This document shows, in pieces, positions 1 to 64,000 of a DNA stretch of 64,000 nt. Every line of letters begins with the position of its first letter. Position 1 is the first letter of the stretch. Under the pieces are notes generated by a model, which was not told where the DNA came from, searched no databases, and saw nothing but the letters and a program-made list of their open reading frames with translations. Origin of the DNA: Janthinobacterium sp. B9-8 (GTDB lineage: Bacteria > Pseudomonadota > Gammaproteobacteria > Burkholderiales > Chitinibacteraceae); the NCBI RefSeq assembly GCF_000969645.2, contig NZ_CP014222.1, forward strand, positions 4,095,740 through 4,159,739. Direction: 5' to 3'. Position numbers and translations under genes: made by a program.

Positions 1-26
1 GTTTTGATAGGGTATTAAATAAAAAA

Positions 27-857
27 TTAAGCACGGCGTGGCTCCAATCCCAAGTCGCTGGCATAGGGGGCAGCGGGTTTGTGGAAAGGCACAGGGCCGT
101 CGGTTTCCCCGTTGATAAACTGTTTTACAAAGGGGTGAGTTGATGCGCGAACTTGTTCTGGCGTGCCTTCAGCCACAATTTTTCCATCGGCTAAGAAATA
201 CACGTAGTCCACAATCGACAGCGATTCTTCTACATCGTGCGTCACAATCACCGATGCTGTGCCCAGCGCATCGTTTAAATTGCGAATCAGCTGGCCAATG
301 GTGGCCAGCGAAATAGGGTCTAGCCCAGTAAATGGTTCGTCATAAAGCATGACTGCAGGATCAAGCGCAATTGCCCGGGCCAGCGCAACGCGTCTTGCCA
401 TACCGCCAGATAATTCAGAAGGCATTTGATCGCTTACGCCGCGTAAGCCTACTGTGTTGAGTTTCATCAGCACCAGATCACGAATCATGGATTCGGGCAG
501 ATTTGTGCGCTCTCTCAGTGGAAAAGCCACGTTATCGAATACTGATAAATCGGTAAACAGCGCGCCAAACTGAAACAACATACCTAGCTTTTTACGCATC
601 GCGTAAAGCGCTGTCTCGTTTAGGCTGGCTACATCATTGCCTGCTACAGTCAGCTTGCCTTGCTCTGGCCGGATTTGCCCGCCGATCAATTTGAGGATGG
701 TGGTTTTGCCCGAGCCAGATCCGCCCATAATGGCGACCACTTGCCCAGGCTTAATGCTCAGCGATACGTCGGTAAGCACCGGACGTTCACCGTAAGCAAA
801 GCTCACATTCTCAAATTGAACCAGTGAGGAGGGCATGGCAGACGATACTCTTGGCAT
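27..857 (-). CDS. mlaF: MlaF-type ABC transporter ATP-binding protein
   Basis: ATPase of the Mla system, which moves phospholipids between outer and inner membrane as part of the MlaFEDB complex. The 276-residue protein has a Walker A (GGSGSGKTT, about residue 45), a Q-loop region, the signature LSGGMARR (about residue 150) and a Walker B ending in MLYDEPFTGLD. The GGMARR signature together with YDEPFTGLDP is typical of MlaF rather than of import ATPases. The stop codon lies 26 bases from the left edge, so mlaE and the other partners would lie beyond it. A second ATG at codon 8 (base 836) is an equally plausible start, because the domain begins only a few residues later. The gene is divergent from the pilus operon. 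Confidence 0.9.
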   Translation of the reverse strand: MPRVSSAMPSSLVQFENVSFAYGERPVLTDVSLSIKPGQVVAIMGGSGSGKTTILKLIGGQIRPEQGKLTVAGNDVASLNETALYAMRKKLGMLFQFGALFTDLSVFDNVAFPLRERTNLPESMIRDLVLMKLNTVGLRGVSDQMPSELSGGMARRVALARAIALDPAVMLYDEPFTGLDPISLATIGQLIRNLNDALGTASVIVTHDVEESLSIVDYVYFLADGKIVAEGTPEQVRASTHPFVKQFINGETDGPVPFHKPAAPYASDLGLEPRRA

Positions 858-1292
858 AAAAGAGAGCTATTGTAGGTGGGTATCGCCTTAGCAGGTAGAT
901 GAACTTTGTATGAAAATGTATGGAATTATTGCCATGCAACAAAGCTGGCGTGCCGGGGAAACTTGCTTTCTACCTACAGGCACAGGATTTAGCCGTATTT
1001 TTATATTGCCCCTGCCTGTTTTGCCTTAGTTTTAAAGGCTTCCAAAAAACTAAAAAACAACATTCTGCTTGCTGGATAAGGCGTGCTTCCGATCTGGGCA
1101 TCTTATCTTGTGATCAAGCGTCTTTTGCTGGCCCTGTTTAAGCGCGGATGGTTGGGCTGTATATGCCTTGTAAGTAAATGGCATTTGTTCAGAAAACCAA
1201 TCACTACTTTACTCATCAAGATATTTGTTCAATTTTTACTTAATCCACGTACTAGTATGAAAGCAAGCGTTCATCCTTAGACAGGATTACCT
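858..1292. other. Divergent intergenic region, mlaF / mshM
   Basis: This 435-base stretch separates the divergent mlaF and mshM genes. Two short open frames on the plus strand (920-1141 and 1083-1280) have no ribosome-binding site, no recognisable domain and the composition of noncoding DNA, so I do not call them genes. A TGTAGGT at 871 and an ACCTACA at 972 could be a weak relic of the palindromic repeat family found elsewhere in the window. Promoters for both directions must lie here, but I could not place one with confidence. No tRNA or terminator is seen. Confidence 0.5.
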
Positions 1293-2609
1293 ATGTATCT
1301 GGAGCACTTTGGTTTAAACGAGCCGCCATTTCGGATCACACCACATCCTGAGTTTTTCTTTGTGGGTGCTGAGCGGGGCGCTACCCTTGAGGCCTTGATT
1401 TACGCTGTTTTGGCTGGGGAAGGATTGGTCAAGGTGCTGGGAGAAGTAGGCAGCGGCAAAACCATGCTGTGCCGGGTGCTGATTGAGCGTTTGCCTGCCA
1501 ATGTGGATAGTGTGTATATCGCCAACCCAGTGATGAAGCCCGATGAGCTGATGCTGATGATTGCTGACGATTTAGGCATAGCCTGCGATGCAACGCACAC
1601 CAGCGCTAAAGTCAGAGATTTGCAAGCGGCTTTGCTTGAGCGGTTTGCGGCAGGCCGGCAGGTGGTGATTTTGATCGATGAAGCGCATGCCATGCCAACC
1701 GAAAGCTTAGAGGCTGTCAGATTGCTGTCTAATTTGGATCATGGTCATCATAAATTATTACAGATTGTTTTATTTGCCCAGACTGAGCTTGATGATCGCC
1801 TGGCCAAACAGGATTTACGCCAGCTACGGGAGCGGGTTACGCACGCTTTTCAGTTGGCCCCGCTTAAAGCCACAGATATTGAAGCTTATATCGAATTTCG
1901 TATGCGCACGGCTGGCTATCGCGGGCCGGAGCTGTTTCAAGCCGAGGCGCTTAAATCGATTTACCGCGCTTCGGAAGGCTTAACACGACGAATTAATATT
2001 CTGGCTGATAAAGCCCTAATGGCCGCGTTTAGCCATAGCGAACATTTTGTGAGTGCTAAGCATGTTAAAGCGGCAGTGAAAGACAGCGCATTTAAGCCGA
2101 TTAAAAAGCAAGCAATATGGGGCTGGGTATTGCTATCGGGAGTCATGACAGGCGGTGTATGGGCGGGCTTGTCGCAGGCCCCGCATCAGCCCGTGGTGGT
2201 GATGAGCCCCGTGGCATCAGCACCTTTGCAACTGGCTAGCTCGCCTGAAGTGCTGGCACCAGATATGCAGCTCTCAGCGGCTTTACGTCAAAAGCTTACT
2301 GAATCACGGCAAAAAATGAACCGGGCCGAGGTACACAATACAGCGGTGATGCTGTTGGTGGCGAACAGGGAGCGTGGAGAAGAGCTAGAAAAATTTCTAG
2401 CGCAAGCCAGCCAGTATTTACCCAAGGATCAATTGCTTATTTACCCAGCAGAAGTGCAAGGGAAAAAGGGCTGGGGGCTGGTTTATGGGTTTTTTCCGGA
2501 TAAAAGCACAGCTAAGTCGGCAATGGTGGCATTGCCTGAATATTTTAGAAAAAATAAACCGATTCTGCGCACCGTGGGTGGAATGAGGGACGAGCTATGG
2601 AATTTGTAA
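1293..2609 (+). CDS. mshM: MSHA biogenesis AAA ATPase MshM
   Basis: Inner-membrane AAA ATPase of the ExeA/GspA type, which helps assemble or place the pilus secretin. It starts MYLEHFGLNEPPF, the usual opening of this family. It has a Walker A (GEVGSGKT, about residue 50) and a Walker B (VVILIDEAHAM, about residue 128), then one hydrophobic segment near residues 272-292. A periplasmic tail of about 140 residues ends in a SPOR-like stretch, judged from its spacing only. A short AGGA lies six bases before the ATG. The gene opens the plus-strand pilus operon and is followed by the secretin gene. In Vibrio the order is mshL then mshM, so the two are swapped here. Confidence 0.88.
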   Translation: MYLEHFGLNEPPFRITPHPEFFFVGAERGATLEALIYAVLAGEGLVKVLGEVGSGKTMLCRVLIERLPANVDSVYIANPVMKPDELMLMIADDLGIACDATHTSAKVRDLQAALLERFAAGRQVVILIDEAHAMPTESLEAVRLLSNLDHGHHKLLQIVLFAQTELDDRLAKQDLRQLRERVTHAFQLAPLKATDIEAYIEFRMRTAGYRGPELFQAEALKSIYRASEGLTRRINILADKALMAAFSHSEHFVSAKHVKAAVKDSAFKPIKKQAIWGWVLLSGVMTGGVWAGLSQAPHQPVVVMSPVASAPLQLASSPEVLAPDMQLSAALRQKLTESRQKMNRAEVHNTAVMLLVANRERGEELEKFLAQASQYLPKDQLLIYPAEVQGKKGWGLVYGFFPDKSTAKSAMVALPEYFRKNKPILRTVGGMRDELWNL

Positions 2610-2735
2610 GTTAAATAAAAAGTATTGAATAGGCAAAGATAAATAAGCCATTACATTCTATATATGTAAATGGTTGGCTCGATCAGATCAATGATCAGGG
2701 TTTTGCAATACCGATACTTTGCATGAGTGCTGATA

Positions 2736-4574
2736 ATGCGGTGGCAAATTCTAATTCTATTTTTTTTATTGACGGCCTGTGCAGGTCAATCAGGCTTACA
2801 AGTTGAAAACGGCCGCCATTTAGAATCAAAACCGATTGCCAGCCAGATTCCTAAACCTGTAGTGAGTAGCCCGGTATTACCTAAGCCTCGGGCCGCAGCA
2901 AAAACCGCTACTTATAGTGTGGTTGTGCACAATGTGCCTGTAAATGAAATTTTGTTTGCTTTGGGGCGCGATGCAAAAATCAATGTCGACGTGCATGCGG
3001 GGGTGAGCGGCAGCGTTACTCTGAACGCAATTAATCAAACTTTACCGCAAATCCTGGAGCGGATGAGCAGGCAGGTTGATTTACGTTGGGATTTGGAAAA
3101 CGGAGTATTGACGGTTACACCTGATATTCCTTATTTAAAAACATATAAGATGAATTATTTTAATTTATCTAGAAATGTTAAATCGAATGTAACGCTAGCT
3201 AATTCGGTGAGTGGCCGTGGCAGCTCTGGCTCCGGGAATAGTTCGAGTACACAAATTGAGATGCTGGCAGAACACCAGTTATGGAAGAAAATAGAAAACA
3301 ACCTGAAAGAGTTATTGGGTGTGTCGGCAGATTCAAAAAGCGCTGGTGCGCAGCTTGGCAGTATTGTGCAAGACCGAAGTGCACAGGCCGTCAAAAACAA
3401 TGAATCTACAGATAAAAAAGAAGTTGTTAAAACAGCGGCAGATGCAGCAAAAATAGCAAAGGATGTGGCACAAACTAATAAAATTAATCTTGAAATAGAA
3501 AAATTAAAAACAGGCGAATCCTTACCTATTAATAAAGCGAGCCCCACTGTAGATTTAAATAGCAACCGGTTGGTTATTCTTAACCCGGAAACAGGGGTGG
3601 TTACAATCAGAGCTAGTCAGAAAGAGCACGCAAAAGTGGCTGAGTATTTAAATGCCGTGCAAGGCGGCGCTTTGCGACAGGTGCTGATTGAGGCGACGAT
3701 TGTTGAAGTTTTATTATCTGATCAATATCAGGCAGGGGTGGATTGGAGCCGGATTGGCGAAACCGATAATCAATTAAATTTCCAGCAGAAATCTCTGGCT
3801 AATAATCTGGGCACGGCCCCATTAAGTATTCTTTCTTATACCAAGGCTGGCGGTATTTTAAGCGGTACATTTAATTTTACAATAAAAATGCTAGAGCAAT
3901 TTGGCCGCACACGTGTTTTATCTAGCCCAAAGATAATGGCATTAAATAATCAAACAGCGGTAATGAAAGTGGTGGAGGAGCAAGTTTACTTTACGATTAA
4001 AGTAACACCACCGGTGATTACCGATGGCAAAGTCACCACGCAAGCAACGTATGATAGTGAATTGCATACCGTGCCGATTGGTTTGGTTATGCAGGTTACA
4101 CCACAAATTTCTGAAGATGGGCAGGTTGCACTGAATGTAAGGCCAACCATTACTAATATTAATTCATTTATTGAAGATCCTGCGGTAGCGATTTTAGCGG
4201 CGGCCAACAATACTCAAATTAAAAGCCTAGTGCCGATATTACAAGTCAGAGAATTTGATTCCACTTTAAAAGTAGCCAGCGGGCAGGTGGCTATTTTAGG
4301 CGGATTAATTCAGGATTCTTTAAATAATGACAGGCAAGGCGTGCCGGGTTTGTCTCGTATGCCCTATGTGGGTGATTTATTTAGTTATCGCAATGATCAA
4401 GTGAAAAAAATTGAATTAGTTGTGTTTTTACGGCCGGTGCTGATTAAAGAGAGCGGTACGGATTTGGGCAACTATCAGCAGTTTTTGCCTAATGATCAGT
4501 TTTTTAAGAATGAAGCAGATCATGATTTATCGGCTTTTCAGGCGGGGAGTGTGCCACTGGGAGCCAAACCATGA
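2736..4574 (+). CDS. mshL: MSHA secretin MshL (outer-membrane lipoprotein)
   Basis: Outer-membrane secretin through which the pilus leaves the cell. The N-terminus is a lipoprotein signal with lipobox LTAC, the cysteine being residue 15 from the ATG at 2736. A GTG at 2727 would add three residues. A small secretin N-terminal (STN-like) domain covers about residues 55-120. A Ser/Gly/Asn-rich linker and a charged, lysine-rich insertion follow (about 140-260). The C-terminal secretin domain (about 290-585) contains the conserved VASGQVAILGGLIQ block and the closing VVFLRPVLI. It overlaps mshN by four bases (ATGA). The insertion between N-domain and pore seems longer than in Vibrio MshL. Confidence 0.9.
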   Translation: MRWQILILFFLLTACAGQSGLQVENGRHLESKPIASQIPKPVVSSPVLPKPRAAAKTATYSVVVHNVPVNEILFALGRDAKINVDVHAGVSGSVTLNAINQTLPQILERMSRQVDLRWDLENGVLTVTPDIPYLKTYKMNYFNLSRNVKSNVTLANSVSGRGSSGSGNSSSTQIEMLAEHQLWKKIENNLKELLGVSADSKSAGAQLGSIVQDRSAQAVKNNESTDKKEVVKTAADAAKIAKDVAQTNKINLEIEKLKTGESLPINKASPTVDLNSNRLVILNPETGVVTIRASQKEHAKVAEYLNAVQGGALRQVLIEATIVEVLLSDQYQAGVDWSRIGETDNQLNFQQKSLANNLGTAPLSILSYTKAGGILSGTFNFTIKMLEQFGRTRVLSSPKIMALNNQTAVMKVVEEQVYFTIKVTPPVITDGKVTTQATYDSELHTVPIGLVMQVTPQISEDGQVALNVRPTITNINSFIEDPAVAILAAANNTQIKSLVPILQVREFDSTLKVASGQVAILGGLIQDSLNNDRQGVPGLSRMPYVGDLFSYRNDQVKKIELVVFLRPVLIKESGTDLGNYQQFLPNDQFFKNEADHDLSAFQAGSVPLGAKP

Positions 4575-5956
4575 GCTTACTATTGCAAGCCCTGAAAAAA
4601 GCCGAGGAAGCGAAGCGCTTGCGTGAAGCTGCTGGGCTGACCGAAGAGCTTGCTATAGCAAATGAGCCGGAAGATGCGGCGCTAGGGCAGGGCCAGAGCA
4701 GCCCGCTGGAGCTTATCGCCCAGGTGGATGCTGCACCCTTAGCCTCTTTAGAAGTAAGCGAGGCGGTTGAAACACCGGAAGAATGGGTGTTTGTGCCTGT
4801 AGAGATAAGCGCTGAAAAGGAGGAGATTCCTGAGCCTGTTCCGTTAGCCACCGAGCCTTTGCTGGCTGACGCTGAGCCACTGTCTGCGCCTGTGCAAGTG
4901 GCAGTAGCGGAAGAAGATTTAAGCTGGCTCAAAGCTACAGCATCACCACCTTCCGTGGAGCCGCAAGCGGTGCCTCTTGTCGCGCGGGCCCCAACGGTAT
5001 CTCCGCCGCCACCTGTGCCTGTATCGCCCGCACAAGCGCTAAGCAAGCCGCGCTTGCGCTCTAAAGCCTTTCCCTGGCTGGTGTTGTGTGGTGTGGTGAT
5101 TGCTGCCGCAATGGGGGGCTATTTCTGGTGGCAATATCAATCGCTCAGCGTATCGCCTGGCATGCCTTCCGCACCCGCTGCGCCGCTCGCGGAGACTGAT
5201 CCTATTTCGCCGCCATCACCCGCACTGCCCATGGTGCAGATGACCCCATTGCCCGCAGCGCAGATTGCATCGGAGGCCGCAGCCTTGCCCCTTCCCGCAG
5301 TAACGCTGGCTAAACGGGCTTCAGTGCTTAAGGGGGATGCCGCCCGTGTAGAAGAGCGATCCGGCGCGCCCAATGGCGCGGGTATTCGCTTTGATGCGCA
5401 AAATACCGAAGCCGCCGTACCGCTGCCGCTAGCGATGGCATATCGCTCTTTTCAGCAGGGCGATTACCGTGCGGCAGAAGAGGGCTACCGCCGCATGTTG
5501 CAGCTGGATGCGCGTAATCGTGATGCCTTGCTGGGGATGGCGGCTTTGGCGATTAAGCGGGGCGCAGGGGCTGAGGCGGCTCATTTCTACCGGCAAATTT
5601 TGTCGCTTTATCCGAGAGATGAAGTGGCTCAGTCAGCTTTGTATTCGCTTACGCCTGGCAATGAGAATTCAGAATCAGGTTTACGCCAGCTCTCGGGGCA
5701 GCATGCCGATGCTGCATTTGCCCTAGCTAATCTTTATGCGGGGCAGAATCGCTGGAGCGAGGCTCAGAGCGCGTATTTTCAAGCGCTGTCGCTTGATGTG
5801 GGCAATGCCGATTACGCATTTAACCTCGCAATCAGCCTAGAGCACTTACAAGAGAATGAAACCGCAGCAAGGTATTACCGGCAAGCTTTAGCAGGGAAAG
5901 GCTCATTTGATCGAACGCTCGCCGAAGCAAGATTGAAAGCTTTGGAGTCGCAATGA
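4571..5956 (+). CDS. mshN: MSHA biogenesis TPR protein MshN
   Basis: Single-pass inner-membrane protein with periplasmic TPR repeats, thought to act as an assembly factor. It opens with MSLLLQALKKAEEAK, shared by MshN and GspB-like proteins. An acidic, proline-rich cytoplasmic region runs to about residue 160, a transmembrane helix lies near 167-188, a Pro/Ala-rich linker follows, and TPR repeats fill about 285-455. It overlaps mshL by ATGA. Its final 20 codons lie in copy 1 of a 101-bp tandem duplication, and a decayed second copy of its tail lies just after the stop. The stop codon overlaps the ATG of the 34-codon frame that follows. Confidence 0.83.
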   Translation: MSLLLQALKKAEEAKRLREAAGLTEELAIANEPEDAALGQGQSSPLELIAQVDAAPLASLEVSEAVETPEEWVFVPVEISAEKEEIPEPVPLATEPLLADAEPLSAPVQVAVAEEDLSWLKATASPPSVEPQAVPLVARAPTVSPPPPVPVSPAQALSKPRLRSKAFPWLVLCGVVIAAAMGGYFWWQYQSLSVSPGMPSAPAAPLAETDPISPPSPALPMVQMTPLPAAQIASEAAALPLPAVTLAKRASVLKGDAARVEERSGAPNGAGIRFDAQNTEAAVPLPLAMAYRSFQQGDYRAAEEGYRRMLQLDARNRDALLGMAALAIKRGAGAEAAHFYRQILSLYPRDEVAQSALYSLTPGNENSESGLRQLSGQHADAAFALANLYAGQNRWSEAQSAYFQALSLDVGNADYAFNLAISLEHLQENETAARYYRQALAGKGSFDRTLAEARLKALESQ

Positions 5957-6092
5957 TTAGGCCCGTCAGGAAATTACCGGTAGGCGATTTAGCCGGGAAA
6001 GGCTCGTTTAATCGAACGATCGTCGAAGCAAGATTGAAAGCTTTGGAGCCGCCATGAACGCGCCAGTCAGAAAGCTTCCGCTAGGCGAGCTA
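5891..6092 (+). repeat. Imperfect tandem duplication, 101-bp period, across the mshN/mshE border
   Basis: Two adjacent copies (about 5891-5991 and 5992-6092) each contain the last codons of mshN, a GGAG ribosome-binding site and the first codons of mshE. By hand count they differ at roughly 18 of 98 compared positions. The period is set by exact anchors: GGGAAAGG at 5894 and 5995, and ATG at 5953 and 6054. Copy 1 supplies the working end of mshN and a fossil start of mshE. Copy 2 supplies a fossil end of mshN and the working start of mshE. Confidence 0.95.
5953..6057 (+). CDS. 34-codon frame made by the tandem duplication
   Basis: The ATG at 5953 overlaps the mshN stop as ATGA. The frame runs 34 codons to a TGA at 6055 that overlaps the mshE start as ATGA. 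A GGAG sits at 5944-5947, the same place relative to this ATG as the mshE site. The first 13 residues copy the MshE start (MIRPVRKLPVGDL) and the rest copy the MshN tail (ending RLKALEPP). It follows directly from the duplication period of 101 bp, which is one base short of 34 codons. No known family applies. It may be translated only as a bridge that keeps mshE coupled to mshN, or it may be inert. Confidence 0.4.
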   Translation: MIRPVRKLPVGDLAGKGSFNRTIVEARLKALEPP

Positions 6093-7760
6093 CTGGTCTC
6101 CAAAGGCTTGCTGTCAGAAGATCAACTGCGCATCACCCTGTTTGAGCAGCGGCGTAGCGGCGTGCCTTTGGGCAAATTGATGGTGTCGCTGGGTTTTGTC
6201 TCCGAAGGTATTTTGCGTGATGCCCTTTCAGAAAATCTGGGGCAGGTCAGTGTTGATTTATCCAAGATTCTGGCCGATACGCAGGCGATTAAGCTGGTGC
6301 CAAAAGACGTGGCCAAGCGGCATATGCTGCTGCCGGTGTCGCTTGATCTGGAGAGGAATAAGCTGACGCTGGCGATGTCTAATCCTAATAATCTGGTGGC
6401 ACTCGATCAGGTTCGCATGCTGCTAAAAGATAAGTACGAGCTGGAAACACTGCTCGCTGCGGAATCTGATTTAGTCCATGCCATCGATCAATACTATGGC
6501 TTTGAGCTGTCGATTGACGGCATTTTGAATGAAATTGAAACCGGTGTGATCGATTGGGCCAGCTTGCAACACGCCGAGGCCGAGTACAACCAGCCGGTGG
6601 TGCGCTTGATTGATGCATTGCTGGCCGATGCCTGCACGCGCGGCGCATCGGATATCCACTTCGAGCCAGAATCATCCTTTGTGCGGATTCGTTACCGCAT
6701 CGACGGCGTGCTGCGGCAAATTCGCGCCCTGCATAAAACCTATTGGCCGGCGATGGTGGTGCGGCTGAAGGTGATGAGTAATATGAATATCGCCGAAACC
6801 CGCTCGCCGCAAGATGGCCGAATTTCGCTCACCCTAGCAGGCCGGCCACTTGATTTTCGGGTGGCGGCGCAGCCCACCACTTGGGGCGAGAATATTGTGC
6901 TGCGGATTTTGGATAGGCAGAAAGGGCTGGTTAAGCTAGATAAATTGGGCTTGAGTAAAGAAAACCTCTATTTATTGCAGCTAATGATTGCCAGGCCGGA
7001 AGGAATTATTCTGGTTACCGGCCCAACTGGCTCGGGCAAAACCACCACCCTCTATTCTATTTTAAGCAGCGTCAACACCGAAGCCGTGAACATCATGACG
7101 CTGGAAGACCCGGTGGAGTATCCGATTCCTATGCTGCGGCAAACCTCGGTGAATGAAGCCGCCAAAATGGATTTCGTAAACGGCATTCGCTCGATGATGC
7201 GGCAAGACCCGGACATTATCTTGCTGGGCGAAATCCGCGATCGTGATACTGCCGATATGGCATTTCGCGCCGCCATGACCGGCCACCAAGTTTACTCAAC
7301 CCTGCATACTAACTCCGCCATCGGCTCGATTCCACGCCTACTGGATATCGGCGTGCTGCCCGATGTTTTGGCGGGCAATATCATCGGCATTATCGCCCAG
7401 CGGCTCGCCCGCAAACTTTGCCCGCTCTGCCGTGAGCCTTATGAGCCGGATGCTTTTGAGCGTCGCTTATTGGGTATTGATCCTGAGGGCGAACCGATCA
7501 CCTTGTACCGTTCTAGCGGCTGCCCCAAGTGTGATCACCAAGGCTATAAGGGCCGTTTAACGGTGATGGAAGTGTTGAAAATGAGTGTCGAATTAGACGA
7601 GTTGATTGCCCGACGCGCCACACGGCTGGAAATGAAAAAAGCGGCTGAAGGCCAGGGCTTTAGAACCATGGCCGACGATGCCTGCCGCCATGTGCTGGAC
7701 GGCTTGACCTCGTTGGCCGAGATTTCCCGGGTGATCGATTTAACCGACAGGGTTGCCTGA
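6054..7760 (+). CDS. mshE: MSHA pilus extension ATPase MshE
   Basis: Hexameric cytoplasmic ATPase of the GspE/PilB family that drives pilus extension. The N-terminal MshEN domain shows two spaced motifs (PLGELLVSKG near residue 9 and PLGKLMVSLG near residue 37). Family members bind cyclic di-GMP here, although the Arg that I recall before the first LG is Pro in this protein. The motor has a Walker A (GPTGSGKTTT, about residue 323), a Walker B (DIILLGEIRD, about residue 385) and a zinc-binding pair of CxxC motifs near 460-493. The start at 6054 has GGAG at 6045-6048 and lies in copy 2 of the tandem duplication. At 568 residues it has the usual family length. Confidence 0.93.
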   Translation: MNAPVRKLPLGELLVSKGLLSEDQLRITLFEQRRSGVPLGKLMVSLGFVSEGILRDALSENLGQVSVDLSKILADTQAIKLVPKDVAKRHMLLPVSLDLERNKLTLAMSNPNNLVALDQVRMLLKDKYELETLLAAESDLVHAIDQYYGFELSIDGILNEIETGVIDWASLQHAEAEYNQPVVRLIDALLADACTRGASDIHFEPESSFVRIRYRIDGVLRQIRALHKTYWPAMVVRLKVMSNMNIAETRSPQDGRISLTLAGRPLDFRVAAQPTTWGENIVLRILDRQKGLVKLDKLGLSKENLYLLQLMIARPEGIILVTGPTGSGKTTTLYSILSSVNTEAVNIMTLEDPVEYPIPMLRQTSVNEAAKMDFVNGIRSMMRQDPDIILLGEIRDRDTADMAFRAAMTGHQVYSTLHTNSAIGSIPRLLDIGVLPDVLAGNIIGIIAQRLARKLCPLCREPYEPDAFERRLLGIDPEGEPITLYRSSGCPKCDHQGYKGRLTVMEVLKMSVELDELIARRATRLEMKKAAEGQGFRTMADDACRHVLDGLTSLAEISRVIDLTDRVA

Positions 7761-7781
7761 GGCTTAGAAAGGAGGATTGCA

Positions 7782-8276
7782 ATGTATGTCCGTGAACATA
7801 TTTCGCGCGTGATTGATGGCAAAACCTACAACACGCGCACCGCATTAAATTGCCATATGCATACCGAATCAAAAGATGAGCAAGGCGTGCCACATTTAAT
7901 TGAGCTGTATCGCACCAAGCGCGATCAGTATTTTCTGGTTGAGCATAATATTCCTCACCCCTATATGGATGCGGATAAACGGGGGCCAATTGACGTGCTG
8001 ACGCCGATTACGCTAGAGCAAGCCGAGGAGTGGGTAGAAAAATACTGCCCGTGGCGCAAGGAAAAAATTTTTGCATCCAGCAGTGAAGCCGATACGACCA
8101 CACTGACGCTGCGTATAGACAAAATGACCAAAGCACAGCTCATCGCACAAGCTGCTAAACACAACCTCACACTGAATGCCTATTGCCTGCTGAAGTTAGA
8201 AAAAATCCTCTATGAGAAAGAAGCGCCACGGGGCGGCGGGGTATTTATGGAACGGGGGTTTAATCCGTCGGAGTGA
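7782..8276 (+). CDS. Hypothetical protein with a C-terminal ribbon-helix-helix-like segment
   Basis: A 164-residue protein with a strong ribosome-binding site (AAAGGAGG at 7768-7775) ahead of the ATG. I do not recognise the N-terminal part (residues 1-100), which is polar and contains His and Tyr clusters. Residues about 108-146 read as a strand (TLTLRID) then two helices joined by a turn (LTLNAYCLLKLEKIL), which is the layout of Arc/MetJ ribbon-helix-helix DNA-binding domains. It lies between mshE and mshG, genes that normally adjoin in MSHA loci, only 21 bases after mshE. A local regulator of the pilus operon is possible, but that is inference. The remaining 300 bases before mshG hold a palindromic repeat. 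Confidence 0.72.
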   Translation: MYVREHISRVIDGKTYNTRTALNCHMHTESKDEQGVPHLIELYRTKRDQYFLVEHNIPHPYMDADKRGPIDVLTPITLEQAEEWVEKYCPWRKEKIFASSSEADTTTLTLRIDKMTKAQLIAQAAKHNLTLNAYCLLKLEKILYEKEAPRGGGVFMERGFNPSE

Positions 8277-8578
8277 GGAGGAAGTAAGCAACTGTCAACT
8301 CGTAGGGCGGCTGAAACCCGCGTATTTATTCAACATTGCTCGCGGGTTTCACTCCAGATGCGATAACTAATTTGGTTTTATCTTAGCAAACAACGAAAAA
8401 ACGTAGTAACCACATTTTTGGTACGGGGCTTAAATCACCTCTTGAAGCACGCCGAAGCGAGGAATTAGCGGCTTGGGGTTTTACCAGCCCTACGAGTGGC
8501 ATTCTTGTTGGTAAAGCTGCTCTCAAGGGCTGAGGGATGAGAGTACGTCTTCGGCCTTGCTTCTTTTTAGGAAAGCCA
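8277..8578. other. Intergenic stretch with palindromic repeat, before mshG
   Basis: About 300 bases without a gene inside the pilus operon. Most of it (8301-8494) is a member of the palindromic repeat family described separately. The final part carries the mshG ribosome-binding site. I see no promoter or terminator that I can support. The strong hairpin at 8312-8351 is not followed by a run of T, so it does not look like an intrinsic terminator. Confidence 0.6.
8301..8494. repeat. Palindromic intergenic repeat, copy a
   Basis: Outer arms CGTAGGGC (8301-8308) and GCCCTACG (8487-8494) are perfect inverted repeats. Inside lies a perfect 11-bp hairpin, TGAAACCCGCG (8312-8322) with CGCGGGTTTCA (8341-8351). 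The left end matches the reverse complement of copy d near 56570 (GTAGGGCGG then TGAAACCCGC). It lies between the ribbon-helix-helix-like gene and mshG. Confidence 0.75.
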
Positions 8579-9775
8579 ATGCAGTTTATTTATCGTGCGG
8601 TAAACAATGCAGGCCTGATCCAGAAGGGTAAGTCAGAGGCGAATAATCTGGCTGATTTAGAGTTGCGTCTGGAGCGGATCGGCCTAAGCCTGATCGCGGG
8701 TAAGGCCGCTCCGGTGGGAGGGCTGTTGGGCGGCAAGAAGGTAGGTCGGCGCGAGCTGATTACGTTTACTTTTCATATGGAGCAGCTTACCCGTGCCGGG
8801 GTATCGATTCTGGAAGGTTTATCTGATTTGCGTGATAGTTTGGAAGAGCCGTGCTTTCGTGAAGTGATTGCTAATTTAATTGAAGATATCGAAGGCGGAC
8901 GGCAGTTTTCACAGGCGCTGGCTGCTCACCCCCAAGTATTTGATTTAATTTATGTGAATCTGATTCGGGCGGGTGAGGCCAGTGGAAAGTTGCCCGATGT
9001 ATTACTGAGTTTAAGCGATTCATTAAAGTGGCAGGACGAGCTGATTTCGCAAACAAAAAAAATTGTGATGTATCCGGCTTTTGTCGGGGTATTGGTGGTG
9101 GGGGTAATTACATTTTTAATGATTTATTTAGTACCCCAATTGGTTTCTTTTGTGGCGGCTATGCAGCAAACGTTGCCACTCAATACGCGTATTCTTATTG
9201 CAGTCTCAAATATATTTATTCATTACTGGTGGGCCTTATTTGGCACGCCGGTTGTTTTGTTTTTTATATTTCGTTTGCGTTTAAGGCACGATGCAAAGTT
9301 CCGTCACCGTTTTGATGGCTGGAAACTCACTACTCCGCCATTTGGCCCTATTTTGCATAAAATTATTCTGGCGCGTTTTGCTAATTTCTTTGCGCTGATG
9401 TATGCCGCAGGGATTCCTATTCTGGATTGCATCAAAATATCGGAAGGGATTGTAAGTAATAGCGTGGTGGCCGAATCATTGCAGCGAGTTCAGGCGCAAA
9501 TCAGGGAGGGGCAAGGGGTTACGGCAAGTTTTAGTCAGGAAGAAATGTTTCCGCCTCTGGTGCTGCGCATGCTGAAAGTAGGGGAAAGCACCGGCCAGCT
9601 GGATCATGGCCTGCTCAATGTCGCTTATTTTTATAACCGTGATGTAAAAGAATCTATTGAGCGCGTTCAGGCGCTGATCGAGCCATCGCTTACCGTGGTG
9701 CTGGGCCTGATTCTGGCGTGGATTATGTCTTCAGTGCTTGGCCCTATTTTCGATACCATCAGTAAATTGCGATGA
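8579..9775 (+). CDS. mshG: MSHA inner-membrane platform protein MshG
   Basis: Polytopic inner-membrane platform protein of the GspF/PilC family, around which the extension ATPase works. It has two repeated T2SF domains (about residues 55-180 and 260-380), with hydrophobic segments near 160-185, 205-230 and at the C-terminus. The start MQFIYRAVNNAG at 8579 has AGGAAAG at 8569-8575. An upstream ATG at 8537 would add 14 residues with no family counterpart. The length of 398 residues fits the family. It overlaps the next gene by ATGA (9772-9775). The separation of mshE and mshG by another gene and a repeat is unusual. Confidence 0.9.
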   Translation: MQFIYRAVNNAGLIQKGKSEANNLADLELRLERIGLSLIAGKAAPVGGLLGGKKVGRRELITFTFHMEQLTRAGVSILEGLSDLRDSLEEPCFREVIANLIEDIEGGRQFSQALAAHPQVFDLIYVNLIRAGEASGKLPDVLLSLSDSLKWQDELISQTKKIVMYPAFVGVLVVGVITFLMIYLVPQLVSFVAAMQQTLPLNTRILIAVSNIFIHYWWALFGTPVVLFFIFRLRLRHDAKFRHRFDGWKLTTPPFGPILHKIILARFANFFALMYAAGIPILDCIKISEGIVSNSVVAESLQRVQAQIREGQGVTASFSQEEMFPPLVLRMLKVGESTGQLDHGLLNVAYFYNRDVKESIERVQALIEPSLTVVLGLILAWIMSSVLGPIFDTISKLR

Positions 9776-11328
9776 GCCACTACACACTTCTCTTATCTAA
9801 TACCCGGCTGATTGCCTTTCATTTGGAAAAAAATCAGCTGCTTGAACATGCGCATTTTGCTTTAGATGATGCGGGTAAAGAGGCTTTTGAAGGCTATCTG
9901 GAGGTCTGGAAAGAAGCTGTTTTTAGCCTTTTAGTCGATGTGGTTGAGGAAGATTTTCAGCTGGAATCAATCCCCCACCTCGGGCGCAGCGATCGCAATG
10001 CCTTGTTGGCCAGACGACTAGATCAAAATTACCGTACCACGCCTTACCGGCGTGCCTTTGTGCAGAGCTTAGCTAAATCAGGCGGGCAGGATAAGGTGCT
10101 GATGTCGGCACTTACCTTGGTTGCGCCGGTTGATGCCATTGTGAATGCCTTACTAGCCAAAAAAATAGTTCTGCAAGGTATCTATTCTGCGGCCCTGCTG
10201 GCCGGGGAAATGGTGCATAAATCGGGCTTGGGCCTTGAGCATTATTTATTGGTGTCTTTTACATCGGGTGGCGGGATGCGGCAGACTTATTTAGCCGCCG
10301 ACGGCCTTAAATTCAGCCGTGTGAGTAGCCTGCCAGAAGACGAGGATCTGCAAGATGCAGTGCGATTAGCCGATGTGATTGTGCTTGAGGCGCTGAGGGC
10401 TAGACAGTATTTATCAACGCTGCGTTTGCTGGGGCGTGACGATAAATTGCAGCTGGCCGTGGTGGCCCCCAGAGGTCTGGATTGCCAAAGCGCTATTGAT
10501 GAGCATTTGGCTAAAAGCGGTGAGGCGGCTCAATTTGTGGTGAGCAATGTGCCCTTGAATTTGCTGGCACAAAAGCTGCGTTTACCGCCTGCCGATTCGA
10601 TGCTGAATTTATTATGCAGCTGGTTAGAGCTGCATCCGCCGGTTAATCATTATGGCCAAGCCCGGCATTTGATTCATGCCACCTGGCGCAAGCGGGGAAT
10701 AGCGCTGCGCTGGGGTTCTTTTGCCTGCTTAATATTGGCCATGTTGTGGAGTGCGCTTCTGGTGCAAGAGGCGGGTGATATTCAAGCTTCGATTAATCAA
10801 TCGCTGAAGAGAACTGCCCAAATTGATGAGCGCTTACGGTATTTTGGCCATTTGCTTAAACAAAGCAAGGCCAGTGATCCTGCGGCCATGAAGGGGGCTT
10901 ATGAGCTTTACACCCATGAATTATTAACTTGGCCCAGTGTGGAGCCGCCTGCTCAGCAGGTGAGCCAGATTCTTCTGGATTTTCCTGAGTTGGTTCTGGA
11001 TGAATTGCGCTGGAATTCTGGCCGCGCGCCACTCGATCCAGCTACGGCGCAAGTGGCAGAAGAGGGTGCTTCGGCCCCGGTAGCAGCGCCTGTGGTATTG
11101 GAGCTATCAGGCCGGGTTGAGCCTTTTGATTTGCAATACCGGCGGGCACTTGCCAGTGTTGAGCGGCTAAGCCAGCGTTTATCCGGTTTGCCCGGTGTTC
11201 AGGTTAAAGCACTTATCTTGCCTTTAAATACCAGCTCAGAAGTGGGGCTGGAAGGCAAATTAGTGTCGCCGGACAGCAAGCGGGTCGATTTTTCTTTGCG
11301 CCTGAGCTGGGAGCAAAAAGCGCCATGA
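9772..11328 (+). CDS. MshI-like pilus assembly protein (GspL/PilM-PilN type)
   Basis: A 518-residue protein in the place and size of a GspL-like or fused PilM-PilN assembly component. The first 300 residues are a soluble cytoplasmic part, probably with the actin-like fold of PilM, judged by position and length rather than by a clear nucleotide motif. A single transmembrane helix lies near residues 313-331. A periplasmic part with coiled-coil character (RTAQIDERLRYF, about 350) and a ferredoxin-like end follows. It overlaps mshG and the next gene by ATGA. The next gene has the PilO-like layout, so together they would form the inner-membrane alignment complex. The MshI assignment is functional analogy. 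Confidence 0.65.
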   Translation: MSHYTLLLSNTRLIAFHLEKNQLLEHAHFALDDAGKEAFEGYLEVWKEAVFSLLVDVVEEDFQLESIPHLGRSDRNALLARRLDQNYRTTPYRRAFVQSLAKSGGQDKVLMSALTLVAPVDAIVNALLAKKIVLQGIYSAALLAGEMVHKSGLGLEHYLLVSFTSGGGMRQTYLAADGLKFSRVSSLPEDEDLQDAVRLADVIVLEALRARQYLSTLRLLGRDDKLQLAVVAPRGLDCQSAIDEHLAKSGEAAQFVVSNVPLNLLAQKLRLPPADSMLNLLCSWLELHPPVNHYGQARHLIHATWRKRGIALRWGSFACLILAMLWSALLVQEAGDIQASINQSLKRTAQIDERLRYFGHLLKQSKASDPAAMKGAYELYTHELLTWPSVEPPAQQVSQILLDFPELVLDELRWNSGRAPLDPATAQVAEEGASAPVAAPVVLELSGRVEPFDLQYRRALASVERLSQRLSGLPGVQVKALILPLNTSSEVGLEGKLVSPDSKRVDFSLRLSWEQKAP

Positions 11329-11912
11329 AACTCGATTTACAAGCCTTGCCATTGATTCGACATGATTTAATTCTAGGGGGTGCTGCCCTTGGTTTAGCCC
11401 TGCTCCTGATTGGTTTATCGCATATTTATTTATGGCACGCGCAGAGTGAGCAGCAAGCCTTGCGTAGCAATGTGCAACGTTTAACTTTGCAGGCAGATAG
11501 CCAGGAAAGTGCCTGGAATAGCACCAGAGAATACCGCTCTCTTTATCAGACCTTAAGCCAGCGGGGCGTTTTAAATGGCGAGCATAGGCTAGATTGGATT
11601 GAGCACCTCACCGAGCTGCATCGCAATGCGCCTGAGCTTAATCTATCGTTTAGATTTGAAGCTCAGCGCGCTTTTGCGGCCAAAGCAGAAAATGTGCAAC
11701 TTTACGGCAGCAAAATGATGCTGAGTTTTGAGCCTGAAGATGAAGAGGTGTTTTCTAGCGTGCTGGCAGGCTTGCGTAAGCTGGCTGGCTGGCCTGCCGT
11801 GGAGCAGTGCCAGATGACACGCAGTGAGGACGCGGTGATCAAAGTGCTGTGTGATATTGAGTGGCTGAGCATAGGCCCGGTGCTGCTTGCTGAAGGCGAG
11901 GTAAGTCAATGA
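11325..11912 (+). CDS. MshJ/PilO-like pilus assembly protein
   Basis: A 195-residue bitopic membrane protein. A short cytoplasmic start is followed by one transmembrane helix (about residues 17-37), a coiled-coil segment (about 40-85) and a small periplasmic domain. This is the layout of PilO, GspM and MshJ, which pair with the PilN/GspL-like protein encoded just before it. It overlaps both neighbours by ATGA, which implies coupled translation and equal dosage. The assignment rests on topology and position, since no sharp motif exists for this family. Confidence 0.62.
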   Translation: MKLDLQALPLIRHDLILGGAALGLALLLIGLSHIYLWHAQSEQQALRSNVQRLTLQADSQESAWNSTREYRSLYQTLSQRGVLNGEHRLDWIEHLTELHRNAPELNLSFRFEAQRAFAAKAENVQLYGSKMMLSFEPEDEEVFSSVLAGLRKLAGWPAVEQCQMTRSEDAVIKVLCDIEWLSIGPVLLAEGEVSQ

Positions 11913-12208
11913 AGTATTTTATTTTGTTCTGGCTGCTTTATTGCCCTTTTGCACAGGCCCAATGGGGGCGTTTATTTTTTAGCCCCGCCGAGCGTGCTGC
12001 GGCACGGGGCGATTTAGCGCAAGTGCAGGCAGGGGCCGCTTTCGCAGACACGCTGCGTTTTGATGGTGAAATTCGCAGCCGCGGTAAAAAATTGCGCTGG
12101 CTAAATGGTGAAATAAGCCAGGCATCTATCCCTGCGGGGCTTAAAGTAGGGCAAACACTGAGCCGCCAAAGCGGCGCAATACGCGATGTTTACCAGTCGG
12201 ATCGCTAA
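11909..12208 (+). CDS. Small exported MshK/PilP-like protein
   Basis: A 99-residue protein with a clear signal peptide (MKYFILFWLLYCPFAQAQ), predicted to be periplasmic. Near residues 58-70 it reads SRGKKLRWLNGE, the basic turn followed by WLNG or WING that is common in MshK-like and PilP-like proteins linking the inner-membrane complex to the secretin. It overlaps the previous gene by ATGA and the next gene by 23 bases in another frame. The MshK assignment rests on size, export signal, that motif and its place after the MshJ-like gene. Confidence 0.6.
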   Translation: MKYFILFWLLYCPFAQAQWGRLFFSPAERAAARGDLAQVQAGAAFADTLRFDGEIRSRGKKLRWLNGEISQASIPAGLKVGQTLSRQSGAIRDVYQSDR

Positions 12209-13655
12209 TTCTCAGCGTGGTGCCATTGCCTTGCTGTTGTTAATGGTTGTGGGGCTGGGAGTTGCCGGGGCGATTCTGGCCGGTTTTAGCCATCATATGT
12301 TTAAGCTTTACCGTGATCAGCAAACACAAAGTGTGCTGGCAGAGGCCAAGCAAATCTTATTAGCCGAGGCTTTATCCAAGCGGGGCAATACCGTGCCGAT
12401 TATCCGCCCCGGCGAATTTTTTTGTCCGGATCGTAATGTGCAGGGTGAAGCGAGCTACGGGCAAAGCGGCTTAAATGGTGCGGCGTGTGCGGGGGCTGCT
12501 GCTCGTATTGGCCGGATTCCATGGCTTAATTATCAGGCAGCAGAATTGCGTGATAGCTCGGGTGAGCCTTTGTGGATGGCGGTAGTCGATGGTTTTCAAG
12601 AAAGAAGAAATGTGCCGCTTAATAGTGATACTGCACCCACAGGTGTTAATCCCTGGTTTCAGGCGGCCGCAAATAATGGCGGGCAAAGCTTATCAAGTGC
12701 AGAAGACCCGGTTGTGGTGGTGATTCTGGCTCCCGGCGCTGCGCTGGGGGGGCAGAATCGCAATACGGCAGCCCAGCAGCGGAACCCTAATAATTATTTG
12801 GAATGTAACCGGCTCACTGTTGGTGGCACTTGTCTTGGCGTGCCCAATAATTATGCAAATTATAATCTGACTCAGGGGCGGTTTCTGGATGGGCCTCGTT
12901 TAGATAGCAGTGCCAATCCAACTCTGAATGATCGAATTATCACTATCCGGCGTAGCGAGCTGCTTGCACCTTTAGAAAAACGCGCAGCAAAAGAGTACCA
13001 GCAGCTCCTTAATTTATGGGCCTTGCAAGTGGTTCCCGCTCTGGGGGGCTTACCTAATCCAGCCAGCCCGGCTGATGCAGGCTGTGCAGACATTGCTGTT
13101 GTGAATAGCAATGGATGTATTCCTGATCCAGCCACTTGCCGGGGCCACGCGCCTAAATCCATTGCTTTAACAGGGGTCGGTTTGGCACCTGTTTTACCTA
13201 GCTACTTGGTGAATCCTTTAAACCGGCCCGCCAGTGTGCCTAATCAGGCCGATTGGCAGCGGGTGCTGTTGGAGTATGACTGGCTTTATCGTAATCGCTG
13301 GGAGCAAATGTTTTTTTATGCTGTAGCTAATACCACGAGCTGCCCTTTGCCGCTCGCACTGCAATTAAGAAATATGCAGTTGCCAGCAGGGGCTGTGAAT
13401 GCCGTAATGATAGGTGCAGGGGTGGCACAAACAGGGCAAATGCGTGCTTTGGCGGCAGATAAGATGTTGTTAAATAACTATCTGGATTTAGTCCCAAGCT
13501 ATGCTGTGGCACCTGATATTAATCGCCGTGCGTGGGATATTTTGCCGCCACAAGTAGATCAATACGCCAAGTTGGGGGCTGCTGATGCGGGTAATGACAG
13601 GCTGTACCATCGTGTTGGTGTTCAATGGGTAGAGGCCATGAAGGACAGGCCATGA
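12186..13655 (+). CDS. PilX/MshP-like minor pilin component
   Basis: A 489-residue protein with a hydrophobic N-terminal helix (about residues 12-35) after the short stretch ANSQRGA. This resembles PilX/MshP-type minor pilin components, which often lack the Glu at position 5 of the mature pilin. The large ectodomain contains FFCPD, then RIGRIPW, then GEPLWMAV. This is the same Cys-Pro, Pro-Trp order as in the prepilin encoded next (LPCPANP then VPWSTLG), so the two may share a fold. It overlaps the MshK-like gene by 23 bases and the next gene by ATGA. The exact pilin class is uncertain. Confidence 0.6.
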   Translation: MFTSRIANSQRGAIALLLLMVVGLGVAGAILAGFSHHMFKLYRDQQTQSVLAEAKQILLAEALSKRGNTVPIIRPGEFFCPDRNVQGEASYGQSGLNGAACAGAAARIGRIPWLNYQAAELRDSSGEPLWMAVVDGFQERRNVPLNSDTAPTGVNPWFQAAANNGGQSLSSAEDPVVVVILAPGAALGGQNRNTAAQQRNPNNYLECNRLTVGGTCLGVPNNYANYNLTQGRFLDGPRLDSSANPTLNDRIITIRRSELLAPLEKRAAKEYQQLLNLWALQVVPALGGLPNPASPADAGCADIAVVNSNGCIPDPATCRGHAPKSIALTGVGLAPVLPSYLVNPLNRPASVPNQADWQRVLLEYDWLYRNRWEQMFFYAVANTTSCPLPLALQLRNMQLPAGAVNAVMIGAGVAQTGQMRALAADKMLLNNYLDLVPSYAVAPDINRRAWDILPPQVDQYAKLGAADAGNDRLYHRVGVQWVEAMKDRP

Positions 13656-14398
13656 AAAATAAAGGATTTACGCTGGCTGAAATTGCCATTGTTCTGGTGA
13701 TTGTCGGCATTATGTTAGCAGGTGGGCTGGGGGCCTTTCGCGCGCAAACCGATAGCCAAAGAATGCGCGACGGGCGTGCGCAGTTAGCTGAAATCAAAGA
13801 ATCTCTGCTGGGGTTTGCTGTGCAATACGGGCACTTGCCATGCCCGGCCAACCCTGCCGCCAATACCGGGCTTGAAGACAGATTGGTAAATATGAGCTGT
13901 AATCTTGCCGAGGGTGTGGTGCCTTGGTCTACCTTGGGAATTAGTCGTGCTGGCGATCCGTTTAATCAGCCGTTCAGATATCGTGTAAGCCTTGATTTTG
14001 CAGACAGTGGCCCACCATCGGTGCCACCAGTAGTGACAGATAGCAATCAAACGTTGGGGGCAAATTGCCCTGTTGGTAGCGTAGCTCCTCAGGGAATGAG
14101 TTTTATACTTTGCTCCCGTGGCGATATTATGATTAATGCAACAGCCGCAGCGGCTACACCATTAGCTGCGAATGTGGTGGCGGTGGTGGTGATGCACTAT
14201 CGCCACGGCCCGCCTAATGGGGGGGCTGGCTCGACCGATGAGCAGGAAAACACCGATAATGACCTTACTTTTGTCAGCAAGCTGCGGGTTGAAGACGATA
14301 GCAGCACCCCCGCAGATGAGGAATACGACGACATCAGCGAGTGGATTAGCCCGTCTATTTTGGTTGGCAGAATGCTGGCCGCAGGCAAATTACCTTGA
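13652..14398 (+). CDS. Type IV prepilin-like protein with LPCP motif
   Basis: A 248-residue prepilin. The leader MKNKG is followed by FTLAEIAIVLVIVGIMLAGG, a class III prepilin cleavage site with Glu at position 5 of the mature protein, and the hydrophobic pilin helix. The ectodomain has LPCPANP, then VPWSTLGISRAGDPF, a pattern of large minor pilins or pseudopilins. The start at 13652 overlaps the previous stop by ATGA. An upstream ATG at 13625 in the same frame would add nine residues ahead of the leader and is less likely. This is the last gene of the operon and is followed by a strong terminator. Confidence 0.78.
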   Translation: MKNKGFTLAEIAIVLVIVGIMLAGGLGAFRAQTDSQRMRDGRAQLAEIKESLLGFAVQYGHLPCPANPAANTGLEDRLVNMSCNLAEGVVPWSTLGISRAGDPFNQPFRYRVSLDFADSGPPSVPPVVTDSNQTLGANCPVGSVAPQGMSFILCSRGDIMINATAAAATPLAANVVAVVVMHYRHGPPNGGAGSTDEQENTDNDLTFVSKLRVEDDSSTPADEEYDDISEWISPSILVGRMLAAGKLP

Positions 14399-14420
14399 TG
14401 TGCTGGTTTGTTTGGCCATA

Positions 14421-14452
14421 AAAAAACCCCGAAGCACGCTTCGGGGTTTTTT
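14421..14452. terminator. Bidirectional intrinsic terminator, pilus operon / secA
   Basis: A 14-bp perfect stem (AAAAAACCCCGAAG, 14421-14434, with CTTCGGGGTTTTTT, 14439-14452) closes a CACG loop. It has T runs in both directions and lies between two convergent genes. Confidence 0.93.
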
Positions 14453-14466
14453 GTGGCAGTAGTAAA

Positions 14467-17205
14467 TTAAGCAATTTGCCCGTGGCAGTGCTTAAATTTC
14501 TTGCCAGAGCCGCAAGGGCAGACGTCGTTGCGGCCTACGCCGGAGAACTGTACTTTTGCACCGCCTTCCATTGCTTGCATCAGTGCTGCCTTGATTTGCT
14601 CTTCATCACCACTGGCCAATAAGGCTTCTAATTCCTGATGATTGAATTGCAGTGCGGATGCAGGCACTTCTTGCGGGCGTACAGCTTCCAGATCTTCTTG
14701 TGAGCGCACTTGCACTGTCATCACAATCTGAATCACTTCGCGCTTGATGTTTTCTAGCAGCTGCGAGAACAATTCGAATGCTTCACGCTTGTATTCTTGC
14801 TTAGGATTCTTTTGTGCGTAGCCGCGCAAATGAATACCTTGGCGTAAATGATCCAAGGACGACAGATGTTCGCGCCAGCTTTGGTCAACGTGTTGTAAGA
14901 GCACCGAGCGTTCAAATTGGCGGAAAGTCTGCTCGCCTGCAATTTCAACCTTCTGGTTATAGCTTTCAGCAGCGGCAACTTGCACACGCTCTTTCATGGC
15001 TTCAATAGTCAGCGTGGTGTCGTTTTTGATCCAGTCAGCAACGGCAAGATCAATATTAAACTCACCCAGCGCACGCTCTAAACCGGCAACATCCCACTGC
15101 TCTTCCATCGAATCGGCAGGGATATAAGTGTCAAATAGATCTGAAACCATGCTGTCGCGCATTGCACCGATGGTTTCGCTAACTTCTTCGCTTTCTAAGA
15201 TTTCATTACGCTGGCCGTAAATCGCCTTGCGCTGCTCGTTAGATACATCGTCGTATTCCAGCAGTTGCTTACGAATATCGAAGTTGCGGCCTTCTACTTT
15301 ACGCTGAGCTGATTCAATAGCGCGGGAAACCATACCCGCTTCGATAGGCTCGCCTTCAGGCATTTTCAGGCGATCCATCACCATCGCTACCCGATCGCCA
15401 GCAAAAATACGCAGCAGTGAGTCTTCCAGCGATAGATAGAAACGGCTGGAGCCCGGGTCACCCTGACGGCCAGAACGGCCACGCAGCTGGTTATCAATAC
15501 GGCGTGATTCGTGGCGCTCGGTACCAATAATATGTAAACCACCCGCTGCAACAACGGCATCATGGATGATTTTCCAATCGGCTTTCATGCTGGTGATTTT
15601 TGCGTGTTTATCGGCTTCGCTTAATTCTTCATCGGCTTCAATGGCTTTAATTTCGCGCTCGATATTACCGCCAAGCACAATATCCGTACCACGGCCGGCC
15701 ATATTGGTGGCAATGGTAATCACGCCGGGCGCACCGGCCTGAGCCACGATATCGGCTTCGCGAGCATGCTGTTTGGCGTTCAGCACATTGTGCTCAAAGC
15801 CGTCTTTAGTCAGCATTTCGGAGAGTAATTCAGATTGCTCAATCGACGTTGTACCCACCAAGACGGGCTGTTTACGTTCCTGGCAGCCTTTGATATCGGT
15901 GATGATGGCGTTGTATTTTTCTCTATCGGTTTTGTAAACCTGATCTTGCCTATCGTCCCGCACCATATCGCGGTTGGTTGGCACAATCACGGTTTCCAGG
16001 CCGTAAATTTGCTGGAATTCGTAAGCTTCAGTATCGGCCGTACCGGTCATGCCGGATAGCTTGGTATACATGCGGAAGTAGTTTTGCAGGGTAATCGTGG
16101 CAAGAGTCTGGTTCTCTTGATTGATTTCTACGCCTTCCTTGGCTTCAACGGCTTGATGCAGGCCTTCAGACCAGCGACGACCCGACATTAAACGACCGGT
16201 AAATTCGTCAACAATGACAATTTCGCCTTCGTCGGTTACCACATAGTGCTGGTCACGCTGAAATAGGGCATGGGCACGCATGGCGGCATACAGATGATGC
16301 ACTAGGCTGATATTGCCAGCGGAGTACAGGCTGTCGCCTTCTTTTAACAGCCCCTTGCTGGTAAGGATGGCTTCTACTTTTTCGTGGCCAGCTTCTGAAA
16401 GCAGTACCGAGTGGGCTTTTTCATCCACCCAGAAATCGCCTTCTGATTCTTCTTCGCTCTGGCGGATCAGCTGGCCGGGGATATCGTCAACCAGTTGGTA
16501 AAGCTCGATGCTGTCTTCGGCCGGGCCAGAGATAATTAAAGGCGTTCTAGCTTCATCGATCAGAATCGAATCGACTTCGTCGACAATGGCGTAGTTCAGC
16601 TTGCCCTGCACGCGCTCACCCACAGTGAACACCATATTGTCGCGCAGATAATCAAAACCGAATTCGTTATTGGTGCCGTAGGTAATATCGCAGGCGTAAG
16701 CTTCTTGTTTTTCGTCGTGCTGCATCTGGCCCAGATTCACACCACAAGTCAGCCCTAGAAAATTATAGAGCTTGCTCATAATGCCCGCATCGCGGCTGGC
16801 CAAGTAATCGTTCACGGTAATGACGTGTACGCCATTGCCGGATAGGGCGTTCAGGTAAGCAGGCAGCGTGGCTACCAGCGTTTTACCTTCACCCGTGCGC
16901 ATTTCAGAGATCTTGCCTTGGTGCAGCGCTAAGCCACCCATCAGTTGCACGTCAAAGTGACGCATGCCTAAGCTGCGCTTAGAGCCTTCGCGGCAAACAG
17001 CAAAGGCCTCTGGCAGAATTTGATCAAGTGTTTCACCCTTGGCGACGCGGCTGCGGAATTCTTCCGTTTTGGCGCGCAAGTCATCGTCGGAAAGAGCGGC
17101 AATGCCCGCTTCAAGGGCGTTGATCTGCTTTACGATGGTGCCGTATTGTTTGAGCAGGCGGTCATTACGACTTCCGAAAACTTTTTTGAGCAAATTTGCA
17201 ATCAT
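14467..17205 (-). CDS. secA: Preprotein translocase motor ATPase SecA
   Basis: Cytoplasmic and membrane-associated ATPase that pushes unfolded proteins through SecYEG. All landmarks are present over 912 residues: [11 protein letters not shown] (Walker A, about residue 105), [16 protein letters not shown] (DEAD region, about 210), GTATDTEAYEF-type motif [26 protein letters not shown] and the C-terminal zinc motif [14 protein letters not shown]. It is transcribed toward the pilus operon. The upstream neighbour is the membrane M23 peptidase, then a divergent DUF721 gene, an arrangement common in Neisseriales. Confidence 0.98.
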
Positions 17206-17304
17206 CTAAAGCTACCAGCAATGGGCTAGGCCCGGTTATTGTGACAACGGCGGATAAGCATCCTCGTCCGCCGTATATGCTACCGTTTTAATCAAAATTC
17301 AAGA

Positions 17305-18204
17305 TCAATCACCGGATTTTGTCGCAGCAATATTAACTTCATTCGTGGCAGGACCAATAAAGCGCAGGGGGTTTTGCGCAATGCCCTTATAACGAATTTC
17401 AAAATGCAGATGCGGCCCGGTAGAGCGGCCTGTACTTCCTAGTAAGGCAATGATCTGGCCAGCGTTGACTTGCTCGCCTACTTTTACCTCAAGCTTGGAT
17501 GCGTGAGCATAGCGGCTTGTGATGCCATTGCCGTGATCCAAGTCAACCATATTACCATATTGGGGATGGAAGGCCGCAAAGCTGACTTTGCCGCTGGCTG
17601 CCGCCATAATAGGCGTGCCGCTATCGCCCACAAAATCGATGCCTTCATGAAAGACCTGATTGCCGTTAAACGGATCAATCCGCTTACCAAAGCTTGATGA
17701 TTGTAAGCCGACATTGAGTGGTGCTTTAGAAGGCAATTGCCATGCTTTAGGCCGCAGTAAAACACTTTCCGCTAAAGATAGCTGATCAAGCCTAGCGTTT
17801 AAGTTCTGGTTGGCCGCATCAATTTCATGGCCCAGGCTGATGGCGGTTAGTGCCGTGCCCGTGTGTTGTATGCCGCCACGTGGCACCGCTTGATTAGATA
17901 AAAAAGGTTTGATATCAATGCCGGTTTTATCGCCCACCTGGCTTGCTAAACCATCTAAACGGAGTAGCTTGGCTTGCAATTCGCCAACGCGAATCGCTAA
18001 GGCATCAATTTCGGCTTGGCGATTTTGATTGGCGTTTGGCATAAAGCGCCAAAGTGCTGGGTTTTGCCCCGGCCGAAGAAAGGCCGTGATGGTAAATGTG
18101 AGTGAAGAGATAGCAACGAGTGTCACCAGCCCCAGTAAGATAATTTGCTTGGCATCTAAAGAAACAGCTTTGCCAAGACGATTAGAAATCACGATAACAT
18201 TCAT
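17305..18204 (-). CDS. Membrane-anchored M23 peptidase
   Basis: Peptidoglycan endopeptidase or its inactive adaptor, bound to the inner membrane. Starting at 18204 (MNVIVISNRLGK) it has 299 residues: one transmembrane helix (about 23-43), a coiled coil (about 65-100) and a C-terminal LytM domain. The zinc-site motifs are HEGID, with His and Asp, and GPHLHFEI, with HxH, so catalysis is plausible. A longer frame reaches 18465 but runs through the divergent DUF721 gene at 18234, so the internal ATG is preferred. It lies 99 bases upstream of secA on the same strand. Confidence 0.88.
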   Translation of the reverse strand: MNVIVISNRLGKAVSLDAKQIILLGLVTLVAISSLTFTITAFLRPGQNPALWRFMPNANQNRQAEIDALAIRVGELQAKLLRLDGLASQVGDKTGIDIKPFLSNQAVPRGGIQHTGTALTAISLGHEIDAANQNLNARLDQLSLAESVLLRPKAWQLPSKAPLNVGLQSSSFGKRIDPFNGNQVFHEGIDFVGDSGTPIMAAASGKVSFAAFHPQYGNMVDLDHGNGITSRYAHASKLEVKVGEQVNAGQIIALLGSTGRSTGPHLHFEIRYKGIAQNPLRFIGPATNEVNIAATKSGD

Positions 18205-18233
18205 TAAATACTTAGCCTTGCGAAGCCTCAACC

Positions 18234-18674
18234 ATGAAAAAAACCACTCTGAAGCAAGTTGGGCACGACAGGCAGCTCGCCAGCCTGATGCATCAGGTTG
18301 ATGATTTGGCGAGCGTATTAGCCCAAGTGCGTGCGGTGCTGCCGCCAGCGATGGCGGGGCATTGTCTTGGAGTGGCTTGGTCCGGCGATACTTTATTAAT
18401 TGGTGTAAGTGGCAGTGCTGCGGCATCAAGAGTGCGTCTGAACGCGCCTCAGATTCTTGCGGCACTGCAAGCCGGCGGATGGAAAGCTACCGTAGTTCAG
18501 CCCAAGGTGCAAGTCGGCTTGCAAAGCACAAATGCCATGCGAAGCAAAGACTTACATCTGAAAGAGGGGGCCTGTGTTGCTTTTTCGCAGCTGGCTGACA
18601 CCCTGGAAGATGGGCCATTAAGGCAGGCCATAGCTTCTCTCTTGAATCGCCATGCACCCAAAGACCAGATTTAG
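18234..18674 (+). CDS. DUF721 (DciA-like) protein
   Basis: A 146-residue protein of the DUF721 family, whose DciA members load the replicative helicase DnaB. The evidence is length, the helical N-terminus, the central block WSGDTLLIGVSGSAAASRVR, which matches the LxVxvxsSaWAxxLR pattern in a weakened form, and its divergent place beside the M23 peptidase and secA. Whether it acts as DciA here is not shown. The conserved Trp of the DciA core is not obvious. The start is 29 bases from the divergent start of the peptidase gene. Confidence 0.68.
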   Translation: MKKTTLKQVGHDRQLASLMHQVDDLASVLAQVRAVLPPAMAGHCLGVAWSGDTLLIGVSGSAAASRVRLNAPQILAALQAGGWKATVVQPKVQVGLQSTNAMRSKDLHLKEGACVAFSQLADTLEDGPLRQAIASLLNRHAPKDQI

Positions 18675-18766
18675 TCTATAAACCTTGTAAGGCCTTGTAA
18701 TAACATGTTTTTGCTGATGTTCAGGCCCTATTCTCTGAGAGGCTAAATCGACGAAGGAGCTGGGCA

Positions 18767-19402
18767 ATGAGTGTGAATCAGGCGGGGTGTCAGGCTAAAC
18801 AAGGTGGTTTTACTCTGGTGGAGCTGGCCATTGTGCTGGTGATTATTGGTCTGATCCTTGGGATGGCTTTTAAGGGCAAGGATTTGATTGATGGGGCAAA
18901 GGTGAAGAGCATCGCCGCCCAATACAATAAAGTGCAGGCGGCGTTTAATATTTATTTTGAAAGGTATGGTGCTTATCCGGGGGATGGGTGTCCTGCTGTT
19001 ATAGCAGTAGGCGTAACAACTTGTGCTGGGGCTAAAAGTGGGACATTAAGTCCTGCGGCAGAGACTCAGGGGGCATTTACACTTTTACAAAATGCTAATT
19101 TATTATCCGCCTCAGATATACAAAGCCCCTTTGGTGGACCATGGGGAATTACTATATCCACCAATACGACGTTAAGTGGAGGGGTCGCGGGGATTAATTA
19201 TTTCTCTTTGGTTACTGCAGCGGGCGCTCCACAGGCTTCAGCTGATCCACGCTATGTTTGCGCCTTGGATAAAATGATTGATGATGGGGTTTTTAACACA
19301 GGGAATGTGCGTAGTGTCGCCCCTGCTGCCTATACTGCTGCCACAGATTGTTGGGCATTGACAGGCGCGCCCTATATGGTAGGCATGCGCTTATTACCTT
19401 AG
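18767..19402 (+). CDS. Stand-alone type IV prepilin
   Basis: A 211-residue prepilin with leader MSVNQAGCQAKQGG, cleavage before FTLVELAIVLVIIGLILGMA and Glu at position 5. This is a much better pilin helix than in the two genes at the end of the pilus operon. A strong ribosome-binding site (AAGGAG, 18754-18759) precedes it and an intrinsic terminator follows, so it is probably transcribed alone. It has paired cysteines (GDGCPAV and TTCAG) and a C-terminal pair (YVCALD and TDCWAL). No MSHA major pilin is seen in the operon 5 kb upstream, so this could be its main subunit. That link is inferred. Confidence 0.85.
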   Translation: MSVNQAGCQAKQGGFTLVELAIVLVIIGLILGMAFKGKDLIDGAKVKSIAAQYNKVQAAFNIYFERYGAYPGDGCPAVIAVGVTTCAGAKSGTLSPAAETQGAFTLLQNANLLSASDIQSPFGGPWGITISTNTTLSGGVAGINYFSLVTAAGAPQASADPRYVCALDKMIDDGVFNTGNVRSVAPAAYTAATDCWALTGAPYMVGMRLLP

Positions 19403-19413
19403 ATTTTTCTTCT

Positions 19414-19443
19414 AAAGCCGAGCTTGCCACCAAGCTCGGCTTT
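19414..19443. terminator. Intrinsic terminator, prepilin / hda
   Basis: A 13-bp perfect stem (AAAGCCGAGCTTG, 19414-19426, with CAAGCTCGGCTTT, 19431-19443) and a CCAC loop lie between convergent genes. Its right arm runs into the hda stop codon. Confidence 0.88.
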
Positions 19444-20119
19444 ACTCCGTCCAATCCCCACGCAACACTTCCCTTAGCAAAGAAACCGTCACAGGTCTTT
19501 TTTCGGTCAGAGACAAATCATTGGCCGCATCTAAATGCTGATACAAAGTCGGCAAATCGCGCGATGCATGGCGCAGCAGGTAATCGGCTAAATCATCCCC
19601 CAGCTCAAACCCCAAGGCATAGGCGCGGCGTTTTAGGGCGGCGGCTTTGTCGGTGTCGGATAATGGTTTGAGCTGATACACCAAGCCCCAGCCTAGGCGA
19701 GTGGTTAAGTCGGGCCTGAGTAGCAGTAGCATGGGTGGCTTAGGCCCTGCGGCTAGCAGTAGGCCTCCGCCGTCTTTCAGCGTATTAAAGTGATCAAACA
19801 GGCGAATTTGTTCGTCACGGCTAAGCGCATCCACGTTGTCTACGATCAACGCCGCTTCTTTGGGCAATGATGCGGGCAGGGCATCGTGGGCTGCATCGGT
19901 AAAAAATATCTGAGTGTCGGCGGGCAGCATGGCGCGCGCGGCGGCGAGTAGGTGGCTCTTGCCACTGCCGCGTTCTCCCCATAAATAGAGAAAGCGCACG
20001 TCTCCCTCTCCAAGGCTCCAACAACCCAGCTGATAAAGTAGCTCGGCGTTTTCACCACGGATAAAATCCTCAAAAGAGGGTAGGGCTGGCAGTTGCAGAT
20101 CCAGCACGAGTTGCTTCAT
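19442..20119 (-). CDS. hda: DnaA regulatory inactivator Hda
   Basis: AAA+ protein that, with the DNA-bound sliding clamp, makes DnaA hydrolyse ATP and so limits re-initiation of replication. It begins MKQLVLDLQLP, where QL.LP is the usual clamp-binding start of Hda. It has a Walker A (WGERGSGKSHLL, about residue 45) and a Walker B (AALIVDNVDAL). With the start at 20119 it has 225 residues, the usual size. A longer frame to 20314 would overlap the divergent purM region with no domain support. It is divergent from purM. Confidence 0.92.
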   Translation of the reverse strand: MKQLVLDLQLPALPSFEDFIRGENAELLYQLGCWSLGEGDVRFLYLWGERGSGKSHLLAAARAMLPADTQIFFTDAAHDALPASLPKEAALIVDNVDALSRDEQIRLFDHFNTLKDGGGLLLAAGPKPPMLLLLRPDLTTRLGWGLVYQLKPLSDTDKAAALKRRAYALGFELGDDLADYLLRHASRDLPTLYQHLDAANDLSLTEKRPVTVSLLREVLRGDWTE

Positions 20120-20302
20120 GCGGGAGGGGCTCCAAGAGGTCGATGACAAGCGTGCGGGTGTTTTTTCACAAGATGCGATAAAATGTCTGGCTTTGCGGCA
20201 GGCGTACCCCAAATTGGGCGTTACACTTGCACTAATATAACGAATGTTCGCCATTCTAGCGCAGAAGCCCCTAGTGGCGCTGCCAGTTTCACGAGGCCAT
20301 GC

Positions 20303-21340
20303 ATGACCAATCAAAGCTTGAGCTACCGCGATGCGGGTGTCGATATCGATGCCGGCGATCAGTTGGTTGAAAATATTAAGCCCTACGCCAAGCGTACCAT
20401 GCGCCCAGAGGTGCTTAGTGGCATTGGCGGTTTCGGCGGCTTAGTCGAAATCAGTAAAAAATACCAAGAGCCTGTTTTAGTGTCCGGCACCGATGGTGTA
20501 GGTACTAAACTGAAGCTCGCTTTCGAGCTGAATCGCCACGATACCGTGGGGATTGATCTGGTTGCCATGAGTGTGAACGATATTTTGGTGCAAGGTGCCG
20601 AGCCATTGTTCTTTCTCGATTACTTCGCGTGCGGCAAGCTGGATGTGCCGAATGCAACTGAAGTGATTCGCGGGATTGCTCATGGCTGTGAGCAGGCAGG
20701 TTGTGCACTCATTGGTGGTGAAACTGCTGAAATGCCGGGCATGTATCCGCTAGGCGAATACGATCTGGCTGGCTTTGCCGTCGGGGTCGTCGAAAAAAGC
20801 AAAATCATTACTGGCGACGATATTGCGCCGGGTGATGTGGTGCTTGGTTTGGCATCGAACGGCGCACACTCCAATGGCTACAGCTTGATTCGCAAAATTA
20901 TGCATCGCGCTGAAGCCGATTACGCTGCGGAATTCGACGGCGGTAAGAGCCTTGCTGATGTGGTGATGGCCGCAACACGTATTTACGTGAAGCCGCTGTT
21001 GAAACTTATGCAAGCTTTGCCAGTCAAGGGTATGGCGCATATTACTGGCGGCGGGATCAGCGAAAACGTACCGCGTGTACTGCCAGATAACGTAGTTGCT
21101 GCCATCGATGCAAAATCGTGGACCATGCCTAAGTTATTTCAGTGGCTGCAAAAAGAAGGCAATGTGGAAGCGCAAGAAATGTACCGCACCTTTAACTGTG
21201 GCGTGGGGATGGTAGTGATTGTGGCGGCAGACCAGGCTGACGCAGCGATCGCTCTGCTGCAAGCAGAAGGTGAAACGGTTTATACCCTAGGTGCAATTCG
21301 TGCCCGTGTGGGTGATGAGCACCAGACGCAAGTAATGTAA
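20303..21340 (+). CDS. purM: Phosphoribosylformylglycinamidine cyclo-ligase PurM
   Basis: Fifth step of purine synthesis: ATP-driven closure of FGAM to aminoimidazole ribotide. It begins [19 protein letters not shown] and has 345 residues, the same as the E. coli enzyme. Conserved blocks are [60 protein letters not shown] and [13 protein letters not shown]. The frame is open to 20183, but the family start is at 20303. PurN follows after an intergenic region carrying a palindromic repeat. Confidence 0.97.
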
Positions 21341-21344
21341 TGGT

Positions 21345-21420
21345 TGTAGGGTGGGCACAAGGTTTATCGTGCCCACGCGCTTATGTGTTGCCGAGAGTGG
21401 GCACTAAGCCCAACCTACAA
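21345..21420. repeat. Palindromic intergenic repeat, copy b
   Basis: Outer arms TTGTAGGGTGGGC (21345-21357) and GCCCAACCTACAA (21408-21420) pair with one mismatch. Inside is a perfect 8-bp hairpin, GTGGGCAC with GTGCCCAC. It lies between purM and purN. Confidence 0.8.
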
Positions 21421-21428
21421 TTAGATAC

Positions 21429-21454
21429 AGGGCGAGGAACTCCTACCTCGCCCT
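21429..21454 (+). terminator. Hairpin before purN
   Basis: A 9-bp stem, AGGGCGAGG (21429-21437) with CCTCGCCCT (21446-21454), is followed by TTCTCTTTT and ends about 17 bases before the purN start. It could be a terminator for purM or an attenuator for purN. The T run is broken, so this is uncertain. Confidence 0.45.
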
Positions 21455-21470
21455 TTCTCTTTTGAGACTT

Positions 21471-22106
21471 ATGAAAAATATAGTTATCTTGATTTCCGGC
21501 CGTGGCAGCAATATGCAAGCCATTGTGGATGCGCAAATTGCAGGCGCAAATATCTGCGCCGTGATTGCAAATCGCCCCGATGCCGCAGGCCTTGCCTGGG
21601 CTGCAGAGCGTGGCATTGCCACCGCCGTGCTTGATCATAAGCTGTATGCTGGCCGCGAGGCATTTGATGCCGCGCTGGTTGAATTGATTGATGGCTATGC
21701 ACCGGATCTGGTCGTGCTAGCGGGCTTTATGCGTATTCTGACGGCTGACTTTGTAAACCATTATGCTGGCCGCCTGATTAATATCCACCCCTCGCTTTTA
21801 CCTGCCTTTACAGGCTTACACACCCATGAGCGGGCCTTGGCAGAAGGTGTGAAGATTGCGGGATGCACGGTGCATTTTGTGACCGCGGAGCTGGATCATG
21901 GTCCTATTATTTTGCAAACTGCTGTGGCGGTATTGGATGACGATACGGTAGCGAGTTTATCGGCCAGAATGCTGGTACAAGAACACCTGATTTATCCGCA
22001 GGCCGTGCGCTGGTTTGTGCAGGATAAGTTAAGGCTGGTGAATGGCAGAGTTCACGTAGATTGCCCTAGCCCTGCTGCGGCGTTGATTTTTCCGCCGGTG
22101 CTTTAA
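21471..22106 (+). CDS. purN: Phosphoribosylglycinamide formyltransferase PurN
   Basis: Third step of purine synthesis: transfer of a formyl group from 10-formyltetrahydrofolate to GAR. It starts MKNIVILISGRGSNMQAI and contains the folate-site block AGFMRILTADFV, NIHPSLLPAFTGLHTH and the catalytic HxxxxxxxDxG pattern in VHFVTAELDHGPII. The length is 211 residues. A TTG nine bases upstream is not needed. The stop overlaps the next start by one base (TAATG). Confidence 0.97.
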   Translation: MKNIVILISGRGSNMQAIVDAQIAGANICAVIANRPDAAGLAWAAERGIATAVLDHKLYAGREAFDAALVELIDGYAPDLVVLAGFMRILTADFVNHYAGRLINIHPSLLPAFTGLHTHERALAEGVKIAGCTVHFVTAELDHGPIILQTAVAVLDDDTVASLSARMLVQEHLIYPQAVRWFVQDKLRLVNGRVHVDCPSPAAALIFPPVL

Positions 22107-23251
22107 TGTTACGTTGGCCAGGTTTATTGTTGGTATCTGCTGCGCTGCTGTCTTTGTTACTGCATCTAGCGTCTATTTTTAGTGAACAACTCTACGCTTG
22201 GGCAACTCAACAGCCTTATACAGAAAGTGAATTAAAAAAAGTTACTCAGAAACTGAGTGATGTGGCACAAGCTGAAGAGGCGCGGCCGGAAGGCTTGAAA
22301 GGCGTAAAACCAGCAGATCATCAGCAGGTATTTTTACACAAGGGGCCCTTGATAAGCGAGAAGCCACCTGCCCCTAAGCCTGTTGTGAAGGCAAAAAAAA
22401 CATCGCCCGTTAAAGTTGCGGCAAGCCGTGTGCTTGCGGTGGCCAGCCAGGCCAGCGCAGTACTTGCTGAGAAACCGATCATTTTTGCAAGTGCAGCAAG
22501 CAGCGTGGCTCCTGCTCCTTTGCTTGCCTCTGCGCCTGAGGTTGAAGAAGTCTTGCCGCCGCTCAAAGAGAGCCCGCTGACAGCAGAGCAAACTTATCCT
22601 ACTCAAGTAGAAATTACCTATGCTTATGGAATATTTCCGATTCGGATGAGCTGGAAAGCAGAAAATGGCCGCTATGCTTTGAAATTACGCGGGGCTTTGT
22701 TTTCTAAATCACGTACTTTTGTGAGTGAAGGCGATGTGGGGCAGCAAGGTGTTATTCCGCAGCGATTTGCTGATTATCGTGACGAAAAATTGATTAATGA
22801 GGCAGTATTTAATTGGGAAGAAAAGAAAGTCACGATCAAAGATGGTGGTACGACAAAGGTTGAAGAATTAAAAGCGGGTGATCAGGATATTTTCTCTGCT
22901 GCTTTTCAGCTGGCCTTGCAAGGCTCACGCATGAAGGATTTTACTTTTACCGTAGCCAGTGGCCGCAAGATTTATAAAGATGTGCCGTTTGAAATTAGCG
23001 GGCAAGCCAGTCTGCGCTTAGGCGATAAGCAAATCGAAGCGATTTTGCTGCGTGGCCGCTTTGAAGACCGTACCTTTGATTTCTGGCTGGCACCACAGTG
23101 GCACAATATGCCAGTACGAATGACATTATCACTGGGTAGCGAAGGAAGCTTCGATATCTGGGCTAATGATATAAAAATTAATGGGGAAATGGTGCTGGAG
23201 CCGCAAAGCAACAACCATAACTCCAACTCCAACCGCATGATGCGAAGATAA
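22106..23251 (+). CDS. DUF3108 domain protein
   Basis: A 381-residue protein with an N-terminal membrane anchor (about residues 5-25), an Ala/Pro/Lys-rich linker (about 60-165) and a C-terminal DUF3108-like beta domain (about 170-360) with the typical start YPTQVEITYAYGIFPIRMSW. DUF3108 proteins are predicted to be periplasmic and their function is unknown. It overlaps purN by one base and is followed six bases later by the RsmB-type gene, an order I recall from Neisseriales. Nothing in the sequence ties it to purine synthesis. Confidence 0.75.
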   Translation: MLRWPGLLLVSAALLSLLLHLASIFSEQLYAWATQQPYTESELKKVTQKLSDVAQAEEARPEGLKGVKPADHQQVFLHKGPLISEKPPAPKPVVKAKKTSPVKVAASRVLAVASQASAVLAEKPIIFASAASSVAPAPLLASAPEVEEVLPPLKESPLTAEQTYPTQVEITYAYGIFPIRMSWKAENGRYALKLRGALFSKSRTFVSEGDVGQQGVIPQRFADYRDEKLINEAVFNWEEKKVTIKDGGTTKVEELKAGDQDIFSAAFQLALQGSRMKDFTFTVASGRKIYKDVPFEISGQASLRLGDKQIEAILLRGRFEDRTFDFWLAPQWHNMPVRMTLSLGSEGSFDIWANDIKINGEMVLEPQSNNHNSNSNRMMRR

Positions 23252-23256
23252 AAGAC

Positions 23257-24525
23257 ATGATTGCTTTAAATAATACCCGTTACCACGCCGCCATTTCTGT
23301 TCTATCCGAAATGCTAGTGTTTGCCGCTCCATCTGATGCCACCATGTCGCGTTTCTTTCGCAGCAATCCCAATCTGGGCGGCCAAGATCGCCATATGATT
23401 GCCGAATGCGTGTATGGCATTTTGCGTAATAAAATTCGCCTTGAGTGGGTTTTAGGTGGCCCGGCAAATGCGCGCAGCCTGCTCACCGCTTACTTGGTGG
23501 TGGTAGAGCGCCGCAATCTGCGCGAATGCGGCGATTGGTTTCCTGACACCGAAAAAGACAATTTTGCCCTGTGTAAAAGCAAAAAACTCGCCGAAGCACC
23601 GGTGTATGTGCGTGCCGACTTACCTGAATGGGTAGTGAGCGATCTGCTTGCTGGCAATATGAGCGACGCCGATATTCTGGCCTTGGGCGCTGGCTTGCAA
23701 GGCGCAGCCGCACTCGATTTACGCGTAAATAGCTTAAAAGCCAAGCGTGAACAAGTAGCTGCCGAGTTGCTGGATGTTGGCGGTGTAGAAACCACGCCAA
23801 CACCTTATTCGCCTTGGGGCCTGCGTGTAACGGGCAAGCCAGCGATTAATAAATACCGCGCCTTTACCGAAGGCCGTGTTGAAGTACAAGACGAAGGCAG
23901 CCAGCTCTTGGGCCTGCTTACCGGTGCAAAACGCGGCCAAATGGTGGTGGATTTCTGCGCTGGCGCTGGCGGTAAAACACTGCTGCTGGGCGCAATGATG
24001 AATTCTAGCGGCCGCTTGTATGCCTTTGATGTATCCGAAAAACGCCTGAATAACTTCAAGCCGCGCTTGGCTCGCTCCGGCCTTTCCAACGTCAGTGCGC
24101 AGCTTATTTCTAGCGAAAACGATCAGAAAATTAAGCGTTTGGTTGGCAAAATCGATTCAGTTTTGGTTGACGCGCCTTGCTCCGGCATGGGCACCGTACG
24201 CCGTAATCCCGATCTGAAATTCCGCCAAAACCCAGCCAGCGTGCTCGAGTTGAATGCCATGCAAACCAGCATTCTGGCGTCCGCTTCACGCTTGGTAAAA
24301 TCTGCAGGCCGCTTGGTTTACGCCACTTGTAGCTTCTTGCCATCCGAAAATGAAGCCATCGTTGAAGCCTTCCTCGCCGCCAATCCAGATTTCAAATTGC
24401 TCGATGCACCAGAGCTATTAAAAGCCGAGCAAGTAGAAATCGCCCTGACCGGACCCTATTTCAAGCTATCTCCGCATCTGCATCAAGCCGATGCCTTTTT
24501 TGCTGCGGTAATGCAGAGAGATTGA
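23257..24525 (+). CDS. RsmB/NOP-family rRNA (cytosine-5) methyltransferase
   Basis: SAM-dependent RNA m5C methyltransferase. The 422-residue protein has a NusB-like N-terminus and a class I methyltransferase core. FCAGAGGKTLLL is the SAM-binding motif, VDAPCSGMGTVRRNPD holds the catalytic PC motif, and YATCSFLPSENE holds the TC motif of the second catalytic cysteine. PC plus TC marks the NOL1/NOP2/Sun family. RsmB (16S C967) is the most likely relation, but the exact target cannot be read from sequence. It ends before a strong terminator. Confidence 0.88.
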   Translation: MIALNNTRYHAAISVLSEMLVFAAPSDATMSRFFRSNPNLGGQDRHMIAECVYGILRNKIRLEWVLGGPANARSLLTAYLVVVERRNLRECGDWFPDTEKDNFALCKSKKLAEAPVYVRADLPEWVVSDLLAGNMSDADILALGAGLQGAAALDLRVNSLKAKREQVAAELLDVGGVETTPTPYSPWGLRVTGKPAINKYRAFTEGRVEVQDEGSQLLGLLTGAKRGQMVVDFCAGAGGKTLLLGAMMNSSGRLYAFDVSEKRLNNFKPRLARSGLSNVSAQLISSENDQKIKRLVGKIDSVLVDAPCSGMGTVRRNPDLKFRQNPASVLELNAMQTSILASASRLVKSAGRLVYATCSFLPSENEAIVEAFLAANPDFKLLDAPELLKAEQVEIALTGPYFKLSPHLHQADAFFAAVMQRD

Positions 24526-24542
24526 TTGCTTTGTAGGTAATA

Positions 24543-24570
24543 AAAAAACCCATCGCTTGATGGGTTTTTT
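24543..24570. terminator. Bidirectional terminator, methyltransferase / S9 peptidase
   Basis: A 12-bp stem (AAAAAACCCATC, 24543-24554, with GATGGGTTTTTT, 24559-24570) and GCTT loop lie between convergent genes. Confidence 0.92.
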
Positions 24571-24574
24571 AGTT

Positions 24575-26956
24575 TTATGGCTTGGCTTTTAAATACGTCT
24601 CCAGCCACTGATCCTGCTCCCACAGCATTTGCATAATGGATTCACGGGCGCGGTAGCCGTGGCTTTCATTGGGCAGCATCACGAGGCGTGCTCTTGCGCC
24701 CAAGCCTTGCAGGGCTTGGTACATGCGCTCGCTTTGCACGGGGAAGGTGCCGGAGTTGTTGTCCATTTCGCCGTGGATGAGCAGCAGCGGGTCTTTGATC
24801 TGATCGGAAAAGTTGAATGGAGCCATGGCTTGGTAGACGGGTTTGGCCTCCCAGAAATTACGGTCTTCAGATTGAAAGCCAAATGGGGTGAGCGTGCGGT
24901 TATAAGCACCGGATCTGGCGATGCCAGCTTTAAATAGGCGGGTATGCGCTAGCAGATTAGCAGTCATAAAAGCGCCGTAGCTATGGCCGCCGACGGCGAT
25001 TTTATTGCGATCGGCGACACCCAGCTTCACTACAGCATCGACAGCGGCTTCGGCATTCATGGTGAGCTGCGGCAGATAGTTATCGTTAGGCTCGGTTTTG
25101 CCTTCGCCCACAATGGGCATGGCGGGGTTGTCGAGCACGGCGTAGCCACGGGCCAGCATGGCTTGCGGGCCGTTGTAGCTGATGCGGTTAAAGCGGTATG
25201 GCGATTCGCGCACTTGGCTGGCGAGTTGGGCGTTTTTAAATTCACGCGGGTAAGCCCACATCAGCATCGGTAGCGGGCCATCGCGTTTTGCTTTGTAGCC
25301 TGCAGGCAGATACAGCGTGGCATCCAGCATTACACCATCTTTGCGCGTGTACTGGATTTTTTGCTTTTGCACGTCTTTAAGTTGCGGCGTGGGATGCGGA
25401 AACTGAGTAAGCGCCCGAGGTTTGGCATCGCCCGCAAGATCGCGTAGATAAAAGTTAGGCCTTTCGGTATTGGCTTCGCGGCTGCTGATGATTTGCTGCT
25501 CGCCCAGCATGGCGACAGGGATTTCATAAAACGGTGCTTGTGATTGCCAGAGGCGCTTTGATTTTTTGCTAGCTAATTCATAGCGGTCTAAAAAGGGCCG
25601 GTCGCCTTCTGGGCCTGCGCCTTCGCCTATCAAATAAATAGCCTTGCCGTCGCTCTTAAGGATGTTCTGGCCGTAGGCGTTTTTTGCCAGCACCGGCTCA
25701 CCCGGATCGGCGTAGCGGTCTTCTGATTTACGAGCAGTGAGCAGCTCAGGTGCTTGCTCTGGGTGATCGGGGCGGATGAGCCAAGTGCGGGTATCGCGCG
25801 TTTTCCACCATGATTCTTCGACCATGGCCAGATCGCCACTTCCCCAGTGTAGTGATGAGGCACGCCAAGCCAGCTCGATCAGCTTTTGTGGCGGAGCGGT
25901 GAAGGGTGCGCTTTGCTGGAAGAGCGCATCGCGTATTTTGGCTTCAGTCGCCGGATTGCCACCGTCCTGCGCTTCTAGCCAAGTAAGTGTGGCGGGCAGA
26001 TCTTTGCGCCATGCAAAATCTCGCGGCTCTTTGGATACGGCGTCGTTGCCCGGCGGGATGCGATCTTGCAGCGGCAGTGCGATCGTTTTAAGCAGCTTGC
26101 CCTGCTTATTCCAAACCTCAACCGCCTGTGGGAAGTATGAAACCGGCAGCAAATAAGAATAAGGGCGGCGTAGCGAGGTAGTCAGAATCAACTCACCATC
26201 AGGGGAGCTGCTAGCCGCCAGTAGGGTGAGCGGCTGGGCGATTTTTTTGATCTCGCCTTTTAGGTTTACGGTAGCCAGCTGGCTTTGCAGATGCCAGTCA
26301 AGCAGATCAGCATCGGCCGGTGTTTTCAGCATATCGGCGTAGGTACGGATCGAACTTTTGGCTCCGGGCTGGCTGTCCTGGGTATTCGGGCCACTTGGAG
26401 TGAGTGCCGCCGTGGGGGCCGTGCCTGCGGGTTTGAGCTGCACCAGCAATTGCTCGCTGGCACTCAGCCAGCTAAAGCCAGCCCCCGCAATCGCGTTGAT
26501 GGGGGCTTTAATTAAAGGCTTGGCGCTGGCTTGAGCGACATCGATCAGCCATAGCTCAACGCCCGTATCGCCCCAGCGGCTGAATGCAATCCAGCGCTCA
26601 TTGGCTGACCATGCGGTGTCCGCAATCCGTGCTTCCTTGGGCAAGCCGCTGATGCTGCGGCTTAGTCCGGTTTTGATATCCAGCAGGCTGGCACCATTGG
26701 CAAAATCAAAGCGGCTTTGGCTGCTCATTCTTGGATTGATACGCAGGCCAGCGAGCTTTAATTCGGGCTGGGCCACATCGCTGATGCCGGGTAAGCCCGG
26801 CAGGCTGAGTAGCAGGGCTGTGCCGTGCTTGGGGCCAAGGCGGAACAAGGGGCCACGCGGGGCGTCGACGATGGCTTGCAATTCGGCTGGCGGTGTTTGA
26901 TAAGCGGCGATGGTAAGAGGGCTCATAATCAGGGTAAGTAGCAGAAGTAGGCGCAT
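24575..26956 (-). CDS. Exported S9-family (prolyl oligopeptidase type) peptidase
   Basis: A 793-residue serine peptidase with a signal peptide (MRLLLLLTLIMSPLTIA) and probable periplasmic location. An N-terminal beta-propeller region fills about residues 30-520 and an alpha/beta hydrolase domain about 540-790. The nucleophile is in GGHSYGAF (about residue 660), the acid in HGEMDNNSGTFP and the histidine in ESHGYRARES. The HGEMDNN layout and length resemble the glutamyl endopeptidase (S9D) group more than classical prolyl oligopeptidase. Substrate unknown. It is transcribed alone between a terminator and the kinase operon. Confidence 0.87.
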   Translation of the reverse strand: MRLLLLLTLIMSPLTIAAYQTPPAELQAIVDAPRGPLFRLGPKHGTALLLSLPGLPGISDVAQPELKLAGLRINPRMSSQSRFDFANGASLLDIKTGLSRSISGLPKEARIADTAWSANERWIAFSRWGDTGVELWLIDVAQASAKPLIKAPINAIAGAGFSWLSASEQLLVQLKPAGTAPTAALTPSGPNTQDSQPGAKSSIRTYADMLKTPADADLLDWHLQSQLATVNLKGEIKKIAQPLTLLAASSSPDGELILTTSLRRPYSYLLPVSYFPQAVEVWNKQGKLLKTIALPLQDRIPPGNDAVSKEPRDFAWRKDLPATLTWLEAQDGGNPATEAKIRDALFQQSAPFTAPPQKLIELAWRASSLHWGSGDLAMVEESWWKTRDTRTWLIRPDHPEQAPELLTARKSEDRYADPGEPVLAKNAYGQNILKSDGKAIYLIGEGAGPEGDRPFLDRYELASKKSKRLWQSQAPFYEIPVAMLGEQQIISSREANTERPNFYLRDLAGDAKPRALTQFPHPTPQLKDVQKQKIQYTRKDGVMLDATLYLPAGYKAKRDGPLPMLMWAYPREFKNAQLASQVRESPYRFNRISYNGPQAMLARGYAVLDNPAMPIVGEGKTEPNDNYLPQLTMNAEAAVDAVVKLGVADRNKIAVGGHSYGAFMTANLLAHTRLFKAGIARSGAYNRTLTPFGFQSEDRNFWEAKPVYQAMAPFNFSDQIKDPLLLIHGEMDNNSGTFPVQSERMYQALQGLGARARLVMLPNESHGYRARESIMQMLWEQDQWLETYLKAKP

Positions 26957-27109
26957 AGGGTCTTTTTCAATAGCTTACGGGCGGGGCAATAGCTGCTTTG
27001 GGCAGGCCTTGCATCTTGTGCCTCACTGTAACACAGCGATTTGTAAGTATATTGAAATAGTGCCGGGTTGAGCTAGCTATCCGTTTTAGTGTATTTTTTG
27101 AACTTAATA

Positions 27110-28390
27110 TCATTGTTGAGCGCGGCTTTCCGGGCTAGCTAATGGCAAGCAAATACGAAACAGGCTGCCTTGGTCTGGCGTGCTATTTAATACTATGTGG
27201 CCGCCGTGGTCTGAGATGATTTTCCAAGCCAGAGAAAGCCCAAGGCCCGTTCCGCTGCCTACGGGGCGAGTGGTAAAAAATGGCTCGAAAACTCTTGATT
27301 GTAGTTCTGGTGGTATGCCGCAGCCGTTATCCTCAATATCTATCCAGACCCAGTTTTTGTCGCTGCCTGTGCGCAAGGTGATTAATCCTTGGCCGCTAAT
27401 GGCTTGTGTGGCATTGGTCAGCAGATTAAGAAAAACTTGATTGATCTCTGCTAAATGACATTGCAGCAGAGGGATCTTGCCGTATTCGCGCTGGATAAGG
27501 GTGTCGGGGCTGAGCGTACTTTGAATAATCTGCAGGGTGCTCTCCAGCCCTTTGTGCAGATCAGCCATTTGCTCGCTCGCCTGATCAATTTGAGAAAAAT
27601 ATTTCAGATTTTGCACAATATCCCGTACACGCCGTAGCCCATCGCGGGATTCATTAAGGAGCTGCTGGCTGTCTTCACGCAGATAGGGAATATCCCGTTC
27701 CTGATAGAGCCGCTTGATTGCTGCGAGGGCGCTGGGGGAGAGCATTGTTTCGGCAGCGGTGTAGGCGTCGAGCACGCTTAATATATCGTTGATATATTCG
27801 CCCATGGTTCTTAAATTGGCGCTGACAAAGGCGATGGGATTATTGATTTCGTGGGCGATACCCGCAGCAAGCTGGCCGATAGAGGCCATTTTTTCGCTTT
27901 GTAGTAATTGGCTCTGGGTATCTTCGAGTTTTTTGAGCAGGCGGGCTTGTGCACGGTTGGCGCGTACCAGCTCGCGTTGTTTATCGGCGAGTTCCTGATT
28001 TAAGGTGAGCACGGTTTGGATAAGCTGCTCGTTTTCTTTTATATCGTATTCACTAATCAATTCGATATTGCTGTTACGGCAATAGACCAAGCCTACCTGA
28101 GAATGCCCAAGGCCTTGGCTATCTAAAAAATTAAGAATGCCCCGGTGTAAAACGCCATCCTCACTGTGCGCTATTCGGGCGGTAAGGGTGTTGAAATCGG
28201 GGTTAATCATAAATGGGGTGATATTGTCTGCTCTGGAGGCTGGGTCTTGCTGCAGTAGCTGATAGAAACCATCGTTGGCGTCGATGATCGTGCCCTCGGT
28301 GCTGAGGATGGCATAGCTGACTGAAACCAGCGCTCTAAGCATGGGGGGAATCATGGCACGGGGGTGCGGTGGGGCAGAAGGGATGGACAT
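27110..28390 (-). CDS. PAS-histidine kinase coupled to the cobalamin-binding protein
   Basis: A 426-residue soluble histidine kinase. A PAS-like domain lies at about residues 15-125 and a coiled coil at about 125-175. A HisKA helix carries the phospho-acceptor in GIAHEINNPIAF. The ATPase domain has an N box (NLLTNATQAI), a G1 box (DNGCGIPPE), an F box (FEPFFTT) and a G2 box (GSGTGLGLSLAW). No transmembrane helix is seen, so input must be cytoplasmic. Its ATG overlaps the stop of the cobalamin-binding gene by one base (TGATG), which implies coupled synthesis and probable partnership. The kinase core closely resembles those at 33190 and 34883. Confidence 0.9.
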   Translation of the reverse strand: MSIPSAPPHPRAMIPPMLRALVSVSYAILSTEGTIIDANDGFYQLLQQDPASRADNITPFMINPDFNTLTARIAHSEDGVLHRGILNFLDSQGLGHSQVGLVYCRNSNIELISEYDIKENEQLIQTVLTLNQELADKQRELVRANRAQARLLKKLEDTQSQLLQSEKMASIGQLAAGIAHEINNPIAFVSANLRTMGEYINDILSVLDAYTAAETMLSPSALAAIKRLYQERDIPYLREDSQQLLNESRDGLRRVRDIVQNLKYFSQIDQASEQMADLHKGLESTLQIIQSTLSPDTLIQREYGKIPLLQCHLAEINQVFLNLLTNATQAISGQGLITLRTGSDKNWVWIDIEDNGCGIPPELQSRVFEPFFTTRPVGSGTGLGLSLAWKIISDHGGHIVLNSTPDQGSLFRICLPLASPESRAQQ

Positions 28391-29430
28391 CAGCTGGTTT
28401 CTATTTGAGCAAGATCAGCAGAAGGAGACCAACTATCGGCCTTCAGCGTGCGCCACATTTCGCTAAGGGCGTTGGTGCTGAGCCCTCCTATCATGATCTG
28501 CGGGCGGTGTTCGCCAAATTCTCCGTGAATGGCTGCAATGGTTCGCCTTAAAGTCTCTAAATGCTGGGCTTGAGAAATTGACAAACCCACTAGCTCCGGG
28601 TGCCAAGCTGAAATCTGTGCGAGCAAAGCAGTTATGGGCAGATTTGCCCCTAACTGTTGTACTTCCCACCCTGCTAATTCGAATGAATCAGCCACCATAC
28701 ATATACCGATCGAGTGCAAATTGCCTTCTACGCAGGCAAATAGCGCTCGTTTTCCATTTGGAGGGGAAAAGTCAGCAATGCTGAATGCTTGTGTTAGCTC
28801 ATTTTGCACAATGGCGGTCGCCAGATGTTCTTGGGCTACGCTAATTCGGTTTTGTTGCCAAAGATGGCCAACCTGATACATAGAGGGCTGTAAAAGGTGG
28901 GTCGTAATATCTAAATACTCTGCCCCATCAAGGTAGGCCTGATGCAGCAGCTCATGGGTTTCACGAACATTGCCTGCGACTAGTTTATCAGTCAGTGAAC
29001 TAGTGGCTTGGTGGGGTATAGGCAGGCACTGCATAAATGCGGGTATTTGTGTTGATACTCTTGCTGTAGAAAGTGCACTGCTGGCATCGTTGAAAATTGC
29101 TAAAACAGTGGCGTGATCAATGGGGCAGAGTTTGTGCTCAAAATAGTTGGCCAGCCAGTGCAGCGATTCGCCAAGCGAGTTGCTGGGCACATTGCGTGCA
29201 GCCAGCACACTATCAAGCCAGCAGATGTATTCGCTAAAGGGTTTGCTATTGCCACTACTTAAAGCGCCAGTTAAGAATGAGATATGGAGTGCAATATCGG
29301 CTCGGCAGCTGCGTTTACCCTTGTCGCCAAAACGATGTTGCAGGTCGGGATGGGTGACGTAAATTCTAGCTGTGGCATAGTCTGCGGCCGCATCGCAGTG
29401 CTCGTGGAGGATCTCGCTGAGAATGGCCAT
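28390..29430 (-). CDS. Cobalamin-binding, CarH-type light-sensor domain protein
   Basis: A 346-residue protein. Residues about 140-220 form a helical B12 cap with VGHLWQQNRISVAQEHLAT. Trp, nine residues, then Glu-His is the signature of AdoCbl photoreceptors of the CarH/LitR family. A Rossmann-like cobalamin domain follows with NLHSIG in place of (D/E)xHxxG, keeping the cobalt-ligand His, then LGANLP and IMIGG. The usual MerR DNA-binding domain is absent. It is replaced by about 130 unrecognised, mostly helical residues. The start at 29430 has AAGGA upstream. The gene overlaps the kinase gene, so the output is probably a kinase rather than DNA. Light sensing is inferred from the motif. Confidence 0.82.
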   Translation of the reverse strand: MAILSEILHEHCDAAADYATARIYVTHPDLQHRFGDKGKRSCRADIALHISFLTGALSSGNSKPFSEYICWLDSVLAARNVPSNSLGESLHWLANYFEHKLCPIDHATVLAIFNDASSALSTARVSTQIPAFMQCLPIPHQATSSLTDKLVAGNVRETHELLHQAYLDGAEYLDITTHLLQPSMYQVGHLWQQNRISVAQEHLATAIVQNELTQAFSIADFSPPNGKRALFACVEGNLHSIGICMVADSFELAGWEVQQLGANLPITALLAQISAWHPELVGLSISQAQHLETLRRTIAAIHGEFGEHRPQIMIGGLSTNALSEMWRTLKADSWSPSADLAQIETS

Positions 29431-29455
29431 GATGGTTTTCCTTGTGCAGCAGCTT

Positions 29456-29755
29456 TCAATCACAAAGTAAGTTGAAGTATTCGATGTGCGTTGTGCCGGG
29501 CACCAGTTTCAGGTTTTTGGGAATGTTTTGATGGGATTGCCGATAGTTATGGCTGTGGTGCCAGCTATGAAAGCTTGCTGCGTTTTGCCACCAAGTGATG
29601 AGCATAAATTGCGTGGGATCTGATGCAGGGTTCCATACCTCCATCCGTATAAAACCTTCGCTGCCATCTACCAAATGGGGGCGCTGCAGAAAGGCCTCTG
29701 CAATCGCATCATGGGTATGATTCGCTACTGTAAAGTGGCTTATGGCAATAAACAT
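29456..29755 (-). CDS. Antibiotic-biosynthesis-monooxygenase (ABM) domain protein
   Basis: A 99-residue single-domain protein of the dimeric alpha-beta barrel superfamily: MFIAISHFTVANHTHDAIAE, then EGFIRMEVW, then FMLITWWQNAASFHSWHHS. The family includes quinol and heme monooxygenases, and the substrate cannot be told. A ribosome-binding AAGGA precedes the ATG. It ends 25 bases before the cobalamin-protein start on the same strand, so it is probably the first gene of that operon. A His-rich stretch near its middle (HSWHHSHNY) is notable but unassigned. Confidence 0.75.
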   Translation of the reverse strand: MFIAISHFTVANHTHDAIAEAFLQRPHLVDGSEGFIRMEVWNPASDPTQFMLITWWQNAASFHSWHHSHNYRQSHQNIPKNLKLVPGTTHIEYFNLLCD

Positions 29756-29947
29756 GGATGTCCTTGCTGCGCGCGGGTATCTGGAAGTTATGTGCTGAAT
29801 AGTCGGTGGTCAGCCTGCTTGAGTCATGAGTGATGAAGCGCAATAAGAAAGATAGAATGAGTGTAGTTTGAAATGGCCAAGCGTACAGCAGATTAGGGGC
29901 TTATCTTGGTGAATAGTGGGCGCGTGGTGTTTGCTGGCGGGCATAAA

Positions 29948-29973
29948 AAAATCCCACCGCTGGGTGGGATTTT
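29948..29973 (-). terminator. Intrinsic terminator after sspB
   Basis: An 11-bp stem (AAAATCCCACC, 29948-29958, with GGTGGGATTTT, 29963-29973) lies directly downstream of the sspB stop on the minus strand. Confidence 0.85.
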
Positions 29974-29975
29974 AA

Positions 29976-30377
29976 TTATTTCACAATCCGCAGCTGCGGC
30001 TTGCCACTAGGGCGGGGCGGGGTGTCATCCGGGCCGTTATCTGGTGTTTCTGTGGTTTCACTCGGGCCTTCGTATTCAAAGCCCATTCCTTCACCGTTTT
30101 CACGTGAGAAAATAGAAACCACACAACCTATCGGCACCAGAATCTCTCTGGAAACACCGCTAAAGCGCGCTGAAAAACTGATGTAGTCGTTACCGATGCT
30201 CAGATTGTGCGTGGCGTTATAGCTAATATCCAGCACGATCTCGTTATTTTTAACGTGCTCCATCGGCACTTGCATCTTACCCATAACCCGCACAACCAGA
30301 TAGGGCGTGTAGCTATGGTCCGAACACCATTCATGCAGTGCGCGAATTAAATACGGTTTGGTAGATACGGTTTGCAT
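29976..30377 (-). CDS. sspB: ClpXP adaptor SspB
   Basis: Adaptor that brings ssrA-tagged and other proteins to the ClpXP protease. The 133-residue protein has the folded domain at about 1-105 (KPYLIRALHEWCSDHSYTPYLVV, abridged in family comparison), an acidic Pro/Thr linker, and a C-terminal LRIVK that matches the ClpX-binding tail of SspB. GGAGAG precedes the ATG. It follows sspA on the same strand, the usual pairing. Confidence 0.95.
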   Translation of the reverse strand: MQTVSTKPYLIRALHEWCSDHSYTPYLVVRVMGKMQVPMEHVKNNEIVLDISYNATHNLSIGNDYISFSARFSGVSREILVPIGCVVSIFSRENGEGMGFEYEGPSETTETPDNGPDDTPPRPSGKPQLRIVK

Positions 30378-30398
30378 AGACTCTCCGGGAACTAAAGC

Positions 30399-30424
30399 GG
30401 GGTGAGCCGTGTCCGTATCACCCC
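30399..30424 (-). promoter_or_regulatory. Hairpin in the sspA-sspB gap
   Basis: A 7-bp perfect stem, GGGGTGA (30399-30405) with TCACCCC (30418-30424), lies in the 56-base gap between sspA and sspB. It lacks a T run, so it may be an RNA processing or stability structure rather than a terminator. Confidence 0.35.
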
Positions 30425-30433
30425 TTTGAGCTA

Positions 30434-31039
30434 TTACTTACGCATCGCTTTTTCGTTCGCAGTCAGCGAATCGATAAAGGCTTGACGGCTAAACAGGCGC
30501 TCACCATATTTCATGATTGGCGCAAGTGCCTTGGTTACTTCAATACCGTAGTGCTCAAAGCGCCAGATCAGTGGCGCAATTGCTACGTCGAGCATCGAGA
30601 ATTCTTCGCCCAGCATAAATTTTTGCTTAGCAAATAAAGGTGCGATTTGGGTGAGGTTGTCGCGAATCGTTGCGCGGGCCTTTTCCATTTCTTTTTTTGT
30701 AGTGCCGCTGGTTTCTAGTGTTTTTACATGGATAAACAGCTCGCGCTCGAAGTTAAATAACATCAGACGGGCACGGGCGCGCATCACAGGATCTGCTGGC
30801 ATGAGCTGCGGATGTGGAAAACGCTCGTCGATATACTCATTGATGATGTTTGATTCATACAACGTTAGATCGCGTTCAATCAGCACAGGGACTTCATTGT
30901 ACGGATTCATCACCGCCAGATCTTCTGGCTTGCTGTGAACATCAACGTCAATGATTTCGAAATCCATGCCCTTTTCAAACAGGACAATGCGGCAGCGGTG
31001 ACTGAACGGGCAGGATGTACCGGAATACAGCTTCATCAT
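30434..31039 (-). CDS. sspA: Stringent starvation protein A (GST fold)
   Basis: RNA-polymerase-associated protein with a glutathione-S-transferase fold but usually no GST activity. The start MMKLYSGTSCPFSHRCRIVL opens a thioredoxin-like domain with NEVPVLIERDLTLYES at the usual GST site. A helical domain follows. The length is about 201 residues from 31039, and the frame is open a further six codons to 31057 without a better start. sspA normally follows petC, but here the 8-kb signalling block lies between them. Confidence 0.94.
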   Translation of the reverse strand: MMKLYSGTSCPFSHRCRIVLFEKGMDFEIIDVDVHSKPEDLAVMNPYNEVPVLIERDLTLYESNIINEYIDERFPHPQLMPADPVMRARARLMLFNFERELFIHVKTLETSGTTKKEMEKARATIRDNLTQIAPLFAKQKFMLGEEFSMLDVAIAPLIWRFEHYGIEVTKALAPIMKYGERLFSRQAFIDSLTANEKAMRK

Positions 31040-31245
31040 GGTGACGGATCTCTGCAAAAGTATATTAATCGCAGCATTCTACGCATTTTGAAAGCGTTAA
31101 TCCAGCTAACGAGTATAATGTGTTGATTTTTAAATGAAAAATGTAAAAAATGCCAAGCGCGTATTGATCACAAATTGCGATGCTTTCAGGCTTGAAAATA
31201 ATAATGCTGTGCTGCTTTAGTATTAAATTACTTTGTTTGATCTGC

Positions 31246-31794
31246 TTATTTGTCATTAATCAGCACCGAGCCATCGGGTCCCCAATTAACACGGGTAATG
31301 CCTGGCATGGCGTCTTCTAATCGTTTTAGTTCTGTATCTTTACTTTGTGTTTGGCTGCGGATAAGCCTTAATTCATCGGCTAGCTTTTGATTTTCTACGC
31401 ACACTTTCTGAAAGCGTAATGCACCAGCCACCGTAGAGCGTAGCTCGAAATCATTCCAGGGTTTGCTTAAAAAGCGGTAGATCTCAACCTCATTGATGGC
31501 CAGAACCAAGCCCGCCAAATCGGTCATACCGGATAAAATAATGCGAATACAATCGGGCTGCCTGTAGCGAAAATCGGTGAGAAACGCCACGCCATCCAAA
31601 TCGGGCATGCGGTAATCAGAGATCACCAAATCAAAGACTTTGGTTTCGCTGGCCAGTAGTGCGGCTCTGGCATCGGTAAACGTGTGGATATCGTAAGCGG
31701 CAGAGGTGCCGTCAAACTCATCTTTGGCATTGAGTGTGCGTTTCAGCGAGGACAGGATGTTCGCTTCATCATCAACAAGTAGTATGCGGGCCAT
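31246..31794 (-). CDS. Single-domain response regulator
   Basis: A 182-residue receiver with ILLVDDEANILSSL, phospho-acceptor in LVISDYRMPDLDG, the Thr/Ser position in ILSGMTD and the Lys in SKPWNDFE. A short coiled-coil tail (about 130-165) follows instead of an output domain. The RMP and KPW motifs are those of RpfG-type regulators. Its ATG overlaps the stop of the REC/HD-GYP gene by one base (TAATG). It is the last gene of the minus-strand signalling block and could pass phosphate on or bind the neighbour. Confidence 0.9.
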   Translation of the reverse strand: MARILLVDDEANILSSLKRTLNAKDEFDGTSAAYDIHTFTDARAALLASETKVFDLVISDYRMPDLDGVAFLTDFRYRQPDCIRIILSGMTDLAGLVLAINEVEIYRFLSKPWNDFELRSTVAGALRFQKVCVENQKLADELRLIRSQTQSKDTELKRLEDAMPGITRVNWGPDGSVLINDK

Positions 31795-33122
31795 TATTTC
31801 ACCTGAATATAAATTTCTAAGCTGATGTTGTCGGCGATTTCAAAGGCGCGGATCTGATTAACCAGTCGTTGATCAAGCACATGATCTTTGGCTAGCAGCA
31901 TGACATCCGAAGCGATTAAATCTCGAGATAGCGTCATTTGTGGTTTTAAATCTTTGCTTCTGATCATTTGCTCGCTAATTTGCGGCGTATTTTCCGGTTT
32001 AGCCACGACGGTGCAAAAAGCGTCTACCACCTTGGGGTCATAACGTTTACCGTTACTGCTTTCTATATTTTTAATAGCTTCATTACGCGACATAGGCTTG
32101 CCGGTAAGAAAGCCCGCTTGTAGTGCTTCAAAATCACGGCACAGACTTAAAATTCGTGCGCCAATTGGAATCTCGCCCCCCGCCAGCTTATCGGGGTAGC
32201 CCAGCCCATCGTAGCGTTCATGCTGGCTGCGTATGGTTTGTGAGGCGTTTTGTAATTGCTCTAAGGCCATAAGTGCAGCATGCCCTTTGCTGGGATACGT
32301 GCCATACACATTGCGCTCTTGCAGATTCATTTCTACATAGGGCTTGGCGAGGAGCGCATCAGGTAAGCCTATTTTGCCTATGCAATGCAGCAGGGCCGCA
32401 ATAAAAGCATCCTGAACTTCAGCTTCGGGCAGCTTGAGCTGTCTTGCGACTTGCCGGGTTAGATCTGCAATTACTCTGGCGTGCCCAGCCAGTTTATCGG
32501 CCCGCATTTCCATTAAATTGGCAAACACCTTAATAGAGGTAATAAAGCCTTTTTTTAGTTTATCGTGAGTCATATTTAATTCTTGCATGGTCATTTCTAG
32601 CTCTGCCGTACGAACTTTGACCTGGCTTTCTAGCGAGCTATTAAGCTGCTGTAGCGTTTCATTCTGTCTTTGAACAATCGAGCTGAGCTGGCTTTTTTCT
32701 TTTTCTAAGCGTTTAACCGTCAGCGCATCATCGACGATGCGCAGCATTTCTTCATCATCCCAAGGCTTAGATACATAGCGGTGAATGCGTGCTTTATTAA
32801 TGGCATCAATAGTGGAATGGATATCTGCATAACCGGTCAGTAAAATACGTGCGGTATCAGGCCAGTAATCTAAAGTGATTGCTAAAAATTCGGCGCCTGT
32901 CATTTCTGGCATGCGCATATCAGAAATAATCAAATCAACTTTTTCTTGCCCCAGTATGACCAAGCCTGCTGCACCACTTTCGGCTGTGAGAATAGTGTGG
33001 CCGGTTCTGCGTAACAGGCGGCGTAGTGCAGCAAGAATATTCACCTCGTCGTCTACGCATAGCACGGTGAAGCTTGGTGCTGAAGGCGGCTCCGCTGGCT
33101 CGAGATGAATAAGTTCTGACAC
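31794..33122 (-). CDS. Response regulator with degenerate HD-GYP domain
   Basis: A 442-residue RpfG-like protein: receiver (about 18-135, with DVD-type VDDEVN start, DMRMPEMTG and SKPWDDEE), coiled coil (about 140-190), then an HD-GYP domain. HD-GYP proteins normally break down cyclic di-GMP, but key metal ligands are altered here. The HD pair is His-Cys in ALLHCIGKIG, the HPxxG block reads YPSKG, and the final D..DAL block reads RDFEALQ. The GYP region itself (HERYDGLGYPDKLAGGEIP) is intact. It is therefore probably a binding or signalling module rather than an active phosphodiesterase. Confidence 0.88.
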   Translation of the reverse strand: MSELIHLEPAEPPSAPSFTVLCVDDEVNILAALRRLLRRTGHTILTAESGAAGLVILGQEKVDLIISDMRMPEMTGAEFLAITLDYWPDTARILLTGYADIHSTIDAINKARIHRYVSKPWDDEEMLRIVDDALTVKRLEKEKSQLSSIVQRQNETLQQLNSSLESQVKVRTAELEMTMQELNMTHDKLKKGFITSIKVFANLMEMRADKLAGHARVIADLTRQVARQLKLPEAEVQDAFIAALLHCIGKIGLPDALLAKPYVEMNLQERNVYGTYPSKGHAALMALEQLQNASQTIRSQHERYDGLGYPDKLAGGEIPIGARILSLCRDFEALQAGFLTGKPMSRNEAIKNIESSNGKRYDPKVVDAFCTVVAKPENTPQISEQMIRSKDLKPQMTLSRDLIASDVMLLAKDHVLDQRLVNQIRAFEIADNISLEIYIQVK

Positions 33123-33189
33123 AATTTTTTCCTTTTTTAATTAAGAATTAATTAATAGGTGGTGATTTTATAGAATACTTTTTTATAAA

Positions 33190-34839
33190 TCATTCTTGCT
33201 TAATTGGTAGCCAAATATCGAAAGTGGTCCCTTCGCCTAATATACTGTGAACATCAATATGCCCATGATGTTCTTTCACAATTCCGTAAGAAAGAGATAA
33301 GCCTAAGCCCGTACCCTGACCTATCGGTTTGGTTGTAAAAAAAGGATCAAAAATCCGGTTTACATGTTCAGCAGCAATTCCCTTGCCATTATCACTAAAT
33401 GAAATGCACACTTGTTCATCTTTGCGCCGGGTTCTAATATAAATTTTCCCTTGCTTTTCAATCGCATGGCTGGCATTAACCAGCATGTTTAAGAATATTT
33501 GATTTAATTGAGAAATTACACAGGTTACTAAAGGTAAGTCGCCATACTCTCTTATTACTTCAGCTTTATATTTTATTTCATTTTGCACAATATTTAATGT
33601 GCTGTTTATGCCCGCATGAATATCGGCTTCTTCCCATTTTTGGTTTGAATCGATTCTTGAAAAATCTTTCAGGTTTTGAACGATATTTTTAACTCTTTTT
33701 ATGCCTTCTCTTGATTCATTTATTAATGAATTAATATCTTCTTTTATAAAATCAAAATCAATTTTTTTTCTCTCATTGATCAGAATGGTATGCTCTTCCA
33801 TATGTGGATGAATGGTGGATTCATATTTATCAATTAAGTAAAATATATCACTTAAATAGCCATCTAAGGCCCCAAGATTAGAGCTGACATAACCTATTGG
33901 ATTGTTAATTTCATGTGCAATACCTGCCGCCAGCTGTCCTATTGAGGCTAGTTTTTCTGATTGGAGTAATTGGCTTTGAATATTCCGTAGCTGGTCATTA
34001 AGTGTGATGAGCTCAGCATTTCTTTTTTCTAAGGCAAGGGTGTTTCTATGTGATTCTTCAACACGTATTTTTACTTCATGCTCTAGTGTTTCTTCACGGT
34101 GTTTACTGGCTGTGATATTAGTGCTTATTTCATAATAATTTTTCTCTTGTCCAGCATAAATATCCATAGGAACAAGTAGTGTTTCCAGCCAATAATCATC
34201 GCCATTTTTTGATTTTGCGTGTGTTTCAAATTGAATGGCTTGCAAAGGGCTTAAGTTTCGTATTGATTCAGAGAAGTGCTGGTCAGGGATTAGCCCAATA
34301 TCGAATCGAGTTAATGACATTAACTCTTGTTTGCTATATCCGGAAAGTAAGCAAAGCGGTTCGCTCACATAGACAAACTGGCCGCTTTCTTTTGTGATCG
34401 CAATTAAGGCATTTTTATTAAGCGCATTTCTTTGAATGTCCATTTCGGACATCATGTTTTCCATTTGTTTTAATAGTAGTTTGCTATAAGTAATATCAAT
34501 AGCGAGTGCAGTAATGCCGGTTATTTTTCCATCATTATCATAGTGCGGCAGCCGGTGCAGCTGCATGGTTTTTTCTTGCCCTTCTTTATTTGTAAGGGTA
34601 ATTTCTTCATCGCTTACACCTTTTTCTAAGCTGAATAGATCTCCTTTTTCAATGGTTTTTGCTATTTTTGCTGAGAAAAAATCATGATCATTTTTACCTA
34701 GCCATTCATTACCATCATGCTGGTTAGCAAAACTTTGCCATGCGGCATTGGCCCATACATAGCATAGCTTGGCGTCTTTTTGCCATGCGGGTAAGGGAAG
34801 TTGTGAGCAAATACTGTTAATTAAAATAGGGGTGCTCAT
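33190..34839 (-). CDS. PAS-PAS histidine kinase
   Basis: A 549-residue cytoplasmic kinase. Two PAS domains cover about residues 10-125 and 135-245, a coiled coil lies at about 250-300, the HisKA helix has GIAHEINNPIGYVSSN, and the ATPase domain has NMLVNASHAI, DNGKGIAAEH and GQGTGLGLSLSYG. No transmembrane segment is seen. AAGG precedes the ATG. It lies between the membrane kinase gene and the REC/HD-GYP gene on one strand, with gaps of 43 and 67 bases, so all are probably co-transcribed. Its kinase core is a paralogue of the two other kinases in the window. Confidence 0.9.
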   Translation of the reverse strand: MSTPILINSICSQLPLPAWQKDAKLCYVWANAAWQSFANQHDGNEWLGKNDHDFFSAKIAKTIEKGDLFSLEKGVSDEEITLTNKEGQEKTMQLHRLPHYDNDGKITGITALAIDITYSKLLLKQMENMMSEMDIQRNALNKNALIAITKESGQFVYVSEPLCLLSGYSKQELMSLTRFDIGLIPDQHFSESIRNLSPLQAIQFETHAKSKNGDDYWLETLLVPMDIYAGQEKNYYEISTNITASKHREETLEHEVKIRVEESHRNTLALEKRNAELITLNDQLRNIQSQLLQSEKLASIGQLAAGIAHEINNPIGYVSSNLGALDGYLSDIFYLIDKYESTIHPHMEEHTILINERKKIDFDFIKEDINSLINESREGIKRVKNIVQNLKDFSRIDSNQKWEEADIHAGINSTLNIVQNEIKYKAEVIREYGDLPLVTCVISQLNQIFLNMLVNASHAIEKQGKIYIRTRRKDEQVCISFSDNGKGIAAEHVNRIFDPFFTTKPIGQGTGLGLSLSYGIVKEHHGHIDVHSILGEGTTFDIWLPIKQE

Positions 34840-34882
34840 AGTACGACCTTTATCTTTATAAAAGTTTACTAAACTTCATTCT

Positions 34883-36199
34883 CTATTCATGATCGTTTTT
34901 GTTTAAATCCATTGCATTCAAAGGTATTCTTAGCGTAAAGCAGCTGCCTTTGTTTACTTCACTTTTTACACTGATTTCACCATGCATTTTTTTCATTAGG
35001 CCAAATGCTAATGAAAGGCCAAGCCCGGTTCCTTTTCCAACCGGTTTGGTTGTAAAAAACGGATCAAATATACGGGTCATATTTTCGGGAGGAATTCCGC
35101 TGCCAGTATCACGTACATCTACATAAATATTATTATCGTGCAAGCGTGTACGGACAAGGATTTTTCCGAATGAATCGATGGCTTGTGCGGCATTCGTTAG
35201 TAAATTAAGAATAACTTGGTTAAATTGTGATCCAATAATTTCTACTTTTGGTAATTCTGCATAATCTAATATTATTTTAGCTTTTGATTCTATTTCATTC
35301 TTTGCCATGCTAATGGTGTTGTCGATGGATTTATTGATATCAACTGGCATCCATTCTCCTGAGTCTACATGGGAGAAATCTTTTAAATCACGTACAATTA
35401 CTTTGACCCGCTCTAGTCCGTCTTTAGATTCTTTAACTAATTCAGGAAAATCTTCACAAATAAAAACTAAATCATGTTTTTTGATAATACTCTGTTTGGT
35501 TTCTTTGCTTATTTTTTCATTGTTTTCATATTCGTCGAGCGCGGAAATTAATTTTGTTGTGTAGTCATTAAGTGTATTTAAATTTGAGCTAATAAAGCCA
35601 ATTGGATTGTTGATTTCATGTGCAACCCCTGCGGCAAGTTGCCCTATCGATGCCATTTTTTCTGCTTGGGCGAGTTGAATTTGTGTTGTTTCAAGACGCT
35701 CAATCAGTAAAGCTTGTGCTTCGGTTTTTTTTTCCAGTTGCATTTCTATTTGTTGTCTGGTTTCCATTTCTTCACGTAATTGCTTATTCATTTCTTCCAA
35801 ATGTATAGTTTTGGCTTTTATTTTTAGGTCGAGTTGTTCCATATTGGCAAATAAATAATTGAGTTGATCCGAGAGTTTACTGAATTCATCGTTACCATAT
35901 ACTTTTAAACGCATATTCCAATCGTGATGGTCATTGATCTGGTTTAAGCCTTCATAAATATCTGACATTGCTTGTACAACACTATTGCTGAGTAAAGAGA
36001 TAAGTATCAGAGCACTGATCAGTATGACAATAAAAGTGCCGGTCATTCTGAGTTTGGCGGCATCCAAGCTCAGGCGGCCATCAGAGGCACACAGGGCGAT
36101 ATATCCTAGAATTAAAGCGCCTGTCATACAGTGAAAAAGTAAAATATAAAAGCGGCTTTGTAAGCTAATTCTTTTCCAGTAACTAAATATAGCCATCAT
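34883..36199 (-). CDS. Membrane histidine kinase with HAMP-like linker
   Basis: A 438-residue kinase with two transmembrane helices (about 15-37 and 53-77) separated by only a short loop, so there is almost no periplasmic sensor. A HAMP-like segment, a long coiled coil (about 125-200), HisKA with GVAHEINNPIGFISSN, and an ATPase domain with NLLTNAAQAI, DTGSGIPPEN and GKGTGLGLSLAFG follow. The start MMAIFSYWKR at 36199 has AAGGAG eight bases upstream. A longer frame to 36247 lacks such a site. A few bases separate it from the GGDEF-EAL gene upstream. Confidence 0.88.
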   Translation of the reverse strand: MMAIFSYWKRISLQSRFYILLFHCMTGALILGYIALCASDGRLSLDAAKLRMTGTFIVILISALILISLLSNSVVQAMSDIYEGLNQINDHHDWNMRLKVYGNDEFSKLSDQLNYLFANMEQLDLKIKAKTIHLEEMNKQLREEMETRQQIEMQLEKKTEAQALLIERLETTQIQLAQAEKMASIGQLAAGVAHEINNPIGFISSNLNTLNDYTTKLISALDEYENNEKISKETKQSIIKKHDLVFICEDFPELVKESKDGLERVKVIVRDLKDFSHVDSGEWMPVDINKSIDNTISMAKNEIESKAKIILDYAELPKVEIIGSQFNQVILNLLTNAAQAIDSFGKILVRTRLHDNNIYVDVRDTGSGIPPENMTRIFDPFFTTKPVGKGTGLGLSLAFGLMKKMHGEISVKSEVNKGSCFTLRIPLNAMDLNKNDHE

Positions 36200-36248
36200 C
36201 GAACTCCTTGGCGATGGATATCGGGTTTTGTTTAAATAGAACAGCACG

Positions 36249-38813
36249 CTAATTGTCCGATTTTATTCTGTTGTTATTCATTCTTTGATCATAGTAGGCA
36301 AATGCGTGCCGCACTTCATCTAATAAATCCTCATCTTCCCAAGGCTTGGTCAGAAATTTAAAAATACCCGCACTATTGATGGCATCGGTGAGCGCGCTGA
36401 GCTCGGTATAGCCAGAGAGCATAATTCTGACGGTGTGTGGATAAAGCTCGCGCACACGCCCAAGAAAATCTGAACCATTCATATGGGGCATGCGCTGGTC
36501 AGAAATAATGACCTGAATAGAATTTAGCCCGAGTAATTCGAGTGCCTCGGCGGCCGAAGTTGCGGTAAAAATCAGATAGCCACTGCGACGAAATAATCGT
36601 TTGAGTGCATTCAGAATATCTTGTTCATCATCAACCAGCAGCAGGCTGCGGGGGGCACTCTCAGTGATTGAGTTTTGAAACGGGTGTTGCCGCGTTTGGC
36701 TGATAAATTCATCAAATGCGATTGCAGTGAGTGGCTTAGAAAAATAATATCCTTGGATCTGGTCACAATTCTGGCGGTGTAGGAAGTGCATCTGGCTTTC
36801 TGTTTCTACCCCTTCGGCCACTACATTTAATCGCATACTATGCGCCATGCTGATAATGGCAATGGCAATCATTGCATCATTAGGCTCGGTAATGACGTTT
36901 TGAATAAATGATCTGTCTATTTTAAGGGTGTCAAAAGGGAATTGCTTCAGATAGCTCAGGCTTGAATAACCTGTGCCAAAGTCATCCATTGCCAGCGTTA
37001 CACCTAGCTGTTTGAGCCGCTTTAAGTAGACAATTGCGGCATCCAGATTTTGTACGACAACGGACTCGGTTAGCTCTAGCTCTAAATATTTGCCGTCTAG
37101 TTGGGCATTTTGCAAAGCGGCAGTGATGATTTCTACAATATTGTCTTGCCGGAATTGTAGCGCAGATAAATTAACGGCGATTGAGAGCGGAAGTTTTTCG
37201 TGCCACTTTTTAGCTTGCTTGCACGCTTCATTCAGTACCCATTCTCCAATAGGCAAAATCATGCCTGATTCTTCGGCAAAAGGAATAAATTGAATCGGCT
37301 GTATTTGCCCCATCTCTGGGTGTTGCCAGCGGATTAAGGCTTCTGCTCCGACAAGCGCGCCAGAAAAAAGGTCTATTTTGGGTTGGTAATAGAGTTCAAA
37401 TTCATTCCGTACCAAGGCATTTCTTAAGGCGGATTCCATTTCTAGAATCCGGGTGGCACGCTGATTCATTTCTGGTGCAAAAAAGCGGAAATGATTACGG
37501 CCATTTTCTTTGACTTGGTAAAGAGCAACATCAGCCCGGCGCAATAATGAATCTGCATCCATGCCATCGTCCGGAGAAAAGCTGATACCAATGCTGGGCG
37601 TTACAAATAGCTCGGCCTGCTCGATGGTGTAAGGGGCAGACAGGGTACTTAATACTTTTCTGGCGACTGTGGCTGCATCTTCTTTGGCCACCAGATCGGT
37701 GACGATGGCAAATTCATCACCTCCCATGCGGGCAACGGTATCACCGGCACGCATAAGCGATTCTAGCCGCGTGGCAACCAGTTTCAGCAAGATGTCGCCG
37801 ACAGCATGCCCCAGGCTATCGTTGATATTTTTAAACCGATCCAGATCAATTAATAAAATAGCCGCAATGCTGTCGTAGCGCTGGCTGCGGGTAATGGCGC
37901 ATGCCAGCCGGTCATTAAGTAAGGCGCGGTTTGCCAGCCCTGTGAGCGGGTCATGAGTAGCCAGCTGAGCCAGTTGGGTTTCTCGACGCAGCCTTTCGCT
38001 TACATCATTAAATATGCTGATGTAGTGGCTGGTTTTACCTTGTTCATCCAGCAATGGCGCGATAAAAAGCTCATTGGCAAAGGGGGACCCATCTTTGCGA
38101 AAACACTGCAAAATAGAATGGCCTGTGCCGTGATTACGCAGGATACGGCGTATGACTTCCAACTCTGGCTGGTCGAGTTTATTGCCGAGCAGGAGCCGGC
38201 CATTGTGGCCAATCATTTCTGTAGCACTGTAACCGGTGATTCTTTCAAAGGCGGGGTTTACATATAGAACGGGGTGGGTGTCGATCCGCGAATCGCTAAT
38301 CATGACGGCATTGGCTGAGGATTCTACGGCGCGCTTAAATAGCTCTAATGGTTGCTCTGAATAAGCAAGCGCTGATAGCGGGTCTTGTACTTGAGGGGGC
38401 GATGTAACAGGGTTGTTTTTTAAAGTATGTCCTAGTGGCAGTGATCTTGGTACAGCATGTTGCTTGAGCAGCTGTTCTAGCGTGCTTATCAGCGAGCCGG
38501 GGTCACAGGGCCAGCGTAATGTGGTGGTGTGTGCTTTGTCGCTGCATGATAAGCAAGCGGGTTCTTCCCCATGAAGCAGCAACATGGGGACGCCCAAAGT
38601 CAGTTCGCTGGCGAGCTTGCAGCAAGGGGGAGGTAATGATCGGGGCTGGCTGTGCACGATGACCAAGTCAATATGCTGCGAGCAAAGAGTGAGGGCTTTG
38701 TTGGCGTCTTTAGCTTCAATAACCATATAGCCCGCCGAATTCAATAATTCCGAGCTGAATTGAAGCTGCTCCGGGTCGTCACAGATATTTAAGATGGTCG
38801 CTATATTTGCCAC
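36249..38813 (-). CDS. PAS-GGDEF-EAL-REC hybrid cyclic di-GMP protein
   Basis: An 854-residue cytoplasmic protein. Domains in order: a degenerate receiver (about 1-115, LVIVHSQPR where the Asp should be), PAS/PAC (about 155-270), GGDEF (about 275-440, RMGGDEFAIV intact), EAL (about 455-705, GAEALIRW, ELTES, DDFGTGYSSLSYL, LKIDRSF all intact) and a C-terminal receiver (about 725-845, ISDQRMPHMNG, LTKPWEDE). It could both make and break down cyclic di-GMP under control of phosphorylation at the C-terminal receiver. It opens the signalling block. A palindrome lies 35 bases upstream of the start. Confidence 0.93.
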   Translation of the reverse strand: MANIATILNICDDPEQLQFSSELLNSAGYMVIEAKDANKALTLCSQHIDLVIVHSQPRSLPPPCCKLASELTLGVPMLLLHGEEPACLSCSDKAHTTTLRWPCDPGSLISTLEQLLKQHAVPRSLPLGHTLKNNPVTSPPQVQDPLSALAYSEQPLELFKRAVESSANAVMISDSRIDTHPVLYVNPAFERITGYSATEMIGHNGRLLLGNKLDQPELEVIRRILRNHGTGHSILQCFRKDGSPFANELFIAPLLDEQGKTSHYISIFNDVSERLRRETQLAQLATHDPLTGLANRALLNDRLACAITRSQRYDSIAAILLIDLDRFKNINDSLGHAVGDILLKLVATRLESLMRAGDTVARMGGDEFAIVTDLVAKEDAATVARKVLSTLSAPYTIEQAELFVTPSIGISFSPDDGMDADSLLRRADVALYQVKENGRNHFRFFAPEMNQRATRILEMESALRNALVRNEFELYYQPKIDLFSGALVGAEALIRWQHPEMGQIQPIQFIPFAEESGMILPIGEWVLNEACKQAKKWHEKLPLSIAVNLSALQFRQDNIVEIITAALQNAQLDGKYLELELTESVVVQNLDAAIVYLKRLKQLGVTLAMDDFGTGYSSLSYLKQFPFDTLKIDRSFIQNVITEPNDAMIAIAIISMAHSMRLNVVAEGVETESQMHFLHRQNCDQIQGYYFSKPLTAIAFDEFISQTRQHPFQNSITESAPRSLLLVDDEQDILNALKRLFRRSGYLIFTATSAAEALELLGLNSIQVIISDQRMPHMNGSDFLGRVRELYPHTVRIMLSGYTELSALTDAINSAGIFKFLTKPWEDEDLLDEVRHAFAYYDQRMNNNRIKSDN

Positions 38814-38847
38814 AGCACCCCCCTAGGACGAGCGCGGACTAAAAAAT

Positions 38848-38865
38848 ACTTTCATAATTGAAAGT
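38848..38865. promoter_or_regulatory. Palindrome upstream of the GGDEF-EAL gene
   Basis: ACTTTCATAATTGAAAGT: 7-bp perfect arms around TAAT, lying 35 bases before the start codon. The size and symmetry suit an operator for a dimeric regulator. The binding protein is unknown. Confidence 0.35.
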
Positions 38866-39233
38866 GCCACACTCATGCATAAGGGGTGGGCTGTTGTTTT
38901 TTTATCAATTATTTAAGGTCGTCTCATATTTATAGAATCATAAGCAGATTTTGCTAGCCATTTATTTACTATTTTCTTAAGTACTATGGCTGGTAAGTAT
39001 CTGTTTAATTTTGTTTGAAATGATCGTTTTGTTAATTGGGAAGAGTAAGTTTTGGATTTGTGCTGATTTTTTTATGTCATAAGCATTAAATGGTTTGCTA
39101 CTTAAGCGGGGATCAGACTTGCTTGTGCTTTTTTAAAAGGACAATCAATCATTTTGGCAGGTATGCGATTTGTTTTTTATTAGGATTTATTAGAAGTATA
39201 TTTAATAGGCGATGTTTTATAGAACAAAGCAAT

Positions 39234-39267
39234 AAAAAAAGCGGCAGGTTGCCCTGTCCGCTTTTTT
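39234..39267 (-). terminator. Terminator of the pet operon
   Basis: The stem AAAAAAGCGG / CCGCTTTTTT (arms 39235-39244 and 39258-39267), with an inner CAGG/CCTG pairing, lies just downstream of the petC stop on the minus strand. Confidence 0.85.
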
Positions 39268-39284
39268 ATCAATACATAGTGCGT

Positions 39285-40031
39285 TTAATGAATATCGCGC
39301 CAGTATTCTTTTTTTAGCATATAGCTAATTGGAATCATAAAGAACAAGAGGAATAGCAACACGCCATAGCCAATTTGCTCTCGTTTAACTTGGCCTGGTT
39401 CGCCCATATAAACCATATAGTTCACCAGATCAGCAACGCGATGGTCGAATTCGGTTTGATCAAATTCGCCATTTTCTGCAGTTTTGGTGAGGCTGCCTGA
39501 TTTAACAAGCTTCAGCTTTTTGTGTTCGCCTTCAACTTCTAACACCTGCTGTCCTTGCAAATCCCACAAGACATTCGGCATCCCTACATCCGGGAATGTT
39601 AGGTTGTTCCAGCCAGTAGGCCGAGCACTGTCACGGTAAAAGCTGCGCAGATAGGTGTAGAGGTAATCTGCACCACGTGAGCGCGAGATCACTGATAGAT
39701 CTGGCGGGGTTGAACCAAACCAAACTTTGGCGTCTTTGGCTTGCATCGACACCTTCATCAAATCACCTATTTTTTCGGTAGGGAACATCAGATTGGTTTC
39801 GATCTGGTCTTCCGTCAGGCCGATGTCTTGCAGGCGGTTGTAGCGCATCGCTACCGCACCGTGACAGGATAGGCAGTAATTGGCGAAGGTTTGCGCACCC
39901 CGTTGCAGGCTTTCGGTATCGCGCAGATTAATCGGCGCTTTATCTAGATGAATACCACCAGTCGCGGCATGGCTGCCAAAGCTGACGCTGGCTAAGAGGG
40001 TAAACAGCAGTGTATTGAGTATCTTTTTCAT
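39285..40031 (-). CDS. petC: Cytochrome c1 of the bc1 complex
   Basis: Membrane-anchored c-type cytochrome of ubiquinol-cytochrome c reductase. It has a signal peptide (MKKILNTLLFTLLASVSFGSHA), a heme site CLSCH near residue 53 and a C-terminal transmembrane anchor (YGVLLFLLFFMIPISYML, about residue 225), with an axial Met in the region before it. The length is 248 residues. It is the last gene of petABC, 12 bases after petB. Confidence 0.96.
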   Translation of the reverse strand: MKKILNTLLFTLLASVSFGSHAATGGIHLDKAPINLRDTESLQRGAQTFANYCLSCHGAVAMRYNRLQDIGLTEDQIETNLMFPTEKIGDLMKVSMQAKDAKVWFGSTPPDLSVISRSRGADYLYTYLRSFYRDSARPTGWNNLTFPDVGMPNVLWDLQGQQVLEVEGEHKKLKLVKSGSLTKTAENGEFDQTEFDHRVADLVNYMVYMGEPGQVKREQIGYGVLLFLLFFMIPISYMLKKEYWRDIH

Positions 40032-40043
40032 GGTGTCCTCCTC

Positions 40044-41318
40044 TTAGTGCATCGTTACGCGGTCAGGAACCGGCTTGGTTTTATCAATCTTGGTGTAATA
40101 CGGCATGGCCAAGAAGAAGACAAAGTAGATTACCGACAGCACCTGTGCGATCACAGTACGCACATTGGTCGAAGGTAATGCGCCCAAGATACCCAGGCCA
40201 ACAAAGGCAATCACAAACAAAGCCAGCATGGTTTTGTAAATCGGGCCACGGTAGCGAACTGACTTCACGGGGGATTTATCCAGCCAAGGTAAAGCGGCAA
40301 TAATCATCGTTGCCGCACCCATGGCCAGTACGCCCCAAACTTGTGTACCAAAGAAGGATGGTACAGCGCGCAAGATGGCGTAAAACGGGGTGAAGTACCA
40401 AACCGGTGCAATATGTGCAGGAGTTTTCAGTGCATCTGCCGGATCAAAGTTCGGGTGCTCAAGGAAGTAGCCGCCCATTTCCGGCGCAAAAAAGATAATT
40501 GCGCTGAATACGGCTAAGAACACCGATACACCGAAGATATCTTTAACGGTGTAATAAGGGTGGAAAGGAATCCCGTCGAGTGGAATACCTGTCTTAGGAT
40601 CTTTCTTTTTCTTAATTTCAACGCCGTCAGGGTTGTTCGAGCCTACTTCGTGCAGAGCAACAATGTGAGCTACAACCAATGCCAGAATAACCAGTGGCAG
40701 CGCAATCACATGCAGCGCAAAGAAGCGGTTTAGTGTGGCATCAGACACCACAAAGTCACCACGAATCAGTACCGATAAATCGGGGCCGATCACAGGGATT
40801 GAAGCAAACAAGTTAACAATAACCTGAGCACCCCAGAATGACATCTGCCCCCAAGGCAGCAAATAGCCTAAGAATGCTTCGGCCATCAGGCATAGATAAA
40901 TCATCATGCCGAATACCCAGATTAACTCACGCGGTTTTTGGTAAGAACCATAAATTAAGCCGCGGAACATATGCAGGTAAACCACCACAAAGAACATCGA
41001 TGCGCCAGTAGAGTGCATATAGCGAATCAGCCAGCCGCCGGCCACATCCCGCATGATGTACTCGACAGAAGCAAAAGCGACAGAGATATTCGTGCCCGGA
41101 ATTAAAGAGCCGTCTGGCTTGTAGTTCATGGTGAGGAAAATGCCGGTGACAATTTGAATCACCAGTACCAACATCGCCAAAGAACCAAAGAAATACCAGA
41201 AATTAAAGTTTTTTGGTGCGTAGTATTCGGAAATATGTGCTTTCCAGGTTGACGTAAGCGGGAATCGCTCGTCAACCCAGTTGAGGGCCTGCTGCCCTAT
41301 TTCTTGTGCTTTGCTCAT
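40044..41318 (-). CDS. petB: Cytochrome b of the bc1 complex
   Basis: Core membrane subunit that binds two b hemes and both quinone sites. The 424-residue protein has eight or nine transmembrane helices. The heme-binding His pairs are seen in RYMHSTGAS and FALHVIALP, with GYLLPWGQMSFWGA and the quinol-site block PVWYFTPFYAILR (PEWY in most homologues, here PVWY). The gap to petA is 10 bases. The Glu-to-Val change in the PEWY motif is seen in some proteobacterial relatives and is worth noting only as a variant. Confidence 0.96.
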   Translation of the reverse strand: MSKAQEIGQQALNWVDERFPLTSTWKAHISEYYAPKNFNFWYFFGSLAMLVLVIQIVTGIFLTMNYKPDGSLIPGTNISVAFASVEYIMRDVAGGWLIRYMHSTGASMFFVVVYLHMFRGLIYGSYQKPRELIWVFGMMIYLCLMAEAFLGYLLPWGQMSFWGAQVIVNLFASIPVIGPDLSVLIRGDFVVSDATLNRFFALHVIALPLVILALVVAHIVALHEVGSNNPDGVEIKKKKDPKTGIPLDGIPFHPYYTVKDIFGVSVFLAVFSAIIFFAPEMGGYFLEHPNFDPADALKTPAHIAPVWYFTPFYAILRAVPSFFGTQVWGVLAMGAATMIIAALPWLDKSPVKSVRYRGPIYKTMLALFVIAFVGLGILGALPSTNVRTVIAQVLSVIYFVFFLAMPYYTKIDKTKPVPDRVTMH

Positions 41319-41328
41319 GGGTCAGCCT

Positions 41329-41913
41329 CTATTTATCGTCGCCAATCAACAACCGCGCTTCGGTAAGGTACTTGTGCGGTGGGATGTCGAGGTTTTTCGG
41401 AGCTGGAACGCCAGAATATACGCGGCCAGCGAGGTCGAATTTGGAGCCATGGCATGGGCAGTAAAAGCCCCCTAACCATTCTGGGCCTAAATCGGCAGGA
41501 GCCAGATCCGGACGGAAGGTTGGCGAACAGCCCAAGTGCGTACAGACGCCTAGTGCAATCCAAATTTCAGGCTTAATTGAACGTACTGCGTTGTTGCAAT
41601 ATTCTGGTTGATCGCTGCCTAATGATTTTGGATCGGTTAGCTTACCGTCGAGCTTTGGTAAGTTAGCCAGCATTTCAGGCGTGCGTTTTACAACCCAAAC
41701 CGGCTTACCCCGCCATTCGGTGGTCACTTGCTGGCCCAGTTCAAGCTTACTGATATCCAATTCTACGGGGGCACCCGCGGCCTTGGCTCGCTCGGAAGGA
41801 AAAAAACTGGCGATAAAAGGCGTGGCTACACCCGCCCCTGCTACCGCTCCGGCTACACCCGTGGCGATCAGCAGGAATCGCCGTTTGCTGTTATCTACTT
41901 GCTGGTCACTCAT
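41329..41913 (-). CDS. petA: Rieske iron-sulfur protein of the bc1 complex
   Basis: Periplasmic [2Fe-2S] subunit held by an N-terminal helix. [17 protein letters not shown] is a twin-arginine-type anchor (about residues 10-30). The cluster motifs CTHLGC and CPCHGS supply the two Cys and two His. The length is 194 residues. It is the first gene of the minus-strand petABC operon. The small lipoprotein and Nif3-like genes upstream read in the same direction. Confidence 0.97.
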
Positions 41914-42023
41914 AACCCAATCCCTGATTGACGGCTAAAACCACCAAATTCTACCTGAAACGACAGGGGAACTTAAAGCTTTGCGCGCATGTCTTCGATA
42001 ATCTTTCTTGCCCGTGCCTAGGC

Positions 42024-42491
42024 TTAGGGCTTAGAACGAGCGTAAGTCTGCAATTCTTCAGCGATTTTATCGGCGACAGCCGATGTAATTTCGCTGACAC
42101 TTTCACGTGAAGTACCGGGCGCAGTAATTTGCCAAACGCGGGCAGAAAGCTGCAAACCGCCGTCAACTTGTGCAATCTGATAGCTCATTCTAGCTTCGGT
42201 TGCCTGCGTGACATTCGGAATTTGCATGCTGAATTCTAGACGCTGAGCTGTTCTGCGCTTGAGCTGCATGCCTTTTTGTTTTCGGTATTGCACGATGTCA
42301 TCAAAAATAGCGCGAGCTTGTCGCTCTTTGATCACAATACTGGGTAAAGCTAAGCTGGCATCTGGCGTATTTGCTGGGATTGGTTTGCTTGCGTCGGGAA
42401 AGGGCGACGTGCTCGGTGTTTGGGGGGCCGGGGAGCTGGCGCATGCAGAGAGCAGGGCTAAGGTGGCTAGGGAGATTAAAAAACGTTTCAT
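42024..42491 (-). CDS. Small predicted lipoprotein
   Basis: A 155-residue exported protein with a lipobox (MKRFLISLATLALLSAC) and then a Pro/Ser/Thr-rich tether. The rest (about 50-155) is a compact alpha/beta domain that I do not recognise. It includes RARAIFDDIVQYRKQKGMQLKRR and an ending RSKP. Its ATG overlaps the stop of the Nif3-like gene (TAATG), so the two are co-transcribed. PetA follows 110 bases downstream. Function unknown. Confidence 0.72.
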   Translation of the reverse strand: MKRFLISLATLALLSACASSPAPQTPSTSPFPDASKPIPANTPDASLALPSIVIKERQARAIFDDIVQYRKQKGMQLKRRTAQRLEFSMQIPNVTQATEARMSYQIAQVDGGLQLSARVWQITAPGTSRESVSEITSAVADKIAEELQTYARSKP

Positions 42492-43243
42492 TAGACGGGA
42501 TTCTCTAGGTCAAGATGAATATGTTCTAGCCCATATTGGCTGGCTAAGTGTTGCCCCAATGCTTCAATGCCATAGCGCTCGGTAGCATGATGGCCTGCGG
42601 CGATATAGCTCACTCCGCTTTCACGGGCTAAGTGGGTTACAAATTCGGATGCTTCACCGGTGATAAAGCAATCGATGTTTAAATGAGCGGCTTCATGGAA
42701 GAAACTTTGCGCGCCACCCGTGCACCAAGCCACCCTCTTGATAATTTGCTCAGCAGGGCCAATGACAAGGGGGAGGCGTTGTAATTGCGCATCAATTTGC
42801 AGTGTAAATTCTGCCAAAGTCAGCGGAGTTTCAAGCTCGCCAAGCCAGCCGAGTTGCTGATCTCCAAAGCGACCAGAGCCAATAAGGCCTAATTTTTTGC
42901 CAAGTTGTGCGTTATTGCCTAGGGTTGGGTGAGCATCAAGCGGCAGGTGGTAGGCCAGTAAATTAAGGTCATTGGCTAATAGCTTGGCGATGCGGGTCTT
43001 TTTGTTGCGTGTAATACAGGCGTTTTCACCTTTCCAGAAAAAGCCGTGGTGCACTAGTAAGGCATCGGCATTTAAGTCAATTGCAGCATCAATCAATGCC
43101 TGTGAGGCAGTGACGCCAGTTACAATACGCTGTACGTTTTTTCGGCCTTCAATTTGCAGGCCATTTGGGCAGTAGTCACGCCAAGTGTCTACGAGCAGCA
43201 GTTGTCCGATATAATTTTCTAGATCTTGTCGTGCTATGGGCAT
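42491..43243 (-). CDS. Nif3-like dinuclear metal-centre protein
   Basis: A 250-residue member of the Nif3/YbgI family, toroid-forming proteins with a two-metal site and a possible GTP cyclohydrolase I-like or hydrolase role. Metal ligands are seen in LLVHHGFFW (His-His near residue 65), in the DAHP of LPLDAHPTLGN and in the C-terminal AGHHATERYG. Its start lies 22 bases from the divergent protease gene. In many betaproteobacteria this gene is found next to a DegQ-like gene and the pet operon, as here. Confidence 0.9.
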   Translation of the reverse strand: MPIARQDLENYIGQLLLVDTWRDYCPNGLQIEGRKNVQRIVTGVTASQALIDAAIDLNADALLVHHGFFWKGENACITRNKKTRIAKLLANDLNLLAYHLPLDAHPTLGNNAQLGKKLGLIGSGRFGDQQLGWLGELETPLTLAEFTLQIDAQLQRLPLVIGPAEQIIKRVAWCTGGAQSFFHEAAHLNIDCFITGEASEFVTHLARESGVSYIAAGHHATERYGIEALGQHLASQYGLEHIHLDLENPV

Positions 43244-43264
43244 ATCAACAGCGCCTTGGAAAAC

Positions 43265-44416
43265 ATGAAAAAACTTTGGTTAATTTTCGCACAAACTACC
43301 ACCGCAGGTCTTGCTGTCTGGTTCTTAGTGGCCTTACTTCGTCCTGATTTGGTTCATCCTCCCGCGCCTCCTGCTCCTGTGGTGATGGTGCAGCAAAGCC
43401 ATACAGAAGCGGCTTCGGCTCCTGTGGTGTCGTCATATAGCCCTGCTGCGAAGCGTGCTATGCCATCGGTAGTAAATATCTACACCGCCAAGGAAGTGAA
43501 AACGCAGCTGCCGCCTTTGTTTAAAGATCCCCGTTTCCGGCGTTTCCTCGGGGATCGCTTAGGTGGGGAAGAGCAGCGCGCTTCAAGCTTAGGCTCGGGG
43601 GTGATTGTTTCTAATCAGGGCTACATCATCACGAATAATCATGTGGTGGAGTCGGCGGATGAGATAGAAGTGGCTTTGTCAGATGGGCGTACGGCGTCTG
43701 CCAAATTGATCGGGGCTGACCCGGATACCGATCTGGCCGTGATTAAAATTGAGCTGGATCACTTACCCGCGATTACTTTTGCTGACACCAGCAAGGCAGA
43801 AATCGGCGACGTAGTGCTGGCCATTGGTAATCCATTCGGGGTGGGGCAAACCGTAACGATGGGTATTGTCTCCGCCTTGGGGCGCTCTGAATTAGGCATC
43901 AATACATTTGAAAACTTTATTCAAACCGATGCGCCTATTAATCCGGGTAATTCTGGCGGCGCTTTAATTGATACTAAGGGTAATTTAATCGGTATTAATA
44001 CCGCCATTTACTCCAAAACGGGGGGCTCTTTAGGGATTGGTTTTGCTATTCCTGCTTCGACTATTCGCCAAATTATGGATGCGCTGATTAAAGACGGCAG
44101 TGTAACGCGCGGTTGGTTAGGCGTAGAAATGCAGGAAGTAACACCAGAATTGGCAGCATCTTTTAATTTGAAAGAGGCTGGAGGGGCTTTGATTGCCGGT
44201 GTTGTTCGTGGTGGCCCTGCGGATAGGGCAGGCCTGAAGCCAGGGGATGTATTGCTTAAAATTGGCGGTGCAGAGGTGCAGAATGCATCAGCGATGCTTA
44301 ATCTGATTGCAGCCTTTAAGCCTGATGAAGAAGTAGAAATGCAGGTGTTTCGCAGGGGAAAACCGGTGCTGTTACCCGTTAAATTAGGTAAGCGGCCTAA
44401 ATTTAACCGGCGATAG
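43265..44416 (+). CDS. DegS-type membrane-anchored serine protease (S1C, one PDZ)
   Basis: A 383-residue periplasmic protease held by one N-terminal helix (about residues 5-27). The trypsin-like triad is His in TNNHVV (about 126), Asp in DTDLAV (about 156) and Ser in NPGNSGGAL (about 230), followed by a single PDZ domain (about 280-370). One PDZ and a membrane anchor match DegS/AlgW rather than DegP, so a role in envelope stress signalling is possible. ATG 43265 is preferred because it starts MKKLWLIFAQ directly before the helix. The frame is open to 43226. Confidence 0.9.
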   Translation: MKKLWLIFAQTTTAGLAVWFLVALLRPDLVHPPAPPAPVVMVQQSHTEAASAPVVSSYSPAAKRAMPSVVNIYTAKEVKTQLPPLFKDPRFRRFLGDRLGGEEQRASSLGSGVIVSNQGYIITNNHVVESADEIEVALSDGRTASAKLIGADPDTDLAVIKIELDHLPAITFADTSKAEIGDVVLAIGNPFGVGQTVTMGIVSALGRSELGINTFENFIQTDAPINPGNSGGALIDTKGNLIGINTAIYSKTGGSLGIGFAIPASTIRQIMDALIKDGSVTRGWLGVEMQEVTPELAASFNLKEAGGALIAGVVRGGPADRAGLKPGDVLLKIGGAEVQNASAMLNLIAAFKPDEEVEMQVFRRGKPVLLPVKLGKRPKFNRR

Positions 44417-44432
44417 TTACGGCGCACCTGCC

Positions 44433-44464
44433 AAAAAAATCCACGCATCTGCGTGGATTTTTTT
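44433..44464. terminator. Bidirectional terminator, protease / LasA-like peptidase
   Basis: A 14-bp stem (AAAAAAATCCACGC, 44433-44446, with GCGTGGATTTTTTT, 44451-44464) and ATCT loop lie between convergent genes. Confidence 0.92.
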
Positions 44465-44470
44465 TGTGAT

Positions 44471-45655
44471 TTAGCAAGGCGGTGCTACGGCTTGGTTACT
44501 GCCTGTATCAATAAAGCCATCGCTGATCCAGCTGCCTGCGCTTAAACGGTTCCAAAGCTGAGTGCGCCCCCATACGCCATCTACCCAATCGCCTTGAGCG
44601 GTGCAGGCAATGGTGGCGATTTCGCCTCTTTGCAAGGAGCCAACAATGGCTGAGCTGAGTGATGGAGACTGGCGCAGATTAACTGTGCTCTCATTATTGC
44701 CCGGCGTTACTTTGCCGGAAGGCAGGGAGCTGCCGCCGCCAAAGTTGATTAATTCACCACCCACATTGACCCGCTGGCCATTGCGTGAGGCATAGCCTTG
44801 ATAAGGCGCATTGCCTTCGCGGAATGACCAGCCTCCGATCATTTTGCCATCGACCGGTGTTTTATTACTGCCTTGCTTAAGGGCGAAGTGGACGTGTGGC
44901 CCTGTGGTGGAGCCGCCGCAAGGCAGGCCCATGCCGATTTTCCCCAGATAAGTGCCTTTGCTGACCGCCGCACCATTGCTCAGATTGGTCAGGTTTTCCA
45001 TATGGTAATAACTGCTGGTAAAGCCATTATCGTGGACAAGGGTAATCAGCCCGCTTCCATTACGTAAGCAGCTTTGATAAATCAGCCCGTCACGTGGAGC
45101 CTCCACTCTGCCATTGCCGCCTGCAAAATCCAGAGAATTAAAAGGACGGCTGGTCTGATCATCGCCATGCGGCCCGCCGGTTAGCCGCCATGCTGTGCCT
45201 TCTGCCCAAGGCAGGCCAAGCCCTGTCTGCACTTCCGCCAGCGGAGCACTGCGTTTCTGGCGCTGATTCACGCTCTGGGATTGCAGAAGCAGCTTTCTTT
45301 CATTGGGGGCAAAGAGCGCATCAGGTGCTTGTTCCAGCAGTTGCCCATATTGCTCGCTACCCTCGATCGCTACCCGCCAGTGGTTGGCTATGTATTGCGC
45401 CATAAAGAGCCGTGTTTCGGGTACATCGTCAAGGTGCGAGGGCAGGATGAGGGTGGCACTGCCCAAAATCCAGAGTTTATCAGGATGTATTTTTTGGATT
45501 TCGACCAGAACGCCCTGCTGTACGGTGGGTTGCAGTTGCAAGAGCATAGCCTGGCTGGCAGTTTTCTGTAGCTCGGGGCTGATTTCTGCCGCAGAGGGCA
45601 GACTCAAGAGAGTGGCGGATAGTAAGGCAAGTTGGGTAAGGCAATGACTACGCAT
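44471..45655 (-). CDS. Secreted LasA-like M23 metallopeptidase with SH3-like tail
   Basis: A 394-residue exported peptidase. It has a signal peptide (to about residue 22), a propeptide-like region (about 23-155), the M23 core (about 160-290) with GGPHGDDQTSRPFNSLDF (His and Asp zinc ligands) and GPHVHFAL (HxH), and a C-terminal SH3b-like segment (about 315-385). This matches staphylolysin LasA, which cuts pentaglycine bridges and elastin. An added SH3 tail would target cell walls. AAGGAGG precedes the ATG. It probably acts on other bacteria or in nutrient release. Confidence 0.88.
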   Translation of the reverse strand: MRSHCLTQLALLSATLLSLPSAAEISPELQKTASQAMLLQLQPTVQQGVLVEIQKIHPDKLWILGSATLILPSHLDDVPETRLFMAQYIANHWRVAIEGSEQYGQLLEQAPDALFAPNERKLLLQSQSVNQRQKRSAPLAEVQTGLGLPWAEGTAWRLTGGPHGDDQTSRPFNSLDFAGGNGRVEAPRDGLIYQSCLRNGSGLITLVHDNGFTSSYYHMENLTNLSNGAAVSKGTYLGKIGMGLPCGGSTTGPHVHFALKQGSNKTPVDGKMIGGWSFREGNAPYQGYASRNGQRVNVGGELINFGGGSSLPSGKVTPGNNESTVNLRQSPSLSSAIVGSLQRGEIATIACTAQGDWVDGVWGRTQLWNRLSAGSWISDGFIDTGSNQAVAPPC

Positions 45656-45823
45656 ACAGACCTCCTTGATAAGGATGCAAGCGGCGGTGTGTTAGTCCGC
45701 TATCTGGCTTCGCAATTCTATCTTTGTGAAACAGAACTACGACAGTGTATGGTCAGCTTGTATGCGCTGTAAGTCAATGTTTTTACAGCTTTAATGCCGC
45801 GTTTTAAAGCGCAAAATGTTTTT

Positions 45824-47794
45824 TTAACTTCCCTGCAAAATAAGCATCTCTGCCGCCGCCAGATTATCGCTTTCTCCTAGAATCACCAGAATATCGCCTG
45901 CTTGTAATTCAAAGCTGGCATCTGGCTGGGTGGGGGGCATATTGCGGCGGCGTACGCTGCGTACTTCGATATGAAGGCTTTCTAGTTTGAGCTCGCCAAG
46001 GTGCTTACCAACGGCAGCGGCATCGTTGGCTAAGTAGATGGTGTGTAAACGCGGCTGGGGCCGGTCGCTATCGTCGGCGTCTTCGCTTACACCGCGATAA
46101 AAGCCGCGTAGCAGCTGGTAGCGGGCTTCACGAACTTCACGCACGCGGTGGACGACTTTATTTAATGGCACGCCCAGCAGCATCAGCGTATGGGAGGCCA
46201 GCATCAGGCTGCCTTCCATGATTTCTGCCACTACTTCGGTGGCGCCTGCGTTTTTGAGCTTATCGATATCGCTATCGTCCTGAGTGCGAATAATCACCGG
46301 CAGCTCCGGGCGGATGGAGTGTACGATTTCTAAAATCTGCATGGCGGAATGGGTTTCGGCGTAAGTCACCACAATGGCGCTAGCCCGCATTAAGCCTGCG
46401 GCGATCAGTACTTCTCGCTTGGCTGCATTGCCATAAACGACGGAATCGCCAGCGGCCGCGGCTTCGCGCACCATATCCGGGTCTAAATCCAGCGCAAAAA
46501 AACCTATTCCTTCCTGGCTTAATATCCGGGCCAGAGATTGGCCACTGCGGCCATAGCCACAGAGGATTACGTGGCCTTGGCTTTGCATGCTGCGCACGGC
46601 CACCTGATGCAAATTAGCGGCCAGATTCATCCATTCTGAGCGGGCGAGGCGCAATACTAATTTATCGGAATGCTGAATTAAAAACGGGGTGATCAGCATC
46701 GATAAAACAATGCCGGCGATGGTGGTTTGTAAAATGCTTTCGGGTAAGAGTGCGCTCTTAGAGGCGAGCGCCAGCATGACAAAAGCGAATTCGCCCCCTT
46801 GTCCTATGGTAAAGCCGGTGCGCCAGGCGGCTCCGGGTGTGCTGCCAAATAGTCTGGAGAGCCCAGCAATCATTAAAATCTTGCCGGGACCAAGCAGTGC
46901 TAATACCAGTAGGACCCGCCACCATTGAGTAAGTAGCACGGAGTAATCCAGATTCATGCCAACGGTTACAAAAAATAGCCCAAGCAGCAGATCCCGGAAT
47001 GGGCGCACATCGTCTTCAACCTGATAGCGAAAATCTGTTTCGGCAATCAGCATACCCGCCAGAAAAGCGCCCAGAGCCAGTGATAAGCCCGCAAGCTCGG
47101 TGATCCAGGCGATTCCTAAAGTAACCAAAAGCAAGTTGAGCATAAAAAGCTCACTGGAATGCTGTCTGGCTACGATATTGAACCAAGGCCGCATCAGCTT
47201 TTGCCCGAAGTAGAGCAAAACCAGCAACACCACAATAATCTTTAGTGCGGCAAAACCCAGTGCCATTAGCAATTCATTGCCCGGAAAGCTGAGTACGGGA
47301 ATCATAATCAGGAAAGGGACAACGGCTAAGTCTTGAAATAGCAAAATGCCGATGGCGTTTTGTCCCTGTGCAGAATGCAGCTCATTGCGATCAGCCAGTA
47401 ATTTAGACGCCATCGCGGTGGATGACATCGAGAGCGCTCCACCTAGGGCCAAGCCTACTTTCCAGTCTAAGCCGGCCAGCAGGCAAATCACCATGACGAC
47501 AGCCAGCATGCTCATGACTTGCATTGCACCCAAGCCAAATACGATGCGGCGCATGGCATTGAGCCGGGCAAGATTAAATTCCAGTCCCAATGTAAACATC
47601 AAAAAAACGACACCAAACTCGGCCAGATGAGTGGCCTCATCGCTGCTGGCAATAAAGCCAAGGGCATGGGGGCCAATTAATAAGCCAACAACTAGGTAGC
47701 CAAGCATGGCTGGCAGCTTTAGGCGACGGCAAAGCACCACCGTTAAAACGGCTGCGGCAAGCAAGAGCAAGAGCGAAGATAGTTGAATGGACAT
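45824..47794 (-). CDS. KefB/YbaL-type cation:proton antiporter with TrkA domains
   Basis: A 656-residue CPA2-family transporter. About 12 membrane helices (residues 1-380) are followed by a TrkA-N (RCK) domain (about 405-520) with the NAD-binding loop GYGRSG, and a TrkA-C domain (about 565-655) ending ILVILGESDNL. Such proteins exchange K+ or Na+ for protons under nucleotide control. The ion cannot be told from sequence. It is divergent from kdsD with a 230-base gap. Confidence 0.9.
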   Translation of the reverse strand: MSIQLSSLLLLLAAAVLTVVLCRRLKLPAMLGYLVVGLLIGPHALGFIASSDEATHLAEFGVVFLMFTLGLEFNLARLNAMRRIVFGLGAMQVMSMLAVVMVICLLAGLDWKVGLALGGALSMSSTAMASKLLADRNELHSAQGQNAIGILLFQDLAVVPFLIMIPVLSFPGNELLMALGFAALKIIVVLLVLLYFGQKLMRPWFNIVARQHSSELFMLNLLLVTLGIAWITELAGLSLALGAFLAGMLIAETDFRYQVEDDVRPFRDLLLGLFFVTVGMNLDYSVLLTQWWRVLLVLALLGPGKILMIAGLSRLFGSTPGAAWRTGFTIGQGGEFAFVMLALASKSALLPESILQTTIAGIVLSMLITPFLIQHSDKLVLRLARSEWMNLAANLHQVAVRSMQSQGHVILCGYGRSGQSLARILSQEGIGFFALDLDPDMVREAAAAGDSVVYGNAAKREVLIAAGLMRASAIVVTYAETHSAMQILEIVHSIRPELPVIIRTQDDSDIDKLKNAGATEVVAEIMEGSLMLASHTLMLLGVPLNKVVHRVREVREARYQLLRGFYRGVSEDADDSDRPQPRLHTIYLANDAAAVGKHLGELKLESLHIEVRSVRRRNMPPTQPDASFELQAGDILVILGESDNLAAAEMLILQGS

Positions 47795-48024
47795 AGGCTG
47801 AGTTCGTTTTTCTCTTGTGAATTAAAAGTGGAGGGTTACATCCTAGCGTTTTTTTCATTTCAGGTACTACCTTTTACCCTCGCAGTCGATCCGTTTTTAG
47901 TTCGGCAGGCTGCTGGCAGCAAGCCGTTGAAGGTAGTATTTGCAAGAAGATTGATCCTGATTGGCATATTGCCAGCAGACGCAGGTGGCGGGAGAGGGCC
48001 TGCTTCTCTTATACTTTCGCGCAT

Positions 48025-48996
48025 ATGAAAAATGCTGAATTTATCCTCGAGTGCGCTCGTCGCGTGCTACGGGTTGAGGCTGATGCTGTTTTCGCGCTGG
48101 CCGAGCGAATGAATGATCAGTTTGTTAAAGCGTGCGAGCTGATTCTTTCCTGCCAGGGGCGGGTGATCGTGATCGGGATTGGCAAGTCGGGGCATATTGC
48201 TAAAAAAATAGCAGCCACCATGGCCAGTACTGGCACTCCTGCTTTTTTTGTTCACCCTTCCGAAGCGGCACACGGTGATTTAGGAATGATCACCCGCAGT
48301 GATGTGGTGCTGGCTTTGTCTAATTCGGGTGAAAGCGATGAAGTGATTGCCCTGCTGCCAAGCCTAAAACGCTTAGGCCTTCCTTTGATTGCCATGACGG
48401 GCAATGCTGAATCTACTTTAAGTAAACAATCGACCGTGCATCTTGATTCGGGTGTGGTGCAAGAAGCCTGCCCGCTGAATCTGGCGCCTACCGCAAGTAC
48501 TACGGCGGCACTTGCCTTGGGCGATGCACTGGCTGTGGCCCTGCTGGAAGCGCGCGGCTTTCAGGCTGAAGACTTTGCCTTATCGCATCCGGGCGGCAGC
48601 TTAGGTCGGCGTTTATTGGTGCTCGTGCGCGATTTAATGCATACCGGTGATGCTTTGCCTGTAGTGCAGCACGATGTGTTATTGCGCGATGCGCTGCTGG
48701 AAATCAGCAAGAAAGGCATGGGTATGACCGCGGTGGTGGATGCTGCAGGTAAATTGATGGGCATCTTTACCGATGGCGATTTGCGCCGCGCACTGGATCA
48801 GGGCGTCGATGTACGTGATACTTCGGTCTCCAGCGTAATGACCTTAGCTCCTGCCACGATTGAGGCGGGTAAATTAGCCGCGGAGGCTGTTCAGCAAATG
48901 GATGCACGCCGTGTGAATGGTTTATTGGTGCTGGATGCGGGTGTGCTGGTCGGGGCGATTAATATGCACGACCTGCTGCGAGCACGAGTGGTTTAA
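48025..48996 (+). CDS. kdsD: Arabinose-5-phosphate isomerase KdsD
   Basis: Converts ribulose 5-phosphate to arabinose 5-phosphate, the first step toward KDO in lipopolysaccharide. The 323-residue protein has an SIS domain with VIVIGIGKSGHIAKKIAATM and SNSGESDEVI, then two CBS domains (about 200-320). It starts the lipopolysaccharide operon kdsD-kdsC-lptC-lptA-lptB. A TATACT at 48010 is a possible -10 element, but no convincing -35 box was found. Confidence 0.95.
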   Translation: MKNAEFILECARRVLRVEADAVFALAERMNDQFVKACELILSCQGRVIVIGIGKSGHIAKKIAATMASTGTPAFFVHPSEAAHGDLGMITRSDVVLALSNSGESDEVIALLPSLKRLGLPLIAMTGNAESTLSKQSTVHLDSGVVQEACPLNLAPTASTTAALALGDALAVALLEARGFQAEDFALSHPGGSLGRRLLVLVRDLMHTGDALPVVQHDVLLRDALLEISKKGMGMTAVVDAAGKLMGIFTDGDLRRALDQGVDVRDTSVSSVMTLAPATIEAGKLAAEAVQQMDARRVNGLLVLDAGVLVGAINMHDLLRARVV

Positions 48997-49102
48997 AATG
49001 CACATATATAGCGCGGAGCAGGCTTGTGTGGGATTGCAGCAGGCTGTTATTCCCGTTTTAAAAAGTGCCAAAAGCAGCTAAATGACAAATAGGAAAATAA
49101 TA

Positions 49103-49618
49103 ATGACTGATATGGCAAAAGCGGTGCGCTTAATGATTTTTGACGTTGATGGTGTGATGACCGATGGCAGCTTGTATTACAGCGATGCGGGTGAAGAGCT
49201 AAAAGCTTTTAACTCGCTGGATGGTCACGGGCTAAAAATGTTACGCGCCAGCGGTGTGAAATTAGCCATTATTACCGGCCGTACTTCTTTGCTAGTTGAG
49301 AAACGTGCCAAAGATCTGGGGGTGGATTTTCTTTATCAGGGCGCTCACGATAAGCGGGCAAGCTATGAAGATTTACTGCTAGCCGCTGGAGTTGGCCAGG
49401 ATGTCTGTGGTTTTATGGGCGACGATGTGATTGATCTTCCGGTGATGCGCAGAGTCGCTTTTGCGGTAGCGGTGCCTGATTCTCCGGAGTTAGTGCGTAA
49501 ACATGCTCACTATATTACGGGCAGCTCGGGTGGGCGGGGAGCCGTGCGCGAAGTATGCGAATACCTGATGCAAGCACAAGGTACGTTTGATGCCGCTATG
49601 GCGCCTTACCTCGCCTGA
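49103..49618 (+). CDS. kdsC: KDO 8-phosphate phosphatase KdsC
   Basis: HAD-superfamily phosphatase that releases KDO from KDO 8-phosphate. The motifs are FDVDGVMTDG (motif I), ITGRTS (motif II) and FMGDDVIDLPVM (motif IV). It is a tetrameric C0-cap type with about 171 residues. The start at 49103 has AGGA at 49091. An ATG at 49082 in the same frame would add seven residues. The stop overlaps the lptC start (TGATG). Confidence 0.94.
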   Translation: MTDMAKAVRLMIFDVDGVMTDGSLYYSDAGEELKAFNSLDGHGLKMLRASGVKLAIITGRTSLLVEKRAKDLGVDFLYQGAHDKRASYEDLLLAAGVGQDVCGFMGDDVIDLPVMRRVAFAVAVPDSPELVRKHAHYITGSSGGRGAVREVCEYLMQAQGTFDAAMAPYLA

Positions 49619-50196
49619 TGGCAGTGCCGGGGACTACTCGCCTGCTACCGCTGGCCCTTGTTGTTTTGTTGGGTAGCCTGACTTGGCTGCTCGATAGAGC
49701 GGCAAGTTTACCTGGCTCTGCGGTTGCAATTAATGCAAATCAGCCCGATATGCTAGTAGATAAAGCCACTGCAGTGCGTTTTGGTGAAGATGGACGCCCC
49801 TTGTCTTTGCTAACCGCCACCCATGTTTCTCATTTGCCCGCTGGCGATATCACCTGGCTGGAAAAACCACATTTACGCTATACCGCCCCTGATCAGCCTC
49901 GTTTAGAAGTCACTGGCGAGCGTGCTAAATCAATAAAACAGGGGAGTGAAGTCTGGTTTCCCGGCATGGTTAAAATGGTTAGATCGGCCAGTGCTACGCA
50001 AGCAGAGTTAACGATTAATGGGCGTGATATGCGCGTTTTACCGCAGGAAGGACTTGCCAGCTCAGAAGCGCCGGCAATCGCAGTGATGGGCACGTATGTT
50101 ATTGAATCAGTCGGTTTTATTGCTGATTCCAAGGCTGAAACGCTAGAACTTAAATCTAAAGTCAGGATGAGCTATGAGCCGATTCGCACCCGTTAA
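49618..50196 (+). CDS. lptC: LPS export protein LptC
   Basis: Bitopic inner-membrane part of the Lpt bridge. A 192-residue protein with one N-terminal helix (about 8-27) and a beta-jellyroll domain (FGEDGRPLSLLTATHV, WFPGMVKMVR). It overlaps kdsC by one base and lptA by 23 bases, the usual tight coupling of this operon. Confidence 0.9.
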   Translation: MAVPGTTRLLPLALVVLLGSLTWLLDRAASLPGSAVAINANQPDMLVDKATAVRFGEDGRPLSLLTATHVSHLPAGDITWLEKPHLRYTAPDQPRLEVTGERAKSIKQGSEVWFPGMVKMVRSASATQAELTINGRDMRVLPQEGLASSEAPAIAVMGTYVIESVGFIADSKAETLELKSKVRMSYEPIRTR

Positions 50197-50677
50197 AGTT
50201 GTTTTACTCATGCTGCTGGCAGGCTCTGTATATGCAGAAAAAGCAGACCGGGAAAAACAGATCAATATTGTTGCTGCAAATTGTGTAATGAATCAAAAAA
50301 CGCAGGCTAGCGTTTGTAGCAAAGATGTGGTGCTGACCCAAGGCACACTCAGCATTCGGGCTGATAAGCTGACGGTACGTCAGGATGAGGCGGGCAATCA
50401 ATTTGTTGCTGGCAATGGCGGGCCGGTTCGCTTTCGGCAGAAAATGGATGGCGGTAATGATTGGGTGGATGCCGAAGCGCAGCGTTTTGATTATGACGGG
50501 CGCACCGGCATTCTTAAGTTGATTGATAAGGCATGGGTGAAACGTGGGGAAGATCAAATTCATAGCGATTTGATTACTTACGATTTAAACAATGAAGCCT
50601 ATCAAGCGCAGAGCAAACCAGAGAGCGGCGGGCGCGTCAATATCGTGATTACACCGAAAAAGGCACCTGCACCATGA
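50174..50677 (+). CDS. lptA: LPS transport periplasmic protein LptA
   Basis: Periplasmic bridge protein that passes lipopolysaccharide to LptD. It has a signal peptide (to about residue 22), then an OstA-like jellyroll with [20 protein letters not shown] and a Pro/Lys tail. It has 167 residues and lies between lptC and lptB, overlapping both. Confidence 0.92.
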
Positions 50678-51399
50678 GTAGTTCTTTACGAGCGGAGCAG
50701 CTAGAAAAACGTTACGGAAAAAGAACCGTGGTGCGTGATGTCACTATGGAAATTTCAAGTGGAGAAGTGGTAGGTTTGCTTGGCCCTAATGGCGCGGGTA
50801 AAACCACCAGTTTTTATATGCTTGTGGGTCTGGTCGCGATGAATGGCGGGCGTATTACGCTGGATGGCGAGGATATCGGCCATTTACCCATTCATCAGCG
50901 GGCGCGGCGAGGTTTAGGCTACTTGCCACAAGAAGCGTCTATCTTTCGTAAAATGACAGTGGCACAAAATATCACTGCAGTGCTTGAATTGCATTGTAAA
51001 AATCGCGATGAAATAAACGCCCGGCTTGATGAGCTGCTGCACGATTTGCACATTGATCATTTGCGTGATGCAGGTGCAATGGGCTTATCAGGGGGCGAGC
51101 GTCGCCGGGTAGAAATTGCCCGTGCCTTGGCCGCCAGCCCGCGTTTTATCTTGCTGGATGAGCCATTTGCAGGGGTAGACCCGATTGCTGTGATGGATAT
51201 TCAACGTATTATTGGTTTTTTAAAGCAACGTGGAATCGGTGTCTTGATCACTGATCATAATGTGCGTGAAACCCTTGGTATTTGCGATCGTGCCTACATC
51301 ATCTCCGAAGGTGCGGTGATGGCGTCTGGTGCTCCGAAAGATATTGTAGAAAATGAAAGTGTGCGTCGGGTCTATCTCGGTGAACATTTCCGCATGTAA
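50674..51399 (+). CDS. lptB: LPS export ABC ATPase LptB
   Basis: Cytoplasmic ATPase of the LptBFG extractor. It has a Walker A ([12 protein letters not shown]), [12 protein letters not shown] after the Q-loop, the signature [13 protein letters not shown] and a Walker B ([13 protein letters not shown]), with the family end [11 protein letters not shown]. The length is 241 residues. The stop is directly followed by the rpoN start. Confidence 0.97.
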
Positions 51400-52773
51400 A
51401 TGAAACAAACCCTGCAGCTGCGGTTATCCCAGCAACTTAATCTTACTCCTCAGTTGCAGCAGGCTATCAAGCTGCTGCAGCTTTCCACTCTTGAGTTTCA
51501 ACAAGAGCTTGAACAGTATCTGAGCGAAAACCCGTTATTGGAGCGTGGCGAAGAAGCCGCTGCTGGCGAGGCAGAGCAAGCAGAGCCGCAGTGGGAAATG
51601 GGTGAAGACGATGGTTTACGCTGGGAAGGCACAAGCCACGGGAGCTCGGATGATGACGATGATTTTGATCCGGCCAGCAATATCGCCCGCGATTTAGATT
51701 TACGCGAATACTTGCTGCAGCAAGCAGGTTTGCTGCCTTTGTCGCATCGGGATAAGTCCTTGTTATTGATGCTGATTGAGGCATTGGATGAAGATGGGTT
51801 TCTTTCTCAATCCTTAGAAGATGTCTTTTCTCAGCTGCCAGAGGAACTTATCCAAGATTATGAACTCGAACTTGATGACTTAAGAATTGCTTTAATTCGC
51901 TTACAGCATTTAGAGCCTTTGGGAATTGGAGCAAGAGATACCGCTGATTGTTTATGCTTACAATTGCGCCAGAAGCCAGTGAGCGCCGCCCGTGATTTAG
52001 CCTTGCAGATTGCCGAAAATTCACTCGATTTATTAGCTGGCCGGGACTACACTAGGCTTAAACGGGCTTTTAAATGCGAGGATGCTGAGTTAAAAGCAGC
52101 GCAAGAATTGATTGTAAGTTTAAACCCTAGGCCAAGCGCACAATGGTCTGTAGCATCGCCTAGATATGTAAGCCCTGATGTCGTTGTACAAAAAGTACGC
52201 GGTGTTTGGCGGGTTAGATTACACGATGCTTCGATGCCTAAATTGCGCGTGAATCGCCTTTATGCAGATATCTTACAAAAAGGCGATGGCGGCCATTTAG
52301 CGCGAGAGTTACAAGAAGCACGTTGGTTAGTAAAAAGTGTGCAGCAGCGATTTGATACCATTTTGCGAGTAGCCACAGCGATTGTAGAACGGCAGCGCGC
52401 ATTTTTTGAACACGGTGAAGTGGCGATGCGCCCGCTAGTGCTCAGAGATATCGCCGAAGAGCTAGATTTACATGAGTCGACTATTTCTAGGGTAACCACG
52501 CAAAAATATATGCTTACGCCGCGTGGCCTATATGAATTTAAGTTTTTCTTCGGTAGCCATGTTGATACGGATGCCGGAGGAGAGTGTTCTGCTACAGCGA
52601 TCAAAGCATTGATCAAGCAGATGGTGCAGCAAGAAGATAAGAAAAAACCTTTAAGTGATAGCGTATTGGCAGAAGCATTATCCGCTCAAGGTATTGTGGT
52701 AGCCCGGCGCACCGTTGCCAAATACCGTGAAGCGTTGCAGATTTACCCAGTAAGTCAGCGCAAAAGTTTGTAA
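51400..52773 (+). CDS. rpoN: RNA polymerase sigma-54 factor RpoN
   Basis: Sigma factor for enhancer-dependent promoters. Region I opens MKQTLQLRLSQQLNLTPQLQ. An acidic stretch (about 60-90) is region II, a core-binding domain lies at about 105-290, and the C-terminal DNA-binding part ends in the RpoN box ARRTVAKYRE. The length is 457 residues. It starts right after the lptB stop and is followed by hpf and, beyond a terminator, ptsN, the classical rpoN cluster. Confidence 0.97.
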   Translation: MKQTLQLRLSQQLNLTPQLQQAIKLLQLSTLEFQQELEQYLSENPLLERGEEAAAGEAEQAEPQWEMGEDDGLRWEGTSHGSSDDDDDFDPASNIARDLDLREYLLQQAGLLPLSHRDKSLLLMLIEALDEDGFLSQSLEDVFSQLPEELIQDYELELDDLRIALIRLQHLEPLGIGARDTADCLCLQLRQKPVSAARDLALQIAENSLDLLAGRDYTRLKRAFKCEDAELKAAQELIVSLNPRPSAQWSVASPRYVSPDVVVQKVRGVWRVRLHDASMPKLRVNRLYADILQKGDGGHLARELQEARWLVKSVQQRFDTILRVATAIVERQRAFFEHGEVAMRPLVLRDIAEELDLHESTISRVTTQKYMLTPRGLYEFKFFFGSHVDTDAGGECSATAIKALIKQMVQQEDKKKPLSDSVLAEALSAQGIVVARRTVAKYREALQIYPVSQRKSL

Positions 52774-52797
52774 GGCCCCAACGGAAGGAGTAACCCT

Positions 52798-53124
52798 ATG
52801 AATTTGAATATCAGTGGCCATCATCTTGAAGTGACCCCATCTATCCGTGAGTATGTAAACAGTAAGATGGAGCGGGTCATTCGACACTTTGACAATGTAA
52901 TTGACGTTAATGTCATCCTATCCGTGGAGAAACTGCAACATCAGGTTGAAGCAACCGTTCACGTTCGCGGCCGCGATATCCACGTCGAAGCGACGGATGA
53001 AAATATGTATGCAGCCATTGACTTGCTGGCCGATAAGCTAGACCGACAAGTTGTGAAGCACAAAGAAAAATCGATGGATCATCGTAACGAATCCATTAAG
53101 CAGCACCAGCCTGCCGCTGAATAA
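52798..53124 (+). CDS. hpf: Ribosome hibernation promoting factor (short form)
   Basis: Binds 30S subunits and promotes inactive 100S dimers. MNLNISGHHLEVTPSIREYV and the beta-alpha-beta domain match the short HPF/YfiA family at 108 residues. GGAAGGAGT lies ahead of the ATG. It directly follows rpoN and is closed by a terminator. Confidence 0.94.
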   Translation: MNLNISGHHLEVTPSIREYVNSKMERVIRHFDNVIDVNVILSVEKLQHQVEATVHVRGRDIHVEATDENMYAAIDLLADKLDRQVVKHKEKSMDHRNESIKQHQPAAE

Positions 53125-53144
53125 AGCGACTTTTCTCACCTTAG

Positions 53145-53175
53145 CGGGAACCGGAATACTCAGGTTCCCGTTTTT
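53145..53175 (+). terminator. Intrinsic terminator after hpf
   Basis: The stem CGGGAACC (53145-53152) with GGTTCCCG (53163-53170) is followed by TTTTTGTTTTT. It lies 20 bases after the hpf stop. Confidence 0.85.
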
Positions 53176-53229
53176 GTTTTTAAACGACGGCGCTACAATG
53201 GGTGTCGTCCCTGTTTTGGTCTGTCTACA

Positions 53230-53703
53230 ATGAGCTTGATCGCCCAAATTTTGCCTAGCGGAAATGTCTTCCTTGATATGGAAGTCGGCAGCAAAAAACG
53301 TATTTTTGAACAAGTCGGCATTCTGTTTGAGAATAGCCACGGTATTGCCCGCAGTGTTATTTTTGATAGCCTGTTTGCCCGGGAAAAGCTTGGTTCCACA
53401 GGGCTTGGGCAAGGTGTTGCCATCCCGCATGGCCGGATTAAAGGTTTGAAAGAAGCTACAGGCGCATTTGTACGGCTTAATGAGCCTATCCCTTATGACG
53501 CGCCTGATGGCAAACCGGTTTCCTTGGTATTTGTGTTGCTGGTGCCTGCTCACGCTACCGATTTACATCTGCAAATTTTGTCCGAACTGGCTCAGCTTTT
53601 CTCAGATAAAGTATTGCGCGAGAGCCTGCTGGCGGCCACCGAACCCGGCCAAATCTGGAAGCTAATCAGTACTTGGGAGCCTTATGCCACAGATTTCAGT
53701 TAG
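53230..53703 (+). CDS. ptsN: Nitrogen-PTS EIIA protein PtsN
   Basis: EIIA-Ntr regulator phosphorylated on the His of GVAIPHGR (about residue 68). It has 157 residues and the PTS EIIA type 2 fold (LGSTGLGQG before the active site, [14 protein letters not shown] after it). It overlaps hprK by 20 bases. Confidence 0.95.
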
Positions 53704-54628
53704 ACAGCTTTTTATCGATAACGCCGAGAAGCTGCGACTGACGTGGGTAGCAGGGCAATCGGGTGCGAATAATCTGCTATCTAATGATGCATCTGAGCAA
53801 AAGCCAACACTCTCTTTAGTCGGCCACCTGAATTTTATCCACCCCAACCGCATTCAGGTGCTTGGGGTGGCAGAAACGGTTTATCTGCTGCAGCTTAGCC
53901 CCGAGGCGCAAAGAGAATCCCTCGCGCGGCTGTTCTCTAATGAAATGGCTGCTGTGATTGTGGCCAATGGCCAGATTGTGGGCGACTGCCTGCGCGAAGC
54001 CTCTGAGCGTTTTCATGTGCCGCTGCTCACCTCCCCCGAGCAATCCCCCTATTTGATGGATGTACTACGCTATTACCTCTCGAAGGCATTGGCGGTTTCT
54101 ACGCATCTGCACGGGGTGTTTTTGGATGTGCTGGAAGTGGGCGTTTTGCTGACTGGCGAATCGTCGATGGGTAAGAGCGAGCTGGCGTTGGAGCTGATTT
54201 CACGTGGCCACGGCCTTGTGGCAGACGATGTGGTTGAGGTCTATCGCACTAATCCGGAAACGCTGGAAGGGCGCTGCCCGCCGATGTTGCGTGATTTCCT
54301 CGAAGTGCGCGGAATTGGCGTATTGAATATCCGTACTATTTTCGGTGAAACTGCCGTCAGGCCGCGTAAAACACTCAAGCTGATTATGCATCTGGCCAAG
54401 GCGGGTGGCGAGAAAGTCGCCCCGATGGATCGATTGCAAATGCAGGCGGCCACACAAGATATCCTTGGCGTGCCGATTCGCAAGCTGGTGATTCCTGTGG
54501 CGGCCGGTCGAAATTTAGCGGTTTTGGTTGAGGCTGCGGTTAGAAATTATATTTTGCAATTACGCGGTATTGATTCCACGCGTGAATTTATTGAAAGACA
54601 CCAAAAATTTATGGAGATGGGCGAATAA
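53684..54628 (+). CDS. hprK: HPr kinase/phosphorylase HprK
   Basis: Phosphorylates and dephosphorylates a serine of HPr-like proteins. It has a Walker A ([13 protein letters not shown], about residue 150), LVADDVVEV, the signature [19 protein letters not shown] and a C-terminal domain, with 314 residues. It lies between ptsN and rapZ, the usual betaproteobacterial order. No HPr gene is in the window. Confidence 0.96.
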
Positions 54629-54711
54629 GTCGCTAACCCAATATGCAGGGTGTTTATGCAAGAATCAAAATATAAGCTACACAAAAATATACAAAATAAT
54701 GGGGATGGGGA

Positions 54712-55560
54712 GTGAAACAGCAGCAGGTTATTTTATTGTCTGGTTTATCAGGGGCGGGTAAAAGCGTTGCACTTAAGTCTTTAGAAGATCTTGGCTATTT
54801 TTGCATCGATAATTTGCCTGCGCCTTTGCTACCACAAACCGCGGCATTACTGGATGAAGATGGCTATCCCAAAATTGCCATTTCGGTTGATGTGCGCAGC
54901 GCTCATAATTTTGCCAGCTTCCCCAATCATCTTGAAGCCCTGTTTGAGCTGGGGCTTGATGTGCAAATGCTGTTTCTGGAAGCGAATAACGACACTCTGG
55001 TGAAGCGCTTTTCTGAAACAAGGCGCAGCCATCCGCTCTCTAGTGGCACATTAACGGTGACCGAGGCTATTAGCTTAGAGCGTGAAATGCTGGCTGATTT
55101 CTCCGCAGTTGCCCATCGTATTGATACCAGTGATTTATCGGCTAATCAGCTACGCAGCTGGATTCGGCAGTTTGTGGCGCTGGACCGCTCCAGACTCACG
55201 GTGATTTTTGAATCTTTTGGCTTTAAGCATGGTTTGCCAATGGATGCCGATTTTGTGTTTGATGCCCGCTGCCTGCCCAACCCCTATTACGATAAATCTT
55301 TACGCCCTTTAACGGGTAAAGATCAGCCCGTGATTGATTTCTTAGAGCGGCAAGCGGTGGTTGGGCGTTTTCAAAGCCATATCAAAACATTTATGGAAGC
55401 TTGGTTGCCAGAGTTTGAAGCCGATAATCGCAGCTATATTACGGTAGCGATTGGCTGCACCGGCGGCCAGCATCGCTCGGTTTATTTAGCGGAGCAATTA
55501 GCGGCATACTTTGCTGAGCATCGGCAGGTATTGCTTAGGCACCGTGAGCAGCATGCCTGA
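54712..55560 (+). CDS. rapZ: RNase adaptor RapZ
   Basis: Nucleotide-binding adaptor that controls small-RNA decay and amino-sugar synthesis in enteric bacteria. It has LSGLSGAGKSVALK (Walker A), LGYFCIDNLP and the C-terminal block AIGCTGGQHRSV, with 282 residues. The start is GTG (GTGAAACAG) after GGGGA. It overlaps the NusG-II gene by eight bases. Confidence 0.95.
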   Translation: MKQQQVILLSGLSGAGKSVALKSLEDLGYFCIDNLPAPLLPQTAALLDEDGYPKIAISVDVRSAHNFASFPNHLEALFELGLDVQMLFLEANNDTLVKRFSETRRSHPLSSGTLTVTEAISLEREMLADFSAVAHRIDTSDLSANQLRSWIRQFVALDRSRLTVIFESFGFKHGLPMDADFVFDARCLPNPYYDKSLRPLTGKDQPVIDFLERQAVVGRFQSHIKTFMEAWLPEFEADNRSYITVAIGCTGGQHRSVYLAEQLAAYFAEHRQVLLRHREQHA

Positions 55561-55957
55561 AATACGCCCCTCTCGAAATCGGGAGATGCTTAGGGTAATG
55601 TGGCCAGGAGACTGGCCGTTTTCCTTACTGGCGCTGGCTTTTGTGGTGTATCTGGGCTTTTGGAGCTGGCAGCAGGAGAGTGCCACGCGGGTGCGTATTT
55701 ATCAGGCGGGCAAAGTCTTTGCCGTGCTGGATTTAAACGCAGAGCGCACGGTGCAAGTGGCTGGCCCCCTTGGGTTTACCTCTGTAGAAGTAAAATCGGG
55801 CCGGGTACGTATTAGCCGTGACCCCAGCCCGCGCCAATATTGTGTGCGCATGGGCTGGCTGGATCAGGCTGGCCAAATGGCGATTTGCCTGCCTAACCGA
55901 ATCAGCATCGAGCTTTTAGGCTCGCGTCCTCATGAATTCGACAGCCTCAGTTACTGA
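55553..55957 (+). CDS. NusG domain II-containing protein
   Basis: A protein of about 134 residues with one membrane helix (about 20-36) and a small NusG domain II-like beta domain. Conserved parts are GDWPFSLLALAF, VEVKSGRVRISRDPSPRQYCVRMGW and AICLPNRISIEL. This family nearly always lies beside a Gx-transporter gene, as here. I chose ATG 55553, which overlaps the rapZ stop. The frame is open 14 codons further up, inside rapZ. Confidence 0.85.
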   Translation: MPEIRPSRNREMLRVMWPGDWPFSLLALAFVVYLGFWSWQQESATRVRIYQAGKVFAVLDLNAERTVQVAGPLGFTSVEVKSGRVRISRDPSPRQYCVRMGWLDQAGQMAICLPNRISIELLGSRPHEFDSLSY

Positions 55958-56456
55958 AATCCGTATCAAACCCAGTTTGGACGATGTGCGCATTGCCCGC
56001 TATGCCGCGCTGGCGATTGCCTTATCGGTGCTGGAGGCGGGCATTCCTTCGCCTATTCCCGGTATTAAGCCGGGGCTGGCTAATATCATCACCCTGATTG
56101 CGCTCTGGCGCTTTGGCTGGCGCGATGCTGCGTGGATTTCCATGCTCAGAATCATCGGCAGTGGTATTGTGCTGGGCGGTTTTTTATCCCCCGGTTTTGC
56201 TATGAGCTTGATGGGCGGGCTAAGCAGCCTCTTAGCCTTGGCCGCTGTGAATCACTTGCCTAGGCGCTGGTTCGGCCCCGTATCGCACTCGCTGGTTGCC
56301 GCCTTTGCCCATATGGCAGGGCAGCTTTTATTAGCGCGGCTCTGGCTGATTCCGCATAATGGCATCATCCATTTAGTGCCCCTGTTTGCTGCTGCAGCCT
56401 TGGTATTTGGTGTGGTAAATGGGGTGATTGCAGCAAAGCTGCTGGCTCGTGAGTGA
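55932..56456 (+). CDS. Gx transporter family (heptaprenyl-diphosphate synthase component I-like) protein
   Basis: A 174-residue membrane protein with about five helices, including ALSVLEAGIPSPIPGIKPGLANI, typical of the Hpre_diP_synt_I / Gx family. The family name comes from an old annotation, and the likely role is transport tied to redox or FMN processes, judged from gene neighbourhoods in other genomes. It overlaps the NusG-II gene by 26 bases. Confidence 0.85.
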   Translation: MNSTASVTEIRIKPSLDDVRIARYAALAIALSVLEAGIPSPIPGIKPGLANIITLIALWRFGWRDAAWISMLRIIGSGIVLGGFLSPGFAMSLMGGLSSLLALAAVNHLPRRWFGPVSHSLVAAFAHMAGQLLLARLWLIPHNGIIHLVPLFAAAALVFGVVNGVIAAKLLARE

Positions 56457-56471
56457 AACGTTCAAAAAGTG

Positions 56472-56542
56472 CGTAGGTTGGGTTACGCGAGATATCGCTG
56501 GGCGAGGTAAACCTCGTAGGCAGACTGCTAACCCAACCTACG
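56472..56542. repeat. Palindromic intergenic repeat, copy c
   Basis: Perfect 14-bp outer arms, CGTAGGTTGGGTTA (56472-56485) and TAACCCAACCTACG (56529-56542), with an inner hairpin CGAGGT (56503-56508) / ACCTCG (56511-56516). It lies between the Gx gene and ubiX. Confidence 0.88.
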
Positions 56543-56560
56543 AATTCTGCTTAAGTTGAT

Positions 56561-56587
56561 AGGGCTGGCGGGTTTCACCCGCCCTAC
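56561..56587. repeat. Palindromic intergenic repeat, copy d
   Basis: Hairpin GGCGGGT (56567-56573) with ACCCGCC (56577-56583), then CTAC. Its reverse complement GTAGGGCGGGTGAAACCCGC matches the left end of copy a. It lies 19 bases after copy c. Confidence 0.72.
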
Positions 56588-56705
56588 AAAAATACACAGC
56601 GTTATAACTATCAATTGATTTGGTTTTCTCTGCGGTCTGTTTTTAAACTCCGTGTTCTCTGTGTTTACAGACCTTTGGGTGTTGCATCGTTTTAATAGGT
56701 TTTAA

Positions 56706-57314
56706 ATGAAAACAATAACTTTGGCTTTTACCGGCGCATCCGGCCTGCCTTATGGCCTGCGCACGTTGGAATGCTTGCTGGCGGCGGGTTGCACCGTGCA
56801 TGTGCTCTATACCCAGGCGGCGCAAATTGTGGCCAAGCAAGAGCTAGATGAAACCTGGCCTTCGCGCGCGGCTGATCTGGCTGTGCTTTTTCGCCAGCGT
56901 TACGGCGTTACTGATGAATCAAAGCTGCAAGTTTTTGGTCAGCAAGAATGGTTTGCCCCGATGGCATCCGGCTCTAACCCTGGCGATGGCATGATTGTTT
57001 GCCCTTGCACCATGGGCGCTTTATCGGCGATTGCGGTGGGCGCTTCGGATAATTTATTAGAGCGCGCTGCGGATGTGATGATTAAGGAAGGCAAAAAATT
57101 AGTGGTTGTTCCACGTGAAGCACCTTTTTCGGTGCTGCATCTGGAGAATATGCTGAAGCTAGCAAGGCTGGGAGTGGTGATCTTGCCGCCTAATCCGGGC
57201 TTTTATCACCACCCTAAAACCATCGCCGATTTAGTCGATTTTGTGGTGGCAAGGATATTGGATCAGTTCCAAATTCCGCATCAGCTGATGCAGCGCTGGG
57301 GGGATAAGGGATGA
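56706..57314 (+). CDS. ubiX: Flavin prenyltransferase UbiX
   Basis: Makes the prenylated FMN cofactor of UbiD decarboxylase in ubiquinone synthesis. The motifs are TGASGLPYG (FMN loop), MASGSNPGDGMIVCPCTMGALSAIA (abridged: SGS, PCTMG), ASDNLLERAADV and VVPREAPFS. The length is 202 residues. It overlaps the glycosyltransferase gene by ATGA. Confidence 0.95.
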   Translation: MKTITLAFTGASGLPYGLRTLECLLAAGCTVHVLYTQAAQIVAKQELDETWPSRAADLAVLFRQRYGVTDESKLQVFGQQEWFAPMASGSNPGDGMIVCPCTMGALSAIAVGASDNLLERAADVMIKEGKKLVVVPREAPFSVLHLENMLKLARLGVVILPPNPGFYHHPKTIADLVDFVVARILDQFQIPHQLMQRWGDKG

Positions 57315-58930
57315 ATTTAAAGATTGATTGGAAGTGGGCTTGTTTGGCTTTACTTGCATTGTGGTTCTGGCCCTCGTTCGCCCCGCACGACCCCTGGAAG
57401 CCCGACGAAAGCTATATTCTTGGCTTAGTTTATGAATATACGCTGCGGGATAACTGGCTGGTGCCGATGCTGTCTGGCGAGCCATTTATGGAAAAACCGC
57501 CGCTGTTTTTCTGGACGGCAGCGGGCTTCTCCCGTTATGTGTTTACTTGGCTGCCTGTGCACGTTGCGGCGAGGCTGGCTGCGGCATTTTATATTGCGCT
57601 GACCTTTATCTTTGCCGCTCTGGCGGCAGGGCAATTTGCTGCCCGCAGCCGGGCGAATAATCCATCGCAAGCCGCATGGCTCACCGCCATTTTGCTGGCT
57701 GGCACGCTGGGCTTAGTCGGCAATGGCCATCACATCCTGACCGATAGCGCTCTATTTGCCAGCTTTGCCATCGCCCTATACGCATTTGCTATCTTTCCCT
57801 TGCGGCCAATGGGCAGCGGCCTGCTGCTGGGCACTGCTTGGGGAATGGCGTTTTTAACTAAGGGCCTGTTGGGGCCGGGTTGCTTGGGTTTGGCGGCTCT
57901 GCTGCTGCCGATTGTTGATCGCACCTACCGGCAAAAAGCTTATTTACTGACGCTGAGCATCGCTCTGCTGGCCGCATTACCTTGGTGGCTGATCTGGCCT
58001 TGGCGCTTATGGCTGGCCTCGCCCGAGTTATTTTACACTTGGTTTTGGGTGAATAATCTGGGGCGATTCTTAGGCGAGAATAACCTTGGGCCAGAATACG
58101 AGCGTGGCTTTTACCTGAAGATTCTGCCTTGGCACGCCTTCCCGCTGATTCTCTATCTGCCCGTATTGTTTTTCAGGCAGCGCCTCGATGCGTTTAAAAA
58201 TGCAGCCCCTGCAGCCCTGCTTTGCTTACTAACCTACACCATTTTATCGCTGGCTAAAACCTCGATGGAGCTATACGCCGTGCCTGCCGTAGTGGCGTTT
58301 GCCGTATGGATGGGCGCACAAGCCTCCAGCGTTCCCGCCGCTTTCGAGCGCCGCTTTGGCCTCGTCGCCCTGTGCTTAGTTGCCGTCAGTGCGCTATTGC
58401 TATGGTGGGCATGGGCCGCCCTTTATTTCGGCCTGCCCTTGCAAGCCCGTCTGCTGCATTTCTTACCGGGCTTTGCAGAAAAGCCAAACTGGCTGGGCGT
58501 GCTCTCCACACTCGTACTCACCATCATCGTGTGGAATCTGGCCTGGCGAGCACCACAATGGGCTAAACACCAAGGCGCGGTGCGCTGGCTGGCCGTGCTG
58601 GTAATGAGCTACGGCCTGGTATTCAGCCTGCTGCTACCCGGCTTAAATTACAGCAAAAGCTATAAACCGATGATGCTGGATTTAGCCACGCAATTGGACA
58701 AAAACCAGTGCCTGGCGAGCTTTGGCTTAGGCGAGCACGAAAGAGGCAACTTCCACTACTACACCACCATGCGGGTGCAGCGCTTTGAAATAGGCCGGGG
58801 CAAAGACTGCCCGCAGCTATTAATCCAAGGCAACATCATGCCTGCAAATATTGGTGAATATAGCCTGCTGAAGAAAATTACTAGGGCGACGGATAGGGGA
58901 GAGGAATTTAGTATTTGGCGTAAGAGGTAA
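57311..58930 (+). CDS. ArnT-like membrane glycosyltransferase (GT-C)
   Basis: A 539-residue polytopic protein of the dolichyl-phosphate-mannose/ArnT superfamily. About 12 helices are preceded by the first-loop motif DPWKPDE (DE near residue 32) and GEPFMEKPPLFFW, typical of ArnT-like enzymes that move sugars from undecaprenyl phosphate to lipids or proteins. A soluble periplasmic end follows. Donor and acceptor are unknown. It overlaps ubiX by ATGA, which probably reflects compact arrangement rather than shared function. Confidence 0.83.
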   Translation: MNLKIDWKWACLALLALWFWPSFAPHDPWKPDESYILGLVYEYTLRDNWLVPMLSGEPFMEKPPLFFWTAAGFSRYVFTWLPVHVAARLAAAFYIALTFIFAALAAGQFAARSRANNPSQAAWLTAILLAGTLGLVGNGHHILTDSALFASFAIALYAFAIFPLRPMGSGLLLGTAWGMAFLTKGLLGPGCLGLAALLLPIVDRTYRQKAYLLTLSIALLAALPWWLIWPWRLWLASPELFYTWFWVNNLGRFLGENNLGPEYERGFYLKILPWHAFPLILYLPVLFFRQRLDAFKNAAPAALLCLLTYTILSLAKTSMELYAVPAVVAFAVWMGAQASSVPAAFERRFGLVALCLVAVSALLLWWAWAALYFGLPLQARLLHFLPGFAEKPNWLGVLSTLVLTIIVWNLAWRAPQWAKHQGAVRWLAVLVMSYGLVFSLLLPGLNYSKSYKPMMLDLATQLDKNQCLASFGLGEHERGNFHYYTTMRVQRFEIGRGKDCPQLLIQGNIMPANIGEYSLLKKITRATDRGEEFSIWRKR

Positions 58931-59187
58931 TGCATATTGCTTACTTTTTGCTGATATTTTGCTGGTAGAATTGTTTGGCTGGAGTTGTGCGAGCAAGGTG
59001 GAAAGCTACGCTCAATAGGGGGCAGCTTTACAATATTACATCATTTTACCGTCTCAAGTAAGCTTTTGTCACTGAGCGTGGCGTTTTGATGCACCACACG
59101 ACGGTGGTTCTTCTGCTGTTTTAGGATGTTTATATCTTGTTATGCGAACAGGAAAGATTCGGTGCTGCTTGGCATAGGAATGCAACA

Positions 59188-59688
59188 ATGGATTTGCGAT
59201 CCGCGATTAACAGACTCGTAGTAGAGGACTATCTTGATGAGTGGTCAGCTTGCATCAAGGATCTACCTAGGGATCAGCGAGCGGAAGCCTTCAGCTCAGC
59301 GGAGCCGCTTTGGATTAAGCGGATGGTTAGCGAGGGGAAGCTACTAATTCATCCCGTTGTGGCAGCAGACCTTAAAAATCGGCAATGGAAGCCAATTGAT
59401 TTACACCGGCGAATGATCTGGGCAAGTGTTCTCGCATCCATTGACAGCCCGAAAGGGAAAGAACGTTTTAATGCGAACAAGGCGAGAATTGTTAAGAAGC
59501 ATGGAAACGACTGGTGGTTTGATATCTACAAGAGGGTCAAGCCTGCGTATGCGGCACGCATGAGGATCAAGAAGAATCAGGAGAGTATGGGGCCCGCACT
59601 TAGCCAAATGGCGAGGCATAGTTCCGTGCTCACCTTAGCTCTGCACGAAGAGCGTGAGGCAGCTTTAAAAATGATTCCGAAAGACTGA
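59188..59688 (+). CDS. Hypothetical protein, unknown family
   Basis: A 166-residue protein with start MDLRSAINRLVVEDYLDEW and AGGA at 59176. It is soluble, mostly helical, rich in Arg/Lys/Trp, with DWWFDIYKRVKPAY near residue 115. I do not recognise it. The frame is open to 59137. It lies alone in a repeat-rich segment between the glycosyltransferase gene and the IS3 element, with a composition close to neighbouring genes. A 20-base stretch encoding NRQWKP recurs exactly in the intron-encoded reverse transcriptase. Confidence 0.62.
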   Translation: MDLRSAINRLVVEDYLDEWSACIKDLPRDQRAEAFSSAEPLWIKRMVSEGKLLIHPVVAADLKNRQWKPIDLHRRMIWASVLASIDSPKGKERFNANKARIVKKHGNDWWFDIYKRVKPAYAARMRIKKNQESMGPALSQMARHSSVLTLALHEEREAALKMIPKD

Positions 59689-59711
59689 AAAATGTGCCAT
59701 GTACGCATAAG

Positions 59712-59734
59712 AAATAACTGGGGTCAGAGTAAAG
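59712..59734 (+). repeat. GGGGTCAGAGTAAAG-type short repeat, copy 1
   Basis: AAATAACTGGGGTCAGAGTAAAG (last 15 bases GGGGTCAGAGTAAAG at 59720-59734) recurs with three or four changes at 60311-60333. It abuts the left arm of palindromic copy e. Confidence 0.6.
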
Positions 59735-59735
59735 A

Positions 59736-59854
59736 CCTGTAGGGTGGGTTAGTTTTTCTCAATCCGCGCTGAGCTATGTTGCTGCACAAACCACTTATTA
59801 TTTATTGCCAAGCCTGAATCGCGGGTTACACCTGCGGCTAACCCGCCCTACAGG
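59736..59854. repeat. Palindromic intergenic repeat, copy e
   Basis: 16-bp outer arms CCTGTAGGGTGGGTTA (59736-59751) and TAACCCGCCCTACAGG (59839-59854) pair with one mismatch. They enclose 87 bases with no gene. It lies between two genes of unknown function. Confidence 0.88.
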
Positions 59855-59904
59855 GCTTTTAGGTGTCAACATTTTGTTAAATTTCAAGGTAGGGGCTGGA
59901 CTTC

Positions 59905-60273
59905 ATGCATTTAATGATTTTTCTTGTTGTTCTTGTCGCTCTCGTTACAGGTCTCTCATTTATTGGCGAAACCTATGCGGATTACCAAACTCACTTCATT
60001 GTCTTTACTGCACTGTATTTCATGGTGTGGTGGTTGGCGTCGAAGGTATTCGGGGTTAAGGCTGTAGACTCTAGTCCGTCAAACCTTACTGCATTAAGCC
60101 TCATTGAAAGATTTGCTCGGCTTCCATTTCGAGCCGTCGCGTCATTTTATTTTACGGGCCTTTCGATGCTGTTTGCTGTCACGCTCTTAGTAGCTGGTCA
60201 CTCATTTAGTGCACTGATAGTTGCTGCATTTGGACTTGGCATTGCAATCGTTATAGCGGGCATAAGCGAGTAG
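59905..60273 (+). CDS. Small membrane protein, unknown family
   Basis: A 122-residue protein with three or four hydrophobic helices (about 3-20, 32-50, 78-98 and 102-120) and a polar loop with SPSNLTALSLIERFARLPF. AGGTAGGGG lies before the ATG. No family is recognised. It sits between repeat copy e and the IS3 element, with no clear partner. Confidence 0.62.
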   Translation: MHLMIFLVVLVALVTGLSFIGETYADYQTHFIVFTALYFMVWWLASKVFGVKAVDSSPSNLTALSLIERFARLPFRAVASFYFTGLSMLFAVTLLVAGHSFSALIVAAFGLGIAIVIAGISE

Positions 60274-60310
60274 TTATAGAAATGAATAACCTAGGTCAAA
60301 AAAATAGCTG

Positions 60311-60333
60311 GAATAACAGGGGTTAGAGTAAAG
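60311..60333 (+). repeat. GGGGTTAGAGTAAAG short repeat, copy 2
   Basis: GGGGTTAGAGTAAAG (60319-60333) with a similar GAATAACA left flank repeats copy 1 at 59712. It lies between the small membrane gene and the IS3 left end. Confidence 0.6.
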
Positions 60334-60384
60334 TTAAATCTGCTTCCTTTAGCTTTAAGGGCATGACTCATAGTAGGATTTAAG

Positions 60385-60410
60385 TGAGGTAGCCTGAAAT
60401 CCGTAGACAC
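60385..60410 (+). repeat. IS3 left terminal inverted repeat
   Basis: Begins TGAGGTAGCCTG and ends CCGTAGACAC. It pairs with 63919-63944, with mismatches mainly at bases 4-8 and near base 14. It is preceded by AAG. Confidence 0.82.
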
Positions 60411-60447
60411 GCTTGTTTGGTAAACTTTGAGCCAACAGGAGTGAGAA

Positions 60448-60768
60448 ATGAGCAAAAGAGTAACGCAAAGCCATACGCCGGAATTTCGGGCGGAAGCGAT
60501 CAAGCTGGTGTTTGAGCAAGGGTTTTCGGTGGCCGAGACTGCTGCGCGTCTGAATATGAAGCAGAGCACGCTGGCGTATTGGGTCACACAAGCCCGCAAG
60601 GCAGACAAAACCACCTCCGCGCAGACCGGGATGCCCGATGCCTCTGACTTGATGGCTGAGGTTCGGCAATTGCGCAAAGAACTGGCCGAAGCCCGGATGG
60701 AGCGCGATATCCTAAAAAAAGCGACGGCGTACTTTGCCAGGGAATCACTGCCCGGTACGCGTTCGTGA
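60448..60768 (+). CDS. IS3-family OrfA (transposase HTH protein)
   Basis: A 106-residue DNA-binding protein with an N-terminal helix-turn-helix ([20 protein letters not shown], about residues 13-50) and a leucine-zipper helix ([21 protein letters not shown], abridged, about 68-90), which pairs subunits. AGGAG lies at 60437-60441. Its frame is +1 relative to orfB. A run of seven A at 60714-60720 can shift ribosomes by -1 into orfB. Confidence 0.92.
60714..60720 (+). other. -1 programmed frameshift site (A7)
   Basis: The seven-A run in CTAAAAAAAGCG lies 15 codons before the orfA stop. The -1 frame is open from here to the orfB start, so a slip yields an OrfAB fusion reading ...[16 protein letters not shown]-runs of this kind are the usual IS3 signal. 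Confidence 0.8.
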
Positions 60769-61158
60769 AGCAATGGCAATCTCAATATCCGGTCAAACTG
60801 TTGTGCCAGACTTTGGCGGTGTCTCGCTATGGTTTTTACGCCTGGCAAAAACGGCCACCTTGCCGCCGCGCGCTGGAGAATGAGCGCTTACGGATAGAGA
60901 TTCGGGCCGCACACAACAAGACTCGCCGGACTTACAGCGCCAAACGCTTGCAGGATGAACTGGCAGAAGAAGGAATTAAGGTGGGTCGTGACCGGATCGC
61001 CCGGCTGAGGCGTGAAGAAGGTATTCGTTGCATCCAGAAGCGTAAATTCAAGGCCACGACGAACTCGAACCACACTCTGCCGGTCGCAGATAACTTGCTG
61101 AATCAGGAATTTAAACCAACCGAGCCGAATCAAGTATGGGTGAGTGACATCACCTATA
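60765..61158 (+). CDS. IS3-family OrfB transposase, 5' exon
   Basis: The first 131 codons and one base of the DDE transposase. It has the HTH_21-like region ([11 protein letters not shown], then [18 protein letters not shown]) and VWVSDITY, whose Asp is the first catalytic residue. The frame may start at GTG 60765 (GTGA overlap with the orfA stop) or be entered by frameshift. The coding sequence is broken after CCTATA by the intron. The unspliced reading ends ten codons into the intron at 61187. Confidence 0.88.
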
Positions 61159-61821
61159 GTACGCCCAGCCAGCGTAGCCCGCATTGATTGGGGCGATGCT
61201 GCTTGAGCATGTTTGGAATGCAGTATCCCAGCAAGTCGTTGATGTTGCGCTGGGGAATGCCCTTCTTCTGCTACAAGAAGAAGTGAGCCGAAGCGGCGGT
61301 GACCTGCTGACACTGGCAGGGTGACGAAGTCCGTGGGAAACGGGGTTTGCGGCGAAGCGGTTACGCCAAGATGAATCTCTAGGCTGAGCGTGGGACGGTT
61401 GAGGAATACGAACCTATTAAACCGCATCTGAGGGTTGAAATGTCACCACGGCCTACACCGTTTAATAGGCCGGATTTGGACTGGCATCAGTGACATAATA
61501 TCTACTGATGCCGCGATTGTAGCCAGAAATGTAAGCTGGTCTGCATGGCGTTATGGGGAGTGTATAGCTAGACCATGACATCTAAATCGACTTGCAGACA
61601 GCAAGGATAAAGACTGCGATAGGCAACCTCGCCCATGCGTTGAGTCCAGCATGTGAACTGGGGAAGGCTTGCACAAATGCCAAGGGAGTGTGCCCCCGAT
61701 GATGTGCAAGTTGGCGGAGCCTCCGTAGTAGCCGAGACTGGGAAAACCAGTTGCATGGCGAAGGGAGGCAGTTTAAGTGGTTTGCTGGGTCGATTAACTG
61801 ACCACAATAAGGTGAAGACCT

Positions 61822-63354
61822 TTGATAATCAGTGAAATGCAAAGCAAACTGGCGACATGGTCAACGGAGAACAAAGAACGTAAGTTTGATCGCCTCTTGA
61901 GATTAATCGCTGATCTAACTTGGCTCCGAGAGGCGGCACGAATTACGCTGGTGTCGAGCGGAGCCAAAACACCTGGCATTGATGGTATTGGCAAGGCTCA
62001 AATGGAAATCCATCTCCAAACTGAGCTTGAAACAATACGCAGTGAACTGCTTGCGGGGACATTTAAACCACAAGCAGCACGTCGAGTTTATATCCCGAAA
62101 GCCAATGGCAAGATGAGGCCTTTGGGTATCCCTTGTTTGCGTGATCGGATTGTGCAACGTGCCATTCTGATGGTTATGGAGCCAATCTGGGAAAGTGATT
62201 TCCACCCTGCATCTTATGGATTCAGGCCTGCACGCAGCGTTCATCACGCAATTCGTACGGTAAAACTACAACTGCAAGATGGTGCGGAACAATGCACGGC
62301 GGGCCGTTGGGTGATTGAAGGTGATTTAGCCAGCTACTTTGATACCGTTCACCACCGTCTCCTGTTGAAGGGAATTCGTAAACGAATTGCAGATCGACGC
62401 TTGCTCATGCTGCTTTGGCGTTTTATTAAAGCAGGGAGCGTCGATCAGGGGCTATTTCGCGCCGCTAGTGAAGGCGTACCGCAAGGCGGTGTCATTTCTC
62501 CCTTACTGTCAAACATCATGCTGCATGAGTTTGACCTGTGGATGGAAGAGCACTACCTGAGCAAGAAAGTACGCAAAGATCGCTGGTCTTGGAACTTTGG
62601 CATTCAAAATCAGCGTCCAATTGCCATTAAGGAAAATCGGCAATGGAAGCCAGCAATATCTTACTGCCGTTATGCGGATGATTTTGTAGTGATTGTCAAA
62701 GGAACGAAGGTCCAGGCGGAAACCGTGCGTGAAGCCTGTCGCTCATTTCTCGAAGACCAGCTCAACTTAACGCTGAATTTAGAGAAAACCCACATTACGC
62801 ATGTGAACGATGGCTTTGTATTTCTAGGGCATCGCATCCTACGCAAGCGTGGCGGGCAAGGCAGGATGCAGATTGTGAGCACGATTCCTTGGGATAAATA
62901 CCGACAATTCGCCGAGAAATTAGTGAGACAACTATCGGGGAATTACAGTACGAATCGGATCGACATGTTGGAAAGTTTAAATCGTCAACTTGCAGGATGG
63001 GCGACGTTCTATCAGTACACCGATTTTACGGCGACACTCTTTATTAAGGTAGATCGGATGATATTCTGGAAATTTGGCTACTGGCTAGCACGAAAATACC
63101 GGCGTGGCTTCCGCTCTTTGATGCGGGATTACATTAAAGCGCCAGAACTTGGTATCGCCAAAACATGGTTGCTTGAAGGTAGAAATAGCCGAGGCTGGTA
63201 TGGTGCGCTGGCACTCTGGCGACTCATTACGAGCCGAAAAGGCCGATTTACATGGCGAACACCAGCAGAAAATCCTTACATACTGCGTGACGCACCGCCC
63301 AATACGATCAAGTCAGTGTATCGCGATGTTGCCTTTGCAATGAGCAACACTTAA
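61822..63354 (+). CDS. Group II intron reverse transcriptase/maturase
   Basis: A 510-residue intron-encoded protein. The reverse-transcriptase blocks are PGIDGIGKAQ, RRVYIPKANGKMRPLGIPCLRDRIVQ (abridged), SYGFRPARSVHHA, VIEGDLASYFD, GVPQGGVISPLLSNI and the catalytic YADD (about residue 281), followed by a maturase (X) domain (about 355-440). The C-terminus lacks the Cys pairs of an HNH endonuclease, so it is probably an endonuclease-minus type. The start is TTG at 61822, with AAGG upstream, or ATG at 61837. No stop or frameshift interrupts it. Confidence 0.93.
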   Translation: MIISEMQSKLATWSTENKERKFDRLLRLIADLTWLREAARITLVSSGAKTPGIDGIGKAQMEIHLQTELETIRSELLAGTFKPQAARRVYIPKANGKMRPLGIPCLRDRIVQRAILMVMEPIWESDFHPASYGFRPARSVHHAIRTVKLQLQDGAEQCTAGRWVIEGDLASYFDTVHHRLLLKGIRKRIADRRLLMLLWRFIKAGSVDQGLFRAASEGVPQGGVISPLLSNIMLHEFDLWMEEHYLSKKVRKDRWSWNFGIQNQRPIAIKENRQWKPAISYCRYADDFVVIVKGTKVQAETVREACRSFLEDQLNLTLNLEKTHITHVNDGFVFLGHRILRKRGGQGRMQIVSTIPWDKYRQFAEKLVRQLSGNYSTNRIDMLESLNRQLAGWATFYQYTDFTATLFIKVDRMIFWKFGYWLARKYRRGFRSLMRDYIKAPELGIAKTWLLEGRNSRGWYGALALWRLITSRKGRFTWRTPAENPYILRDAPPNTIKSVYRDVAFAMSNT

Positions 63355-63359
63355 ATGGA

Positions 63360-63393
63360 GAGCCGGATGCATTGAAAGGTGCAAGTCCGGTTC
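63360..63393 (+). ncRNA. Group II intron domain V
   Basis: A 34-base hairpin: GAGCCGGA pairs with TCCGGTTC, a two-base AG bulge follows, then TGCATT pairs with GGTGCA around a GAAA tetraloop. The catalytic AGC triad is at 63361-63363. Length and shape match a complete domain V. Confidence 0.93.
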
Positions 63394-63400
63394 GGAGAGG

Positions 63401-63438
63401 AGAGGCAGAGAAATAGTTCGACTACGCTCTGCCTCTTA
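63401..63438 (+). ncRNA. Group II intron domain VI with candidate branch-point A
   Basis: A 10-bp perfect stem, AGAGGCAGAG (63401-63410) with CTCTGCCTCT (63427-63436), has an inner TAGT/ACTA pairing. The unpaired A at 63438, seven bases from the 3' end, is in the usual place of the branch-point A. Confidence 0.8.
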
Positions 63439-63444
63439 CTCTAC

Positions 63445-63911
63445 TCCAGACGGGCGAGGGCTGGCTGTATCTGGCGGGCATCAAGGATGTCTTTACCTGC
63501 GAAATCGTCGGTTATGCCATGGGATCGCGGATGACGCAGGAACTGGTCGGTCAGGCGCTGTGGAAAGCCATGAAATGGAAGCGGCCGCAGGCCGGCTTAA
63601 TCCTGCATTCAGATCGGGGTAGCCAGTATTGTTTTCATGGCTATCGGAGGCTGATTGAGCAGTTTGGTTTGCAGGCATCGATGTCGCGGCGGGGCAACTG
63701 CTACGACAATGCGCCGATGGAAAGCTTTTGGGGTAGTTTGAAGAATGAGCTGGTGCACCATCACAGTTACGACAACCGGCTTGAGGCTGAAGCATCGATT
63801 CGGGAATACATCGAGATTTTTTACAATCGCCAGCGCCGCCACACGCGCTTGGGCAATCTATCCCCGGCCGCGTTTGCACAAAAGTTCAGCAGGCAAGCGG
63901 TCGGGATTTGA
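63445..63911 (+). CDS. IS3-family OrfB transposase, 3' exon
   Basis: The remaining 155 codons of OrfB, in the same frame as the 5' exon after splicing (two bases complete the split ATC codon). It has the second catalytic Asp in LILHSDRGSQY and the Glu in NAPMESFWGSLKNEL, then the family ending NLSPAAFAQKF. The spliced gene is 861 bases, 286 residues, with all three DDE residues. Taken alone, the reading from ATG at 63519 is a truncated protein without the first Asp. Confidence 0.9.
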
Positions 63912-63918
63912 GTGAGGT

Positions 63919-63944
63919 GTGTCTACGGTTGTCAGGACAGGTCA
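63919..63944 (+). repeat. IS3 right terminal inverted repeat
   Basis: Begins GTGTCTACGG and ends GACAGGTCA, eight bases after the orfB stop. It is followed by AAG, the target duplication. The last 56 bases of the window beyond it hold a short palindrome (CAGGGATCCGCGGTCCCTG, about 63970-63988) and no gene. Confidence 0.82.
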
Positions 63945-64000
63945 AAGCTTGCTCTGGACCTAGTTACTTCAGGGATCCGCGGTCCCTGGCTTAATCGCCA

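Follow-up and report, generated by a model that had tools for sequence, protein, structure and literature searches.

A predicted photocobilin encoded between an ABM-fold protein and a histidine kinase in an Iodobacter-like bacterium

CarH, LitR and CtMerR share an AdoCbl-binding cap and Rossmann domain that bears a light signature and is associated with a MerR domain. B12-type domains are also found without a DNA-binding part, as in AerR and AppA SCHIC, where they act through a partner protein; AerR has no globin and its partner is a repressor. The signature of light-responsive cobalamin domains consists of the motifs GxxW, EH, GxxH and GxxxP (PMC11796333).

In the photocobilins SasPcob and AbDPcob (8J2W, 8J2X, 8J2Y; PMC10979010), an AdoCbl domain of the same signature is combined with a phycobiliprotein-like globin. 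In these proteins, green light cleaves AdoCbl, as does red light by way of the bilin, and cleavage is followed by movement of the cap helix and opening of the dimer (PMC10979010). Some photocobilins are fused to a diguanylate cyclase, and standalone members were shown to alter the activity of such an enzyme in trans; the function of the standalone proteins was called less clear by the defining authors (PMC10979010). In the accounts given of them in PMC10979010 and PMC10151467, photoglobins (Schneider et al. 2022) are likewise characterized by a globin-B12 pairing, a CXQD motif (PMC10151467) and a predicted link with signal transduction. In parallel, the BBAG-2 globins were described as bilin-binding globins encoded together with a separate B12 protein and often with bilin synthesis genes, namely a canonical haem oxygenase and pre-PcyA, and the passages on BBAG-2 in that paper mention no kinase (PMC10151467).

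The sensor gene presented here (gene 2) encodes, as judged from sequence and structure models, a photocobilin in which the globin comes first. It stands alone like SasPcob and shares with photocobilins the biliverdin-contact Asp of SasPcob and the contact Trp, but its globin is N-terminal and the bilin-attachment position is taken by a Cys, as opposed to the Thr of SasPcob. Since a photocobilin group with a C-terminal B12 domain is mentioned in PMC10979010, this order is not in itself new. Instead of being fused to a diguanylate cyclase, the protein is encoded with an ABM-fold protein and a histidine kinase. An ABM protein thus stands here in contrast to the canonical haem oxygenase and pre-PcyA of BBAG-2, and compared with CarH, LitR and CtMerR there is a globin in place of MerR and a kinase as the presumed output.

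The three-gene locus and its sensor

The window analysed is a stretch of 64,000 nucleotides from Janthinobacterium sp. B9-8 (contig NZ_CP014222.1) and is part of a complete, Iodobacter-like chromosome. The features of the locus are the following.

29948..29973, strand not assigned: hairpin in the gap between sspB and gene 1, likely the terminator of sspAB
29456..29755, minus strand: gene 1, ABM-fold protein of 99 amino acids (Pfam ABM), which adjoins photocobilin genes elsewhere
28390..29430, minus strand: gene 2, predicted photocobilin of 346 amino acids with an N-terminal globin and a C-terminal AdoCbl photosensor domain
29056..29430, minus strand: photoglobin or phycobiliprotein-like domain of gene 2, residues 1-125 (profile matches, VIA-align)
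29296..29307, minus strand: CxxD bilin motif, Cys42-Arg-Ala-Asp45, in which Asp45 corresponds to SasPcob Asp270 and Cys42 to the position of the phycobiliprotein attachment Cys
29017..29055, minus strand: flexible linker that joins the globin to the B12 domain, residues 126-138 (pLDDT <50 at 127-138)
28765..29016, minus strand: four-helix cobalamin cap with GHLW and W-x9-EH, residues 139-222 (Pfam B12-binding_2; invariant G188, W191, E201 and H202)
28393..28764, minus strand: Rossmann cobalamin domain with GNLH and GANLP, residues 223-346 (Pfam B12-binding)
28388..28392, minus strand: TGATG, CTGATGTCC, one base being common to the stop TGA of gene 2 and the ATG of gene 3
27110..28390, minus strand: gene 3, soluble histidine kinase of 426 amino acids

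Gene 2 could start at a GTG (28390-29463) or, more likely, at an ATG with AAGGAAA upstream (28390-29430), which lies 25 bases from the stop of gene 1. The hairpin sets the three genes apart from sspB, so that they probably form an operon of their own. Among Iodobacter species, the proteins of genes 1 and 2 show ~18% divergence, with dN/dS of 0.10-0.17, and gene 3 has 0.22-0.29; values of 0.14-0.22 for genes 2 and 3 place both under purifying selection in this genus.

The C-terminal half of the sensor matched Pfam B12-binding_2 (6e-14) and B12-binding (4e-15), and no MerR or other HTH domain was found in the protein by Pfam. The light signature is complete (GHLW, EH, GNLH, GANLP), with the W-x9-EH of the cap reading WQQNRISVAQEH, and NLHSIG, LGANLP and IMIGG are present as well. 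G188, W191, E201, H202, H239 and G261 are invariant across the true homologues aligned, His239 in GNLH being the predicted lower Co ligand. Such invariance, together with purifying selection, argues that the motifs did not arise by chance. Against solved structures, phmmer ranked CtMerR 8jbs (2e-22) and the photocobilin 8j2w (3e-21) before CarH (3e-9) and AerR (0.0028). In the AF2 model of the protein (pLDDT 87.7), cap and Rossmann domain aligned with SasPcob 8j2w at Z 27.1 over 203 residues (VIA-align), as compared with Z 20-21 for CarH and AerR (AerR 21.0). The NCBIfam CarH model, whose cut-off is 400 bits, gave only 57.

For the N-terminal half, a profile built from 14 homologues matched the globins of AbPcob (8j2y, 4e-8) and SasPcob (8j2w, 1e-6), followed by a long series of allophycocyanins (about 1e-3) and phycocyanins. 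Residues 1-125 of the model aligned with allophycocyanin-B alpha at Z 16.3 and rmsd 1.9 over 123 residues (VIA-align). As the VIA-align list consists mostly of B12 domains, the globin is supported by this one listed phycobiliprotein row together with the profile searches and a Pfam match. The latter comes from a homologue in genome G628, in which the globin is a separate ORF and matches Pfam Phycobilisome above cut-off (1.4e-5). In that genome, photoglobin and B12 domain lie on two overlapping ORFs (L042, 233-1281) cut at the linker within the same order from ABM to kinase, a split that resembles BBAG-2 and reflects either a natural fission or a frameshift in the draft genome. Asp45 and Trp71 of gene 2 align with SasPcob Asp270 and Trp296, both of which contact biliverdin (PMC10979010). 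The SasPcob numbering relies on a six-residue index offset derived from sequence and structure matches, and this offset was checked by the presence of His at the Asp270 position in AbPcob, as published (PMC10979010). The globin fold and the two biliverdin-contact residues lead to the assignment of the sensor as a photocobilin, and by analogy with the studied members its globin probably binds a linear tetrapyrrole.

The first-pass annotation had described an AdoCbl light-sensor domain devoid of a DNA-binding part and genetically coupled to a soluble kinase through a TGATG overlap. The motifs it listed and the lack of MerR are present as described, and the overlap and the coupling were confirmed. 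On the contrary, its designation as CarH-type does not hold, and the 130 N-terminal residues, which it regarded as an unassigned stretch and possible interface, are an identifiable phycobiliprotein-like domain. A stripped CarH was therefore rejected as an identity for gene 2. An AerR or SCHIC protein was also rejected, since AerR is more distant and lacks a globin, while gene 2 has a second domain and a kinase as partner gene.

The ABM protein and the kinase

Gene 1 matched Pfam ABM PF03992 (7.7e-13) and NCBIfam HmuQ (9e-13), in the latter case far below the HmuQ cut-off. Its ABM fold relatives are haem-degrading enzymes. The catalytic triad of the IsdG family is Asn-Trp-His (PMC5557675). Gene 1 shares Trp65 and His75 with IsdG, MhuD and HmuQ but has Ser6 in place of Asn, and it carries a conserved PKxLKL motif at the C-terminus. 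Ser6 is invariant in 9/9 aligned members, and an ordinary HmuQ haem oxygenase was not accepted as an identity for gene 1 since the family-defining Asn is thus replaced in all of them.

A profile of this ABM subfamily was searched against about 770 genomes, 369 from the class and 398 from the phylum. Seven genomes, the window's own included, reached at least 140 bits, and in all seven the gene adjoins a photocobilin gene; the next match, at 71 bits, covered the generic ABM part only. As these seven had fed the profile, their own scores are expected, and what is informative is that no further subfamily member was found among the ~770 genomes. Three members found later (in G789, G808 and G803) likewise adjoin photocobilins, and no member was found in any other setting. 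In addition, the bilin-contact Asp is kept in every photocobilin accompanied by the ABM protein, while photocobilins with His or Glu at this position have no ABM partner. The gene order suggests that gene 1 may supply or load the bilin. A more specific reading, in which gene 1 would be a dedicated photocobilin chromophore enzyme, an Asn-less relative of IsdG and MhuD that makes or finishes a bilin, perhaps not biliverdin, and loads it onto Cys42/Asp45, is put forward tentatively and is somewhat doubtful.

A canonical haem oxygenase was not found in 7/10 ABM-bearing genomes outside Iodobacter, nor in 5/6 genomes listed as ABM-less, one of which (G792) has only a generic corrinoid protein. Haem oxygenase being mostly absent with or without ABM, the correlation between the two is not clear-cut and is suggestive only. 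In Iodobacter, a canonical haem oxygenase (L046, G000:C1 about 512660) lies beside genes for a TonB-dependent receptor and a TonB-like protein; the cluster forms a haem-iron uptake set and is likely a source of biliverdin, and with this enzyme in the genome biliverdin production is to be expected.

Gene 3 comprises a PAS-like N-terminus, a coiled coil, HisKA (3e-7, with His180) and HATPase_c (2e-25). Its H box, N box and G boxes are intact, His180, Asn322, Asp354 and Gly380/382/384 being all invariant. The N-terminus gave weak PAS_8 and PAS_9 matches below cut-offs (E 0.001-0.08; PAS_8 0.004), and the AF2 model of this region, with pLDDT <50, is too weak for a PAS assignment. No receiver domain is present in gene 3 or encoded anywhere in the operon. 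Candidate receivers lie upstream, a REC at 31246 and a REC-HD-GYP at 31794, and nothing ties either to gene 3. Both belong to a cluster of c-di-GMP and two-component genes (31246-38813, minus strand, upstream of sspA/sspB) that encodes REC, REC-HD-GYP, PAS-PAS-HK, HAMP-HK and PAS-GGDEF-EAL-REC proteins and whose order is conserved in loci L001, L027 and L028.

Distribution of the gene set

Full-length relatives of gene 2, at ~27-32% identity, are scattered over Pseudomonadota genomes and occur on plasmids of Azospirillum and Skermanella. ABM, photocobilin and kinase genes were found together in Iodobacter (3 genomes), G074, where the ABM gene is divergent, G219, G789, G808, G803, G515, G628 and G487, where the N-terminus of the kinase, 30% identical to that of G515, lies at a contig end. 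The kinase is directly downstream in 9/10 ABM-bearing lineages, the exception being G289, which has ABM and no kinase; five of the ten belong to one family, hence the lineages are not independent. A kinase gene also follows photocobilins that lack ABM in A. thermophilum and, with a 4-base overlap, in G226. The search for the same gene pair proposed at first pass thus found it well beyond the window, and the sensor does adjoin a kinase repeatedly. The idea of a two-protein B12 system stood as regards the coupling of sensor and kinase genes but not as regards the count, the ABM gene being a conserved third member that makes a three-gene system the better description.

No adjacent kinase was found at the photocobilin loci of G289, G353, G410 and Skermanella. 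The kinase partners are of several types and include a hybrid kinase that carries receivers and Hpt. One family adds to the module a second kinase containing DUF3369 (L036 2809-4620, L065 8478-10226, L066 2783-4513, L067 8521-10223); some of these kinases have a REC-like N-terminus, and they are possibly the next relay step. G410 carries three photocobilin paralogues (L029 6728-7783, L030 10995-12080, L041 6126-7181), all with His replacing the bilin-contact Asp, which AbPcob shows too, and all without ABM or adjacent kinase, features that make them possible B12-only sensors. The photocobilin tree resolved small groups only. Within the Iodobacter set, which includes G028-G035, a photocobilin is present in 4/9 genomes, and this patchiness indicates gain or loss within the genus.

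Proposed light signalling and other explanations

The domain identities, the signature and bilin-contact residues, the geometry of co-translation and the recurrence of the module come directly from the computation. The reading preferred here, with a probability of about 0.7, is that genes 1-3 form one operon for a photocobilin light-signalling module, in which a sensor of AdoCbl and probably bilin would control the co-translated kinase by contact, with gene 1 on the bilin side. Chromophores, photochemistry and dimer change are carried over from the photocobilins already studied. By this analogy, AdoCbl would be held by the C-terminal half of the protein and a linear tetrapyrrole probably by the N-terminal globin. 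The Co-C bond would be cleaved in green light, or in red light taken up by the bilin, which would widen the spectrum of the sensor. With the adenosyl group gone, the cap helix that bears Glu-His would shift and the dimer would break. As the domain order is reversed in SasPcob and AbPcob, the two chromophores of gene 2 may be arranged differently with respect to each other. The variety of the kinase partners, the photocobilin loci that have no adjacent kinase and the replacement of the catalytic Asn in gene 1 also count against the module as proposed. Kinase control and the role of gene 1 are proposed from gene order. The changed sensor may contact the kinase through its PAS-like region or coiled coil and alter autophosphorylation, the phosphate then passing to a response regulator encoded elsewhere, while gene 1 may take part in making, modifying or loading the chromophore. 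The regulation of a diguanylate cyclase in trans (PMC10979010) offers a precedent for signalling by contact.

It could be argued that the globin fold has been kept as a kinase interface and holds no bilin in vivo, leaving a green-light sensor based on B12 only, a view that comes near to that of the first-pass annotation. AbDPcob sets an example, as it functions through AdoCbl in spite of poor biliverdin binding (PMC10979010), and a canonical haem oxygenase was not detected in most ABM-bearing genomes outside Iodobacter. Yet gene 2 keeps Asp45, a position held by His in AbPcob and in the three G410 paralogues, its Cys42 coincides with the site of bilin attachment, and biliverdin is expected to be produced in Iodobacter by its canonical haem oxygenase; this explanation is considered unlikely. 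The operon might also be shared without direct coupling, the photocobilin acting on another target such as a c-di-GMP enzyme of the 31246-38813 cluster. This is quite improbable, because the kinase recurs next door, often with overlapping genes, across widely separated lineages and the cluster, located past sspA/sspB, did not turn up at the loci outside Iodobacter that were searched with these proteins, even if a photocobilin did activate a diguanylate cyclase in trans (PMC10979010) and REC-HD-GYP and PAS-GGDEF-EAL-REC proteins are encoded nearby. Finally, the light signature, with the Trp and Glu-His that keep the adenosyl group in place, is complete and invariant, and the closest solved relatives are photoreceptors. 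It is therefore very improbable that gene 2 encodes a dark AdoCbl or redox/metabolite sensor that informs the kinase of cobalamin or haem status, a reading for which one may invoke the related-fold B12 domains of MetH and MtaC that work without light and the haem-linked fold of the ABM neighbour.

Sensors of the photocobilin kind are already known, and what appears to be new is the conserved kinase partner and the dedicated ABM partner. No description of either link was found in the literature searched; the photoglobin work of Schneider et al. 2022 lay outside this search and the novelty is therefore provisional. The conserved and often overlapping kinase gives standalone photocobilins a concrete candidate target, and two or three small, soluble proteins would suffice to reconstitute a two-pigment two-component system responding to green and red light. 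In the same way, an ABM family found with photocobilins only suggests a missing step in bilin making or loading, in particular where a canonical haem oxygenase was not found. If gene 1 were indeed a chromophore enzyme, the operon would encode a chromophore maker, a two-pigment sensor and a kinase, and would thus provide non-photosynthetic bacteria with a self-contained two-component system for green plus red light.
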